From the IMG/VR virus record IMGVR_UViG_3300031027_000021, positions 1 through 49,712 of that record: DNA of 49,712 nucleotides; one strand, written 5' to 3'. How positions within the stretch are numbered: position 1 is the first letter of the stretch; each line of letters starts with the position of its first letter. The stretch is from a virus. The notes below the pieces were generated by a model, which was given only the letters and a program-made list of their open reading frames with translations, was not told where the DNA came from and made no database searches. A program made the translations under genes and the position numbers. Below, in pieces: positions 1 to 49,712 of the stretch.

Positions 1-185
1 ATTGTTAATCATTAAATGATAACATGATTTACAGTTACAAATAAAACATATTAGACTTCGTATGTTCAAGATTTACAGTTACAAATAAAACATATTAGAC
101 TTCGTATGTTCAAGATTTACAGTTACAAATAAAACATATTAGACTTCGTATGTTCAAGATTTACAGTTACAAATAAGTACATTAG
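1..185. repeat. Left terminal repeat: three full copies of a 44-bp tandem unit
   Basis: Units start at 26, 70 and 114 and are identical head-to-tail copies; a fourth, partial copy starts at 158 and diverges after about 18 bases. Bases 1-25 before the array are AT-rich and contain ATCATT-A-AATGAT (inverted repeat). The same flank and array, with only one full unit, recur at the right end. There are no spacers between units, so it is not a CRISPR. It may be a real terminal redundancy, a replication origin with iterons, or an assembly junction in a circular genome. Confidence 0.9.
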
Positions 186-258
186 ATGGGGAGCATTTAA
201 GGGGGATTGTATCTTCTGTTGTCTGAAATAACGCCCACGCCGGGGGCGGCCACGCTTA

Positions 259-287
259 TTGACTTTCATATTTGATTGTGGTATAAT
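259..287 (+). promoter_or_regulatory. Strong sigma70 promoter for the rightward structural operon
   Basis: TTGACT at 259-264, a 17-base spacer and TATAAT at 282-287, only one base from consensus. A start near base 294 would give a leader of about 20 bases before terS at 316. Together with the promoter at 49538 it makes two tandem promoters flanking the repeat array. Confidence 0.85.
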
Positions 288-315
288 GGTGACATAGGAT
301 AAAGGATTAACTACA

Positions 316-861
316 TTGCCGTATGTGTCTATCAAAGAAGGCGGAGCGAAGCGTAAGATTAGGTTGACCCCTAAGATGCGTTCATTCATCGACGCATACG
401 TAGGCGAAGCCAAGGGCAACGGCCTGGAAGCCATTCGCCTGTCCCTCTACGAATGCAAGACTAAAACGTCCACCCACCAGACGTACGCCGAACTGATGAA
501 CCACCCGCTGGTCATCGAAGAGATTCAGCGGCGTCTCGACAGGCGTTCTGAGAAGGCGGAAAAGAAGGCCGAACTGACTGCTGATTATCTGATCGCCAAA
601 CTGATCACCATTATCGAAGATGCGACTGAAGCAGAAAAGACAACCGATCGACTCCGGGCTATCGAACTGGCCGGTAAAGCGATCGCCCTCTGGAAGGAAC
701 GCCAGGAAGTAACTGGTGCCGACGGCGAGGCGATCCGTATCGAACAAGAAAGAAAAGAAACAGTTGCAGACTTCACCAGCCGAATATCTCGCCTCGTTAA
801 ACGAGACGGACCGGACGAATCTACTGTCGTCCCTTTCCGAAGCGGAACTAGCGGAACTTAA
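316..861 (+). CDS. terS: Terminase small subunit
   Basis: This 181-residue protein has the position, size and helical make-up of a Terminase_2-type small subunit, the DNA-recognition part of the packaging motor. Residues about 17-75 form the usual N-terminal helix-turn-helix block (LTPKMRSFIDAYVG onward), followed by a charged helical segment for oligomerisation and a terL-contacting tail. The start is a TTG at 316 with AAAGGA about 9 bases upstream; the promoter at 259-287 lies just before it. The last 146 bases overlap terL in another frame. Identity rests on size, motif and its place before a clear terL. Confidence 0.8.
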   Translation: MPYVSIKEGGAKRKIRLTPKMRSFIDAYVGEAKGNGLEAIRLSLYECKTKTSTHQTYAELMNHPLVIEEIQRRLDRRSEKAEKKAELTADYLIAKLITIIEDATEAEKTTDRLRAIELAGKAIALWKERQEVTGADGEAIRIEQERKETVADFTSRISRLVKRDGPDESTVVPFRSGTSGT

Positions 862-2188
862 GTGGCACTGGAACTTCTGGGCACGTCCGAACCAACTGCA
901 ACCGCCCGGCATCTGGAACACCTGGATGGTTCTGGCGGGACGTGGCTTCGGCAAGACGCGCATGGGATCGGAATGGATTCGGGAGAATGTCTGTGGTCGC
1001 ACGCCGCTTGAGGCCAGTCCAACCGGGGTCAAGCGGATCGCACTTGTCGCAGAAACCGCCGCTGACGCGAGAGATGTTATGGTCCTTGGTGACAGCGGCA
1101 TCCTTGCCTGCCACCCGAAAGACTTCCGCCCCGAATGGTCACCCACCAATCGACGACTAGAGTGGCCTAATGGTGTCCAAGCCTGGGTATACAACGCGAC
1201 GGAACCGGACCAACTTCGAGGCCCGCAGCATGGTCTCGCTTGGGTTGATGAGTTGGCTAAGTTCCGCTACATGCAGGAAACTTGGGATCAACTTCAGTTC
1301 GGCCTTCGTCTCGGAGAACACCCACGAGCACTCGTGACCACGACCCCCAGACCGTTACCACTTATCAAGCGTCTTATGGCAGATGCCGACACTGTGGTAA
1401 CTCGTGGCGCTACACTGGACAACCAAGCAAACCTAGCTGCAAACACTGTAAAGCAACTGTACGAAAGATATGGTGGGACACGCCTTGGTCGGCAGGAACT
1501 GGCCGGTGAAATCCTTACTGACATCCCCGGAGCCCTCTGGAACCGTGACATCATTGATGCATGTCGTCTCACAGAAGTTCCAAAAGATCTGGAACGGGTA
1601 TATGTGGCCGTTGACCCTGCTGTCACCAATACGGAAGACAGCGACGAACACGGGATCGTTGTGGTTGGTCTTGCTAGAGACGCCGAGGGGTATGCCCGAG
1701 GATACATTCTCGCAGATGGCAGTTGTCGAGGAAACCCTGAAGACTGGGCTCGAAAGGCTGTAAGTCTCTACCGTTTCTGGTCTGCAGACAAGATCATCGC
1801 CGAAAAGAACCAAGGTGGTCTGATGGTCGAAAGTACATTGAAGGCCGTGGATCGATCAGTTCCGGTTGAACTGGTCACAGCAACGCGCGGAAAGGTAGTT
1901 CGTGCAGAACCGATCAGTGCTCTTTATGAGCAAGGACGTATTCATCACTGTGGCCACTTCGACATTCTGGAAGACCAGATGTGTTTGTTCAGCGTTGATT
2001 ATGTTCGAAATGCTAGCAATGGCAGTCCTGACAGGGTTGATGCTCTGGTTTGGGGTCTGACTAAGATCTTCGATAAGATCACTGGTCGTCGTCTAACCAC
2101 GAAGGGTCTCGGTCCAGATCAGGAAAAAGAGTCGTATGCGATCGACTGGAATGACCGCGAAGTTCCCAACGGATGGATGGCTATATGA
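716..2188 (+). CDS. terL: Terminase large subunit (packaging ATPase and nuclease)
   Basis: A 490-residue packaging motor. The Walker A motif is GRGFGKTR at residues 75-82, Walker B LAWVDEL at about 174-180, and the coupling motif TTTPRP near 208-213. The C-terminal RNase H-like nuclease shows VAVDPAV (D300), AEKNQGG and SPDRVDALVWGL acidic motifs. The start is GTG 716 with AGGAAG 6 bases upstream, deep inside terS. The long overlap is credible because the N-terminal part up to NFWARPNQ is typical of this terL group. Its stop overlaps the next start (ATGA), which indicates translational coupling. Confidence 0.95.
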   Translation: MPTARRSVSNKKEKKQLQTSPAEYLASLNETDRTNLLSSLSEAELAELKWHWNFWARPNQLQPPGIWNTWMVLAGRGFGKTRMGSEWIRENVCGRTPLEASPTGVKRIALVAETAADARDVMVLGDSGILACHPKDFRPEWSPTNRRLEWPNGVQAWVYNATEPDQLRGPQHGLAWVDELAKFRYMQETWDQLQFGLRLGEHPRALVTTTPRPLPLIKRLMADADTVVTRGATLDNQANLAANTVKQLYERYGGTRLGRQELAGEILTDIPGALWNRDIIDACRLTEVPKDLERVYVAVDPAVTNTEDSDEHGIVVVGLARDAEGYARGYILADGSCRGNPEDWARKAVSLYRFWSADKIIAEKNQGGLMVESTLKAVDRSVPVELVTATRGKVVRAEPISALYEQGRIHHCGHFDILEDQMCLFSVDYVRNASNGSPDRVDALVWGLTKIFDKITGRRLTTKGLGPDQEKESYAIDWNDREVPNGWMAI

Positions 2189-2616
2189 ATCTTGATCCGA
2201 CCTGGATTGCAGCCGCAAAGACTGCTCAAGACCAAACCGGTATTCCAAGTTCTGTGTCATTAGCTCAGTTCGGCTTGGAATCTGGTTGGGGTCAACATAT
2301 GCCACCTGGTTCTAATAATCCATTTGGCATCAAGGCATTTCATGGTGGTGGTGTCTCATCTCCGACCACGGAAGTTATCAATGGTAAGGTGATCCACGAA
2401 AGCCAGCCGTTCGCCATCTACCCCAATCTGAATATTGCATTCCTGGCTCATGCACTTCTGTTGACCCACAATCCAGTGTATCAATCTGCCATTGCTGCTC
2501 TGCCAGACGTCACCAAGTTTGTGACCCTCATGGCCCAACATTATGCTACCGATCCCAGTTATGCCCAGAAGATCTTGGGTATTATTCATATAGGTAATCT
2601 GACTCAGTATGACTGA
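2185..2616 (+). CDS. Glucosaminidase/muramidase-type peptidoglycan hydrolase (likely endolysin)
   Basis: About 143 residues with the FlgJ/glucosaminidase fold (Glucosaminidase family). SLAQFGLESGWG carries the catalytic glutamate in the usual ESGWG context, followed by NNPFGIKA, also typical. No signal peptide or membrane segment is seen, so release would need a holin; a holin-like protein is encoded far away at 22776. It could instead be a virion-borne hydrolase. The start chosen is ATG 2185, overlapping the terL stop as ATGA; ATG 2173 would add four residues. Its end overlaps the portal start by 8 bases. Confidence 0.8.
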   Translation: MNLDPTWIAAAKTAQDQTGIPSSVSLAQFGLESGWGQHMPPGSNNPFGIKAFHGGGVSSPTTEVINGKVIHESQPFAIYPNLNIAFLAHALLLTHNPVYQSAIAALPDVTKFVTLMAQHYATDPSYAQKILGIIHIGNLTQYD

Positions 2617-4882
2617 AGAAGCAGCAGACACAGACGGCCTCAACCACAAGAAGGTCTCAAAGGCGAAGCAAAATCTCCGTCGTCCGGATCTTATTGATGT
2701 GGAACCAGTCGCTAAAGACTATGTTCCGGAAGGCTTCGAGTCTGCAGAAGAATTCATCCAAGACATGCGGGCTCAATACCAGCATGACGTGGACTTCGAT
2801 CGTATCAATCGTTATGAAGCAATGGACGACCTGCGTTTCTCTGCTGGTGAGCAGTGGGATCCTGTAGTCCTCCTTCAGCGTAAGAATCTTCCATGTCTGG
2901 TCATCAACACCATTCCGCAGTTTACTGCACAACTGGTGGGCGACTGGCGGGAGAGCCGTAAAGCCATCAAGGTCATTGCGTCTAATGACGACGACACAGA
3001 TGTGGCGTCTGTCCGTGAGGATCTGGTTCGCAACATTGAGATGCAGTCAAGGGCTGACAGGTCATACGACCAAGCTTTTGAGTCTATGATCCAATGCGGC
3101 GATGGCGCTTTCAAAGTCGCAGTGAAGTATGCGAGGGACGACGTATTTGACCAAGACATCTGTATTGAACCCATTGAAGATGTTATGGCCACAGTCTGGG
3201 ATCGGTTCTCTGTCGACCCCACCGGGCGTGATGCCAAGCGCGTCTTCGTTGACGACCGTATCCCAAAAGACGAATTCACTCGCAAGTGGCCCCAAGCTGC
3301 CGGCGGGTCGAACCTCCTAGAGGTTGACAAGATCGATCGGGTGACGATGGCCGGCTGGTATGACCAGGAAAGCTATCGGGTGACCGAATACTGGCGCATG
3401 ATTGAGCGTGAGAAGCTGCTTGCCCTCTTTGAAGACGGTAAGATGCTTGAGATCGGTAATGATGACAATATCGACGATCTAATTCAGAAGCATGGCCCCG
3501 TTCAGAAGCAACGGGTAGTTTGGTGTCGGTATGCTCAGATGCACTACTGCACTGGTTGGTGCATTCTGGCCGGCCCGTACGAGTACAAATTGAACCGCCT
3601 CCCCATCATTCGGATGTCTGGGCGGATTGTCAACATCGCCGGTCGTCGTGTACGGTATGGTCTGGTCCGTTTCATGAAGGACCCGAGCCGCTTGAAGAAC
3701 TTCTGGCGGTCTATCGCGGCTGAGCAACTGGGTTATGCCCCGAAGGCTCAATGGTTGGCCACCCAATCAGCCATCGAAGGGCGACAAGAGTCGTTCCGAA
3801 AGGCTCACCTTACTCGTGATCCTTTGCTGATTGTCAATGATGAGGCCATTATTGGCCAGAATATCCAGCGTATCGAGCCTCCAGCGCCTCAATCTGCCAT
3901 CTTCCAAGAAGTGCAGATGAATACGCAGGACATGAAGGACGTCTCCGGCATTCAAGACGCGTCTCTAGGTATCCGGTCTAATGAAACCTCCGGTAAGGCG
4001 ATCATGAATCGTCAACACGAAGGGGACATTGCCAGCCAGACGTACTACGACAACTCGGACGCAGCCCTTCTAGAGGCCGGTGACGTTGTAAATCAGCTTA
4101 TTCCGATCATCTACGACGGTACCCGGGTTATTCGCCTGATCGGCAAGGACGAAGCGATCAAATTTCAGCGCATCAACGACCCGATGGACCCTAATTCCGT
4201 GGATCTGTCTGTCGGTATGTTCGATGTGGCCCTCACCACCGGGACGTCTTACACGACCCGTCGGGAAGCGGCCGCTGAAGCCATGATGGACGCCATCCAA
4301 GTGTGGCCCCAGCTCATGGAAATTGCCGGTGACATCGTTGTTAAGGCCCAAGACTGGCCTGGTGCAGATGAACTGTCTGCTCGTATCCAAAAGACGATGA
4401 ACCCGTCCTTCCTGACGCCTGAACAGCAAAAAGAGAACGGTGGACCCCCGCCGATCCCGCCGCAAGTCGTGCAGCAAATGCAGCAAGCCCTGCAACAACT
4501 GCAACAAGAGAACACCCAGCTCAAGTTGGACAAGACTCTCGACTTCAAGAAGCTGGAAATCCAGTCGTACGAGGCTGAGACGAAGCGTATGGCGGCCCTC
4601 AACCAGGATCGCGGTACCGAGTCCCCTGCCGACTACACGGCTCTGGAAACGCTTCTAGAGGGCGCTAAGACGGTTGACGAGCACGACATCCAACGTGCCC
4701 AACTGGAACATTCAATCGTTATGGATCATGCCAAACTTGGTCTTGAACACCAAAAACTATCTTTGCAAGCTCAACAAGCTACTAATCAGCATGAGGTTGC
4801 AATGAAAGCCGCTTCGGCCCGTCCCGCTACCGCTTCATCCGGCGGGACGAAAAAGGCTGCACCCCGGAAGAGCAACGGTTAA
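2609..4882 (+). CDS. Portal protein, P22 type
   Basis: A 757-residue protein matching P22-like portals in length and in the N-terminal core (RFSAGEQWD, PCLVINTIPQF, GDWRESR). It forms the dodecameric ring at the capsid vertex through which DNA is packed and ejected. From about residue 610 the sequence turns proline- then glutamine-rich (PPPIPPQVVQQMQQ) and continues as a long coiled coil to the C-terminus, fitting the barrel of P22 portals. The basic, alanine-rich tail ends in KKAAPRKSNG. It is placed between the lysis enzyme and the scaffold, with short overlaps or gaps. Confidence 0.9.
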   Translation: MTEEAADTDGLNHKKVSKAKQNLRRPDLIDVEPVAKDYVPEGFESAEEFIQDMRAQYQHDVDFDRINRYEAMDDLRFSAGEQWDPVVLLQRKNLPCLVINTIPQFTAQLVGDWRESRKAIKVIASNDDDTDVASVREDLVRNIEMQSRADRSYDQAFESMIQCGDGAFKVAVKYARDDVFDQDICIEPIEDVMATVWDRFSVDPTGRDAKRVFVDDRIPKDEFTRKWPQAAGGSNLLEVDKIDRVTMAGWYDQESYRVTEYWRMIEREKLLALFEDGKMLEIGNDDNIDDLIQKHGPVQKQRVVWCRYAQMHYCTGWCILAGPYEYKLNRLPIIRMSGRIVNIAGRRVRYGLVRFMKDPSRLKNFWRSIAAEQLGYAPKAQWLATQSAIEGRQESFRKAHLTRDPLLIVNDEAIIGQNIQRIEPPAPQSAIFQEVQMNTQDMKDVSGIQDASLGIRSNETSGKAIMNRQHEGDIASQTYYDNSDAALLEAGDVVNQLIPIIYDGTRVIRLIGKDEAIKFQRINDPMDPNSVDLSVGMFDVALTTGTSYTTRREAAAEAMMDAIQVWPQLMEIAGDIVVKAQDWPGADELSARIQKTMNPSFLTPEQQKENGGPPPIPPQVVQQMQQALQQLQQENTQLKLDKTLDFKKLEIQSYEAETKRMAALNQDRGTESPADYTALETLLEGAKTVDEHDIQRAQLEHSIVMDHAKLGLEHQKLSLQAQQATNQHEVAMKAASARPATASSGGTKKAAPRKSNG

Positions 4883-4899
4883 AGGACCGCAAATTCCCT

Positions 4900-5880
4900 A
4901 TGAGTGAGACCGAAACTACGACTGAAGTCCAATTCGACAACTCTGACGATCTTGACGCTTTCAGTGCTGGCTTCTTTGGTCAGAAGCCCGCTGAGTCTAC
5001 CCCGACCAAGGTAGAGGCGGAACAGGGTCCGGTTGACGAAACTCCAGTTGAAGCAGAAGCTCAAACTGACGAAGAGGACGAGGCCGAGCTTCAGGAAGAG
5101 GTGAAAGAAGCACCTAAGAAGAAGACCGTCCAAGACCGAATCGATGAGGTTGTACGACAACGTGAGGAACTGAAGCGTGAGAGTGAGCGTCAGCTTGCCG
5201 AACTTCGCGCAGAGGTTGAGAAACTAAAGAATCCGGTAAGTGCCAATCCAGTCGCTCAAGCAACTGCGTCTGAGCCTGTACCGGACGCCACAGACAAAGA
5301 TGGTAATCCCGTCTATGCCCTTGGTGAATTTGACCCGCAGTATATTCGGGACCTGACCCGGTTCACTCTTCAACAAGAGCGAGCGAAGGTCGACGCTGAG
5401 GTGGCTGAAACCCAACGTCGAAATGCGGTTCAACAAGAACAACAAGCTCTCACCACGTCTTGGAACAGTAAAATTGAAGAGGCTACGAAGGAGTACCCCG
5501 ACCTCGTTGAAAAGGGTCAAGCACTTCTGAATAACTTCAACAACCTTGATGCCAACTACGCTGGTTATCTTTCCACCGTCTTGATGTCGATGGACAAGGG
5601 TCCTGACGTTCTGTACTACCTGTCTAATCACCCTGATGAAGCTGCTGCGATCGTAAACAGTGGTGCACAGAAAGCGACCCTCGCACTGGGTCGGCTCGAA
5701 GCTCGCTTCAGTAAGAGTGAACAAGAAGCTCCCAAGCCGAAGACTTCAAAGGCCCCAGCACCGATTCCGCGTAATGCGCAGGCTCGTGGGACCAATGGGG
5801 CGTTCATCGCAGTCGAACCTGACACGGATGACCTCGACGCCTTCAGCCAAGAGTTTTTCAAACCAATCAAATACGGATAA
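4900..5880 (+). CDS. Capsid scaffolding protein
   Basis: A 326-residue, acidic, largely helical protein directly before the coat gene, as expected for a scaffold that directs procapsid assembly and then leaves. Residues about 75-110 are a charged coiled coil (QDRIDEVVRQREELKRE). The motif DDLDAFSAGFF at 16-26 recurs as DDLDAFSQEFF at 310-320, so both ends carry the same short peptide. The AAAGGA ribosome site at 4881-4886 is rather far (about 13 bases) from the start. Function is inferred from position and composition. Confidence 0.8.
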   Translation: MSETETTTEVQFDNSDDLDAFSAGFFGQKPAESTPTKVEAEQGPVDETPVEAEAQTDEEDEAELQEEVKEAPKKKTVQDRIDEVVRQREELKRESERQLAELRAEVEKLKNPVSANPVAQATASEPVPDATDKDGNPVYALGEFDPQYIRDLTRFTLQQERAKVDAEVAETQRRNAVQQEQQALTTSWNSKIEEATKEYPDLVEKGQALLNNFNNLDANYAGYLSTVLMSMDKGPDVLYYLSNHPDEAAAIVNSGAQKATLALGRLEARFSKSEQEAPKPKTSKAPAPIPRNAQARGTNGAFIAVEPDTDDLDAFSQEFFKPIKYG

Positions 5881-5906
5881 TACCACTCATAAAGGAGTAA
5901 TTGCTC

Positions 5907-7301
5907 ATGACTACTGGTGGCGCTAACGTTGGCGTCGATCAGGCAAAACTGGTTCTTAACTCGTTTGCCGCGATCTTCCAGAACAACCTCACGTCAGCCG
6001 AATTGGTGACGTGGCGGAAGTTCGACAATGAAATGAATGACCGAAATGCTTTGACCGTCGTCGAACAGATCGTTCCCCGTTATCTGGTGACCCACACCAC
6101 GAACGGCGTGAACAACCTGACGACCAACGACGTTCAGAACACCGTCTTCGGTTCACAACAATACAAGATCCAGGACATCTTCGGTTCGTCCATGGGTTGG
6201 CAAGACTTCGTTAAGATTCGGGACTTGGGTGCGGCTCGTGAAAGCGAAGCACTCCGTGGTGCTGCTCTGAACCTCGCGGAACAGATCGACGCTTACATCC
6301 TTGGCTTCGCGACTAATGCCTCCAACAACTGGATCGGTACTGCCGGTGACCCGATCTCCGCGTACAACGACATTTCGTCGGGCTATACGCGTCTGAAGGA
6401 AGAAGGCGTTGAGGACACCGATTTCCGGGCCATTCTGAACTACTACGACCGACAGGCACTTGGTGCGAACATCATCAACCAGCAAGGTATTGCTACCGGT
6501 GGTGCGGGTACTTCGTACGCTCAAGGTAACGCCAGCCTTCCGGGTATTGCTGAAGGTGTGTACCGCAAGGGTTTCACGGGTAATATCGACGGTATCCCCA
6601 CGATGTTCACCCAGCAACTCCCGACCCTGACGCTCGGTTCGCGTAACCCGGCTAACACCGCGATGAATGGTGCTAACCAGTACTCGGACTACAACGCCGT
6701 GGCAATTGCTTCTGGTCCGGGCCTGTGGCTCACCCAGAACATCAACATGACTGTCGGTGTTGGTACTGAAACCGTCAAGGACGGCGAAGTGTTCACTATC
6801 GCCAACGTGTACGCTTGGGACAACCGCCTCCAAGCCCAGCTCCCCCACCTGCAGCAATTCCGAGTGATCGGTAATTACACTGCGGCTGGTGGTGTCGTGG
6901 CTGCGATGACCATCTTCCCGGCCATCGTCGTGCAAGGCGCGAGCCCCTCGGGTGCGGACTTCAACACCATTTCGAACAACACCGCTAACGCGACTGTGAA
7001 TTCGATCCCTGGTGCGACCGCTCAGGTGGTCTTCATGGGTACTGCCAGCACTGCGGTTCGTCCGCGCGTGATCCTGTCGAAGGATGCAGTTGTGGTTTCC
7101 ACGGCTGACCTGATCATGCCAGCGACCGGTATCGGTAGCCGTAAGTCTCTGACGAAGGTTCCGATCAGTGTTCGTATGTGGCAGAACTCGGTGTTCAACA
7201 CTGGTGAGCACCAAGTCCGATTTGACGTAGCACTGTCTGCGAACGTGGTTGACCCGCGGCGTATTGTCCGCATCAACGGTTCGTCCGGCACCGACGTCTA
7301 A
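5907..7301 (+). CDS. Major capsid (coat) protein, P22 gp5-like
   Basis: A 464-residue coat protein. It follows the scaffold, is the only gene with its own strong terminator just after it, and has the composition and motifs of P22-type coat proteins (for example VEQIVPRYLVTHT near the N-terminus, GSRKSLTKVPISVRMW and NVVDPRRIVRI at the C-terminal end). The start is ATG 5907, which sits 9 bases after AAAGGAG (5891-5897); the TTG two codons upstream is too close to that site. Base use is strongly tuned (many C-ending codons), as for an abundant protein. Confidence 0.9.
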   Translation: MTTGGANVGVDQAKLVLNSFAAIFQNNLTSAELVTWRKFDNEMNDRNALTVVEQIVPRYLVTHTTNGVNNLTTNDVQNTVFGSQQYKIQDIFGSSMGWQDFVKIRDLGAARESEALRGAALNLAEQIDAYILGFATNASNNWIGTAGDPISAYNDISSGYTRLKEEGVEDTDFRAILNYYDRQALGANIINQQGIATGGAGTSYAQGNASLPGIAEGVYRKGFTGNIDGIPTMFTQQLPTLTLGSRNPANTAMNGANQYSDYNAVAIASGPGLWLTQNINMTVGVGTETVKDGEVFTIANVYAWDNRLQAQLPHLQQFRVIGNYTAAGGVVAAMTIFPAIVVQGASPSGADFNTISNNTANATVNSIPGATAQVVFMGTASTAVRPRVILSKDAVVVSTADLIMPATGIGSRKSLTKVPISVRMWQNSVFNTGEHQVRFDVALSANVVDPRRIVRINGSSGTDV

Positions 7302-7310
7302 TTGAACTAA

Positions 7311-7338
7311 GCGGGGGCCTCAAAACCCCCGCCCTTTT
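7311..7338 (+). terminator. Rho-independent terminator after the coat gene
   Basis: GCGGGGG (7311-7317) pairs with CCCCCGC (7326-7332) around an 8-base loop, followed by CCTTTTC. It probably ends part of the transcripts so that coat mRNA exceeds that of the downstream tail genes. Confidence 0.9.
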
Positions 7339-7356
7339 CATCCCTAGGAGAACCAA

Positions 7357-7638
7357 ATGGCTTCTACGACTAATGTGACCCTACAACCTGGGAGCAATTG
7401 GACCCTAGTTGTGACGGGAGCAGTTACCAGTTTCTTTAGTATTAGGCATCAACCCAAACATTCTGTTGTCTTTTTCACCGTTGCCACATCACTGCCGGCT
7501 AACACCGTAAAGGGTGGGTTCCGCTCTGACTGCGGGGAATTCTGGGCCAATGGCGCTCTAGCTGCTGGTACTAATGTCTATGCTCGAATTCAGAACAACG
7601 CTAACGATCAGGTTGATCTTTCGGTCTATCAGAACTAA
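7357..7638 (+). CDS. Small virion protein, possible capsid decoration protein
   Basis: A 93-residue beta-rich protein with no catalytic motif, directly after coat, with a good AGGAG site 7 bases before ATG. Size, position and composition (alternating hydrophobic and small polar residues) would suit a head decoration or head-fibre protein. No family is recognised, so this role is an inference. Its stop overlaps the next start by one base. Confidence 0.6.
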   Translation: MASTTNVTLQPGSNWTLVVTGAVTSFFSIRHQPKHSVVFFTVATSLPANTVKGGFRSDCGEFWANGALAAGTNVYARIQNNANDQVDLSVYQN

Positions 7639-8423
7639 TGTCAACTCTCATCACTTCTATTATCTCGGACGCCCTGCGGGAGACTAACCTCATCCCGCTT
7701 GGGGTTACCCCGACGACTGCCCAGCAGAATGAGGCTTTCACAAAGCTTCAGTCTCTTGTGTCTAGTGTGCTTGGGAATGAAGTGGGAGAGAACCTGAACC
7801 CTGTTCCGCTGGGTCAAGACAACATCACCTCACCGGTGGGTTATCCGTGGTGGAACAATAGCCTTCCAGGCAATCTGTACATGGCGACTAACGTTCGTAT
7901 CATGTGTAACCTTACGGCTGATGGCTTCGTTAACCTTCATCCCAAGCCCCATGATGGTGCCCGTATGGGCATTGTGGACGTAGCTGGGAATTTTGCTACC
8001 AATGAGCTGACGATCTATGGTAATGGCCGGATGATCGAAGGCGAGTCGGAAATGACTTACAACACTCCGGGCGAAGAGCGCGAGTGGATTTACCGAGAAG
8101 ACCTGGGTAACTGGGTTGTCGTTAGTCCCCTTACCATCGGCGGCACCATGCCCTTCCCGCCCGAGTTTGACGACTTCTTTATCATCCGCCTTGCCGAGCG
8201 TCTGAACCCTCGTTACGGCCAGATCATGCACCCATCGTCTGAGAAGACGCTGCAGCAAATGACGGCCAAGCTTACCGCTCGTTACAGCCAAACCACCACT
8301 CAGATGCCAGTCGAACAAGGTTTGCTTTATCTCACCCACTGGAATCGTTTCTGGGGGTACGGGGCTTACGGTCCCACTTATGGCGACCCCAATGCTATGT
8401 TCAACTCAGGATTTCCTTACTAA
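7638..8423 (+). CDS. Head-to-tail adaptor, P22 gp4-like
   Basis: A 261-residue protein with the helical N-terminus seen in P22 gp4-type adaptors (ITSIISDALRETNLIPLG, then NEAFTKLQSLVSSVLGNE). The C-terminal part carries FDDFFIIRLAERLNPRYG, a signature shared by many podoviral adaptor proteins. P22 gp4 (about 166 residues) binds under the portal and closes the head. This protein is longer because it has a central beta-rich insert. Position after coat and before the gp10-like gene agrees. Overlap of one base on each side. Confidence 0.7.
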   Translation: MSTLITSIISDALRETNLIPLGVTPTTAQQNEAFTKLQSLVSSVLGNEVGENLNPVPLGQDNITSPVGYPWWNNSLPGNLYMATNVRIMCNLTADGFVNLHPKPHDGARMGIVDVAGNFATNELTIYGNGRMIEGESEMTYNTPGEEREWIYREDLGNWVVVSPLTIGGTMPFPPEFDDFFIIRLAERLNPRYGQIMHPSSEKTLQQMTAKLTARYSQTTTQMPVEQGLLYLTHWNRFWGYGAYGPTYGDPNAMFNSGFPY

Positions 8424-8710
8424 TGCCATACAGCCGTGCAAAAGAGAAGCGACTAGCCAAACTGGTTAAGTGGCCAGATGTACGGTACGATCCGGTAACT
8501 GGTAAGGGTGAGTTGTTCTATGAGGCTAAAGACGTTCCTTATGGTTGGGTTCACAAGCCTCCGTTGAAGATAACTCCCCGGGTGGGTGTTGAGCTAGACA
8601 AAGAAGATCTCCTCACAAGGCTCCAAGATCTCGGCGTCGAAATCAACCCCACTTGGTCTAATGCTCACATGAAGAGGATCTTGGACGGTGACTGCAGTCC
8701 CACTTGGTAG
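8423..8710 (+). CDS. Hypothetical small protein between gp4- and gp10-like genes
   Basis: A 95-residue basic protein starting at an ATG that shares one base with the preceding stop, and overlapping the next gene by 23 bases, so it is tightly built into the operon. No domain is recognised. The C-terminal part (KEDLLTRLQDLGVEI) reads as an amphipathic helix. It may be a connector or assembly factor, but nothing in the sequence proves this. Confidence 0.6.
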   Translation: MPYSRAKEKRLAKLVKWPDVRYDPVTGKGELFYEAKDVPYGWVHKPPLKITPRVGVELDKEDLLTRLQDLGVEINPTWSNAHMKRILDGDCSPTW

Positions 8711-10022
8711 AGGTGCCTACGAGCGCCTCTACGCCGGAGCACCACTTATTGAGTTGCTTAATCGCTGGTTAGAGCAGAATCCTGCCAACCTGCGAGAGGG
8801 CACATCTGTTCTTGCTCGACCTGGTACGACTCAGATCATCAACCCTTTGAGCCAAGGTTCCTTCACAGGCTTTGGTCCTATGCGGGGCAACTATGCTCTT
8901 TCTGGTCTTTTCAATGATGCGTTGTTTGTTGTCTGTGGTTCTAACCTTTACAAGATTACTGACACCGTGGCCGGTGACGGAGCTAATCTGACTGTTACAC
9001 AAATCACCGGCTCAATTGAAGGCACAGGATACCCAGAAGTCGCATGGCAAGCGGGTGCCGGCTACCAGCGTCTGTGGATTACTGGTGGCACTCTTCTGCA
9101 GTATTATCAAGGTACGTCCAGCGCCAATGGCACTCTGACCCTTACAGGAACGATTGTCAACGGTGTAGACACTATGGAAGTCAACGGTACTTATTACACT
9201 TGGGGCACTACCTTCAGTCCGTCAGACGCCGGTACAAGTGTTCACCCCTTCGTTGTCAATCCCGCCTCTCTGAGTACAGGTGGTCCACTGGATCAACTGC
9301 AACTTGCTGTAACTGGGACTGGTGACCCTGGGACCGACTACAGTTCAACGATCACTGGTCCAAACACTGCGGTCACTGCCGCCAACAATTCCGGCGTTAC
9401 TCCGGCTACCAGTCTATTGTTCAGCGCAATTACACCTGGTGCTGGCGGTAACTCTATAACCTTCACAGTGACCGGTGGGACGGCCCTGACAGCCTCCGGC
9501 AGTGGTACACTAGCCAACGGTGGCTTAGAGGCTTTGCAGGGCTGTACGATGCCTGGGGGCGTCACGCCGACTAGCCTAACGCAGGTCAGTTCGTACGTCC
9601 TCGTCAGTCAGTCAAATTCACAGATCTTCTTCTGGGTCAATCCCGGTGAGATCAGCATTGACCCACTGAACTTTGCGTCTAAAGAAAGCTCCCCCGACCC
9701 CATCACCTGCATGCGTGCGGTTGGAGATCAGGTCATGATCATGGGTGCCAAATCAACGGAGAACTGGTATGCTACGGGCAATCTGGCAGCTCCATTTGCA
9801 CCTATTGAGGGTCGAGTCTATGCTCGCGGCGTCCAAGCGGGTACGCCTGTTGTGGTTGATGACGGAGTTATTCTCGTGGGAGATGATGGTCGTGTGTACA
9901 GTATTGGGTATCAACCTGGTGATAGCACTGATACGGCGTGGGGTGTGAACAGGATCTCAAATAATGGTATTGAAGAACGAGTTAGATATCAAATTCGTAG
10001 GACACAAGGACTAACCCCATGA
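8688..10022 (+). CDS. Tail hub / DNA-stabilisation protein, P22 gp10-like, N-terminal part
   Basis: A 444-residue protein. Its start and end resemble the gp10 family of P22 that plugs the portal-adaptor channel: VLARPGTTQI, LFVVCGSNLYKI, then MIMGAKSTENWYATG and the ending NRISNNGIEERVR. Between about residues 147 and 280 a beta-rich repeat module is inserted. The family normally continues into a further beta-propeller segment; that segment is missing here and appears as a separate gene at 12188. The start is GTG 8688 with AGAGGA upstream. The stop overlaps the next ATG (ATGA). Confidence 0.7.
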   Translation: MTAVPLGRGAYERLYAGAPLIELLNRWLEQNPANLREGTSVLARPGTTQIINPLSQGSFTGFGPMRGNYALSGLFNDALFVVCGSNLYKITDTVAGDGANLTVTQITGSIEGTGYPEVAWQAGAGYQRLWITGGTLLQYYQGTSSANGTLTLTGTIVNGVDTMEVNGTYYTWGTTFSPSDAGTSVHPFVVNPASLSTGGPLDQLQLAVTGTGDPGTDYSSTITGPNTAVTAANNSGVTPATSLLFSAITPGAGGNSITFTVTGGTALTASGSGTLANGGLEALQGCTMPGGVTPTSLTQVSSYVLVSQSNSQIFFWVNPGEISIDPLNFASKESSPDPITCMRAVGDQVMIMGAKSTENWYATGNLAAPFAPIEGRVYARGVQAGTPVVVDDGVILVGDDGRVYSIGYQPGDSTDTAWGVNRISNNGIEERVRYQIRRTQGLTP

Positions 10023-12184
10023 CTGCACTATATATGGATGGATTTGATCACTATGGAACTGGAGTTATCAGCGAAACCAATATGCTTGCCGGAGCTTGGG
10101 CCTACTCCAACTTCGTTACCTGCACAGTCCCACCCTGGGGTCCTGCTCGGACTGGCTCCTACTGCTTGGCCAATACAGGCGCGGCCCCCTCAGGTAATCG
10201 GTATGCCGTACCGACTCCCGGTAACATCTTCATTGTCTCCTGTGGATTTGCATGCGATAACCTCTCTAATGGTATAGCATGGCCTGTCCGATTTGCGACT
10301 AACACCACAACAACCATCCTCAATCTTAATATACTTGCCAATGGTCAAATAGAAGTCCAGAACTCTACTGGTGCTGTGATCGGGATCACTAATGGTCCGA
10401 TCATCAAGGCTGAGAACTGGCATCTACTTGAGATGCAAATCAATACGTCTGCCAACACCTTCATCCTTCGTGTGGATGATGCTACAGGTGCTGGTACTCC
10501 GCTGATCAGTATTACAGACGCTACCATTACTGGTACAATCGCCTTGATCGGCTTCATTGAACAGACGGCCGGTGACATCGCATATATAGATGACGTGTTC
10601 ATTCGAGACAACAACGGTTCTGTGAACAACGGTTTCCTTGGTGACAGACGTGTAGCGACTGTGTTCGCTGACGCTGATACGACGACCGCTGGTTGGACTC
10701 CGAACTTCTACCAAGTGCTTGGGTCCGCCGGTATCATGAGTAACGTCCCAACTCCTGGTGGGTCAGTTAATCCTGGGCTGTACGTATCTACAAATACCAG
10801 CTTTGATCTGGGTTCTGGGGATTTCACTTTGGAAGCCTTTGTCCGATTCCAAAGTCTTCCCACAGGTTCCAACACCAAAGCGGTGATCTTTAGTCGATGG
10901 GACACCAACCCCAATCAACGATCGTATGAGCTCTTCCTCGGCTCCACGGCGCTCAATGGCGGCTGCCTAGAGTTTCAGACATCGACAGACGGTACTGTGT
11001 CTACTGTGGCACAACCGATCGTATATCCGTGGGCTCCGACATTGGACACCTGGTATCACATCGCCATCGTTCGGGCGTCTAGCCAAGATCTGCTCTTTGT
11101 CAATGGTCAACAGTTCGGTCTACCAATTGCGGACACCAACACTTACTTCACAGGCATTAGTCCACTGGGTATTGGTGGTGAGGCATCCGCTCCGGCTGGT
11201 CCGATTGTCGGTCTGACCACCCTTACCGGTTGGTTCAACCAAGCTCGGGTGACTGTGGGCTATGCTCGCTACACGGCGAACTTTACCCCCACCACCACGG
11301 AATGGCCCACTGGTTCGGGTGATCCACACTGGTCCGATGTCAGTTTGCTTGTCAACTCTGACTCTAACAATCTGCTTCAAGACACATCTAGCTATGTGCA
11401 TACACTGCAGCCGCAGAACGGTACTGCTCAACAGACTGTGAATGATGGCCCAGCTGTGGGTAGTTGGTCTACTGTCGGTAAGGCTGCACCGGATGATAAT
11501 ACCTTCCTGAGTGCACCGTTCACGGCTGCTACCAGCATCCTGACGGTCACTGTCAACCCGTCTAACGGTAACTCCGTTACTGTCGGTACTAAGGATGGTA
11601 CTGTGGCTGCTGTGTACACCTTCAAAACTACATTGGCTTCTGCCTTTGATGTTCTGATCGACACTAATATCCAGAACACTTTGCAGAACCTATACAATGC
11701 TATCAATGCTGGCCCTGGTATCGGCACTAAATATGGTACCGGTACTACGTCTAACTTCAACGTCTTTGCCACGCAGCTTCCTGCTGGGCAGATGATGGTG
11801 ACTGCTCTGGCGGCTGGTACTGGCGGTAACTCGGTGGCTACGTCTAAGTCCGGTATCACCGGTTCTTGGACTGGTACTACGCTGGCTGGCGGGGCTAACA
11901 TTCCTGGTCCGTCTAACTTCAAGCTTCAACGTCTGCCGCCGACGACTACAATTGTTAGTGCGATTCAGATCATGACTAGGGCTTTCAAGTCTGATGCCAG
12001 TACGGGTACTATCAACACTGCACTGATTGGTGCACTTGGTGGTGTTAGCGCTAGTCCTACCCATGCATTGACTATTAGTCCGTCGTATTATAACGACATC
12101 CATGAAACTGATCCAGACACCAGTGGTCCGATCTCGCCGACTACTCTGGCTAACGGAGCCATCCAGATCACTAGGGACACCTAA
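10019..12184 (+). CDS. Tail protein with LamG/concanavalin A-like domains
   Basis: A 721-residue beta-rich protein. Residues 1-200 form a lectin-like sandwich (MDGFDHYGTG start, IAYIDDVFIRD end); about 250-425 is a LamG domain (SGDFTLEAFVRFQ, WYHIAIVRASS, DLLFVNGQQFG). Residues about 504-624 form a module (TVGTKDGTVAAVYTFKTTL to TTLAGG) common in phage tail proteins and related to the insert in the upstream gp10-like protein. Such domains often bind surface sugars, so a host-recognition role is likely. It sits between the two halves of the gp10-like protein. Confidence 0.7.
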   Translation: MTALYMDGFDHYGTGVISETNMLAGAWAYSNFVTCTVPPWGPARTGSYCLANTGAAPSGNRYAVPTPGNIFIVSCGFACDNLSNGIAWPVRFATNTTTTILNLNILANGQIEVQNSTGAVIGITNGPIIKAENWHLLEMQINTSANTFILRVDDATGAGTPLISITDATITGTIALIGFIEQTAGDIAYIDDVFIRDNNGSVNNGFLGDRRVATVFADADTTTAGWTPNFYQVLGSAGIMSNVPTPGGSVNPGLYVSTNTSFDLGSGDFTLEAFVRFQSLPTGSNTKAVIFSRWDTNPNQRSYELFLGSTALNGGCLEFQTSTDGTVSTVAQPIVYPWAPTLDTWYHIAIVRASSQDLLFVNGQQFGLPIADTNTYFTGISPLGIGGEASAPAGPIVGLTTLTGWFNQARVTVGYARYTANFTPTTTEWPTGSGDPHWSDVSLLVNSDSNNLLQDTSSYVHTLQPQNGTAQQTVNDGPAVGSWSTVGKAAPDDNTFLSAPFTAATSILTVTVNPSNGNSVTVGTKDGTVAAVYTFKTTLASAFDVLIDTNIQNTLQNLYNAINAGPGIGTKYGTGTTSNFNVFATQLPAGQMMVTALAAGTGGNSVATSKSGITGSWTGTTLAGGANIPGPSNFKLQRLPPTTTIVSAIQIMTRAFKSDASTGTINTALIGALGGVSASPTHALTISPSYYNDIHETDPDTSGPISPTTLANGAIQITRDT

Positions 12185-12187
12185 TGA

Positions 12188-13027
12188 ATGTCAGCGTTCG
12201 CTACACGGTCAACTCAGCTAGGTGCTCTAGCATCAACAGAATCTAATGATAGTCGCCCTAGAGCTACTCAGCTTGCTAGTCTGGCCGCATATGGACCGCC
12301 TCAGACTAAATACGGTCTCTCTTCACAAGAGGGTCTACTCGCGGCTATTGCGGAAGGGAACAATGTGACAACTAGAGTTAGTCAAGCTGCTACGATGTTT
12401 GCCTATGGTACTGGTGTCCCGAGTACTGCGTCTCAGGCTGCTTGGACATTCGTGCTTGACGGTCACCGCTTCTATGTCCTTCCGCTGGGACCTGAAGGAG
12501 ATTGGGCATACGACTTCACGACTCAAGAATGGTCCCAGTTCCAGACCCAAGGTTTCCCCGGGATGAACTTCACTCACGGCGTTATGTGGGGTCTTCGGGT
12601 AATTGGTGGTGATGCTCTCTACACTTATCTCTACGAGCTTGATCCAAATCAGCCTCAAGATGAGCAATGGCGAGATGTTCAACATATGGTTACCGGAGGT
12701 CTTGCTACTCGTACGAGGAATTCGATCGGAGTAGCTAACGTCATCCTGACCGCTTCTGTCGGACTTGACTCAGAAATTGATCAGGCCATCAGTCTCGCCT
12801 TTAGTGATGACAATGGTGTAACCTGGTCTGAAGAGTTTGATCTGCCGCTGACCGATGTGAGCACTCAAACGCTCCTATGGCCAGCTCTCGGGTCTTATTC
12901 TGCCCCTGGTCGTGTGTTCCGTTTCACCGACTACTCCGGCCCCATCCGCCTCGATGGTGTCGACGCTGTGCTGACAGAAGGCAGTGGTGCTGATAGCGGA
13001 ATCGCGCAAGATGGACAACCGCACTAA
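12188..13027 (+). CDS. P22 gp10-like protein, C-terminal part
   Basis: A 279-residue protein whose middle ([29 protein letters not shown]) has the beta-propeller repeat pattern normally found at the C-terminal end of gp10-type tail hub proteins. The N-terminal 90 residues are different, alanine-rich and helical. The simplest reading is that the hub protein is made from two genes, separated by the LamG gene. The start is ATG 12188; an ATG at 12184 is in another frame. Confidence 0.6.
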
Positions 13028-14610
13028 TGACTGTTGAAGACCTCGGCCCCCTAGACTGGCGGATTGCCATTGTCGATAAGACAGGCAGACCCACACCTGA
13101 ATTCCAACGCAGATGGGCTATTCAGCGCAATAACAATGCGTTGATTAACTCCATCACGTTTGGAGCGGGTGTGCCTACGTCTACAGACCCGGCTGATGGT
13201 TCTGAGTATGTGAATACTGCAACTACCCCATACATTCTGTATGTGGCTAATGGTGGTACCTGGCATCAAGTGGGTGTAGATACCTTCCTGCAATTGGCCG
13301 ATACTCCAAGTTCATACGCGGGTGCGGCTAACAAGTTCGTAGCCGTTAATCCCGGTGCCACTGGTCTAACGTTCGTAAACTCGCCCACCTCAAGCTCAGG
13401 TGGTGGTGGTATGATGCCACTCGACGGGGACGACGGAGAGATGGGTCCTCCTGGGCCTCCCGGTCCGCAAGGCCCCACTGGTCCTCAGGGTTCTACTGGT
13501 GCAACTGGTCCCAAAGGTCTCCAGGGGATCATGGGAATGGCGGGGTTGGATGGTGATGAGGGTCCTGAAGGAGCGTCTATTCCTGGTCCTAGAGGTCTTA
13601 CTGGTACGTCTGGGGCTACTGGCCCTCAGGGTCCCGCTGGCTTTATGGGCTTTGATGGTAGTGATGGCGACGTGGGGGATCGTGGACCTCCTGGGCCTCA
13701 GGGTCTAACTGGTGCTCAGGGTGCAACGGGTCCTCAGGGTCCTATTGGCTTCGGTCTTGATGGTGCTGATGCTGACGACAGTTATGGCTATCAACCACTG
13801 ATGGGTTTCCTGCCACTGACTGGTGGCATAATGACTGGTCCAATAACTACGCCAGACGGTACCAAGGCTGCTCCAGCAATCAACATAGGAGCCAATACTA
13901 ATCCTGCTGGCTTCTACACAGACGGCACTAACCTATTCCTTACGATCAATGGTACCAACGGAACGGTTGGAGAATTATCAGCCCACTCTTGGTCTGTTGT
14001 GGCAACTGGACAAGCTTGTCAATATTATGGCCAACGCGCTGAAGCCACTCTAGGTACTAACTACACATGCTGTTCTATACTTGGACAAGGACCAAACTCG
14101 ACTGGATCACTTCCAGCGAACACTTGGGCACAGATCGATCTTACCGCACGGGTTCCTACAGCTGGCTCTGAAGAGGGCGAGATCATCTTTAGGACATACC
14201 ATGGTGGATCGCTGCAACCTGACTTTACTATTGATGCTGGTGTTCTGTATGCTGGCAACATTGCTGGTCAGCCTGTTGTGGACGCTCTAGGTGGTATCGT
14301 TGGTATTCTGGCATCCCCATACTCGTACATTGTCCCAGCCACCGGCTTTAGTCATGTGATCGGGAATGCAATCAATTTCTACATTATGAACCCCGCTGGG
14401 ACTCTTGCTGCTGGTACCCTTACAATGCCAGCGGCTCCTGATGATGGGCAAGAGGTTTCTATCATAAGTTCACAGACGATCACCACACTAACGGTCAATG
14501 CCAACGCTGGGCAGACAATCCTAGGCGGAGGTCCTAACACTCTTCTCGCTAATGGTTACATTAGATGGAAATACGTGGCTTCTATCACAACTTGGTTTAG
14601 AGTAGGATAA
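13027..14610 (+). CDS. Tail fibre with collagen-like repeats
   Basis: A 527-residue fibre. Residues 1-110 are a virion-anchoring domain typical of podoviral fibres ([20 protein letters not shown]). Residues about 134-255 are Gly-X-Y collagen-like repeats ([16 protein letters not shown]), which form a trimeric rod, broken by short Asp-rich stretches. The C-terminal 270 residues are beta-rich and end in an aromatic cap ([14 protein letters not shown]), probably the receptor-facing knob. It is likely a receptor-binding protein together with the LamG protein. Confidence 0.85.
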
Positions 14611-14613
14611 ACA

Positions 14614-14817
14614 ATGGACCCAGATGTTCTTGCACAGATACAACGTGCTCTAGACTACATCTCACTTCTACAGAATCAACTGGCAGCGGCCAATGCACAG
14701 ATCGTTACTCTTAACCAAGCAATAGCAAATCTTCAGGCAACTGGTCAATCCACCACCGACGCAACGGCAATCGCGACACTTCTGAACGGGGCTAATGTCC
14801 CCGCTTCAATTCAATAG
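14614..14817 (+). CDS. Small coiled-coil protein
   Basis: A 67-residue protein that is almost entirely a heptad-rich helix (LDYISLLQNQLAAANAQIV) followed by a Thr/Ala-rich tail. It starts 4 bases after the fibre gene. It may be a fibre-assembly or structural helper. No family is recognised. Confidence 0.6.
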   Translation: MDPDVLAQIQRALDYISLLQNQLAAANAQIVTLNQAIANLQATGQSTTDATAIATLLNGANVPASIQ

Positions 14818-14826
14818 GAGAACCTC

Positions 14827-15237
14827 ATGGCTCAAAATAAACTCATCTCATTTGGTCCTGTGGCCCTTACTACGACCACGACCACGAATATCTTCAACCC
14901 ACCTACCCTTACTGGTGGTACGGGTGTTCACGGTACCAGTACCAATACCTACTTCGTTCTTCGGCATCTTCGTGTCGTGAATAAGACTAACGTTGCCTGC
15001 AACTTTGCTTTGTGGCTTGGTGCTACTGGTGCCAATGCTGCTGGTACTGAAAGTATCGCAGGTGGTGCTGCGTCTGCTGGTGCTTTGACAACCAACACCG
15101 GTGTCACTGTAGCCGCTAACTCAGTCTTTGACTGGTATGGTGCTTTGCCGATTGAAGTTGCCGACTTCCTAGTTGGTGGTGCTCAGACGGCTACTGCTCT
15201 GACCATCGAGGGTGAGGGTGAACTCGGTATCCGTTAA
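14827..15237 (+). CDS. Hypothetical virion protein, beta-rich
   Basis: A 136-residue protein rich in Thr, Gly and Ala with alternating hydrophobic strands (YFVLRHLRVVNKTN, NFALWLGATG). It has a good AGGAG site 7 bases before ATG 14827. The composition fits a small beta-sandwich structural protein. No known motif is seen; a virion role is inferred only from its place in the structural operon. Confidence 0.6.
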   Translation: MAQNKLISFGPVALTTTTTTNIFNPPTLTGGTGVHGTSTNTYFVLRHLRVVNKTNVACNFALWLGATGANAAGTESIAGGAASAGALTTNTGVTVAANSVFDWYGALPIEVADFLVGGAQTATALTIEGEGELGIR

Positions 15238-15649
15238 TCGGATCTTTGATGCAGTAAAGATTGCTGCGTCTATCAAACATTTTCTTGGTACTGAAGAACA
15301 AGTTGATGTCATTGAATGGCTTAGTGATTCATCTAATATTGTATTAGAAAATGATCGTGGTGACCTAGCAATCTTTGAGTATGGTCTTCCAACTAGGCGG
15401 ATATACTCAGGTCACTACTTCTTCAAATCAAGAGGCCGGGCAGCTATTACAGCCGCACATGAGTTTCTTGACGTACTATTTAATTCATGTTATAATGTTA
15501 GTATACTCATGGGTATGGTTCCAATTGAACGTAAAGATGTCAAGTGGATGACCCGACAACTAGGATTTAAGTCCTACGGCTTAGAAGAAGCTAGAGGCAA
15601 ACAATATGAACTCTTTATATTGACTCGGAAGGAATTCAATAATGAGTAG
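15212..15649 (+). CDS. P22 gp14-like head-assembly protein, GNAT-like (DUF2824)
   Basis: A 145-residue protein with the pattern of the DUF2824 family, to which P22 gp14 belongs and which looks like an acetyltransferase fold (FLGTEEQVDVIEWL early, HEFLDVLF in the middle, WMTRQLGFKSYG near the end, as in GNAT proteins). In P22 this protein is a minor factor of head or ejection-protein assembly. It precedes the ejection proteins here, as in P22. The start is GTG 15212 after GAGG; GTG 15218 is an alternative. Confidence 0.6.
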   Translation: MRVNSVSVNRIFDAVKIAASIKHFLGTEEQVDVIEWLSDSSNIVLENDRGDLAIFEYGLPTRRIYSGHYFFKSRGRAAITAAHEFLDVLFNSCYNVSILMGMVPIERKDVKWMTRQLGFKSYGLEEARGKQYELFILTRKEFNNE

Positions 15650-16127
15650 CCTCTTTGGTAGCGGGAGTAATGCTGCTGCTGGCGGTACTAGTCAGCTCAA
15701 TCAAGCTTACCCCTATCTACAGGGTGCTCTCAGCGGCAATGTAAGTAATGGTTCTGGTGCTGGTAACCAGATCGCCGATATGCTTGGTCTTAATGGCGGA
15801 CCTGCCCAGAACCAAGGTTTCTCCAACTGGCAGAACTCTACTGGTTATCAGTTTGGTCTGAACCAAGGTATGCAGTCCATCAATGGTAATGCAGCCACGA
15901 ATGGCCTACTGAACTCTGGCGGTACTCTCAAGGCCCTAGATACTTACGGCCAGAACTATGCTAATACGCAGTATGGCAATTACACCAACCAACTCCAACA
16001 ACTGCTGGGTGCTGGTAATCAGTCGGCTGGTATCATCGGCAGTGCTGGTGGTACGAGCACGTCTACCAACAATATGTTCGGATCCGGCGGTGTTCCCGCT
16101 GGCATTGGTCAACTGCTGCAGAAGTAA
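15642..16127 (+). CDS. Internal virion / DNA-ejection protein (small)
   Basis: A 161-residue Gly/Asn/Gln-rich protein. The segment NGLLNSGGTLKALDTYGQNY followed by QYGNYTNQLQQLLGAGNQSA is a pattern I associate with ejection proteins of P22-like phages. Low-complexity ends suggest an extended protein packed in the capsid and delivered with DNA. Overlap of 8 bases with the gene before, 5 bases gap to the next ejection gene. Confidence 0.6.
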   Translation: MSSLFGSGSNAAAGGTSQLNQAYPYLQGALSGNVSNGSGAGNQIADMLGLNGGPAQNQGFSNWQNSTGYQFGLNQGMQSINGNAATNGLLNSGGTLKALDTYGQNYANTQYGNYTNQLQQLLGAGNQSAGIIGSAGGTSTSTNNMFGSGGVPAGIGQLLQK

Positions 16128-16132
16128 ATCAC

Positions 16133-17482
16133 ATGGCTCTAGCAGACATTCTATCATCTCTACTTTCGGCCCCGCCCAGTGGGTCAACTGCATTTGGCCA
16201 GACAGCTGGGGCCATCGATCCTGGTCAGGCAACTGGTCCGGGTGCTCAATCGTCCACGCCCCTAAGCGAGCTTATCGTTCAGGGTAAAGCCGGTAAGGCT
16301 GGTGGTCCGTTGGCTCCTCCGCCGATTACTACGGGTCTTCCGAGCGCAACAATGATGCCTTCACCGCAGTCTCCGTCAATTGCATCAGCACCTGCAGACA
16401 CTAGCACCCCTCAGGGTGCCACACCCAGCGGTATCAATTACAATAACAGTCAACAGGCCCAAGATGTTCAATCGGCTGTTGCTGGTGAACCTGCGCCGCA
16501 AGGCGGAATGGCTAACCCCGGCCTTTATGGCCTGCTCCCCCAGAACCTCCAACACGGTACTCTACGTAACGTCTTAGGGGCTCTGGGGGATGCCTTCCTT
16601 GTGTCTGGCGGGAAGGCACCTCAGTACGAACAGCATATGCAAGGTCAGGCTGAAGGTAATGCTATGGCCGGCGTGGACATCAATGATCCGCAATCTGTAC
16701 AGGCAGCTGCCCAACGAATCGCTGCTACTGGTTACCCAGGTGCTCAAGAGATGGCCGATAAACTCACTCAACAGGGTGAGCAAGCTGCCCTTCGCAAGCA
16801 GTACATGGAATACAACCAGAGTTACCGTGAACAGATGGTTGGTGTGAGACAAGCTGCCCAACAAGCTCAGGCGGCTGCTGTTGCTGATCGTTACCGCCCT
16901 CAAGTTGGCGGTATGTTGTCTGGTGTTAAAGACGCAGCTACGTACAATACTAAGTATCAGAGTCTTGCACCCTTGGCCAAGCAACTTGGTGGCCCCGATG
17001 CTACTCCTGCGTCTGTATGGTCCATTCCCGAACCCGGTGCTTGGACCCCAGAACTGACTGATGGTTATGGTCAGACGGCCGGCCAACAATTGATGTCGAC
17101 TGACCGTGGTCTTCAACGTGGACAATCTCAGACTAATGCAGAGATTGCTGCCGGTTCGCGTACAAGAGCGGCCGGCATCTCTGCTGGTGCTCACGTTGCC
17201 GGTGCTAACATCCAAGCCGGTGCTACTACTCAAGCGCGTGTTCGAGAGCTTCAACCATTGATCGACAGTGGTAAGGCTACACCCGGACAGCAGCAAGAGT
17301 GGGCGCACTACACACAGACTAGTCATGGTGGTGGTCGTGGTCTGGCTCCCGGTCTAACCCCTGGTGGTGCTCATGCTCCGCCGGCTGCCGCTGTAGCGAT
17401 GCTACATGCTAACCCTGGATTGCGATCGGCCTTCGACGCTAAGTATGGAGCCGGTGCGTCCGTTAGAATTCTAGGACACTAA
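16133..17482 (+). CDS. Internal virion / DNA-ejection protein (large, low complexity)
   Basis: A 449-residue protein. Residues 1-130 are Pro/Ser/Gly-rich and disordered; about 130-300 are helical (AQRIAATGYPGAQEMADKLT, a pattern common in ejection proteins), and the end is Gly/Ala-rich (GGGRGLAPGLTPGG). It lies between two other ejection proteins. The role is inferred from order and composition. Its stop overlaps the following start by one base. Confidence 0.6.
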   Translation: MALADILSSLLSAPPSGSTAFGQTAGAIDPGQATGPGAQSSTPLSELIVQGKAGKAGGPLAPPPITTGLPSATMMPSPQSPSIASAPADTSTPQGATPSGINYNNSQQAQDVQSAVAGEPAPQGGMANPGLYGLLPQNLQHGTLRNVLGALGDAFLVSGGKAPQYEQHMQGQAEGNAMAGVDINDPQSVQAAAQRIAATGYPGAQEMADKLTQQGEQAALRKQYMEYNQSYREQMVGVRQAAQQAQAAAVADRYRPQVGGMLSGVKDAATYNTKYQSLAPLAKQLGGPDATPASVWSIPEPGAWTPELTDGYGQTAGQQLMSTDRGLQRGQSQTNAEIAAGSRTRAAGISAGAHVAGANIQAGATTQARVRELQPLIDSGKATPGQQQEWAHYTQTSHGGGRGLAPGLTPGGAHAPPAAAVAMLHANPGLRSAFDAKYGAGASVRILGH

Positions 17483-20400
17483 TGGCAAATCCCTTCGATC
17501 AGTTTGATGCAGTTCAGCCACCTGCATCTACTGGTAACCCCTTCGATCAGTTCGATAGTCACACCCCCGCTGCTGCCCCTCAAAGGCCGGCTGGGGCGAC
17601 GAACCCGTTTGACATGATTGGTCAGACGTTCCAAGACCTTACCGATCCCAATCACCCAAATCATGATCCCAACGCTATCGAGTCAACCCTGATTGGTGCG
17701 ACGTACAGTAAGCCGATCCAATCCCTTCAAGCCAATTACCAGCAGGCTGTGAATACCGGTCTCTTCATGGAACCGGTGCGTGCGTCTATGGAAGCTCTTG
17801 GGGTTGGTCGTCAACAAGGTGAGTCTAATGCCAGTTTGCATGCACGCTATAATGGTGCGATTACTCAGGCTCGCCAGTCTGCCCAGCAACAGATGCAGAA
17901 TAATACTGTCGGCTCTTATACCGACGGTAACCCATTTGATGCACTAGAACGTTTCAGTCAACAAGCTGTTAATACAGGAGCGGGCATTGTCGCAAACCCC
18001 CAATACTTCATGCTTCCTGGTATGGGTGTGGGCGGCAATATTGCTACCCGTGTGGCTACGGCTGGCCTTGGGAACGCCGCAGTTGGTGGTGTGTCTGATG
18101 CAGCGGCTCAGCTCATGGATATTGCTGAAGGTCAGAAGAAGAACTACGATGTCAATCAATCATTGCAAGCCACATTAACTTCTGGTCTATTCGGTGCTGC
18201 GCTACATGGAGCAGTTGAGGCTACTCCATTCGTAAAGAATCTTTACGCTAATCGTGGTATGGACACAACCCCTGGTGCCAATCCAACTGGTGGTACCATT
18301 CAGCCAATGACTGGTGATCATGTTGCTATGAATGCAGCCGATCACATGCAGTATCAACAACTTCTGCAAACGGGGAACGTCGATGACATCAAGCAATTCT
18401 TTCAAGGACGTCAAGGCCCTCAACCGTCTTGGACGGATGTCAATACTTGGGTTGAACATCGTGACAATCCGCCTGCGGCTACTAATGGTGTGGCTGGTGC
18501 TGATCCTAGCCGGATGCCAGATTTCAACTACCAAGATGAATATAACCAGCATGCAGAACAAACTTACCGTGACACCCAGCGTCAGGCCGTTCAAGACCAC
18601 GTAGACAACATCACTAAGGGTTGGGCCAATGCGCCTGACGTGAATGTTGTTCATGGACCAGAGGATATTGCTGATCCTGCGGTTCGTGACTCCGTGCTCA
18701 AGGCTGACCCTCAGGGGAACGCTCTCGGTCTCTTTGGGTCTGATGGTCAAGTGCATATGTTCAGTGGTCGGATTACTGACCCGGACGTAGCGTCTGCCGT
18801 ACTGTTCCACGAAGGTCTCGGGCACTACGGTCTAAGTCAACTGTTCGGCAATAAACTCAATCAGACGCTTGTGTCTATGGCTGACAGCAATGTCGGACAG
18901 TTCGGCAAGCTCGTTGAAGCACGTCAGGCTGCAAACCCGGGTGAAAGTCGTGCGCTGTCTGCTGAGGAAGTCCTCGCCGAGCAGTCGCAGAATGGCCAGA
19001 TCAAACCATCTTGGCAACTAGCCCTTAACAGTGTTGTTCGTCGCTTCGGTCGCCGCATGGGGATGAAGTTGGACATGAACGACGCTGAGGTTCAGCATGT
19101 CTTGTCGATGGCTCACGATGCTGTTGTTAAGGGTAAGTCCGTCCAAGAGAACGGGTTCCGTGGTGCAACGCAAGACCCGAACAACAAGTTCATGTTCACT
19201 GGTCAAATGGCTACCGGATTTGACAAAGAACATCCTTCAGTATATACGGCGAAAGACGGTATCACTCGAAATGAGATAAGTGATAGAGAAGCTCGTCTCT
19301 ATGAATCTCCGGGTGATACACTTGGATCTACTCTTCATCACCCTGAACTCTTTGAACAATATCCAGAACTTCACAGTCTACCTGTTGTCCATGAGTACAA
19401 CCCTAATTCTAAGTTTGCTGGGGGTTATGATCCTCACAATCCGGAAACAGGAACTGGTGGTAAGATGTATCTCAATCGAGGTTCATTCTATCATAATATG
19501 GATCCACTCGGTGTAGTTCTGCATGAAACTCAACATGCCATCCAGGATATTGAAAAGTATCCTGACTTCGTTCGTGCGATGAAGTCTGGTGGTACAGGTC
19601 ATGATCCTCTATACTCTTATGCTGACCATCCTTCTGAACAAGAAGCTCGGGCTGTTGAACAACGTATACGTATGCGTGAGGGTGCTCAAGAACGTTATCT
19701 GCCCAAGTTTATGCACACCGATCAACTCGGTCGTGAGATCACTGATCCCGAACACTTGGATGAGATTGATCGTCTGAAGGCTGATCCGCGTTATTGGCAG
19801 GACCCTGAATACCGAGCTAACGTCAATGAGATGGCTCGTGTACGTGCTACCCAGCAAGAGAATGGTGGCAATAAGTTCATGCGTTCTTCGGCGCTTAATG
19901 ATGCATTCACAAAACTGCCGCCTGAATCTCAAGAAGAGTGGCGACAAGCCGGTATGCGCAGCCATCTCAGTGATTGGAATGTTGCAGTTAATCAATTTGA
20001 TCGTCTGAGTAGATTTGTTGAAAACAATAAACACCTACTCGGGACTGACACGCATGCCATTCTGCAGGATTTCACGGAGCAGAACCACCCAATAGTGCAG
20101 GAACCTGCTGGGCGTAGGCTTATTCGTGCAATGAGTGATACTACGCGTGGACCGGATAATGCTGTTACGCAACTATTAACTAGGTTGAAAACTGACGAAA
20201 TTGTCAAGCAACAACAAATGGATGCATTACACGAGGCTAAGACTCCGGGTGGTATTCTGGAGAATATGCCACGTCATCTCATTGATCATCTTGAAAAGAA
20301 CATTGATGAAAATGGAGACCTTCCGCCTCGCCTAAGTATGAGCAATAAGTTCATTACTCGCGCCCAATTAGCTAGGTCTCGTGCTACCAAGACCAACTAT

Positions 20401-22779
20401 GACATGGACGACCTTGAAGGCGTGGCTGCTCACGTTGAGGCTAACTATACGCCCAATGTGATGTCCCGCGACGAGGTGCGTACGGCTGCCATTGAGAACG
20501 GTATCAATCCGAATGATTTGAAGGGGCGTGATGTCGGTGAACTTGCTACACGCCTATCTAAAATCGGTTATGCTGCACGATACGCAGCTATTAAGGTTGG
20601 TGGTATTCTTGACCGGCTGGACACCCCGAACTGGAAGCCGGAAGATCACGTAAAGTTGGCCGAAGCAATTGCCCAGCGCAATGCACTTGTGTCGATGTTC
20701 AAGGGTGAAGGTAACGAACTTGGTCGTGCTCTGGCCACCGCTAAGGTGTTTAAGGAACTGACCAACGGACATCTGTCTGAGATCATGGACCGTCTGCGTG
20801 AAGAAGGTTCCGGTCTGGCTGCATTGGCCGACCCGACGAACCCAGAAGCTCTCAAGTTTGCCCGACAGTTGAAGCAAGCACTTCAGTCGAACAGCAACCC
20901 CAAGGGTGCTAATGCACTGATGCAGAATGTCGTCAAGCCGTACTGGGAGCAGTACCTCACCACGTTCCATATGAACGCAATGCTGTCTGCTCTGAGCACT
21001 CACGTCAAGGCCCCAGTAGACATGGCGACGGGTATCACCCGCGAAGTGCTTGAGAAGGCACTCAGCATTCCCGTGTCTAAAGCTCGACAGATGTATCAAG
21101 CCATGACCGGTAAGGTTGTGGAACCTGGTGTAGAAGTGGCTGAGTTGTTCAATCACATCCATGGTATCATGGCTGCTGTAACAGACATGGAAGTGTACCG
21201 TGCGGCTGCTCATGCACTACGGACGGGTGAGTCTTCCTTCGTGTCTAACGGACAACGTACACCAACCCAGTTCGCCAATCAGTTCGGTGCTATTTCAAAC
21301 CCGAGACTCGGTAATACTACGTCTGTTGCCGGTAAGGCTGTTGGTCTATTGAATAAACCGACTGACCTTATCTCCGCACAAGATACTGTGTTCCGCTCTG
21401 TGGCCACCAATGCCCATCTACTGTCTATTGCTACGCGTGAAGCACGTCTACAGATGCCAGGTGGCACGACGTCTGACATCATGACTCTTGGTCGTCAGAT
21501 CGCTCAGAATCCGCACCCCAGCATGCTGCGTGAAGCATTCAAGGAAGCTAATAGAACCTTGCTGTTGAATGACAACCCGTTGAATACATTGATCAACAAA
21601 GGTCGTATATATAAGCCAAATATGAACCCCTTCGAGCGTGGGTTGAACTTCTCCATTTCCAATCTTGCTCCGTTTATTCGTATTGAATCTAACGTTTTAC
21701 TTGAGCGTGTAATTAATCGCTCACCGCTTGGTTTGTATCAATTGATGGACCCCAGATCGGATCTTCGTGCTGGTGGTGCCAAATCTGACATAGCGATGAC
21801 CCGCATCATGTACGGTTCAGTTCTGATGGGTATGTACTGGATGCTGGCTGGCCAGAAGAACACCCCGCTAACAGGTGCTGGACCAGACAATGTAAACAAG
21901 TACAAAGAGAAGATTGCATCTGGTTGGCGTCCCGATGCTGTACATGAGAATGGTGGCTACAACACTGGCGGTCAACTTGGTATGTCTGTCAATCCTTTTG
22001 ACGTGCATAACAAGACGGCTCAACTGGTTGCGTCCGCTCGACAGGCTTACGACGCTGGTATGTCTGCACAAGGGTGGGGCAATGCATTCAAGATGGGCTT
22101 GGGGTCCGTGTTGTCGAACCTTGCTGGTATGTCTTGGATTTCTGATATTCAGCCTGCAGTCGATGCGGCTAGGGCTCATGGCCAAGAAGGTCAGAGCACG
22201 GTCAACAGCTTCATAGGTCACGAAGCTGCGACATGGGTGCCCGGCGGTGTCCGTCAAGCCAGTCAGCTTGCAGACCCCGTTCAGCGGGACACCTCAGCCC
22301 CCGGCTCTATCAGTGGAACGGCGGCTAATGAGATACTGAATGAAACTCCATTCAGGAGTAATCTACCGATCAAGTATAGTGTCTATGGAGACCCACTTGC
22401 GGCTGGTACCAGCTTGACTGGTGTCCATACAATCGTTCCTGGCTTATCTGGCAATGGAACGACTGAGACGCAAGACCCCGCGGAACGTGAGCTTGATCGT
22501 CTATCTTCTATGACAACTAGCGCTATCGTTACACCTGTAACACATACTATTTCAGCAGACCCGGACGACAGTAGCCAAGGTAAGATTGCTCTTAAGCCTG
22601 CACAGATTGAAGAGTATCAACGACTGGCTGGTAAGTCCCTTGTGTACTATGTTCAGCAAGATCTAGACGATGGAAGCTGGGCAAAGATGACAGACGACCA
22701 ACGAGTTGAAGAAGTTCGTTCAATCGAGACAGACAGTAAAAAAGCAGCAGCTCAGGCTATAAGGGAGCAGATCAAATGA
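17482..22779 (+). CDS. Giant polyvalent internal virion protein with two zinc-peptidase motifs
   Basis: A 1765-residue protein, the largest in the genome and last of the ejection set. It opens with repeated NPFDQFD motifs. HEGLGH at 443-448 is the HExxGH variant found in polyvalent proteins; HETQH at 681-685 with the downstream EQEAR (719-723) fits a second metallopeptidase domain (LPD23-like). Around residues 1160-1190 the pattern NAMLSALSTHVKAPVD resembles LPD38. Such proteins of phages and conjugative elements are injected with DNA and are thought to blunt host defences or cut host proteins. Middle and C-terminal parts are helical and may form the ejection conduit. Confidence 0.75.
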   Translation: MANPFDQFDAVQPPASTGNPFDQFDSHTPAAAPQRPAGATNPFDMIGQTFQDLTDPNHPNHDPNAIESTLIGATYSKPIQSLQANYQQAVNTGLFMEPVRASMEALGVGRQQGESNASLHARYNGAITQARQSAQQQMQNNTVGSYTDGNPFDALERFSQQAVNTGAGIVANPQYFMLPGMGVGGNIATRVATAGLGNAAVGGVSDAAAQLMDIAEGQKKNYDVNQSLQATLTSGLFGAALHGAVEATPFVKNLYANRGMDTTPGANPTGGTIQPMTGDHVAMNAADHMQYQQLLQTGNVDDIKQFFQGRQGPQPSWTDVNTWVEHRDNPPAATNGVAGADPSRMPDFNYQDEYNQHAEQTYRDTQRQAVQDHVDNITKGWANAPDVNVVHGPEDIADPAVRDSVLKADPQGNALGLFGSDGQVHMFSGRITDPDVASAVLFHEGLGHYGLSQLFGNKLNQTLVSMADSNVGQFGKLVEARQAANPGESRALSAEEVLAEQSQNGQIKPSWQLALNSVVRRFGRRMGMKLDMNDAEVQHVLSMAHDAVVKGKSVQENGFRGATQDPNNKFMFTGQMATGFDKEHPSVYTAKDGITRNEISDREARLYESPGDTLGSTLHHPELFEQYPELHSLPVVHEYNPNSKFAGGYDPHNPETGTGGKMYLNRGSFYHNMDPLGVVLHETQHAIQDIEKYPDFVRAMKSGGTGHDPLYSYADHPSEQEARAVEQRIRMREGAQERYLPKFMHTDQLGREITDPEHLDEIDRLKADPRYWQDPEYRANVNEMARVRATQQENGGNKFMRSSALNDAFTKLPPESQEEWRQAGMRSHLSDWNVAVNQFDRLSRFVENNKHLLGTDTHAILQDFTEQNHPIVQEPAGRRLIRAMSDTTRGPDNAVTQLLTRLKTDEIVKQQQMDALHEAKTPGGILENMPRHLIDHLEKNIDENGDLPPRLSMSNKFITRAQLARSRATKTNYDMDDLEGVAAHVEANYTPNVMSRDEVRTAAIENGINPNDLKGRDVGELATRLSKIGYAARYAAIKVGGILDRLDTPNWKPEDHVKLAEAIAQRNALVSMFKGEGNELGRALATAKVFKELTNGHLSEIMDRLREEGSGLAALADPTNPEALKFARQLKQALQSNSNPKGANALMQNVVKPYWEQYLTTFHMNAMLSALSTHVKAPVDMATGITREVLEKALSIPVSKARQMYQAMTGKVVEPGVEVAELFNHIHGIMAAVTDMEVYRAAAHALRTGESSFVSNGQRTPTQFANQFGAISNPRLGNTTSVAGKAVGLLNKPTDLISAQDTVFRSVATNAHLLSIATREARLQMPGGTTSDIMTLGRQIAQNPHPSMLREAFKEANRTLLLNDNPLNTLINKGRIYKPNMNPFERGLNFSISNLAPFIRIESNVLLERVINRSPLGLYQLMDPRSDLRAGGAKSDIAMTRIMYGSVLMGMYWMLAGQKNTPLTGAGPDNVNKYKEKIASGWRPDAVHENGGYNTGGQLGMSVNPFDVHNKTAQLVASARQAYDAGMSAQGWGNAFKMGLGSVLSNLAGMSWISDIQPAVDAARAHGQEGQSTVNSFIGHEAATWVPGGVRQASQLADPVQRDTSAPGSISGTAANEILNETPFRSNLPIKYSVYGDPLAAGTSLTGVHTIVPGLSGNGTTETQDPAERELDRLSSMTTSAIVTPVTHTISADPDDSSQGKIALKPAQIEEYQRLAGKSLVYYVQQDLDDGSWAKMTDDQRVEEVRSIETDSKKAAAQAIREQIK

Positions 22780-22952
22780 GCCACTCAGGCTTTCTAACGT
22801 ACCCAGCTACAGTAGTAACTTTTGCACTTACGGGGTTACATGTGAGTGATATTTGTATTATACTATCAACGATAGCAGCGATAGCTGGGGCCAGTAGTCA
22901 AGTGCTCAGTTATCTTCGGTCTAAGGAAAAGAAACCAAATGCAACTAGTTAA
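22776..22952 (+). CDS. Holin-like small membrane protein
   Basis: A 58-residue protein (MSHSGFLTYPATVV...) with one or two hydrophobic stretches, residues about 9-22 and 26-44, and a short basic tail RSKEKKPNATS. AGGGAG lies 9 bases before ATG 22776, which overlaps the preceding stop as ATGA. Size, membrane segments and charged C-terminus suit a class II or III holin that would release the glucosaminidase encoded at 2185. It could be another inner-membrane protein. Confidence 0.6.
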   Translation: MSHSGFLTYPATVVTFALTGLHVSDICIILSTIAAIAGASSQVLSYLRSKEKKPNATS

Positions 22953-23175
22953 ACCAAACTACAGTCAACGGTCACCGATCGTTAATGACAACAGCTTCGT
23001 GGACGGGCATCCCCCGCTTCCCACACCGACCCTTGGCTCGCCTCAAGCCAACTTCAACCCTGGTGGTAACTCGTCCCCGCTCCCGAATGGACCGCCGAAG
23101 TACGTACAGCCGAAGGGTAAGAGGCCGATGTCCAAGGGACTCACTAACAAACGTCTACCAATGAACAACATCTAA
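22939..23175 (+). CDS. Hypothetical proline-rich protein
   Basis: A 78-residue, proline/asparagine-rich protein (PPLPTPTLGSP, GPPKYVQPKGKRP) overlapping the holin-like gene by 14 bases in another frame. It is probably disordered and basic at the C-terminus. The position near the lysis gene allows a lysis accessory or virion role, but no signal peptide or lipobox is seen. Function unknown. Confidence 0.5.
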   Translation: MQLVKPNYSQRSPIVNDNSFVDGHPPLPTPTLGSPQANFNPGGNSSPLPNGPPKYVQPKGKRPMSKGLTNKRLPMNNI

Positions 23176-23191
23176 AGGAGAGAGAGAGATT

Positions 23192-23401
23192 ATGGACTTC
23201 ATTAAGTTCCTCGAAGAGCTGCTTGGCATTATCAAGCAAGCTGAACCAGTGGCGGCTGAGGTAGGTGGCATTGTAGCCGCTGTGGACCCTGCTGCAGCCC
23301 CGACCATTGCTGCCGTTAATGCAGTAGCTCCGCACGTTGTAGATGCCGTCACGGCCCTTGCTACGGTCGTGGAGACGGCGACTGCTAAGCCGGCAGCTTA
23401 A
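23192..23401 (+). CDS. Alanine-rich small protein, possible membrane helix
   Basis: A 69-residue protein with a very strong ribosome site (AAAGGAGAGAG) before ATG 23192. The N-terminal helix FIKFLEELLGIIKQ is amphipathic; residues 20-60 are rich in Ala and Val and could cross a membrane or form a helical hairpin. It could be a second holin or antiholin, or a virion peptide. No family recognised. Confidence 0.55.
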   Translation: MDFIKFLEELLGIIKQAEPVAAEVGGIVAAVDPAAAPTIAAVNAVAPHVVDAVTALATVVETATAKPAA

Positions 23402-23402
23402 C

Positions 23403-23540
23403 ATGCTAGAGACTGAACCTTATGTGACCCCGCCGCTGGCTCCGGTCGACGTACCAATTGGTGCAGCGGCTGAACAAGCTGTCGTGGTGGTTGCAACACC
23501 TGATGAAGAACCTATTGCAGAAGATCCAGTAGATGGTTGA
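23403..23540 (+). CDS. Small acidic protein, copy 1 of a tandem pair
   Basis: A 45-residue protein beginning MLETEPYVTPPLAPVDVPIG. The next gene encodes a second 45-residue protein with the same framework, so the two are tandem paralogues; this copy has an acidic tail (ATPDEEPIAEDPVDG). It starts one base after the previous stop. Function unknown; the conserved PY-TPP-AP--V-IGAA core may be a binding peptide. Confidence 0.5.
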   Translation: MLETEPYVTPPLAPVDVPIGAAAEQAVVVVATPDEEPIAEDPVDG

Positions 23541-23670
23541 GACAACGCCGTATAAGACCCCACCTAATGCTCCCGTTGCTGTTGCAATTGGAGCAGCCAC
23601 TAATACAACTGTTCATGAAGGTAGAAATACCAGTGTAGCCTTACTCGGAAAGCGAATAGGCGAAGACTAA
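23533..23670 (+). CDS. Small protein, copy 2 of a tandem pair
   Basis: A 45-residue protein beginning MVETTPYKTPPNAPVAVAIG, matching the first 24 residues of the preceding gene closely and the same length, but with a basic/neutral tail (SVALLGKRIGED). It overlaps copy 1 by 8 bases. It is the last gene of the rightward operon, right before the terminator at 23675. Confidence 0.5.
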   Translation: MVETTPYKTPPNAPVAVAIGAATNTTVHEGRNTSVALLGKRIGED

Positions 23671-23674
23671 AAGT

Positions 23675-23715
23675 AAAGGCCACCTAGGGAAATCCCCCGG
23701 GTGGCCTTTTTCTTT
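23675..23715. terminator. Bidirectional terminator between the converging operons
   Basis: AAAGGCCACC (23675-23684) pairs with GGTGGCCTTT (23700-23709). On the plus strand it runs into TTTTTCTTT; on the minus strand the stem is followed by TTTACTTTT. It therefore works both ways: it ends the structural operon from the left and the replication/nucleotide operon from the right. Confidence 0.9.
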
Positions 23716-23815
23716 AGACTATTCGCAGATCAATCGCATCAACTGATTTGCATTCTTGGGTCCAAGACCACTGAGCAATACATTCAAAGTGTTGATATGG
23801 TTCAGACGATTTCAC
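23714..23815 (-). CDS. Small 33-residue protein after the reductase gene
   Basis: GTG 23815 lies inside the end of the reductase gene, giving MKSSEPYQHFECIAQWSWTQ and 13 more residues. It is Trp/Cys-containing and looks protein-like rather than random, and it fills the gap to the terminator. No strong ribosome site, so translation would depend on coupling to the reductase. Function unknown; moderate to low confidence. Confidence 0.4.
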   Translation of the reverse strand: MKSSEPYQHFECIAQWSWTQECKSVDAIDLRIV

Positions 23816-25920
23816 AAAACCCGCTTGCGCAGGCATACTCTTGTGAACCAGTGGTATTGTCATCAATTTCATACTTGGAGAGTTGACTCCAGTCGATTGA
23901 CTTTGGCATCCTCGACATGAACTCATTGTACTCGGACTCGCTACACTCCTGATAAGGGGCTTGGCGATAGGTGTGCTCACTGTAAGGAAGGAAAGCAACG
24001 CCACTAAGAATATCGAAGTTAGCCCAGACCCAATTCGCGGTCTCAATCCATTCATCCTCTTTTACGTTGACTGTGATGGACGGTTTATGTTCGCACCAGT
24101 GTTCTTGGACATTAGCCCAGATCTTGAGATGTTCGATTGCGGATAGATCGTCTCTAACCATTGCCCCGGTTGGTGCAGCCTGAGGAAATGAGAAGACGAC
24201 AGTGGATGTCGGTGCTGAGTGGTCCGGTTCGTTTGGCACTCCGCAATCTCGGAGGAATTGTGTGAGCGGATCTTTAATGTCCCCTCGTACAGTTCGAATA
24301 TAGTAAGCGCTATGCCGAGGGTGAATGCCACTAGCACTGTCCACCAACTGGCTGACAGTACCCGAAGGTTTAACACAAGTGATAGCGACAGAAGACTGTA
24401 TCCCAAGCTTTGCAGCGAGTTCTTTATTGCACTCAATTGCTACCTGCTTTAGATGCCGGAGCCACTCGCAACCCTCACCGTCACGCCCGAGTGTTGGGTG
24501 GTCAAGGATGCCTGTGAGAGACACGCCGAGTAGACGTTCCTCCTCAGTATTCTTCCGCCAGATATGTCGGAGATATTTAAGGTCAGTAAGAGTGGATTGA
24601 AAGGTCCCAAGAGTGGTGGCCAATCGCACCTTTCGTTCCAGGGCTCCCAGGTCATCCCCAGGTCGTACCACAACTTCGGTGAGATTGCAGAATTGATATG
24701 GTCTAAGAATGATTTCACTGCCTCACACATTGGGATTAGTCGGTATTAACCCAACGTGCGCTGGACTATCGCATACAGTTATGTGTGACCAATTTTTACC
24801 AGACTTAATCTGGCTGATCACAGTACATAATGTCTTCCTCGCTTAGTCTCTCACGCTGCACAGATTTCTCTTGCTTGCGCCCTGTCGCCGTACCTTCGGC
24901 TTCCAAGTCAATCAGAGGAAGTTTTGAATCCCCACTCAAAGCTTAGGGATTTGTTCCAAAATCGTCACAGGCTTCTCTTCGTCCATTTCGAGCAGCCTGT
25001 CGGTCACTCGCTTGGCGATTAAATATTCCTCGCTCGCCACTCTTACTGTCGTAAAGAGATTGCCACTCACGTAGGAATTCTCCGACGGATGGTCTTCCCA
25101 TGTACACCGCAGAGTTGTTAGATAGTCCTCGTTGGGCATTGTTAGTCCACCATTCTCCATGTTTTGCATAGCGCATCGACTCATTGAATAGATCGCTAAG
25201 ACTGATCATTGCCGATCGTCTGACACCACCAACGACGACGACCTCAGCAATCTTACACATTATATCATGGGATTCAAGGGGAGTAAGTTTCCGTCCTCGT
25301 CCCTTAACCAGAACTTCCGTAACATACTCAAAAAGTTCCTCAAGTGGTCCAGGTCCGCTAGCACGTCCTCCAAATGTAACAAGTCTAGCTCCAGCAGGTC
25401 GTACTCCACTTGTGTCCCATCTTGGAGTGTAACCTTGATAGAGGTAGGCAATGATTCGCCGGAGTGAACTAGCCCATCCCTCTTTACTATCTGGGACAAC
25501 GACGATAGGCTGTTCTCCGTCGATAGCTTGCCCCACTTGGGGAAGACAATCGACGTACTTTTGTTCAACACTAAATCCTACTCCCGTTCCGCACATGAGG
25601 ATCATCATAGCTTCATCAAAACTTCTAAGACTGTCTATGGGTAGATAAGCACAATTATACGCGGCTATATGATTCCTGGAAAGAGCAGGACCAGCAGTCA
25701 TGAGGCAACGCATAGAGGGTACAAGATCTAGGTTAATTATAGCATTTCGTGCCTCATCAAATAATTTATAATCCTCAAAACTGTGTTGAGCTTTTATATG
25801 TTCGCACATCCATACGATATAACGATCAACCGTTTCTTCCCAGGTTTCTCGTCGACCTTCTGAATCGAGCCATCGAGCATACCGAGATGTATGAATAAAT
25901 TTCGAGTAGTCATTCATCAT
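23802..25920 (-). CDS. nrdJ: Class II (adenosylcobalamin-dependent) ribonucleotide reductase, split by a group I intron
   Basis: Two exons, 25920-24945 and 24721-23802, join to 1896 bases (631 residues). The enzyme reduces ribonucleoside triphosphates to deoxy forms using coenzyme B12, supplying dNTPs for replication. Cysteines C90 (AYNCAYLP) and C337 (FCNLTEVV) form the reducing pair and C326 (TNPC|SEI) is the thiyl-radical site; the 11-residue gap from C326 to C337 equals that of the Lactobacillus enzyme (408-419). C623 and C628 at the tail (CASGFCEIV) reload the active site. Unspliced, exon 1 stops right after GTNP, so the intron must be removed. The start is ATG 25920. Confidence 0.9.
24722..24944 (-). 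ncRNA. Group I self-splicing intron within nrdJ
   Basis: A 223-nt insertion without an ORF. The 5' exon ends in U (AATCCCT, 24951-24945) and pairs with the internal guide GGGGATT (24933-24927), giving the required U.G pair at the splice site (P1). The intron ends in G (TGTGAG). P7 is readable: GACTA (24848-24844) with TAGTC (24768-24764), within R- and S-like core elements (GAGAGACTAAG and GCGATAGTCC). Splicing joins CCC-T to GC-AGT, making Pro-Cys-Ser in frame with both exons. Confidence 0.9.
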
Positions 25921-26074
25921 CGTAGTCTATTTCCCGCTCCTGTTGTCGTTTCTTATTGGGTATTGTTCTTTCGCGGTACTTTGGTTGACGTAGGTCTTCC
26001 TTGTACATATCAAACTGAAAAGAGCGCCGGGCTTTCCGACGCTCCTTATCAGTGAACTTATTTAGTCCAACCAT
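25910..26074 (-). CDS. Small basic protein upstream of nrdJ
   Basis: A 54-residue, highly charged protein (MVGLNKFTDKERRKARRSFQ; tail KKRQQEREIDYDDE). It starts 3 bases after the preceding stop and overlaps the reductase start by 11 bases, so it is translated as part of the operon. Lys/Arg-rich helical character could bind nucleic acid. No family recognised. Confidence 0.6.
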   Translation of the reverse strand: MVGLNKFTDKERRKARRSFQFDMYKEDLRQPKYRERTIPNKKRQQEREIDYDDE

Positions 26075-26077
26075 AGT

Positions 26078-26449
26078 TTAGCCTTCGATGGGTTCCTCAA
26101 CTAGGTTCCATTCAACTAGATCAAGGAAGCGGGCAAGCCATAGTTCGGCTTGAGCACCTTTCGACTTCTCCCAACCGGGTAGGAGTGCAATAGCATCTGC
26201 ATGGTCCATGATCCAATTCAGATCATCTCGAATAGCTACACGACGATTGAATAGACCAGAATCTTCAGCCGCTTTGATGTCACCAGTCTTGCTTTGCCAA
26301 CTTACACCACTCGGATCACGTTCCCGGTCCTTGTCTGCTGGGTTGAAAACAATGTGACCGTGTGAGCGAAGATACTCGGCTGCAGCATCAAAGGCCGGGA
26401 AGTTAAAGTTCTCAATCCCACGCATGGGACCGCTTAGATAAACTTTCAA
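26078..26449 (-). CDS. DUF4406 protein (nucleoside deoxyribosyltransferase-like fold)
   Basis: A 123-residue protein starting MKVYLSGPMRGIENFNFPAF, the signature of DUF4406, whose members share the Rossmann-like fold of nucleoside 2-deoxyribosyltransferases. Later motifs DDLNWIMDHADAIALLPGW and GAQAELWLA also fit. A nucleotide-scavenging or nucleotide-modifying role is suggested by its neighbours (reductase, dGTP-hydrolase-like). The start is TTG 26449, overlapping the previous stop. Confidence 0.75.
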   Translation of the reverse strand: MKVYLSGPMRGIENFNFPAFDAAAEYLRSHGHIVFNPADKDRERDPSGVSWQSKTGDIKAAEDSGLFNRRVAIRDDLNWIMDHADAIALLPGWEKSKGAQAELWLARFLDLVEWNLVEEPIEG

Positions 26450-26610
26450 ATCATTCCCGCCTTTTTAGCCTTATTGATCATGTACGATATGAAGATCTCA
26501 ACAATCATCCGAATTGTATCTTCATCCTTGTCTTTACATTTAATAACCAAATCGGTTACAGCAGTAATAGCCTCTTGCTTGGCAGTCTCAATCTCAAGTT
26601 CGGTAGTCAT
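26446..26610 (-). CDS. Small helical protein
   Basis: A 54-residue protein, MTTELEIETAKQEAITAVTD onward, with amphipathic helices and one hydrophobic stretch (IVEIFISYMI). AGGAG lies 6 bases before ATG 26610, which overlaps the previous stop (ATGA); its own stop overlaps the TTG of the DUF4406 gene. Function unknown. Confidence 0.6.
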   Translation of the reverse strand: MTTELEIETAKQEAITAVTDLVIKCKDKDEDTIRMIVEIFISYMINKAKKAGMI

Positions 26611-26930
26611 TGCTTCTCCTGTAGGATTAGTTCGAGTTTCGCGAGGGCATTCCAGCCGGTGTGAGCAGCATGCAGAAGTCCAGAATCAGGGTCCAAGTCT
26701 TGGCCTTCTGCTTCGGCGAGCATGTGTCGTACCATTGCATCAGAGTATCGATTAAGGCCATCGGGGACGTGTCGCCACCCCGACCAAGCGTACTTAGTTG
26801 CTCCGAAAGCGCTGACGGAAGCCACTGCTTGAATTGCCCTTGGGAAGTAAGCAACTGCTCCACGGAAGACAGGAGCTTTTCCTGCGTCATATTTAACTGC
26901 GCCAGGTGGGCCTTGCGGGACATCACTCAA
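26607..26930 (-). CDS. dATP/dGTP diphosphohydrolase N-terminal-like protein (DUF5664)
   Basis: A 107-residue protein with the recognisable pattern of the dGTP_diPhyd_N domain: KYDAGKAPVF, FGATKYAWSGWRHVPDG, RYSDAMVRHM, and HAAHTGWNALAKLEL. Members are thought to adjust dNTP pools in phage-infected cells. Only this domain is present. The start is TTG 26930 overlapping the preceding stop by 8 bases, with GGAG close upstream. A second long frame over the same bases is a shadow. Confidence 0.75.
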   Translation of the reverse strand: MSDVPQGPPGAVKYDAGKAPVFRGAVAYFPRAIQAVASVSAFGATKYAWSGWRHVPDGLNRYSDAMVRHMLAEAEGQDLDPDSGLLHAAHTGWNALAKLELILQEKQ

Positions 26931-27066
26931 CTCCGAACCTCAGGTTAGTTGGATCTTCAATCGGTACAAGTATCAAATCAAGTTCCGTCAAACTATCTTC
27001 AAAGTCCGCGCGAGGAATACCCCGGTCAGACAACCAATCGTACAAAGCCTCAATTGGGTCGTACAT
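26923..27066 (-). CDS. Small acidic protein
   Basis: A 47-residue protein (MYDPIEALYDWLSDRGIPRA...) whose ATG shares a base with the stop of the exonuclease gene (TAATG). It is acidic with an N-terminal amphipathic helix. A longer in-frame start at 27114 lies inside the exonuclease gene and is less likely. Function unknown. Confidence 0.55.
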   Translation of the reverse strand: MYDPIEALYDWLSDRGIPRADFEDSLTELDLILVPIEDPTNLRFGVE

Positions 27067-27770
27067 TACACTTTCTTCCGCGTTCCTGTTTGCCATCCAC
27101 CGCAGTCCTGACATTGAAGTCGTTGAACCTTGAAGTACTTAGTACGCCTGAAGCCACGCATCTGAAGATGACTAGAACCACAAGCACCACAGTCTGATTT
27201 GTTGTCCCCTAGGTGCGGGTGATCTTGAATGAACGGTAGTACTCGATTATACAGACGGGTAGTAACCTTGACATCCTGTACACAATAACGTTCCATACGC
27301 TTCTGAGCATTGGTATTACCTTCCAAGACAGACCGCCAAAGACCGAAGCCCTCGTGCTTGAGCTTCTTACCGACACCGAGCAGAGGGCCGACAAAAGCCA
27401 GCTTGTTCATGTCCAGTCCAAATTGCTTGACCGTCTTGATTAGATCAATGGACGTAGGAGGGGGCGGCGGGACAAGACCAGATAGGATAAACTCGCCCCG
27501 AAGTTTGGGGAGATCAAATCGGTTACCGTTGTAAGACACAACAGCATCAGCCTCACTTAGGAGTTTATGAGCGGCTTCAATCATTGCTTGATGACCGTCG
27601 TTCCAATCTGAATAGAACATATATTCCTTTGAGCCGACCCAATGAGCACAGAAGCAGAGCATACCACCACTGTCTACAATTTGATCGGGGCTGATATTAG
27701 TGTCGTACATCTGAAAGGTGTACACCAATGCTGGTCGCGTTTCAATATCAATAACTAGGATTTTAGGCAT
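27066..27770 (-). CDS. DEDD-type 3'-5' exonuclease with C-terminal zinc ribbon
   Basis: A 234-residue protein of the RNase H-like exonuclease family. Motif I is DIET (residues 8-11), motif II appears in AVVSYNGNRFDLP, motif III in RYCVQDVKVTTRLY. The C-terminal 40 residues carry CGACGSS and CQDCGGW, a zinc ribbon for nucleic acid binding. It likely works in recombination or degradation of host DNA with the nearby endonuclease I. The start is ATG 27770; a TTG one codon upstream is ignored. Confidence 0.75.
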   Translation of the reverse strand: MPKILVIDIETRPALVYTFQMYDTNISPDQIVDSGGMLCFCAHWVGSKEYMFYSDWNDGHQAMIEAAHKLLSEADAVVSYNGNRFDLPKLRGEFILSGLVPPPPPTSIDLIKTVKQFGLDMNKLAFVGPLLGVGKKLKHEGFGLWRSVLEGNTNAQKRMERYCVQDVKVTTRLYNRVLPFIQDHPHLGDNKSDCGACGSSHLQMRGFRRTKYFKVQRLQCQDCGGWQTGTRKKV

Positions 27771-28113
27771 CAATCCACTCCTGCGGCACTGTCCCTATTG
27801 CCCAAAGATACCCATTACGGCTACACCACGCCTCATGAGTTTGCTTTGTGCCCGGAACCTTTTTATTAGCCTCCATTAGAAGGAAGCGGATGTCTAGGTC
27901 GGGATATTGTTTTCTAACGGCAATCATCTTACGTTTACTTTCACGATCAAGTTTACCCTTGACCTCGATGATGATACCATTGTCTAGGATAAAATCGGGA
28001 TGGTATGTCCCGTTAAGAATATAGGGAAGTTCCAAAGTCTCGTAGGTATATTTCACCCCACGAGACTTCAGATTGGCATCGACAGTACGCTCGAAGCCAG
28101 ACTTAAACGCCAT
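27763..28113 (-). CDS. T7 endonuclease I-like Holliday junction resolvase
   Basis: A 116-residue protein matching phage T7 gp3: FERTVDANLKSRGVKYTYE, then HPDFILDNGIIIEVKG and the closing PQEWIDA (T7 ends PAEWIKEP). Catalytic residues E8, D40, E50 and K52 have nearly the T7 spacing (E20, D55, E65, K67). It cuts branched DNA before packaging and breaks host DNA. Its stop overlaps the exonuclease start; its start shares a base with the previous stop. Confidence 0.9.
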   Translation of the reverse strand: MAFKSGFERTVDANLKSRGVKYTYETLELPYILNGTYHPDFILDNGIIIEVKGKLDRESKRKMIAVRKQYPDLDIRFLLMEANKKVPGTKQTHEAWCSRNGYLWAIGTVPQEWIDA

Positions 28114-28385
28114 TAACTATTGTCTACAAACTTCGACAGAACCGCAGTCTTCACACGAGCAATCGGCAAGACTAGAGCAGGAACTGCACCCTTGCCTTCA
28201 TCACGCATGATAGCGAGGTGATGCGGCGTAAAAATGAGGAAGCCATTAATATCGTACTCAATATCATCAACGTCAACCACAAAGTAGTCATTCTGCGGGA
28301 TCGTGTCTTCTGCTTCATTGTCCTTACCACCAGTAATGGCGCCAAACTTAAAGACGTTTTCACCAGTGTTTTCGTTGTCGTCCAT
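28113..28385 (-). CDS. Hypothetical acidic protein in the replication cluster
   Basis: A 90-residue protein, very acidic in its first half (DNEAEDTIPQNDYFVVDVDD), with a more hydrophobic C-terminal half (ALVLPIARVKTAVLSKFV). It sits between the Cas4-like nuclease and endonuclease I. It could be a DNA mimic or a replication accessory, but no family is recognised. Confidence 0.6.
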   Translation of the reverse strand: MDDNENTGENVFKFGAITGGKDNEAEDTIPQNDYFVVDVDDIEYDINGFLIFTPHHLAIMRDEGKGAVPALVLPIARVKTAVLSKFVDNS

Positions 28386-28410
28386 ATCCGTCTATTCCTT
28401 CCGTTAAGCT

Positions 28411-29262
28411 TTAGAAGCTTACTTCTCGTACTTTTGGTTCTCGTTTTACCTGAGTAAGGAACTTAGGGCCGCTAGAATAAAGAAAAGTCCGAAGACCAAG
28501 ACCACCATTACTATCAGACCAACAACGTCTTGCATGAGGGCAATAAGAGCAGTTGACACCGAGTGCACGATTACCTGACTCGCCTTCCGGCTGGTCGTCG
28601 TAGCAACGCTCGGGGATGTCATCTGACTCGACTGCTTGCTTGATATAGGCAATACGTTCCTTAACATTAACGACAGCCTGTAGCTCTTCTAGGGGGATTT
28701 CGAGATATGTAATGTGACCGTTTTGCTTGTCGGCAGCAAGGAAGGCTCCTGGCGTACCGCGAGCCTCACAATACCCGGCGATCTGCTCAATGTACCCGAA
28801 AGGGTCGTCATCGATAAGACTGCCATCAGCGAACTTACGGAAAGCGTGTGTACTGGTTGACTTTGCATCAACTGTTACTCCGTCGATGTCCGCATCGATA
28901 TGTCCCTTAATTCCGTCGACAACCACCTCAGCTTGGCGTTCCGTAACATTGTGGCCCGCAAGCTTGGCAAGAAAGAGAAGGAGGGATTCGATAAGATCGC
29001 CGTAGATGAACTTGAAGATAGTTGCTGGCGGAAGGTTCTCTTCGCGCCCATATCGTTTGTCATACCAAAGTTGCCTTGTACCCTTTCCGATGTTACTCAT
29101 ACGCAAAGTAAATTCTCGGGCAGGCTTCATACGTTCTGCCAGCCGATCTTGAATTAGTGCTGCAATCTCCGACCCAAATTCTGTAGCTTGGGCATCAGAA
29201 ATTTCACAACCTTCACTCAATACCCTGTAAATATCCTTTACGAGAGTTTGTTCTTTAGCCAT
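28411..29262 (-). CDS. Cas4/RecB-like PD-(D/E)XK exonuclease
   Basis: A 283-residue nuclease. The core is HIDADIDGVTVDAKST with D123, D132 and K134, preceded by the usual helix containing GDLIESLLL. The C-terminal segment NCSYCPHARRCW provides cysteines for a Cas4-type iron-sulfur cluster. Phage members of this family process DNA ends in replication and recombination. ATG 29262 overlaps the end of the HNH gene. Confidence 0.8.
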   Translation of the reverse strand: MAKEQTLVKDIYRVLSEGCEISDAQATEFGSEIAALIQDRLAERMKPAREFTLRMSNIGKGTRQLWYDKRYGREENLPPATIFKFIYGDLIESLLLFLAKLAGHNVTERQAEVVVDGIKGHIDADIDGVTVDAKSTSTHAFRKFADGSLIDDDPFGYIEQIAGYCEARGTPGAFLAADKQNGHITYLEIPLEELQAVVNVKERIAYIKQAVESDDIPERCYDDQPEGESGNRALGVNCSYCPHARRCWSDSNGGLGLRTFLYSSGPKFLTQVKREPKVREVSF

Positions 29263-29669
29263 TTATAAACCTTCTCAAGTTCATCTAATGTTGCATCATT
29301 CTTAATTCTATTAGCCTTCCGAGAAATTACGTGAATATTTCCCTTCACGTATCCTTTTGAAGGAATCAAACGATCTATAGATGGACTATGAGATTTCGGG
29401 CCATTACCGTCTTCAAAAAAGATAGGTATCCCAAGAACTGGACAGAATTCGGGAATAATTAAATCAGACTCATCTAAGTCAAATGGCAAATCCTTTCTCT
29501 TGCTTAGAGAACGTTTTGCTACGACTTGATTATGAGACCAATTATTCCTGTATCGTTTACGCGTGTATTCCCGAGTATTCTGCCACTTACCGTTTATTTT
29601 AACGAAATTAACCAGCCTCTTCGGCCCAGGTCTTCTCACCTTCAGCATCTTCGCGGGTGGGGAACTCAT
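29238..29669 (-). CDS. HNH homing endonuclease (copy 2)
   Basis: Up to 143 residues. The HNH-type core runs CPVLGIPIFFEDG, SPSIDRLIPSKGYVKGNI and VISRKANRIKN, the same pattern as the HNH gene at 30062. It is AT-rich compared with its neighbours. The first 20 residues overlap the end of the SSB gene, so the true start may be the ATG near 29648 or later. It is a free-standing mobile endonuclease inserted between SSB and the Cas4-like gene. Its end overlaps the nuclease start by 25 bases. Confidence 0.8.
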   Translation of the reverse strand: MSSPPAKMLKVRRPGPKRLVNFVKINGKWQNTREYTRKRYRNNWSHNQVVAKRSLSKRKDLPFDLDESDLIIPEFCPVLGIPIFFEDGNGPKSHSPSIDRLIPSKGYVKGNIHVISRKANRIKNDATLDELEKVYKWLKNKLS

Positions 29670-30081
29670 TACCGCCGTCGTACTTCACAAGATCCCAGAC
29701 CTGCATAGACAGGATATTAGCAGACTTCTGACCCTTACCGTATTCATTGACGGCAAAGTTAACATTGACAGTCGAACCATTGCCGATCTTAACGGCCGGG
29801 TTCCACGCTTCACCGTGATGATCCACCACGCGGATGGGTTGGTTGGGGGTGTCGTCTTGCTTCTTCTCACGGCGCTTGAAGGTGATGTAAACTCCTGCAC
29901 CCTTATCTTTCAATTTAGGTTCAAGTCCCTCTACCTTCAAACGTTCAAGGCTATCCTCGTTAGGATAGACATCAACGCTCCACTCTTTATGGGCATTTTG
30001 ATAGCCCCAAACCGGTTCACCAAGAACCTTCGTCCACTTCGATTTACCTTGGATCAGCAATTTATAGTTCTCCTTTTGCAT
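29608..30081 (-). CDS. Single-stranded DNA-binding protein (phage type)
   Basis: About 157 residues with an OB-fold-like pattern (VWGYQNAHKEWSVDVYP, GVYITFKRREKK, NPAVKIGNGSTVNVNF) and an acidic C-terminal tail (DAEGEKTWAEEAG), the hallmark of SSBs that recruit replication partners. It lies in the cluster with primase-helicase and polymerase. Two starts are possible: ATG 30081, or TTG 30060 that follows AAGGAG by 9 bases. It is flanked on both sides by HNH genes. Confidence 0.7.
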   Translation of the reverse strand: MQKENYKLLIQGKSKWTKVLGEPVWGYQNAHKEWSVDVYPNEDSLERLKVEGLEPKLKDKGAGVYITFKRREKKQDDTPNQPIRVVDHHGEAWNPAVKIGNGSTVNVNFAVNEYGKGQKSANILSMQVWDLVKYDGGNEFPTREDAEGEKTWAEEAG

Positions 30082-30409
30082 ACCTCAAGAGGAGTTCTAA
30101 ATCCTCTACGGTATTGTTCTGTTTTCTTGCATTTGCTTTATGTGAGATTACTCTCACGTTGTCTTTGACATATCCCTTTAGAGGGTTTACACGATCTAAT
30201 GTAGGTGAATTAAGAGATGGACCTTTACTTTTAGAGGGTATTAAAGGTATACCATATACAGGGCATATATCCGGGATTATAATATCTGAACGTGTAATAT
30301 CAAACTCAACACCATCTCGTTTAGCACGAGATTTAGCACTGCTCCATAATTGCATTTCAGGATGCAATTTCCTGTATGCTCTTTGTCGATCTCTATTACT
30401 TAATCCCAT
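30062..30409 (-). CDS. HNH homing endonuclease (copy 1)
   Basis: A 115-residue HNH nuclease: SDIIIPDICPVYGIPLIP, PTLDRVNPLKGYVKDNVRVI and SHKANARKQNN match copy 2 almost motif for motif. AT-rich. Its end overlaps the SSB start by 20 bases. A sigma70-like promoter at 30416-30443 would start RNA at or next to its ATG, so it may be leaderless or the promoter may serve SSB. Confidence 0.85.
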   Translation of the reverse strand: MGLSNRDRQRAYRKLHPEMQLWSSAKSRAKRDGVEFDITRSDIIIPDICPVYGIPLIPSKSKGPSLNSPTLDRVNPLKGYVKDNVRVISHKANARKQNNTVEDLELLLRYAKGEL

Positions 30410-30415
30410 ACGATA

Positions 30416-30443
30416 ATTATAGCATACGCGCCGGAATAATCAA
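30416..30443 (-). promoter_or_regulatory. Sigma70-like promoter before the HNH-SSB genes
   Basis: On the minus strand TTGATT (30443-30438), a 16-base spacer and TATAAT (30421-30416). The predicted start falls near 30409, the first base of the HNH gene. It lies in the only real gap between polymerase and SSB. Confidence 0.6.
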
Positions 30444-30467
30444 GCTAAATATTCAATTCAAAGCGCG

Positions 30468-32294
30468 TTAGTGACAGGTAGCCCAATTATCCCCTACGAT
30501 GTACTTTCCGGTGAACGGGACTTTACATCCCAAATCTTCGCCTGCCTCGGAAATGGCTTGAACACATACCTTTCCGATTTCCTCGGCATCTCGTGCAGAG
30601 CAGTCAAGTTGCCCCTCATCGTGGATATTACCCACATAGAACCCATCGAGTCCACGCCGGTATATTTCGTTTCTTGCAAAGATTGCTGCCTTCTTCATCA
30701 GGATCGCACCGGCGCTTTGTAGTTTATAGTTGAGACTAGCGTTTTGGGAATGGCACCGGACAAATCCCCCATCAATGGTGCGCAATAGTCCGCCATTTCC
30801 TCGAAACTCATCTTGAATAGAACTTGTAAGCTTAGCAAGTCCGGGTGTACCTTTTTCAAGGCGTTCACGAGCCCATTTGCCATATCTTCTAGCGTCGTCC
30901 CCTCGAAGCTCAGGCCTAAGCGTGACCCCGAGTTTTCCATCTCCACCACCATAGAGATAGCAGTAGAGACCGTTTTTGACGGTGAGATCACGCATTTCAT
31001 CTGGGAGATCGAGGTTTCTAGTGTTAACGAGATGTGGGTCGCCTGTTGTGAAGAGAATGGTGGCTTCATCATTTGCAAGATACTCAGCAAAGCAACGCAA
31101 TTCAAGCCCGCTGGCATCATAGCCAACTTCTCTTCGTCCGGGCCTACATTGCCAAAGCTGTCTACACTCAATGCCATACTTTACTTTCTTCTTGGCCTTC
31201 GGGATGTTGGCCGTGTTGGGGCTGTTGTGGATCATTCGGCGAGTCGTAGCACCGCATGTCAGAATAAAACCATGCATACAGTGATCGTCGTAGTTGACGT
31301 TGTTCAGCCATCCGTCAACCATACTGGCACGCCCCTGTAAGACGAGCCAATCTGCAAGGGCTTGCGCTTCTGGTCTACCAGACGTTTCAGCAAAACTGAC
31401 GAGTGCTTCTTCATCAACTTTTGGGAAACCTTTTTCTGTGAAATTCTGAGGTTCCCAGCCAAGTTCTAGAAGCCTTGCAACTCTTTGTTTCGGGCTGCCA
31501 AGGTTGAAAGATTCCCAGTCGAGAGTGCTGTAGGTTCCGTCTCCATTGTCACGAAGTTCTGGATACTTTGCAACGTGTTTATCGTAGCTTGCAAAGTCTT
31601 CTCCGCCTTTCGTAGTTCGCCGGATATACGTGCCTTGCACTTCAAGTCGTGGTGGAAAGAGATCAAGTATAGGGCCTTCGAGAGCTGCTTGTTCAAATCT
31701 AAGTTGAGATACGAGAGATTGCGCCCCTGGGATGTCAAAGTACCATCCGTTTCGCTGTTGTTCATTTACTACTACCCTGATTTCATGTTCGATCTCACAG
31801 GATTTCTCACTGAATCCCATACGCCGCATACGTGCCCACAAGGCTCGTGTGACCTTTTTACCAAGCTTTACGTCTTGCTGGCAATAAGAATCCATCTCCG
31901 GACTGTAGCCAGACCAGTCACTAAAGTCACCTTTAGGGTCTCCGAGACGATCACCCCAAGCTTCCAGACTGTGACCACCAACAAGAGCGGGATCGTACAG
32001 GTAAGACAGAACCAGAGTATCAACAATATTAGAAGTGTCAGCAAAACCCTGAACAAGCTTGCTCGTGACAGGGCCATCAAAACTGATCGCATTATGCCCG
32101 ACAAAGTAAACGTCACTCCCGCGAAGTTCGTCAAAGAACCTCCAAACTGCCTCATGGCCTACAAAGCTGTGCACCGTCTCTTGATCCATCCGGCTGGCGC
32201 ACATCATCCAGATAGTATCGGGTGTTAGACTGTTTGTCTCAATGTCAATATACCAGTATTTGTGCCAGTCATTAGGGTCAGGAAGGTATTTCAG
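30468..32294 (-). CDS. Family A DNA polymerase, T7-like, with 3'-5' exonuclease domain
   Basis: From CTG 32294 the protein has 608 residues. Exonuclease motif I is YWYIDIETNS (residues 13-22), followed by HNAISFDGP and DTLVLSYL. Polymerase motif A is VGYDASGLELR (D about 393), motif B DLTVKNGLYCYLYGGG, and motif C NIHDEGQLD. The first ATG (32207) would remove DIET, and there is no ATG, GTG or TTG between the upstream TAG and that point. Hence CTG 32294 is proposed; it has no clear Shine-Dalgarno but overlaps the preceding gene by 17 bases, so coupling is possible. A +1 frameshift at TCC-TGA-C from the preceding ORF is an alternative. Confidence 0.9.
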   Translation of the reverse strand: MKYLPDPNDWHKYWYIDIETNSLTPDTIWMMCASRMDQETVHSFVGHEAVWRFFDELRGSDVYFVGHNAISFDGPVTSKLVQGFADTSNIVDTLVLSYLYDPALVGGHSLEAWGDRLGDPKGDFSDWSGYSPEMDSYCQQDVKLGKKVTRALWARMRRMGFSEKSCEIEHEIRVVVNEQQRNGWYFDIPGAQSLVSQLRFEQAALEGPILDLFPPRLEVQGTYIRRTTKGGEDFASYDKHVAKYPELRDNGDGTYSTLDWESFNLGSPKQRVARLLELGWEPQNFTEKGFPKVDEEALVSFAETSGRPEAQALADWLVLQGRASMVDGWLNNVNYDDHCMHGFILTCGATTRRMIHNSPNTANIPKAKKKVKYGIECRQLWQCRPGRREVGYDASGLELRCFAEYLANDEATILFTTGDPHLVNTRNLDLPDEMRDLTVKNGLYCYLYGGGDGKLGVTLRPELRGDDARRYGKWARERLEKGTPGLAKLTSSIQDEFRGNGGLLRTIDGGFVRCHSQNASLNYKLQSAGAILMKKAAIFARNEIYRRGLDGFYVGNIHDEGQLDCSARDAEEIGKVCVQAISEAGEDLGCKVPFTGKYIVGDNWATCH

Positions 32295-32487
32295 TAGTGA
32301 TACCGTTGTCTAAAAGGAGTTTATCTATCAAACGTGCTGGATAGGATGAATTTCCGAATCGTTTAACATACTCAACGGAACGAATAATAGTCTCTTCTGG
32401 AGTTTCCTGGTAGATCCTAAATCGTCGAGGACCAGATAACCCAGCTTTCTTACCCCATGTTACCTTCCCCTTACCATTGGTGGTCAG
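32278..32487 (-). CDS. Small basic protein with proposed CTG start
   Basis: A 69-residue open frame between primase-helicase and polymerase, reading GKKAGLSGPRRFRIYQETPE and later SVEYVKRFGNSSYPARLIDK. There is no ATG, GTG or TTG near its start, but CTG 32487 stands 8 bases after GGAGG, an ideal ribosome site. Its composition is protein-like and it fills an otherwise empty 200-base gap. It overlaps the primase end by 17 bases and the polymerase frame by 17. Function unknown. Confidence 0.5.
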   Translation of the reverse strand: MTTNGKGKVTWGKKAGLSGPRRFRIYQETPEETIIRSVEYVKRFGNSSYPARLIDKLLLDNGITTEIPS

Positions 32488-34108
32488 GTGCGTTACCTCC
32501 GCTATTGTATGCTGCGATCTGTTCTTTAGTCAGTTCGTTAAGTCGCCCAGTGTCGGGGTTATACCACAAATAGGCACCCGGACCAGTCCTGCCGCAGAAT
32601 CTATTCTTTTCCACGACTAGCTTGACTACGTTGCGTCTCCATGAGTCTTCGGAGAGCTTTTCTCTATGAAGTTTGATTACAATGTTAGCCAGTTGTTCCA
32701 CGCCAGCAGTGCCCCTAATTTGACCCTGCCGATTGACGTGGATAACTGCAATAATAGCCAGATTACATTCCATACACAAAGTCTTAAGTTTAGTAGCAAT
32801 CTCGTCTAGTTGCTTGCGTTCGTCACCGCTTTGATCAGACACCACAATAGAAAGGTGATCAAGGATGATGTACTTGCATCCGAGATTGTGCATATGTCGT
32901 ACTTTATTAAGGATTTCTTGGATAGAATTAGACCCGAAATGATCATACAAAACGATCTTCTCGGTATCGATTACCTTATCGAAGTATCCACGCATTTCTT
33001 CAGGCTTGACGAATTCCCTCACATCTGGGAGATGCAAGGGGAGATTCGCCTCAATGGACATCAAGCCGAGTGCAGTGTCGCCATTCGTTTCCTCCAAGTG
33101 GAGAAGCCCGATACCCGCATCCGGTGATACTTTTCTAATATTAAACTCAATCTCTTTAAGGACAGATGTCTTGCCCACACCGGTTTCGGCGGTGACGACC
33201 ACGAACTCGGAGAGCCGAATCCCATAAGTCTGATTGTTAAGATCGTCCCAGGGATACGGAACTGTCTCATATGACTTCCGTTCAGATATTTCTGACCACA
33301 TGTCACGCCCGAGTTTAAGACCCGTCGGAGTAAAGCTAGGCGCAGCCCACCACTCACGGTTAAACTGCTCGCGCTTACCGCTCTTAAGATAGTCGTTCGC
33401 GTCTTTGCCGTCTGCAAGAGTAAGAACCTTAACCTTGCCGATTGGGAACATCCCCGCCACAGCGACAGCCGCCTCCTGCCCGGGGTAACGTATCTCACCC
33501 TTGGCATTTAGCTTACCTTGGTCCTTGTCAAAGCACACCACAATGCTTGGGAAGCTGTTGAGGTATTCAAAATTGTCGGCCACATCCCGGCAAGCGCCAT
33601 CCGCTCCATTCCGGACAGAGACGACGGGCCATCTCGAACCAACAAGCTCAAAAGCAGCCAGTGCGTCGTACTCGCCCTCGACAAGCGTAACAAACTTCGC
33701 ACTTGCGGGAGGGAATAGGTTGCTACCGAATAGCCCTGAATGTTTAAGATCGCCTTGAACAGAGAACTCTTTGTCCGGATACCTGACCTTATTTGCAAGG
33801 TGTTTTCCGTCATTGTAATATGGGAAGTACGTCGTTCCGCCATCTCGCCACACACCGTACTTCTCCGCTGTGGCACGGGAAATCTTACGATCAGTTAGTT
33901 CAACGAAATTGGTTTTGAGTGCAGTTAGTTCGCCTGTCAACCGTCGGTCATTCTTGTCTTCTCCATCTGGGTATGTGGTTATGCCACACGAAAAGCAATA
34001 CGTGTGACCATCGTCGTACAGCGAATTAGCGTCGCTGCTGCCGCACTCGGGATTTTCGCAAGGCAAGTGCTTCGTGAATTTGGATTGGCTTGTAGTCCGT
34101 ATGTTCAA
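32471..34108 (-). CDS. T7 gp4-like primase-helicase
   Basis: A 545-residue bifunctional replication protein. The zinc finger has C17, C22, C38 and C41 (HLPCENPECGSSDANSLY, HTYCFSCG). The TOPRIM primase domain shows VEGEYDALAA and CFDKDQ. The DnaB-type helicase has Walker A AETGVGKTS near residue 310, and later KYIILDHLSIVVSD (Walker B) and the RGTAGVEQLAN motif. It unwinds DNA and makes primers for the polymerase encoded downstream. The start is TTG 34108, which gives the usual 16 residues before the first cysteine; it overlaps the phosphoesterase end by 83 bases. Confidence 0.92.
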   Translation of the reverse strand: MNIRTTSQSKFTKHLPCENPECGSSDANSLYDDGHTYCFSCGITTYPDGEDKNDRRLTGELTALKTNFVELTDRKISRATAEKYGVWRDGGTTYFPYYNDGKHLANKVRYPDKEFSVQGDLKHSGLFGSNLFPPASAKFVTLVEGEYDALAAFELVGSRWPVVSVRNGADGACRDVADNFEYLNSFPSIVVCFDKDQGKLNAKGEIRYPGQEAAVAVAGMFPIGKVKVLTLADGKDANDYLKSGKREQFNREWWAAPSFTPTGLKLGRDMWSEISERKSYETVPYPWDDLNNQTYGIRLSEFVVVTAETGVGKTSVLKEIEFNIRKVSPDAGIGLLHLEETNGDTALGLMSIEANLPLHLPDVREFVKPEEMRGYFDKVIDTEKIVLYDHFGSNSIQEILNKVRHMHNLGCKYIILDHLSIVVSDQSGDERKQLDEIATKLKTLCMECNLAIIAVIHVNRQGQIRGTAGVEQLANIVIKLHREKLSEDSWRRNVVKLVVEKNRFCGRTGPGAYLWYNPDTGRLNELTKEQIAAYNSGGNAPDHQW

Positions 34109-34562
34109 GACTTACGCAGACATATCTCTCATCGTCAACGGATTGATAGTGGGTATGCCCGTGGATATTAGTTCCAAACCTGCCAACGGACTCTGGATGA
34201 ATGGGTATATGCGACAAAATGACTTTGTTCCCCTCATGATCTTTCTGGACGACATAGGATCGAATGTCATCAAACCAGGGGAGGTAATCCTTGAGTTTGA
34301 AGATGTCATGGTTGCCTTTGACAAGTACTAACCGGCCCTTAAGGCGACCGAGTAGAAACAAATTCCGGCGATTAATACACACGTCGCCAAGAAGGTAGAC
34401 CCGATCTTCAGGGGCCACGAGTTCGTTGTGTCTTGCGATGATTTCTTCATCGTGCTCCTCAATAGTCGTGAACGGACGAAGCGGGGTTCCGTCGTCCCGT
34501 AAAAACGTAAGAATATTTCTGTGGCCAAAATGGTGATCAGCACAAACCCAGGTTTTAGCCAC
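34026..34562 (-). CDS. Calcineurin-like metallophosphoesterase
   Basis: A 178-residue enzyme starting VAKTWVCADHHFGHRNILTF. All metal motifs are present: DHHFGH, GDVCINR, GNHD, SHIPIHP and HGHTH. These bind two metal ions and cut phosphoester bonds in nucleotides, nucleic acids or proteins. GTG 34562 is chosen because it overlaps the stop of a real small gene; the longer frame upstream is a shadow of that gene. The substrate cannot be told; end-healing of RNA is one option given the HAD protein nearby. Confidence 0.85.
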   Translation of the reverse strand: MAKTWVCADHHFGHRNILTFLRDDGTPLRPFTTIEEHDEEIIARHNELVAPEDRVYLLGDVCINRRNLFLLGRLKGRLVLVKGNHDIFKLKDYLPWFDDIRSYVVQKDHEGNKVILSHIPIHPESVGRFGTNIHGHTHYQSVDDERYVCVSLEHTDYKPIQIHEALALRKSRVRQQRR

Positions 34563-34728
34563 CCGCGTCCGTTTGAATATAGTACAGACCCCAATGAGAG
34601 CAGGTAATCTCCCATCGTTCTGTCTCGTCTTCCCAACCCCAACCGTGCCAACCCTTGTCAATAGACCAATCAATATTGGCATCAAATGGGTATTGAGATT
34701 CTTTACGATACTCTAAGGGAATTTTCAA
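34555..34728 (-). CDS. Small Trp-rich protein
   Basis: A 57-residue protein starting at TTG 34728 (overlapping TGA of the gene before): LKIPLEYRKESQYPFDANID, then a Trp-rich centre (KGWHGWGWEDETERWEIT) and a tail ending YYIQTDAGG. It overlaps the phosphoesterase start by 8 bases. The overlaps at both ends and the composition support a real gene. No family recognised. Confidence 0.6.
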   Translation of the reverse strand: MKIPLEYRKESQYPFDANIDWSIDKGWHGWGWEDETERWEITCSHWGLYYIQTDAGG

Positions 34729-34952
34729 GGGTCTGGTTCTCCTTCATAGATCTTCTCGCCATAGAAGCGAGTGTTCCAACCGTCGTGCCAGTCGTCTGAA
34801 TTCTGTTTCCAGTTCTTAGGTGGAAACTCCCAGAGCCACGGTTGACCGGCCAGATAAGGGTTGTGAGGACGCGAGATACCGACGGCACATGCGTTGTAAC
34901 CTTTGATAAACTCTTCAGACTTAATGGAAGATGAGTGGGATGGTCCCAGCAT
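34725..34952 (-). CDS. Small Rmf/CrpP-like protein
   Basis: A 75-residue protein with the pattern FIKGYNACAVG, RPHNPYLAG and WHDGWNTRFYGE. This arrangement (GY-A--G, NPY, W--GW) is that of the ribosome modulation factor/CrpP superfamily, common as small phage proteins. Possible roles are ribosome binding or nucleotide-related, but these are only suggested by the fold family. ATG 34952 lies inside the HAD gene; the overlap is 32 bases. Confidence 0.55.
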   Translation of the reverse strand: MLGPSHSSSIKSEEFIKGYNACAVGISRPHNPYLAGQPWLWEFPPKNWKQNSDDWHDGWNTRFYGEKIYEGEPDP

Positions 34953-35418
34953 CCTTATCCCCTAGTTGATACATAATGTCTGTGGTGATCCCATCTTCAA
35001 AACTGACCAACACTAGATGATCCTTCATGTCAGAAGGATGTTCAATACCTTCGCGGAAGTCCACTTGATACGGTTCGTCGTCCAGTATCAAGTAGTGATT
35101 GATTTCTGGATGAGTTTCCAGATACTTCGCCACACGACTGTAACGCCAGTTGATGTCTTCGTCACACCAAGCGTCCTTGGCAAAGTACTGAGGGTCCAGA
35201 CCTTGCTTGATGCAGTGATCGTATGTCTCCTTACCACCAAGGATTTTCACCCAGCTAGTATGAAGAACGATGCGCCAACCCCAGCGACCACAGAATGTAT
35301 TCAGCATACCGACGGCACACTGATCGAAGTTCATCACCGTTGGTCGTGTCTGTCCAGGCATGTCGTACGCCCGGCCGGGAATCATCGGGCCGTCAATGTC
35401 GAGAAATAGTACCTTCAT
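34921..35418 (-). CDS. HAD-family phosphatase (HAD_SAK type)
   Basis: A 165-residue protein with the HAD motif LFLDIDGPM (D7 nucleophile, D9), IVLHTSW as motif II, and LILDDEP as the acidic motif IV. This variant is typical of the HAD domain of RNA-repair multienzymes (HAD_SAK), also frequent alone in phages. It probably removes phosphate from nucleotides or RNA ends. ATG 35418 overlaps the preceding stop (ATGA). Confidence 0.8.
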   Translation of the reverse strand: MKVLFLDIDGPMIPGRAYDMPGQTRPTVMNFDQCAVGMLNTFCGRWGWRIVLHTSWVKILGGKETYDHCIKQGLDPQYFAKDAWCDEDINWRYSRVAKYLETHPEINHYLILDDEPYQVDFREGIEHPSDMKDHLVLVSFEDGITTDIMYQLGDKDAGTIPLIFH

Positions 35419-35546
35419 TGGCGTGCACCGAGAACTTGGCTCCAGACGTCCAGCATGAGATGTCGGCGATGTTGCCGATTGAAAGTGCGTTGAAGATTTC
35501 GGACCGAGTTAATGGCCCGCGTAGCGTTTCCCATGAGTGGGTACAT
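35415..35546 (-). CDS. Small basic protein between thyX and HAD genes
   Basis: A 43-residue protein (MYPLMGNATRAINSVRNLQR...) bounded by TAATG at its start (with thyX) and ATGA at its end (with the HAD gene). Arg/His-rich and helical. Its exact fit between neighbours supports translation. Function unknown. Confidence 0.6.
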   Translation of the reverse strand: MYPLMGNATRAINSVRNLQRTFNRQHRRHLMLDVWSQVLGARQ

Positions 35547-36229
35547 TAAGTCCGGTCTCCTGTACTAATGGGCTCCAGATTGATCTTCTCTGGTAACACA
35601 CCTGCCTGTGTTGCAGCTTGAGTGGTAATGGGTGCGTGATCCCACATAAGTTCAAGGATGGCATTGGCAACTTCGCGGTGCTCTTTTTGAGTCTCGGTAC
35701 CGGCCCGGATTGAGACATAATGCAGCCAGTCACGAATTGTGCCCTGCATGTACATCCGCGTCCGAGTGAGCCCTTCTGGCAAGAGTTTACGCGAAAGCTC
35801 CTTGGCGATACCAAGTCGCAGCGCAGACTGATACGCAAACCAACAGACATCCCAGACCCAATTCTGGAGGGCTGCCCATTCCTTGGAGATATATTCGTCT
35901 TCAACGGGGATGGAGTTCTGACGATTTTTGTGATCTTGCATCCGAGCGTCAGCAAACTCGGGATCTTCATCTACCACAGAGTAGCGTTGGCTAAACTCTT
36001 GAAAGTGGAAGGAACGATGTCGAAGTACCTGGCGTGCAATGTCCCGAGTTGTATAGATCTCGACACACATGCACGCCATCTCGAACGGCGACCAATGTTT
36101 ATGGCCTAAAAGATAAGCAATAAGCTTTGTAGCGGGGTCTTCGGGCTTCGCCGTTGGATTTGAAACTCTCGCCATATAGGCGATCTTCTCATCCGTCTTC
36201 GGCGTAATCCAGTTCAGTAGAACCTTCAG
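35546..36229 (-). CDS. thyX: Flavin-dependent thymidylate synthase with CTG start
   Basis: ThyX makes dTMP from dUMP using FAD and methylenetetrahydrofolate. The signature RHRSFHFQEFSQRYS is intact, and KHWSPFEMA and LPEGLTRTRMYMQGTIRDW are typical. From the first ATG (36175) the protein lacks its N-terminus, but the frame extends upstream through KVLLNWITPKTDEKIAYMAR, exactly the normal ThyX beginning. The only start codon there is CTG 36229, 7 bases after AGGAG, giving 227 residues. It overlaps the zinc-ribbon gene by 41 bases. Confidence 0.9.
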   Translation of the reverse strand: MKVLLNWITPKTDEKIAYMARVSNPTAKPEDPATKLIAYLLGHKHWSPFEMACMCVEIYTTRDIARQVLRHRSFHFQEFSQRYSVVDEDPEFADARMQDHKNRQNSIPVEDEYISKEWAALQNWVWDVCWFAYQSALRLGIAKELSRKLLPEGLTRTRMYMQGTIRDWLHYVSIRAGTETQKEHREVANAILELMWDHAPITTQAATQAGVLPEKINLEPISTGDRT

Positions 36230-36350
36230 TTTCCGGCTCCTGGTCGAACTCTTCTAGAGCTTCTTGTATGATTGCTTGGCATTGAGAACAAATATCATTT
36301 GGCTTAATAGAAACAAGATCGTCGTCTTTATCGCAGATCGCACAATGCAT
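36189..36350 (-). CDS. Small zinc-ribbon protein with acidic tail
   Basis: A 53-residue protein with two CxxC pairs (CAICDKDD and CSQCQAI) that should bind zinc, then a strongly acidic tail (EEFDQEPETEGSTELDYAED). ATG 36350 follows the preceding stop directly. Its 3' end contains the ribosome site and CTG start of thyX. Such proteins are common in phages; the role is unknown. Confidence 0.65.
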   Translation of the reverse strand: MHCAICDKDDDLVSIKPNDICSQCQAIIQEALEEFDQEPETEGSTELDYAEDG

Positions 36351-36764
36351 TCACTTGGCCTCAACTAGCGTAAGTGGAAAATTCTCTTCCATAAATTCTT
36401 CAATGAAGGCTCGCTCAAGGGGCATCAGCGCCTGAGCAACATTGTGAAGACGTATACGGATGGGTATTACCGCACTGTACGGGTCGGGGAAATGATTCAC
36501 AATGTTATCACACCGACGTTCCAGTGTCCTCTTCTGGTACGCCGAAAGTTCATCACGATGACTGTTAAGATTTACTGGTCCAACAGTGTCGTTCGCTGAC
36601 GCTCGAATAGTTGAACGAACACCAGCAAGCGGATCTTTAGACTCCTTGTCGGAGATATAAGACTTCTTGAATATAATGCAATCCTTCCACACGCGCTTGT
36701 CCACCGCATAGTTCCACTTCTGAACCAGACGGTTCTCCATGTACGCAGGGAAGTCGTGCCGCAT
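36351..36764 (-). CDS. Hypothetical protein after the ATP-grasp gene
   Basis: About 137 residues (MRHDFPAYMENRLVQKWNYA...), basic and helical, starting at ATG 36764 next to the ATP-grasp stop; ATG 36773 would add three residues. A longer frame extending to 37004 is only a shadow of the ATP-grasp gene. It is the last gene before the zinc-ribbon protein and may belong to the ligase cluster. Its internal MPLERAFIEEFMEE is amphipathic. No family recognised. Confidence 0.6.
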   Translation of the reverse strand: MRHDFPAYMENRLVQKWNYAVDKRVWKDCIIFKKSYISDKESKDPLAGVRSTIRASANDTVGPVNLNSHRDELSAYQKRTLERRCDNIVNHFPDPYSAVIPIRIRLHNVAQALMPLERAFIEEFMEENFPLTLVEAK

Positions 36765-36765
36765 C

Positions 36766-37536
36766 TTAAGCATGCGCGATGGCATATACAAGGTCCTTGA
36801 TGGCAGCGGCATAGGCTCCGGTAGATTGCCCTTCAATACCCGGAGCAGTGTTGACCTCAAGTACGTAAAAATTGCCGAACTTGTCTTCGATGATGTCGAC
36901 AGCGCCGAAGTCCAGACCGAGGGCCTCGACGGCTTGAACGGCCAAAGCGTCTCGGGCGGCGGATGCAGGGACATTATTGCGTTGGAAAATGAATCCGTTT
37001 GCATAGCTGCGAACCTTCCAAGTCTTGGGTGGACCAGCTTGCTTGGGGTCCTTGATCTTCATGTGAGATGCAAACGCCTGCGTCCGTGTGGCATGCACCC
37101 GGAACTCACGCACCTTGAAAACATACTTGGAATAAAGCGGGGCGTCAATCAACTTCTCACCCTTCTCTATAACAACAATACCATTTCCCTCATGACCTGT
37201 CAAGATCTTTCGGGCAATAACCGTACAACCAGTGTCGAGCCAGCCTTGTGCGATCGCCTTGTTTGCGGTCCACGGAACTGTCTGAACATTGTGTCCGGCC
37301 CAAATCTTGAAGGCCGTGCGCTTATTGACTGCGCGTACGACAGCGTCCGGGCAGTTGAAAAGGGTGAAGTCCTTCTCTAGTTCAGGAAACTTGGTGTCAT
37401 CACCCACACCCCAATTAACGATGATGTCGCCGCTCTTGACACCCTTGCCAAGCGTCATCCGCTTGAAGCCAGCTTCGTGTGCCAACGCATAGGCACCTTC
37501 ACTGGCACGGCCAGCGGTATAAACCCAGATTACCAT
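36766..37536 (-). CDS. ATP-grasp ligase (RimK-like)
   Basis: A 256-residue ATP-dependent carboxylate-amine ligase. ATP-grasp motifs are visible: ARKILTGHEGNGIVVIEKGE (phosphate-binding loop), REFRVHAT, and the metal-binding end GAVDIIEDKFGNFYVLEVNT. Such enzymes join an acyl phosphate to an amine, often adding amino acids to peptides or proteins. It overlaps the amidoligase gene by 7 bases and is the last clear enzyme of the amide-bond cluster running from 42.7 kb. Confidence 0.85.
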   Translation of the reverse strand: MVIWVYTAGRASEGAYALAHEAGFKRMTLGKGVKSGDIIVNWGVGDDTKFPELEKDFTLFNCPDAVVRAVNKRTAFKIWAGHNVQTVPWTANKAIAQGWLDTGCTVIARKILTGHEGNGIVVIEKGEKLIDAPLYSKYVFKVREFRVHATRTQAFASHMKIKDPKQAGPPKTWKVRSYANGFIFQRNNVPASAARDALAVQAVEALGLDFGAVDIIEDKFGNFYVLEVNTAPGIEGQSTGAYAAAIKDLVYAIAHA

Positions 37537-38459
37537 CCGTAAGGGTCCTTTTTCTTGTTAATGATCTTTGGCTTCGCACCATTGGTGAGTTCTTCAGCCG
37601 TGAATTCGTTCCATTCGGAACAATAAGCGAAGTCCTGGGCAATACGCATACCATTGAAGAGCATGTCGGTTGCACCTTCAACAGCAACGTACTTGGCAGC
37701 ATATGGACCAAGAACATCCTTAAGGAAAGCCTCAGGTCCGAGACCGCTAAATGCTTGGATGATCTCGGTCGGGTTCTTGAAGATCTTAGCCTTGTTCTTC
37801 AGAGCCTGCAAAGTACCGATCCAGTGCATCAGACGGCCTTCATGCGTGGTGCACTCCAGCGATCTGAACTCGATGGTTCCGTACTTCATCAGGCTGGCAA
37901 AGTTGATTGAACTATAACGATGGTTCTGGTTTATATCAAAGAAACCGTGGCCATTATTCACACTGGACATCAACTCTTGAAGTTGACCCATTGCGTCCTT
38001 GGCGCGCAGACAGAAGTTGTTGCCAACCCGGTGTTCACCGTTCTGAGACACCAGAAGTTCGTCAAACAGAAGTGCGAGACAGATGAAATTATAGATGGTA
38101 CGGTATTCTTCCATTGCAAAATTGACATGAACGTGAATAGATGTGCGATATGATTCGTACACCGTAACACCGGGGCTGTTCAAATATGCAAACAAATAGC
38201 CGATAGCCTTTTCAGTCTGGGCCGGACCGAATGGCATACGGAATAGATATTCGATCGCCTCATCACCAGGGTTCTTGATGCGAAGTGAACCGTCCTTTGT
38301 AGTGGTCCAGTATTGCATCACTTCAATTGGGGGTTTGAGGATATTAGCCCCTTCGATCTCCATCTCAATGCCGTATGCGTCGGCATAATCCATTGCATTC
38401 TGTTGAATGGGCATGTGAACAGCAAGCTTATCCATAAGGTTCATCTTATGGGTGTACAT
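37530..38459 (-). CDS. Amidoligase (glutamine synthetase/GCS-like, Amidoligase_2 type)
   Basis: A 309-residue enzyme of the COOH-NH2 ligase superfamily. Conserved pieces are YGIEMEIEG (metal-binding Glu pair, residues 29-37), TKDGSLRI, SIHVHVNFA, and KYGTIEFRSLE; together they mark a glutamine-synthetase-like active site. It would couple a carboxylate to an amine at the cost of ATP. The partner genes are an ATP-grasp ligase, a second ligase family and two amidotransferases. ATG 38459 overlaps the preceding gene by 14 bases. Confidence 0.8.
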   Translation of the reverse strand: MYTHKMNLMDKLAVHMPIQQNAMDYADAYGIEMEIEGANILKPPIEVMQYWTTTKDGSLRIKNPGDEAIEYLFRMPFGPAQTEKAIGYLFAYLNSPGVTVYESYRTSIHVHVNFAMEEYRTIYNFICLALLFDELLVSQNGEHRVGNNFCLRAKDAMGQLQELMSSVNNGHGFFDINQNHRYSSINFASLMKYGTIEFRSLECTTHEGRLMHWIGTLQALKNKAKIFKNPTEIIQAFSGLGPEAFLKDVLGPYAAKYVAVEGATDMLFNGMRIAQDFAYCSEWNEFTAEELTNGAKPKIINKKKDPYGW

Positions 38460-39054
38460 TGTATCGCGCCTCCTCTAGCGCCTCTTGAAGATGCCGAGCT
38501 TCTGACAAAATCTTGAACTTAGCAAGGTCAGGACTGATCGACATCCCAATCTTACGACCGTGATATTCTAGAATGCAGTCTTCATGAATTTGATCATAGG
38601 AAAGAGCAAAATCTCGGTGCCAAGCACGGCTACTATATTCACCGTCCATCAGAACTTTCTTCACCTCTTCAACGCTGGGATAAATATTCTCCAGCATCTT
38701 GATAAACGGCCCAGAGAAACCGAAGTTGTCATGCGGTCCAGCACCAGGTGTCGAAAATACATAACCAAGTTGGCTGGATTTAAGCCCCTGTTGCCACTGC
38801 TTCTGTGGCTTACGATACCACCAACCGGCGTAATTCCCACCATTAACGTAACCGATCTTGTAGTTCTTATAATCCAACGCCGGATCATTGAGAGATACAG
38901 ATTTGTATGCTCTGGAACTTTGCAGGCCAAGCACAAGAATGAAACCATCATTAGTCTTATCCACTGTCTTCACCGTGGCGGCTTTCTTATCATACATAAC
39001 AACGGTGCCAGTAAACTTAGAATTCACTTCTTCCAGCATATCGAAGTCGGCCAT
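38446..39054 (-). CDS. Orphan protein of the amidoligase cluster
   Basis: A 202-residue protein between the two ligase genes, 2 bases after one and overlapping the other. The first half is beta-rich (FTGTVVMYDKKAATVK, GFILVLGLQSSRAYKSV) and contains an aromatic stretch NYAGWWYRKPQKQWQQG; the second half is helical. No domain is recognised. Its fixed place suggests it helps the ligases, perhaps as substrate, carrier or specificity factor. Confidence 0.6.
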   Translation of the reverse strand: MADFDMLEEVNSKFTGTVVMYDKKAATVKTVDKTNDGFILVLGLQSSRAYKSVSLNDPALDYKNYKIGYVNGGNYAGWWYRKPQKQWQQGLKSSQLGYVFSTPGAGPHDNFGFSGPFIKMLENIYPSVEEVKKVLMDGEYSSRAWHRDFALSYDQIHEDCILEYHGRKIGMSISPDLAKFKILSEARHLQEALEEARYNVHP

Positions 39055-39056
39055 TT

Positions 39057-39902
39057 CTACGCTGCCACTCCCTCCGGCAGATCTTCCAACCCAAGGTCAA
39101 AGTCGACAAGACCTTCAGGCCAATCAATGTCGTTCATGTCAATGATATGTTGAGCCATATCACCATAAAAGTCTTCAGCGAAGTCGCCGTTGAAAGCGTC
39201 TGCCATGGCGCACTGAATGGTGTTGTACACCCAGCGCATCAAAGGTTCACTATCGAGCCACTTATTCGATAGTACACGGTATTCCAGTCCATATGACTTG
39301 GGACGAAATGCCCCAGCCTTACCGTAAAGCTTACGCCGAGTCCCGTCCTTATCCCAAAGCAACGAATAAATACCGAGATAGTAATCAAGTTGTCGGGCCA
39401 CCTTACAACAGAAGAGGAAATGATCTTTATCTTCAACGTCGGCTCCTTCGGTCCAACCGATATGGAGGTGACCGCTGGCAGTTCGGAAAGGCTCACCAGC
39501 GGGGTCCGGTCGGGGGTTTTGGCCCTGCGTCCAGCCGTTGTAGTCGGGGTTGCAACCCAATTCTTGGGCGCTCGTCGGCACTTCGAACCTAAAGTACTCA
39601 GCGTCGAAACGAGCGACGGGCTCGGCCACCACATTGTAGCCGGGAACCATCTCCGTCAGCGTTCTGCGGACGGAATGAATGTAACCGACGAACTCATCAA
39701 CGGACGTCGCCGGGTCAATATTGAACTCCAGCGCAGTACCGTCGATCTGGACAGCCCCATGGGGAACCGGAAAAGGTTTCCACTTGGTACCCGGAATACG
39801 GGCTAGGCAGTCGTTGTCGGAGGCTGAAATGAATTCCCCGTTGTTCGGGTTCCTCATAAACAACTCGGGGTCTGCACCCACGAGTACTGGTAGTTTATGC
39901 AC
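39057..39902 (-). CDS. phiEco32-like COOH-NH2 ligase type 2
   Basis: A 281-residue ligase with the pattern of the family named after phage phiEco32: GADPELFMRN, PVPHGAVQIDGTALEFNI, SGHLHIGW and the closing YGLEYRVLSNKW. The acidic and histidine residues in these blocks are the expected metal- and ATP-binding set. It is distinct from the other amidoligase encoded at 37530, so this phage has two ligase families in one operon. The start ATG is 39902, 10 bases after the amidotransferase stop. Confidence 0.85.
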   Translation of the reverse strand: MHKLPVLVGADPELFMRNPNNGEFISASDNDCLARIPGTKWKPFPVPHGAVQIDGTALEFNIDPATSVDEFVGYIHSVRRTLTEMVPGYNVVAEPVARFDAEYFRFEVPTSAQELGCNPDYNGWTQGQNPRPDPAGEPFRTASGHLHIGWTEGADVEDKDHFLFCCKVARQLDYYLGIYSLLWDKDGTRRKLYGKAGAFRPKSYGLEYRVLSNKWLDSEPLMRWVYNTIQCAMADAFNGDFAEDFYGDMAQHIIDMNDIDWPEGLVDFDLGLEDLPEGVAA

Positions 39903-39912
39903 GCCAAATCTC

Positions 39913-41013
39913 CTAGATTGCGTACTGAGCTATTTCGAATTGTTCTTCGCTATTGTAACACTCTTCGCACATATAAGGAGTATGATAACCGATGTAGGGT
40001 CCGACGATCTGGACAAAATCATTCCAGTGTTGGCCGTTAGCGTTGCAGAACATACAACCTTCCTCAACCATGGCGTCGAACTCTTTCTTGATCACGATCC
40101 GACCGTACTTATCCTTGTACGGCTGGCGAAATTTATCCGACTTCGGCCGTTTGTCGAACGGCATAATCGTATCAGAAAAAGAAGCCTGGAACCCGTTCGT
40201 GAGATGGGTAATCTGTGTACCATGCCGCTTCTTCTTCCCAAGGTGAAAAGGGCCTGAGTAGGAGGCAGTCCAAGTCCTCCCTTCGATCTTCCGTTGAACC
40301 GGTGTCTCGATCTTCTTCGACGGAAGGTTCGGGATGGTGAAAGTATACAACATGTCAGACGGCGGCTGGAAGTACTGCGGTTTGCCGTCGTCGCCCTTCT
40401 GGATGGCCTTCTTACGTCTATTGAGGACATACTCAAGCATCTCCGGTTCAGACGCCCAGACAAGCGTTGTACGATCACTGCTGTACGTGTACCACAGCGG
40501 CCGCTTGCCGTTACGGATCATGTTCAACGTATGATCACGTTTATCAAAATAGACCAGAGCCCAAGCGCCCGACATCAACTTGAGTGTTTCGTCGATGCCC
40601 TTCTCTTCGATAGTGGCGAAGATGGCTTGGCTGTCGGTCCCGTATAGGTCAGCACCGGTCAGATCCTTGATGCAGAACTTATCGAGAGTACCGTTATGCG
40701 CCCCCATAACATTCGGGAATATAAATGGGTGGGCGTTGGCTTCTGTCTTCTCACCGAGAGTGGCAAAGCGGTTATGACCCATGAGGACCTTTTGAGGATG
40801 AGCTATAGCCATAGCCTTCTCGAAGTCCTCTTCCCCGAAGAGCTTAAACGGATGACCAATACGCTTGGCCAACATAAACTCTTCAGTACCACGTCCGACG
40901 AACCCTGCACCAGTGCTGTGTGAGCCACGAACGACATCAACGAGCAATAGTTCTTGAAAAACGTCCTTCCAACTGCCTGAGCAGTCGCCACAAACGCCGA
41001 CTAGACCACACAC
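39913..41013 (-). CDS. Class II glutamine amidotransferase
   Basis: A 366-residue Ntn-type amidotransferase. Cys2 (MCGLVGVCGD) is the nucleophile exposed after Met removal; RGSHSTGAGF, GHNRFAT and AHNGTLDKF are the glutamine pocket motifs; GTDSQAIFATIEEKG follows as in GlmS/AsnB. It releases ammonia from glutamine for a coupled synthetase. The C-terminal 60 residues have CMFCNANG and CEECYN, an added zinc finger. No synthase domain is fused, so the acceptor enzyme must be another gene, most likely a ligase in this operon. Confidence 0.85.
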   Translation of the reverse strand: MCGLVGVCGDCSGSWKDVFQELLLVDVVRGSHSTGAGFVGRGTEEFMLAKRIGHPFKLFGEEDFEKAMAIAHPQKVLMGHNRFATLGEKTEANAHPFIFPNVMGAHNGTLDKFCIKDLTGADLYGTDSQAIFATIEEKGIDETLKLMSGAWALVYFDKRDHTLNMIRNGKRPLWYTYSSDRTTLVWASEPEMLEYVLNRRKKAIQKGDDGKPQYFQPPSDMLYTFTIPNLPSKKIETPVQRKIEGRTWTASYSGPFHLGKKKRHGTQITHLTNGFQASFSDTIMPFDKRPKSDKFRQPYKDKYGRIVIKKEFDAMVEEGCMFCNANGQHWNDFVQIVGPYIGYHTPYMCEECYNSEEQFEIAQYAI

Positions 41014-41687
41014 TTAACGCGCACCTCTTCGAGATAATGAACCACCATGTCCAGACAGAACGTGGCGAATTCACTGTTGGGAACATATTCCGGATGCCCC
41101 TGAATGCACAGGCTGCCGGTGCTCGGGTACCAGACGATCTCGGTGTCTTTGTGATCGTCAGGATAGAACACGCCGCCGTTGGCGTTCCAGGTGTCCGGAT
41201 CGGCATACTTCTTGGTGGCACAGTCCGCCGTGGCCAAGACCTTACTGGTTTTCAGGTTGGGGCGCATCATCTGGTGATGCGTTGAAGTAACGTAGATTGT
41301 CTGGCCCGTCGCCAGCACCGTCATGTTGTGGGAACGACCGTGATTGTTAACGTCTTGCCACAGTGTCCCACCGTTGAGAACATTCAACATTTGAGCACCC
41401 TTGCAGATGCCTAGGAGCAGCTTGGAGCCGCCCTTGAACCTGTAGTACAGGTCCATCTCCATCCGATCACGGCGGCTGGGTTGCTCGGGGATGCCACGTT
41501 GGATTGGATGTTCACCGTACAGGATGGTACCCAAGTCGGCACCACCATTGAAGATGATCACGTCGGCGTTCTCAACGGACGTTTCTTGGCTGCCGGCCAT
41601 GGTGAACAGGTTGGCCATGCCTTGGTCGGCTCCTTCATTCTCTAGAAAGGAGTGAAACTTAGTTCCATTCAGGATCCGGCTCGTCAT
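41001..41687 (-). CDS. Class I glutamine amidotransferase / peptidase C26-like
   Basis: The catalytic triad is intact: Cys in LLLGICKGAQMLN, His-Glu in IQGHPEYVP; the oxyanion region is NADVIIFNGGADLG. Members either take ammonia from glutamine or cleave gamma-glutamyl bonds (as PuuD does). In this operon it may recycle or trim the product of the ligases. The start is uncertain because the gene overlaps the previous one: ATG 41687 (MTSRILNGTKFHSF) is chosen, ATG 41618 is an alternative. It overlaps the class II gene by 13 bases. Confidence 0.8.
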   Translation of the reverse strand: MTSRILNGTKFHSFLENEGADQGMANLFTMAGSQETSVENADVIIFNGGADLGTILYGEHPIQRGIPEQPSRRDRMEMDLYYRFKGGSKLLLGICKGAQMLNVLNGGTLWQDVNNHGRSHNMTVLATGQTIYVTSTHHQMMRPNLKTSKVLATADCATKKYADPDTWNANGGVFYPDDHKDTEIVWYPSTGSLCIQGHPEYVPNSEFATFCLDMVVHYLEEVRVKCVV

Positions 41688-42657
41688 CGAAGTCATCGAT
41701 GTCTGGTTGTTCTTCAAGTTCATTGGGGATGGGCTCCTCGTCGTGAATTGGTTGTTGAAGTTGTGCATTAAACTGAGGCATTGGTTGTGGCCAAATATTA
41801 GGATTAAATTGTCCTGCGGGAAATTGATACAGAAACGGTACAGGTTTCTTCTTCGGGGCCGTCTTCGAAAGCGGCATCGGTTCAGGAGCTTCGAGCTTCT
41901 GCACCGGCATGGTATAGAAAGCTGCGATCTCATCGTCCGTCATCGCCTTCAATTTAATGTAGTCTTTACAGACACCCCAAATACAGTTGGTAGGCCGACT
42001 GTCTTCAGGGGCAATCTTGAAGGACTTAGAAAGCCCAACCATGTTACCTTGAAGAATGTTAGACCAGTTTGACGACGGATCGAGCCAGAAATGTGCAGTT
42101 CGCCAATGATCAAAGGAACGATGTGTACCAATGATACAAGCACAACCATTATAGCCACGAGATGAACCATACGAATATGTAAGAAGAAACGCAAGAACTG
42201 GATCAAACCCTTTCTCACAACGTTCGCCCCAAGGCTCTAGAATGAACCGATGTTCAATCGTAACTCTGGTGGCGATGCAGAAGTTCATCAGGACGTTACC
42301 AGGCCAGCGGTCAAGGTTCAGACAACGAAGGAAATACTTGTTACCTAGGCGTTCCAATCGGATTAGATCAGACACAGAGCGGAAAGGGCCCCTAATGAGC
42401 ATACGAATATACTCAAGAGACAATTCGTCAGAATATGGAACAGCAGTGATAAGTTCATCAAAGCCAGGTCCATCATAACACAGATTAGCATGACATACAT
42501 GGTTATTGTGTGCGATGACCTTCTTTTCATCAATCGACCAGGCAAACCAAGAAGACGGGGAAGCTGCACAAAGACTAGGGTAAGACTTAAAGAACTCGGG
42601 AAGGTTCGCTTTCACGACACCGTCCGGAAGTAGACTCAGGGGATTTTTAGCTGCCAA
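41659..42657 (-). CDS. Orphan protein at the head of the amidoligase operon
   Basis: A 332-residue protein. Residues 1-240 form a compact domain with many Cys and Trp (SLCAASPSSWFAWSID, CACIIGTHRSFDHWRT), after which a Pro/Gln-rich linker leads to an acidic tail (DIDDFDDEPDPEWN). It is the first gene after the promoter at 42786-42813. TTG 42657 has AGAAGG 9 bases upstream. No family recognised. The acidic, flexible tail could be a substrate for the ligases (speculative). Confidence 0.65.
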   Translation of the reverse strand: MAAKNPLSLLPDGVVKANLPEFFKSYPSLCAASPSSWFAWSIDEKKVIAHNNHVCHANLCYDGPGFDELITAVPYSDELSLEYIRMLIRGPFRSVSDLIRLERLGNKYFLRCLNLDRWPGNVLMNFCIATRVTIEHRFILEPWGERCEKGFDPVLAFLLTYSYGSSRGYNGCACIIGTHRSFDHWRTAHFWLDPSSNWSNILQGNMVGLSKSFKIAPEDSRPTNCIWGVCKDYIKLKAMTDDEIAAFYTMPVQKLEAPEPMPLSKTAPKKKPVPFLYQFPAGQFNPNIWPQPMPQFNAQLQQPIHDEEPIPNELEEQPDIDDFDDEPDPEWN

Positions 42658-42746
42658 CCTCAGTGGCCTTCTCTGTCGGAATGTTGACGTACACTCTTAC
42701 AACAAAGGTAAAGAAGTATTATATATGATGTATTATATATGTATAT

Positions 42747-42771
42747 CCTATATATAAGTACTATATATAGG
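42747..42771 (-). other. AT-rich hairpin at the start of the amidoligase mRNA leader
   Basis: CCTATATATA (42747-42756) and TATATATAGG (42762-42771) form a 10-bp stem with a 5-base loop, about 10 bases downstream of the predicted RNA start. Two copies of GTATTATATATG (42716-42727, 42730-42741) follow. It may stabilise the 5' end of the mRNA or bind a regulator. Confidence 0.6.
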
Positions 42772-42785
42772 GACCCCTTAGAGGT

Positions 42786-42813
42786 ATTATAACATGAAAA
42801 TATAATATGTCAA
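42786..42813 (-). promoter_or_regulatory. Strong sigma70 promoter for the amidoligase/replication operon
   Basis: On the minus strand TTGACA (42813-42808), 16 bases, TATAAT (42791-42786): both hexamers are perfect. It lies in the only large gap of the left-reading block and faces the gene at 42657 with a leader of about 120 bases. Confidence 0.85.
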
Positions 42814-42827
42814 TGTCATTCACGAAA

Positions 42828-42862
42828 TAGGGGTGACAACCTGGGTTAAATTGCCACCCCTA
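42828..42862. terminator. Hairpin terminator between the orphan module and the amidoligase operon
   Basis: TAGGGGTG (42828-42835) pairs with CACCCCTA (42855-42862), with an added CAA/TTG pairing inside. The minus strand continues TATTTCG, the plus strand GTAGTTTTTG. It should stop transcripts coming from the module at 42.9-49.2 kb just before the next promoter. The U-run on the minus side is weak. Confidence 0.6.
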
Positions 42863-42881
42863 GTAGTTTTTGCCCGCGGAC

Positions 42882-43331
42882 TTAGGCGGCCACCTCGGCT
42901 TTCGCGGCGATCTTGACGCCGTTGATGTCGGTGACGCGATCATGCTTGGTGTTCATCACCGGCGACCAGCTGCCGGGGGTGTCGTCGCGCAGGAAGAACG
43001 ACTGCTTGCCGCCGCGAGGCGTGCCGGTGCCGATCAGGAAGAAGTCGGCCTTGTCGAGCGCCGCCATGATCTTCGGGCTTCCGGTCTGACCGCTGTTCAG
43101 GGTCAGGAAGGTGAACTTCGGGTTGATCGTCTCGCCGCCGAAGACCTGCATGTCCGGAACGGTCTTGACGCACGCCTCGATGTCGGCGACCAGCTCGTCG
43201 TCCGACAGTTGGTTCACGTTCTTGAACCCGCTGATGATCGCCGCACCGCAGCACAGGGGCCACAGTTGCCGGCGCATGTCGCTCGGATAGCTCGCTTGCC
43301 CGAAGGTTTGCTTGAAGGCTTTCAAAGCCAT
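42882..43331 (-). CDS. Hypothetical protein, last gene of the orphan module
   Basis: A 149-residue protein starting MALKAFKQTFGQASYPSDMR, with AGAGGA 8 bases upstream. It has a conserved-looking core (FTFLTLNSGQTGSPKIMAAL, FFLIGTGTPRGGKQSFFLRD) but no known motif. An in-frame ATG at 43412 with a perfect AAGGAG 6 bases upstream would add 27 basic residues, so two start sites may be used. The frame continues upstream into the tRNA-Tyr, where it is not coding. Base composition is G+C-rich. Confidence 0.65.
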   Translation of the reverse strand: MALKAFKQTFGQASYPSDMRRQLWPLCCGAAIISGFKNVNQLSDDELVADIEACVKTVPDMQVFGGETINPKFTFLTLNSGQTGSPKIMAALDKADFFLIGTGTPRGGKQSFFLRDDTPGSWSPVMNTKHDRVTDINGVKIAAKAEVAA

Positions 43332-43430
43332 ATTGGTAGTCCTCTTCCGTGGTTTTGACCAAGATTTATACCCCCTTGGCCTTGGGGATGGTATGTAAGG
43401 GTCATGACACATGCCAATCTCCTTAAATGG

Positions 43431-43517
43431 TGGTGGGCCGGGATGGATTCGAACCAATCGTACCCCGAAGAGACCAGATTTACAGTCTGGCGCATTTAAC
43501 CACTTTGCTACCGGCCC
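43431..43517 (-). tRNA. tRNA-Tyr (GTA)
   Basis: 87 bases including encoded CCA. Acceptor GGGCCGG/CCGGCCC, D-arm GCA...TGC, anticodon arm CCAGA-CTGTAAA-TCTGG with anticodon GTA, a long variable arm with a TTCG loop as in bacterial tRNA-Tyr, and T-loop TTCGAAT. The T-stem reads GATTGG against CCATC, so it needs one bulged T. It lies 7 bases from the stop of the neighbouring gene. Confidence 0.93.
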
Positions 43518-43524
43518 AGAAAGG

Positions 43525-43908
43525 TTAAGCTACCTCAGGAACGCCGTCAGCCGGCGGTGCTTCCAGCTCGATCTCATGGAATGTGGCGGGAAAGACGATG
43601 GACCATTCGATCTTCTCATCTTCCCGAGCACGCAGCATCATCTGCGCCTGCATCTTCTGCTTCTCGCGGAGGGCCATCGCCATCTTAAGCGACAGAAGAT
43701 TGTTGTGGCCTTGGTGGCGAATAAAGTGCTTGTTGAGGATGATGTCCTTCATCAACTCATGCCACTGCTTCCGCCAGAAGCGCACCCACGCGACATGCTT
43801 GTCACGCAGCCAGCGTTGCTCGGGGGTCAGCTTTGCCAAATAGGCTGCCCGACGTTCGACCCGCTTTTTGTGCCGGCGGGTTCGTTCGACAATCTCTTCC
43901 TCGGTCAT
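43525..43908 (-). CDS. Hypothetical basic helical protein
   Basis: A 127-residue protein, strongly basic in its first 70 residues (RTRRHKKRVERRAAYLAK, RFWRKQWHELMKD) and acidic at the end (FHEIELEAPPADGVPEVA). It is helical and could bind nucleic acid or a host polymerase. No family recognised. It ends just before the tRNA-Tyr, so the two probably share a transcript. Confidence 0.6.
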   Translation of the reverse strand: MTEEEIVERTRRHKKRVERRAAYLAKLTPEQRWLRDKHVAWVRFWRKQWHELMKDIILNKHFIRHQGHNNLLSLKMAMALREKQKMQAQMMLRAREDEKIEWSIVFPATFHEIELEAPPADGVPEVA

Positions 43909-43916
43909 AAGACCCC

Positions 43917-44324
43917 TTATTTGCTTGGTGGTGCTGAGTCAGCTGGGTGAATTTGACGCTGCAACCAGCTATCTAGAGCTTGCTCAGCGAGGTTGGCCGT
44001 CTTGGTATGAAGCATTTGCTCACCAAATTCACTTGCGGTGATAGCGAGTATGGTCTCTTGAGACGGGCACAAAGCGGCCGTGAGCCACATAAAGCTCGCC
44101 AAGACCACTAATGCTGGGCACCATCGACGCATCTTCTTGATTGCTAAGAGCTTTGCTGTCTTTTCCTCATTACTGTGCCATCCCTCTATTTCTCTATACA
44201 TAAACAACGATACACAAAAATAGGTCCCGCTAGTGACCAAGATCAGAGTACCGATGAAGATCAAGCATCCCGCAAAGTTCGGAAGGATGCCGCTCAAATA
44301 AATGAGCCATGAGACTTGATTCAT
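43917..44324 (-). CDS. Inner-membrane protein
   Basis: About 135 residues from ATG 44324 (MNQVSWLIYLSGIL...). Two or three hydrophobic segments are clear: LSGILPNFAGCLIFIGTLIL, a short one (TYFCVSLFMY), and CPALVVLASFMWLTAALC; the end is a soluble amphipathic tail. It may act on the host membrane or in superinfection exclusion; nothing more specific can be said. An upstream ATG (44342) would add six residues. Confidence 0.6.
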   Translation of the reverse strand: MNQVSWLIYLSGILPNFAGCLIFIGTLILVTSGTYFCVSLFMYREIEGWHSNEEKTAKLLAIKKMRRWCPALVVLASFMWLTAALCPSQETILAITASEFGEQMLHTKTANLAEQALDSWLQRQIHPADSAPPSK

Positions 44325-44424
44325 GGGACTATGCCCCCACACAGATTGTTGATGATGTGCGGGCCTTTCACCCGCTTGGAGATGTCTTTACTGGTGCATC
44401 TCTAAACCTGCCGGCCGGGCTCGG

Positions 44425-45156
44425 TTACGCGGCGACTTTCACCCCAGCGGGCAACTGCCAGCCGCGATACTTCGCTACCTGTTCGATCTCGAAGCGACGA
44501 ATGTAGTTGCCGCCGATGGAGATACGGTCATCCTGGATGTGAGCGAGCTTCTTGCCCATACCAGTGTTGAAGTAGATCGGCGGACAGTCTTCACCCGACC
44601 AAGCCTTACTGGCATAGAGCCAGAGCTTCTCGAAGTCCGTCGGACCCATGTAGAACATGATGCCGTCGCCGTCGGCGTTCTTCAGCTTCCGCTTGATCTT
44701 CGTGGGACCGAGCGACATATGGGTGCCGACAGACCAGCCAGCCGGAACCATGGCGTACGTGTAGCCGCCATTGGCTGCGATGGGCGCAGGCTTGCCAAGG
44801 CCGACGATAACCTCGCCTTCACCCCCTCCGTCGCCGCCTTGAGCGGGCAACGGTTGGTGATCGGGGTGATTTCCCAACAGTAAGTTCATCTGATCGATGT
44901 TGAACAGATCGATCTGCTCGTTGACCAGGAGCGCCTTGGCGTCTTTGTGAGCGATGAAGTCCACCAGCTTCGCCTGGGTGAAGAAAGCGTCCGCGCCGTC
45001 AATGACGATGAGGGGCTTATCACCTGCGGCGCGGATGGTCTGGATGGTCTGTGTCGTCTCGTCGACGGTCAGTTCACCCAGAACGGAGTTGTCGAGCACC
45101 AGCCCACTGGCCAGCGTATAGAGTACCTGATTAACCATAGCAGTATTGTCCTTCAT
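44425..45156 (-). CDS. Hypothetical 243-residue protein
   Basis: Starts at ATG 45156 with GGAGG 5 bases upstream. The first 90 residues are mixed alpha/beta (KPLIVIDGADAFFTQAKLVD, reminiscent of a Walker B-like strand but without a P-loop), a flexible Gly/Gln linker (PAQGGDGGGEGEVIVG) follows, and the second half is beta-rich (SLGPTKIKRKLKNADGDG, RISIGGNYIRRFEIEQV). G+C-rich. No family recognised. Confidence 0.65.
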   Translation of the reverse strand: MKDNTAMVNQVLYTLASGLVLDNSVLGELTVDETTQTIQTIRAAGDKPLIVIDGADAFFTQAKLVDFIAHKDAKALLVNEQIDLFNIDQMNLLLGNHPDHQPLPAQGGDGGGEGEVIVGLGKPAPIAANGGYTYAMVPAGWSVGTHMSLGPTKIKRKLKNADGDGIMFYMGPTDFEKLWLYASKAWSGEDCPPIYFNTGMGKKLAHIQDDRISIGGNYIRRFEIEQVAKYRGWQLPAGVKVAA

Positions 45157-45174
45157 GTAATCCTCCCGCTTGAT

Positions 45175-45213
45175 ACACGCCCCCAGACATGCGGGATAAA
45201 TGCCTAGGCGTGT
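45175..45213 (-). other. Hairpin in the gap before the 243-residue gene
   Basis: ACACGCC (45175-45181) pairs with GGCGTGT (45207-45213). No U-run follows on the minus strand, so it is not a clear terminator; it ends about 10 bases before the GGAGG of the gene at 45156 and may tune its translation. Confidence 0.4.
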
Positions 45214-45224
45214 CTCTTTGAGAG

Positions 45225-45425
45225 CTAGTTCTCACCAGCCCATACAGCGTGAAAGAATGGCTCACAGGCGATCATTCCGTTCTCGGACGTTCTGATCAAG
45301 CCAGCGATATGAGGCCACCAGCGATAAACAACGTGGTCTGTACATTTACAGGGACACGGTTCATCAACTCTTTCACGATAGTCATCTTCATCATAAAGGA
45401 GACGACCTTTGTAGTAATATTTCAT
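45225..45425 (-). CDS. Small cysteine-containing protein
   Basis: A 66-residue protein starting MKYYYKGRLLYDEDDYRERV with AAGGAG 8 bases before ATG 45425. CPCKCTDH in the middle may bind metal. Aromatic-rich (YRWWPHIAGL). Overlaps the micro-gene upstream by ATGA. No family recognised. Confidence 0.6.
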   Translation of the reverse strand: MKYYYKGRLLYDEDDYRERVDEPCPCKCTDHVVYRWWPHIAGLIRTSENGMIACEPFFHAVWAGEN

Positions 45426-45505
45426 AGTTCATCTCCTTCGAATATGGAGGCCAGTTTTACGACATAGCCAAGGTCGGCCATCAGTTGTCGGATGGACTTC
45501 AACAC
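45422..45505 (-). CDS. Possible 27-residue peptide
   Basis: GTG 45505 opens a frame ending ATGA with the next gene: LKSIRQLMADLGYVVKLASI then FEGDEL. It begins at the 3' edge of the tRNA-like element and contains the ribosome site of the next gene. It might be a leader peptide. No strong ribosome site of its own; low confidence. Confidence 0.3.
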   Translation of the reverse strand: MLKSIRQLMADLGYVVKLASIFEGDEL

Positions 45506-45555
45506 CAGGTGGTAGGACTCGAACCTACCAAAGAGCCCGGACCTGGTGCACCTGG
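45505..45555 (-). ncRNA. tRNA-like mini-structure: acceptor stem plus T-arm only
   Basis: CCAGGTG (45555-45549) pairs with CACCTGG (45511-45505) as a 7-bp acceptor; directly before the 3' strand stands GTAGG-TTCGAGT-CCTAC, a 5-bp T-stem with a canonical 7-base T-loop. The D and anticodon arms are replaced by 20 bases (45529-45548). No CCA follows (TGTT). It sits between two genes, right after the stop at 45557. It may be a decayed tRNA, an RNase P processing site, or a former attachment site. An alternative 8-bp outer stem (CACCAGGT/ACCTGGTG) is possible. Confidence 0.55.
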
Positions 45556-45556
45556 C

Positions 45557-45898
45557 TTATGCAGCCTCAGCGGCGACTGGCTCGGCCGCGGCCGTGTTGA
45601 ACTTCTCGGCCAGGGCCTTGACGCCGTTGGCGAGATATTCATCGACCTGCGCCGGAGTCGCGACGTTGATCTCGGTCGCGTGGCCGTTGTGCGTGGCCCA
45701 CCACAGATGGTCCTGCAGCCACTTCCGAGTGCCGAAGTGGTGCATGTCGACGATGCGCTCGCCGATGTCGCGTCCTTCAGGGTTGAAGGTCATGACAGAG
45801 ATGTAGAGATTCTGGGGATTGCCGTTCGTGGCCGTAGGGGCCGGAGCCGCCGGTTGCTGCGTGTCGGCGGTCGTCGTCGTCTTTGACTTGCTGGTCAT
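45557..45898 (-). CDS. Hypothetical protein with disordered N-terminus
   Basis: A 113-residue protein (MTSKSKTTTTADTQQPAAPA...). The first 30 residues are Thr/Pro/Ala-rich; the rest is a small domain (NLYISVMTFNPEGRDIGERI, WLQDHLWWATHNGHATEIN) ending in an Ala-rich tail. ATG 45898 is chosen; GTG 45907 is possible. G+C-rich. Function unknown. Confidence 0.6.
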   Translation of the reverse strand: MTSKSKTTTTADTQQPAAPAPTATNGNPQNLYISVMTFNPEGRDIGERIVDMHHFGTRKWLQDHLWWATHNGHATEINVATPAQVDEYLANGVKALAEKFNTAAAEPVAAEAA

Positions 45899-46054
45899 TG
45901 TTCTCACAGATTATGAGGGGTTTCGTTGATTGGCACACCGAACAGCATTGTCGGTGGCATTAGAGAGCAAGTCAGTTGCGATTAAGGTCCATGGGATGTC
46001 GCCCCCCCGATTAAGGAAGCAATATTTCCTTTCCCCTGCTCGAACTGAGCAAAA
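45899..46054 (-). other. Gap with an unassigned open frame and a run of seven G
   Basis: After the KTSC-domain stop the same frame stays open for 47 codons (including NRGGDIPWTLIATDLLSNAT) to a TAA before the next gene, but it has no ATG or GTG. It crosses seven consecutive G on the minus strand. Either a recoded or mis-assembled gene or chance. The direct repeat CGATTAAGG occurs twice here. Confidence 0.3.
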
Positions 46055-46315
46055 TTAGCTATTCAGATAGGCTAACAAATCCTCTTCACTATCCCATCTC
46101 GTATAGGGAAGAGCCTTAATGACGTTGTTCAAATACTTACCAACGGACGATGACATCCGTAGGTTCATGTAGTTCTCGTGGTCACAGCCCGCGTAACTAT
46201 ACAGTCCACCGTTATTAAAACGGACACAAAGAATATTCTGTCCGTCTCGATGATATAGTTGTTGGACGTTAGAGCTTTCGATTTGCTCCCACTCAATCTG
46301 ATCAACGTTTGACAT
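46055..46315 (-). CDS. KTSC-domain protein
   Basis: An 86-residue protein with the KTSC pattern: ESSNVQQLYHRDGQNILCVR, FNNGGLYSYAG, and SSSVGKYLNNVIKALPY, a small fold named after Lys-tRNA synthetase and common in phages. Its molecular role is unknown. ATG 46315 has AAGGA 8 bases upstream. A three-codon mini-ORF with a stronger ribosome site lies just before it. Confidence 0.75.
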   Translation of the reverse strand: MSNVDQIEWEQIESSNVQQLYHRDGQNILCVRFNNGGLYSYAGCDHENYMNLRMSSSVGKYLNNVIKALPYTRWDSEEDLLAYLNS

Positions 46316-46329
46316 TTGTAGTTCCTTCT

Positions 46330-46341
46330 CTAGTTGGACAT
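46330..46341 (-). promoter_or_regulatory. Three-codon minigene (Met-Ser-Asn-stop) with perfect Shine-Dalgarno
   Basis: AAAGGAGGTG (46355-46346) is followed by TATT and ATG-TCC-AAC-TAG. It stops 14 bases before the ATG of the KTSC gene, whose own first codons also read Met-Ser-Asn. It may be a translational leader that feeds ribosomes to, or limits, the KTSC gene. Confidence 0.45.
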
Positions 46342-46355
46342 AATACACCTCCTTT

Positions 46356-46715
46356 GTACAAGAGAGCACACAAATCATGGGTTCGGTTCCACTACGCATG
46401 CAACCTAGGGCCACTCTTTTTCAAATGGTCTACTATTGTCATGCACGCCGAGTCACGAATGACAGGACGTTTGTGTGCTCATTTCTACAAAGAAAGCCTT
46501 TTATAGCCATGCTCAGGGCTATCGCCGTGCGGATAGGCTTTATCAGTGCCGCCGGACGGCAATTAGATATGGAAGAGACCCCTACTCATCCCCTACTCAG
46601 GCAGTTTACACCAGATCGGCCACAATCGCGGGGGCGTTGCAATCGTGGCAATCTTCGACATGCCTAGGTCGCATGCAGCGGTCAACGTAGGGGGAAGATA
46701 GACCGCCGCATATTA
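46356..46715. other. 360-base stretch without a clear gene
   Basis: No canonical ORF above 30 codons is convincing. The plus strand holds nested inverted repeats near 46491-46540: AAAGCC...GGCTTT outside and ATAGCC...GGCTAT inside. On the minus strand a frame with CGGLSSPYVDRCMRPRHVED and CHDC (46.62-46.71 kb) looks like a zinc knuckle but has no ATG, GTG or TTG at its head; a 22-codon version starts at an internal ATG. A repeat TGAGTAGGGG occurs twice. It may be regulatory RNA. Confidence 0.4.
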
Positions 46716-46892
46716 TTAGCCGCCACCCTTACCCCTTTTTGATTTCTTGACAATCGAATGGTTGTAAGTGATCGGCTTGATAGTTTCAGCCAAGTTAACG
46801 CCCGCCGGCTGAATTGTTGCACGCACACGAAATGCTCGACCGCCCTCACGGACGTCAGCATCGTAGGTACGTTTGCCCATATTCATAAGCAT
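46716..46892 (-). CDS. Small basic protein (58 residues)
   Basis: MLMNMGKRTYDADVREGGRA and a tail of Lys/Gly (VKKSKRGKGGG). AAGGGGTGAG lies 7 bases before ATG 46892. The composition is protein-like and G+C-rich like its neighbours. A single small beta-rich domain with a basic C-terminus might bind nucleic acid. Too short for standard ORF cut-offs. Function unknown. Confidence 0.6.
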   Translation of the reverse strand: MLMNMGKRTYDADVREGGRAFRVRATIQPAGVNLAETIKPITYNHSIVKKSKRGKGGG

Positions 46893-46982
46893 TGTAACTC
46901 ACCCCTTCCCCAGCAACCTTTGTGGTTGACGAGACTGACAATCACTTGCTGTCAGCCTGGTGAACGACAAATAAATGAACAA

Positions 46983-47012
46983 CTGCGGGAGACCCGGATG
47001 AGCCTCCCGCAG
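46983..47012 (-). terminator. Hairpin terminator after the 255-residue gene
   Basis: CTGCGGGAG pairs with CTCCCGCAG (9 bp, 12-base loop); on the minus strand TTGTTCATTTATTT follows. It ends or attenuates transcription from 47026. Confidence 0.75.
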
Positions 47013-47025
47013 CGTCAGTTCAGGT

Positions 47026-47793
47026 TTAAGCGCCCTTCGGCATCGGAGCCGTCGCGACTTCGAGCGACTTCTCCTTTGCGTCGAGGAACGATTGACTTTC
47101 GGCCAGCTGCTTGCGAGCCGCGGCGACATCGGCAGTCTCGTCCGAGAAGGTCTCGAACTTGGCCGCTTGAGCCTTGATCGCGTCGAAGATCTCATCCATC
47201 TTGTCGAGATGGATGCCCGAATAGAACGGCTTTTTCGGGTCGATCGGACCTTGCACCTTACCGTCGACGATCAACGTGTTGTCGATCGAAGACTTGTAAG
47301 CCTTGAGCGCCCGCTCGATCTGACCGACGAAGCCACCCTTGAATTGCGGCTTCAGAACGATCTGTTCGGCGAACTCGGGGATGTCGCGGAACGACGTGCG
47401 ACTGGCCGTCAGGATGTCCCAGGGGATCGGATGGCCGTTGATCGTGCCCGAAAGCTTGATCACGTCGCCAGACAGTTCCATGGGGCTGAACCGACGCATC
47501 CAAGCGATGAGCCCTTGGCGTCGATAGCCGGTCTTGTCGTCTACGATGTCGATGAGCAAGCGACGCATCAGAGAGGTGTCGCCGTGCTTCTGGGCTTGCA
47601 ACATGCACTGAACCGCGTTGGCGTGGATCGCCGTGTCGAGCTTCATCAGAGGTGAACGGATATTCACGTCCTGGTCGAGCTTGATCACGTCCTTGCCGAG
47701 CAATTCGGGCAGAACACCGTCCGACGACATGACAAGCGCAAGGCTCGCCACAACGGCGGACATTCCCGTAACGTCAATGTGTTTGGAGGACAT
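47026..47793 (-). CDS. Hypothetical 255-residue protein
   Basis: Starts at ATG 47793 (MSSKHIDVTGMSAVVASLAL) with AAAGGG about 11 bases upstream; the longer frame above it is noncoding. It is mainly helical, with a hydrophobic N-terminal stretch, a middle domain (TGYRRQGLIAWMRRFSPMEL, HPIPWDILTASRTSFRDIPE) and a C-terminal coiled coil (DVAAARKQLAESQSFLDAKE). G+C-rich, followed by its own strong terminator, suggesting abundant expression. No family recognised. Confidence 0.7.
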   Translation of the reverse strand: MSSKHIDVTGMSAVVASLALVMSSDGVLPELLGKDVIKLDQDVNIRSPLMKLDTAIHANAVQCMLQAQKHGDTSLMRRLLIDIVDDKTGYRRQGLIAWMRRFSPMELSGDVIKLSGTINGHPIPWDILTASRTSFRDIPEFAEQIVLKPQFKGGFVGQIERALKAYKSSIDNTLIVDGKVQGPIDPKKPFYSGIHLDKMDEIFDAIKAQAAKFETFSDETADVAAARKQLAESQSFLDAKEKSLEVATAPMPKGA

Positions 47794-47866
47794 TGTAGAG
47801 GTTCCCTTTAGGTTCCAATTTCCAGCGTCAGTGCTGGATGAAGCTGCTACCAATTGAGGGTGAACC

Positions 47867-48097
47867 TCACGCCGCAACCGTCTGTTGACGATTACGCTTG
47901 ATGACCTGGCTGACCAGATGACCGTCTTGTGCGGTGAAGGGTTGAAGCGGGTGTGTCCGCACAAAACCACCGCGAAGTGGCATTGGCAGACTGGCCCGAA
48001 AGAAGTCCGCAACCGATTGAGACACAAACGGACCGAAGTTAAGAACCTGGTCGTCTGGGCTGTCACGATAGCGAACGATGTAAGATGTCGGCTTCAT
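47867..48097 (-). CDS. Hypothetical 76-residue protein
   Basis: ATG 48097 overlaps the stop of the upstream gene (ATGA): MKPTSYIVRYRDSPDDQVLN, then FGPFVSQSVADFFRASLP and a basic end (VIKRNRQQTVAA). The first 40 residues have a small alpha/beta pattern. No separate ribosome site, so coupling is likely. Function unknown. Confidence 0.55.
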   Translation of the reverse strand: MKPTSYIVRYRDSPDDQVLNFGPFVSQSVADFFRASLPMPLRGGFVRTHPLQPFTAQDGHLVSQVIKRNRQQTVAA

Positions 48098-48375
48098 TGG
48101 AACAGCCAACAGAACGGCGAACACCCGCATAGAACGATTGTCCATATGCAGGCATTAACCACGAATTTTAGACCATTGATGATTGTTTGCATTAGCTGAA
48201 CTACCTTTCCAGGTAGCAGCTTGATGCAGCACTGACGCTGCATTGCCCGCCAGTGAACCACACCCGTTAGTGTGGTCCCATCAAGCGGGCAGTAAGGTCG
48301 CGCTTCAATTTCATGCTCGAAGTTTGACCACATTGCGAGGCGGGCACGCTTGCTAGGCGCACGTTCCTCGCTCAT
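48094..48375 (-). CDS. Hypothetical 93-residue protein with C-terminal hydrophobic tail
   Basis: MSEERAPSKRARLAMWSNFE start, a Cys-containing centre (ARPYCPLDGTTLTGVVHWRA), and a hydrophobic end (VVNACIWTIVLCGCSPFCWL) that could be a tail anchor. The ATGA overlap with the next gene supports it. The same bases form several strong hairpins (48201-48290), so RNA structure and coding overlap. Weak ribosome site. Confidence 0.45.
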   Translation of the reverse strand: MSEERAPSKRARLAMWSNFEHEIEARPYCPLDGTTLTGVVHWRAMQRQCCIKLLPGKVVQLMQTIINGLKFVVNACIWTIVLCGCSPFCWLFQ

Positions 48376-48785
48376 GGCGAGACATGAAGTTTGCTTCCCC
48401 TAAAGTCAGATTTCTACGCCTCCTCTGGGCGACACTGACTTGAGGCGGGAAGTCCCTCAAGACGGAATATGGCATTTGCCACGTTACCGTTACAGACATC
48501 TGAGACGATCAGGCGTTTTGGAGCTAATCATTGTCAATCCCAATGCTTGCGAGGAACGCCATTGCTGGCGTGTGCGCGTAAGGTATCAGGGGATGACGAT
48601 TAACCGTCGTTTCTGATCACAGATTGCGACTGACTTGCTGTCAGTTGCTGTCTGGCGACATTGCACGCATTTAGCGGCCTGTCTGGTAGGCTTGCCCCAA
48701 AGTACGCTAAGGGGGCTGAAAACTGGCGACACACTACCGCGACTGACATTGAAGTGTCAAGCCTGGTAGTGTGTCTATTATGCCA
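48376..48785. other. 410-base hairpin-rich stretch with no convincing gene
   Basis: Stems seen: CTTGAGG/CCTCAAG (48439-48461), ACTGAC/GTCAGT (near 48628-48644), and the large stem at 48728-48775. Two weak minus-strand frames exist: ATG 48499 to 48353 (48 residues, MSVTVTWQMPYSVLRDFPPQ...) and GTG 48732 to 48586 (48 residues with CVQCRQ). Neither has a good ribosome site. This could be a replication origin, regulatory RNA or both. Confidence 0.4.
48728..48775. other. Large symmetric stem-loop
   Basis: GACACACTACC (48728-48738) pairs perfectly with GGTAGTGTGTC (48765-48775), 11 bp; inside, TGACA (48744-48748) pairs with TGTCA (48755-48759). On the minus strand it follows the gene ending at 48786, with GCCAGTTTTC after it, so it may act as a terminator or a processed RNA. 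Confidence 0.6.
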
Positions 48786-49079
48786 CTAGTCATCTGACCT
48801 AGGCGCACGAGGCGACTTAGGATCAGACACACCCGAGCCTAGTTTGGGCGCAGATTGATCCCAGTCACCCGACGTAGGGCGACCGCTGAATCTGGCCAAA
48901 CCGTGGCCCTTCGGCACGCTTGAGGCGTGGAAGGGAATGTGCGCCCTTGGCGGCATGGCTTTAGTCCACACCGACCTGATTGCGCCCTTACTCGCAACCA
49001 TAGGCGGATTACGATCATGTGCTAACAGGGCCAGCGCGAGTTTGCGCTTTGCTGTTCGCTTCTGTCTAGCGTTCCTCAT
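48786..49079 (-). CDS. Hypothetical basic protein of the early region
   Basis: A 97-residue protein from ATG 49079 (MRNARQKRTAKRKLALALLA) with GGAGG 9 bases upstream; ATG 49085 is too close to that site. Very basic N-terminus, proline/serine-rich, probably disordered C-terminus (SGRPTSGDWDQSAPKLGSG). Position as one of the first leftward genes suggests an early DNA- or polymerase-binding protein, which is only inference. Confidence 0.5.
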   Translation of the reverse strand: MRNARQKRTAKRKLALALLAHDRNPPMVASKGAIRSVWTKAMPPRAHIPFHASSVPKGHGLARFSGRPTSGDWDQSAPKLGSGVSDPKSPRAPRSDD

Positions 49080-49179
49080 CTTCATACGCCTCCGTGATCT
49101 CGGGTAGCGCCCAATTGGCGAGCGCCCATCCGAGGTCATAGATGCACAGGAACAGATGAAGTCTAATCCATGCGATCAT
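49066..49179 (-). CDS. 37-residue small membrane-like protein
   Basis: MIAWIRLHLFLCIYDLGWAL, then ANWALPEITEAYEDEER. One hydrophobic helix with an acidic tail. GGGAG lies 11 bases before ATG 49179. Its end overlaps the next gene by 14 bases and contains that gene's ribosome site. First plausible gene of the leftward early block. Confidence 0.5.
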   Translation of the reverse strand: MIAWIRLHLFLCIYDLGWALANWALPEITEAYEDEER

Positions 49180-49537
49180 GGTGCAAGCATCTCCCTTCAC
49201 ACGCGCAGACGTGCTACTAGTGGCAAGCGGGATTGCACCTGGTGGGCCTTCCCGCGTCATGCCCTATATGGGCTGACCAAATGACCTTACACCAGGCATG
49301 GTAACGGTGCAAGTAACATATTCGTGATCACTTACGTGATATGTACTTGGTATGTTCTTATCATGTACTTGTTCTGTTCTCATTCTGTTACAATGGTGCT
49401 GGTACTCGCGGTAACGCAACCGAGGGGTGGGTATGGGGGGCACCATAGGTTGCATCGGCCCTCACACGTAACTTGGGTAACCTCTTTTGTTTTATAAAAA
49501 TATCAACTTTTTGGCGGGAATGTACGTACGATTATAC
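49180..49537. other. Intergenic control region before the early leftward genes
   Basis: Contains GTGATCAC (palindrome), a GCCC-ATATA-GGGC inverted repeat at about 49261-49273, two tandem 22-bp repeats (49341-49384) and an AT-rich segment (49491-49515). A minus-strand frame 49455-49264 (63 residues) has GAGG 4 bases before ATG but is poorly supported. No clear leftward promoter was found; TTGTGT-18-TATACT on the minus strand (about 49595-49560) is a weak candidate. Confidence 0.4.
49341..49384. repeat. Two abutting 22-bp imperfect direct repeats
   Basis: 49341-49362 and 49363-49384 match at 18 of 22 positions: both begin ATGTACTTG and share TGTTCT at the same offset. Tandem arrays like this are often protein-binding sites (operators or iterons). 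Confidence 0.7.
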
Positions 49538-49566
49538 TTGACATGGGTCGGGGGAAATAGTATAAT
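49538..49566 (+). promoter_or_regulatory. Perfect-consensus sigma70 promoter reading rightward across the genome ends
   Basis: TTGACA at 49538-49543, a 17-base spacer, and TATAAT at 49561-49566 match the bacterial sigma70 consensus exactly. It points right, through the 44-bp repeats, toward terS when the ends are joined. A second, weaker -35/-10 pair (TTGGCG, 16 bases, TATACT) overlaps it upstream. It is probably a strong promoter for the rightward structural operon, or for a leader RNA through the repeats. Confidence 0.85.
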
Positions 49567-49615
49567 AGGTTATAGAGAGAAGACACAAATAAGGTCTATA
49601 AAGAAGTTAACATTA

Positions 49616-49712
49616 ATTGTTAATCATTAAATGATAACATGATTTACAGTTACAAATAAAACATATTAGACTTCGTATGTTCAAGATTTACAGTTACAAA
49701 TAAGTACATTAG
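49616..49712. repeat. Right terminal repeat: one full copy of the 44-bp unit
   Basis: This 97-base end equals bases 1-69 joined to 158-185 of the left end, so it lacks exactly two 44-bp units (88 bases). The single full unit is 49641-49684. Because the ends match except for unit number, the record is a complete circle or a redundant linear molecule, and the true copy number of the unit is unknown or variable. Confidence 0.9.

Follow-up and report, generated by a model that had tools for sequence, protein, structure and literature searches.

Genomic context of the locus

The window, that is, the whole stretch of DNA that we analysed, is 49.7 kb long and represents an uncultured tailed phage. 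Genes for the terminase, the portal and the major head proteins lie on its plus strand, and those for the DNA polymerase, the primase-helicase and thymidylate synthase on its minus strand. Contig L002, which is 99.9% identical to the window, spans the window ends, and the genome is thus circular or terminally redundant. There is also a near-terminal direct repeat of ~88 bp (window 1-88 and about 49616-49703), which contains 22-bp repeats. No close phage was found in GenBank: half of the window had no match in a megablast search, and the search with the terminase returned only relatives with <60% identity. The terminase-based relatives (L005-L007) were too distant to inform the locus discussed below. 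Elsewhere on the minus strand, positions 37530-41933 are occupied by adjoining genes for two amidoligase-type enzymes (PF12224 and PF14395) and a Peptidase_C26 (PF07722), an arrangement that is conserved in relatives.

The locus of interest lies on the minus strand. A gene for a 116-aa protein (45557-45907) is followed there by a gene for a 66-aa protein (45225-45425). The gap between them holds a tRNA-like stump (45505-45555), in which an acceptor-like stem is joined to a T-arm with neither a D-arm nor an anticodon arm, and a conserved H-type pseudoknot (45449-45477) in the following gene's leader. The stump begins 1 nt past the TAA of the 116-aa gene. The 116-aa protein had no match in a Pfam search and no convincing one in PHROG; among its relatives, a core, VVDMYHFGTRNWLQNHHWWAMHNGH, is strongly conserved. 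The only complete tRNA of the phage is an intact tRNA-Tyr(GUA), also on the minus strand (43431-43517).

Architecture of the stump and its resemblance to tRNAs

Read 5' to 3' on the minus strand, the 51-base stump is composed of the acceptor-like strand CCAGGTG (45549-45555), 20 nt (CACCAGGTCCGGGCTCTTTG), the T-arm GTAGG-TTCGAGT-CCTAC (45512-45528) and the second acceptor-like strand CACCTGG (45505-45511), after which comes TGTTG and no CCA. Pairing is Watson-Crick throughout, with 7/7 pairs in the acceptor and 5/5 in the T-stem. The geometry drawn in the initial annotation (a 7-bp acceptor, a 20-nt insert, a 5-bp T-stem and a TTCGAGT loop) is correct, as are its coordinates and strand.

To estimate how readily such an arrangement arises by chance, we used a descriptor made up of a 7-bp acceptor, an insert of 5-70 nt, a 5-bp T-arm and a TTCRANY loop. 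In its Watson-Crick form, the descriptor matched once in the window and not at all in 400 dinucleotide shuffles; with G-U pairs allowed, 400 dinucleotide shuffles gave 27 matches, or six when the insert was limited to <=30 nt. For a Watson-Crick T-arm on its own, chance predicts 0.11 occurrences per window. Neither ARAGORN, with its threshold lowered to 40%, nor the Rfam model RF00005 called a tRNA at the stump, as is to be expected when two arms are missing. The best tRNA-type Rfam match of the stump was tRNA-Sec, with 14.8 bits, far under the cut-off of 47. The D-arm and the anticodon arm, by which a functional tRNA was recognised, have both been lost, and the stump therefore cannot be a translating tRNA.

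The resemblance to real tRNAs is concentrated in the 3' part. The T-arm equals those of phage tRNA-Asn genes: an 18-nt stretch, GTAGGTTCGAGTCCTACC, is identical to the tRNA-Asn of Aeromonas phage Ahp1 and Pseudomonas phage ZC08, and 17 nt of the stump are identical to the tRNA-Asn of Synechococcus phage S-CREM1. A blastn search for a donor tRNA gave weak T-arm matches only, the best being again tRNA-Asn (E 0.4-5), and exact 25- and 21-nt patterns of the stump, searched for in phages, were matched only by the near-identical contig, with no donor tRNA. Compared with a panel of 12 tRNAs, some of which were picked by their similarity to the stump and so favour a match, the gap scored better than 300 of 300 shuffles, with only its 3' part matching. 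No detectable similarity to tRNAs was seen in the 27 nt that lie left of the T-arm, for which 257 of 300 shuffles were equally good. Judged by these alignments, the stump looks like the 3' end of a tRNA joined to sequence that would carry no remaining signal of tRNA ancestry.

The same slot in related phages

Homologues of the 116-aa gene are present in IMG/VR contigs, one of which (L009) keeps the surrounding gene order. In contig L020, whose homologue shares 38% identity with the 116-aa protein, an intact tRNA-Leu(UAA) (1384-1468; 63.1 bits to RF00005) lies 23 nt past the stop codon of the homologue. With G-U pairs allowed, the descriptor was applied to 13 phage records (473,721 bases) and returned two matches only, namely the stump and this tRNA-Leu(UAA). 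Both are located directly behind homologues of the 116-aa gene, in a slot that makes up <1% of a genome. It is mainly because the two matches share one orthologous slot that we think of the stump as tRNA-derived.

The stump itself is shared only with the near-identical contig L002, while the other relatives have either tRNA-Leu or none. No clear tRNA was seen in the gap behind the homologue of the 116-aa gene in L013-L015, L017-L019, L021 and L034. In L016, the gap aligns with the D-arm and anticodon arm of the L020 tRNA-Leu, with 7 of 300 shuffles equally good and no match to this stretch in Rfam or BLAST; such a likeness to tRNA-Leu is suggestive only. Another tRNA-like stretch, read by eye in L027 (4365-4437), was rejected, having no Rfam match and a similarity not above that of shuffles; ARAGORN called it only at the 80% threshold (78 plus-strand matches in 3000 shuffles). 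Among the relatives compared, no close one was found to carry the same tRNA species intact. The tRNA-Tyr of the window is missing from the syntenic relative L009, which indicates that tRNAs are gained and lost in this lineage.

Origin and possible roles of the stump

Overall, we consider that the stump is probably the remnant of a tRNA gene that the phage carried in the gap after the 116-aa gene. A phage tRNA gene would once have occupied this gap; its T-arm and 3' acceptor strand would have survived the loss of the D-arm and the anticodon arm, and the stump would now be decaying, with no dedicated job. A tRNA remnant was one of the possibilities raised in the initial annotation, and it gains support from synteny, an intact tRNA-Leu occupying the same slot of L020. 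The identity of the T-arm to those of real tRNAs and the absence of the stump from other relatives also speak for it. On the other side, the acceptor strands pair at 7/7 positions, above what would be expected after old decay, there is no CCA end, and C1 and U73 would be atypical of a tRNA. Moreover, the search for a close relative with the ancestral gene intact yielded none; what it gave was another tRNA (Leu), beside a homologue with 38% identity. The simplest account is nevertheless a tRNA gene that is dead or dying.

Degenerate tRNAs have been documented in phage CBA120 (PMC3184105) and in T4-like phages (PMC1524935). The stump would resemble these as a broken tRNA in a phage genome, with a relative that has a tRNA at the corresponding position. 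Unlike them, it is solitary, shortened to an acceptor and a T-arm, and situated directly behind a conserved protein gene instead of in a tRNA cluster. The stump is in itself a modest find; as a tRNA remnant, it would offer a snapshot of how phage tRNAs are gained and lost at fixed spots.

Two features are not mentioned in the initial annotation. The 5' strand of the stump is duplicated: next to CCAGGTG there is a second copy, CACCAGGT (45541-45548), which makes a better helix, of 8 bp, with ACCTGGTG (45510-45503). Besides, GGGCTC is able to pair with GAGTCC, and this would abolish the T-arm. Among 4000 sampled structures, the drawn acceptor and T-arm accounted for 9% of the ensemble in the bare stump, 0.8% with short flanks and 0.1% in a 175-nt stretch, and the shifted register of CACCAGGT with ACCTGGTG plus the T-arm for 36% and 43% with flanks, all of these being energy-model estimates, which take no account of T-loop tertiary contacts or protein. 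The same stack can also be divided 6+6, in competition with the 7+5 split. The tRNA-like fold as drawn is predicted to be a minor state, with the competing register and an alternative inner helix dominating. The overall folding z-score of the stump is merely -1.37. An intrinsic terminator was looked for at the stump, and none was found there.

When flanks are included, the predicted structures are dominated by the shifted register combined with a 6-bp GGTAGG/CCTACC arm. Such a fold, an 8+6 bp stem interrupted by an 11-nt bulge, could be an ordinary intergenic mRNA hairpin with a role in stabilising or punctuating the transcript, its likeness to a T-arm being a coincidence. The 5' part of the stump, which is not tRNA-like, would agree with this. 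However, no terminator-like T-run accompanies the stump, and a consensus T-arm, rare as it is in a window of this size, would have to have arisen by chance exactly where a relative has a tRNA. We regard the hairpin as rather unlikely.

We also find it unlikely that RNase P acts here, as proposed in the initial annotation. The enzyme would recognise the stacked acceptor and T-arm and cleave the polycistronic mRNA at 45556/45555, directly behind the stop codon of the 116-aa gene, which would give the downstream mRNA a new 5' end. The geometry, in which 12 pairs are stacked and the loop is TTCGAGT, permits this, and the enzyme is known to cut phage RNAs other than tRNAs, among them P1/P7 C4 and M3 RNA (PMC11143913). 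However, the required fold takes up only 0.1-9% of the modelled ensemble, the 3' RCCA is absent, with TGTTG following the stem, and the stump is not conserved in relatives that have a homologue of the 116-aa gene. RCCA is important for E. coli RNase P on small substrates, and a non-tRNA pseudoknot substrate lacking RCC was left uncut by E. coli RNase P RNA (PMC12710915), although some phage tRNA precursors have no CCA (PMC11143913). The precursor of the P1/P7 C4 antisense RNA, an RNase P substrate, is likewise a phage RNA with tRNA-like features. In contrast to it, the stump is a candidate substrate, with no 3' RCCA and no known antisense target. All in all, the stump probably does not serve as a dedicated site of RNA cleavage.

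It seems very unlikely, too, that the 3' half of a decayed tRNA was retained and took on a new use as a minimal acceptor/T-arm signal, by which RNase P of the host, or other enzymes that handle tRNAs, would define the 5' end of the phage mRNA downstream. The leader of this mRNA bears the conserved pseudoknot 28 nt beyond the stump. Were the stump a processing signal, it would be a minimal substrate of RNase P that occurs naturally within an mRNA.

The 3' halves of tRNAs are common attachment sites, and the initial annotation had raised the idea that the stump might be one, copied from a host tRNA. We consider this extremely improbable: the search of host genomes for a tRNA with the 3' half of the stump gave 0 matches, both the 24-nt 3'-half pattern and the 20-nt inner pattern being absent from 84,980 genomes (among which the true host may be unsampled), and neither the window nor five relatives had a match to the tyrosine integrase domain PF00589. 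Finally, a weak cmscan resemblance to YrlA, a Y RNA-like RNA that mimics tRNA, arises through the T-arm-like hairpin and is not significant (15.1 bits against a cut-off of 69), and no Ro60 (TROVE) protein was found in the window or in the two relatives tested.

A conserved pseudoknot next to the stump

About 28 nt downstream of the stump (45477-45449) lies the sequence GACCTTGGCTATGTCGTAAAACTGGCC. It follows a motif consisting of GACCT, a loop, GTC, an A-rich linker and a tail complementary to the loop, which fits an H-type pseudoknot with stem 1 formed by YGAC/GTCR and stem 2 by the loop with the 3' tail. The motif was found ten times in six records, the window among them, in most cases with the ATG of the following gene 28-41 nt further on, the instances having been gathered partly by eye and from few relatives. 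Copies of the GACCTGGGNNATGTC..TAAACTGNCC pseudoknot, located in leaders of small genes, are present in L013 (7677), L016 (980), L009 (4846 and 5639), L018 (5325 and 6298), L019 (5550) and L027 (4334).

Across eight sequences, 93.8% of the cells pair, and two-sided changes affect 10 cells versus 3.0 in shuffles. The covariation score was 0.473 versus 0.188 in shuffles, with 0/500 shuffles reaching the observed value, and one of the pairs occurs in all four Watson-Crick types. Pairing fell to 22-36% when the partners were slid by one column. When tails were swapped between distinct loops, an equally good fit arose in 1.7 per 10,000 permutations. In Rfam, the window stretch with the pseudoknot had no match up to E = 10.

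The pseudoknot is better supported as an RNA than the adjoining stump, and it may be a new phage cis-regulatory RNA. Since it precedes several different genes, a general leader element appears likelier than autoregulation of one gene. As a repeated, covarying leader element with no counterpart in Rfam, it may matter more than the stump itself. Apart from the pseudoknot, an intergenic RNA-like stretch, GAGGCAnCCAnGGTAGCGCCnTGG...AACGTC...GGCGTGACAGGCGGGGAGAGACCCG, is common to L021 (6360-6425) and L034 (4340-4415), and a shorter related copy of it lies near position 4530 of L034.
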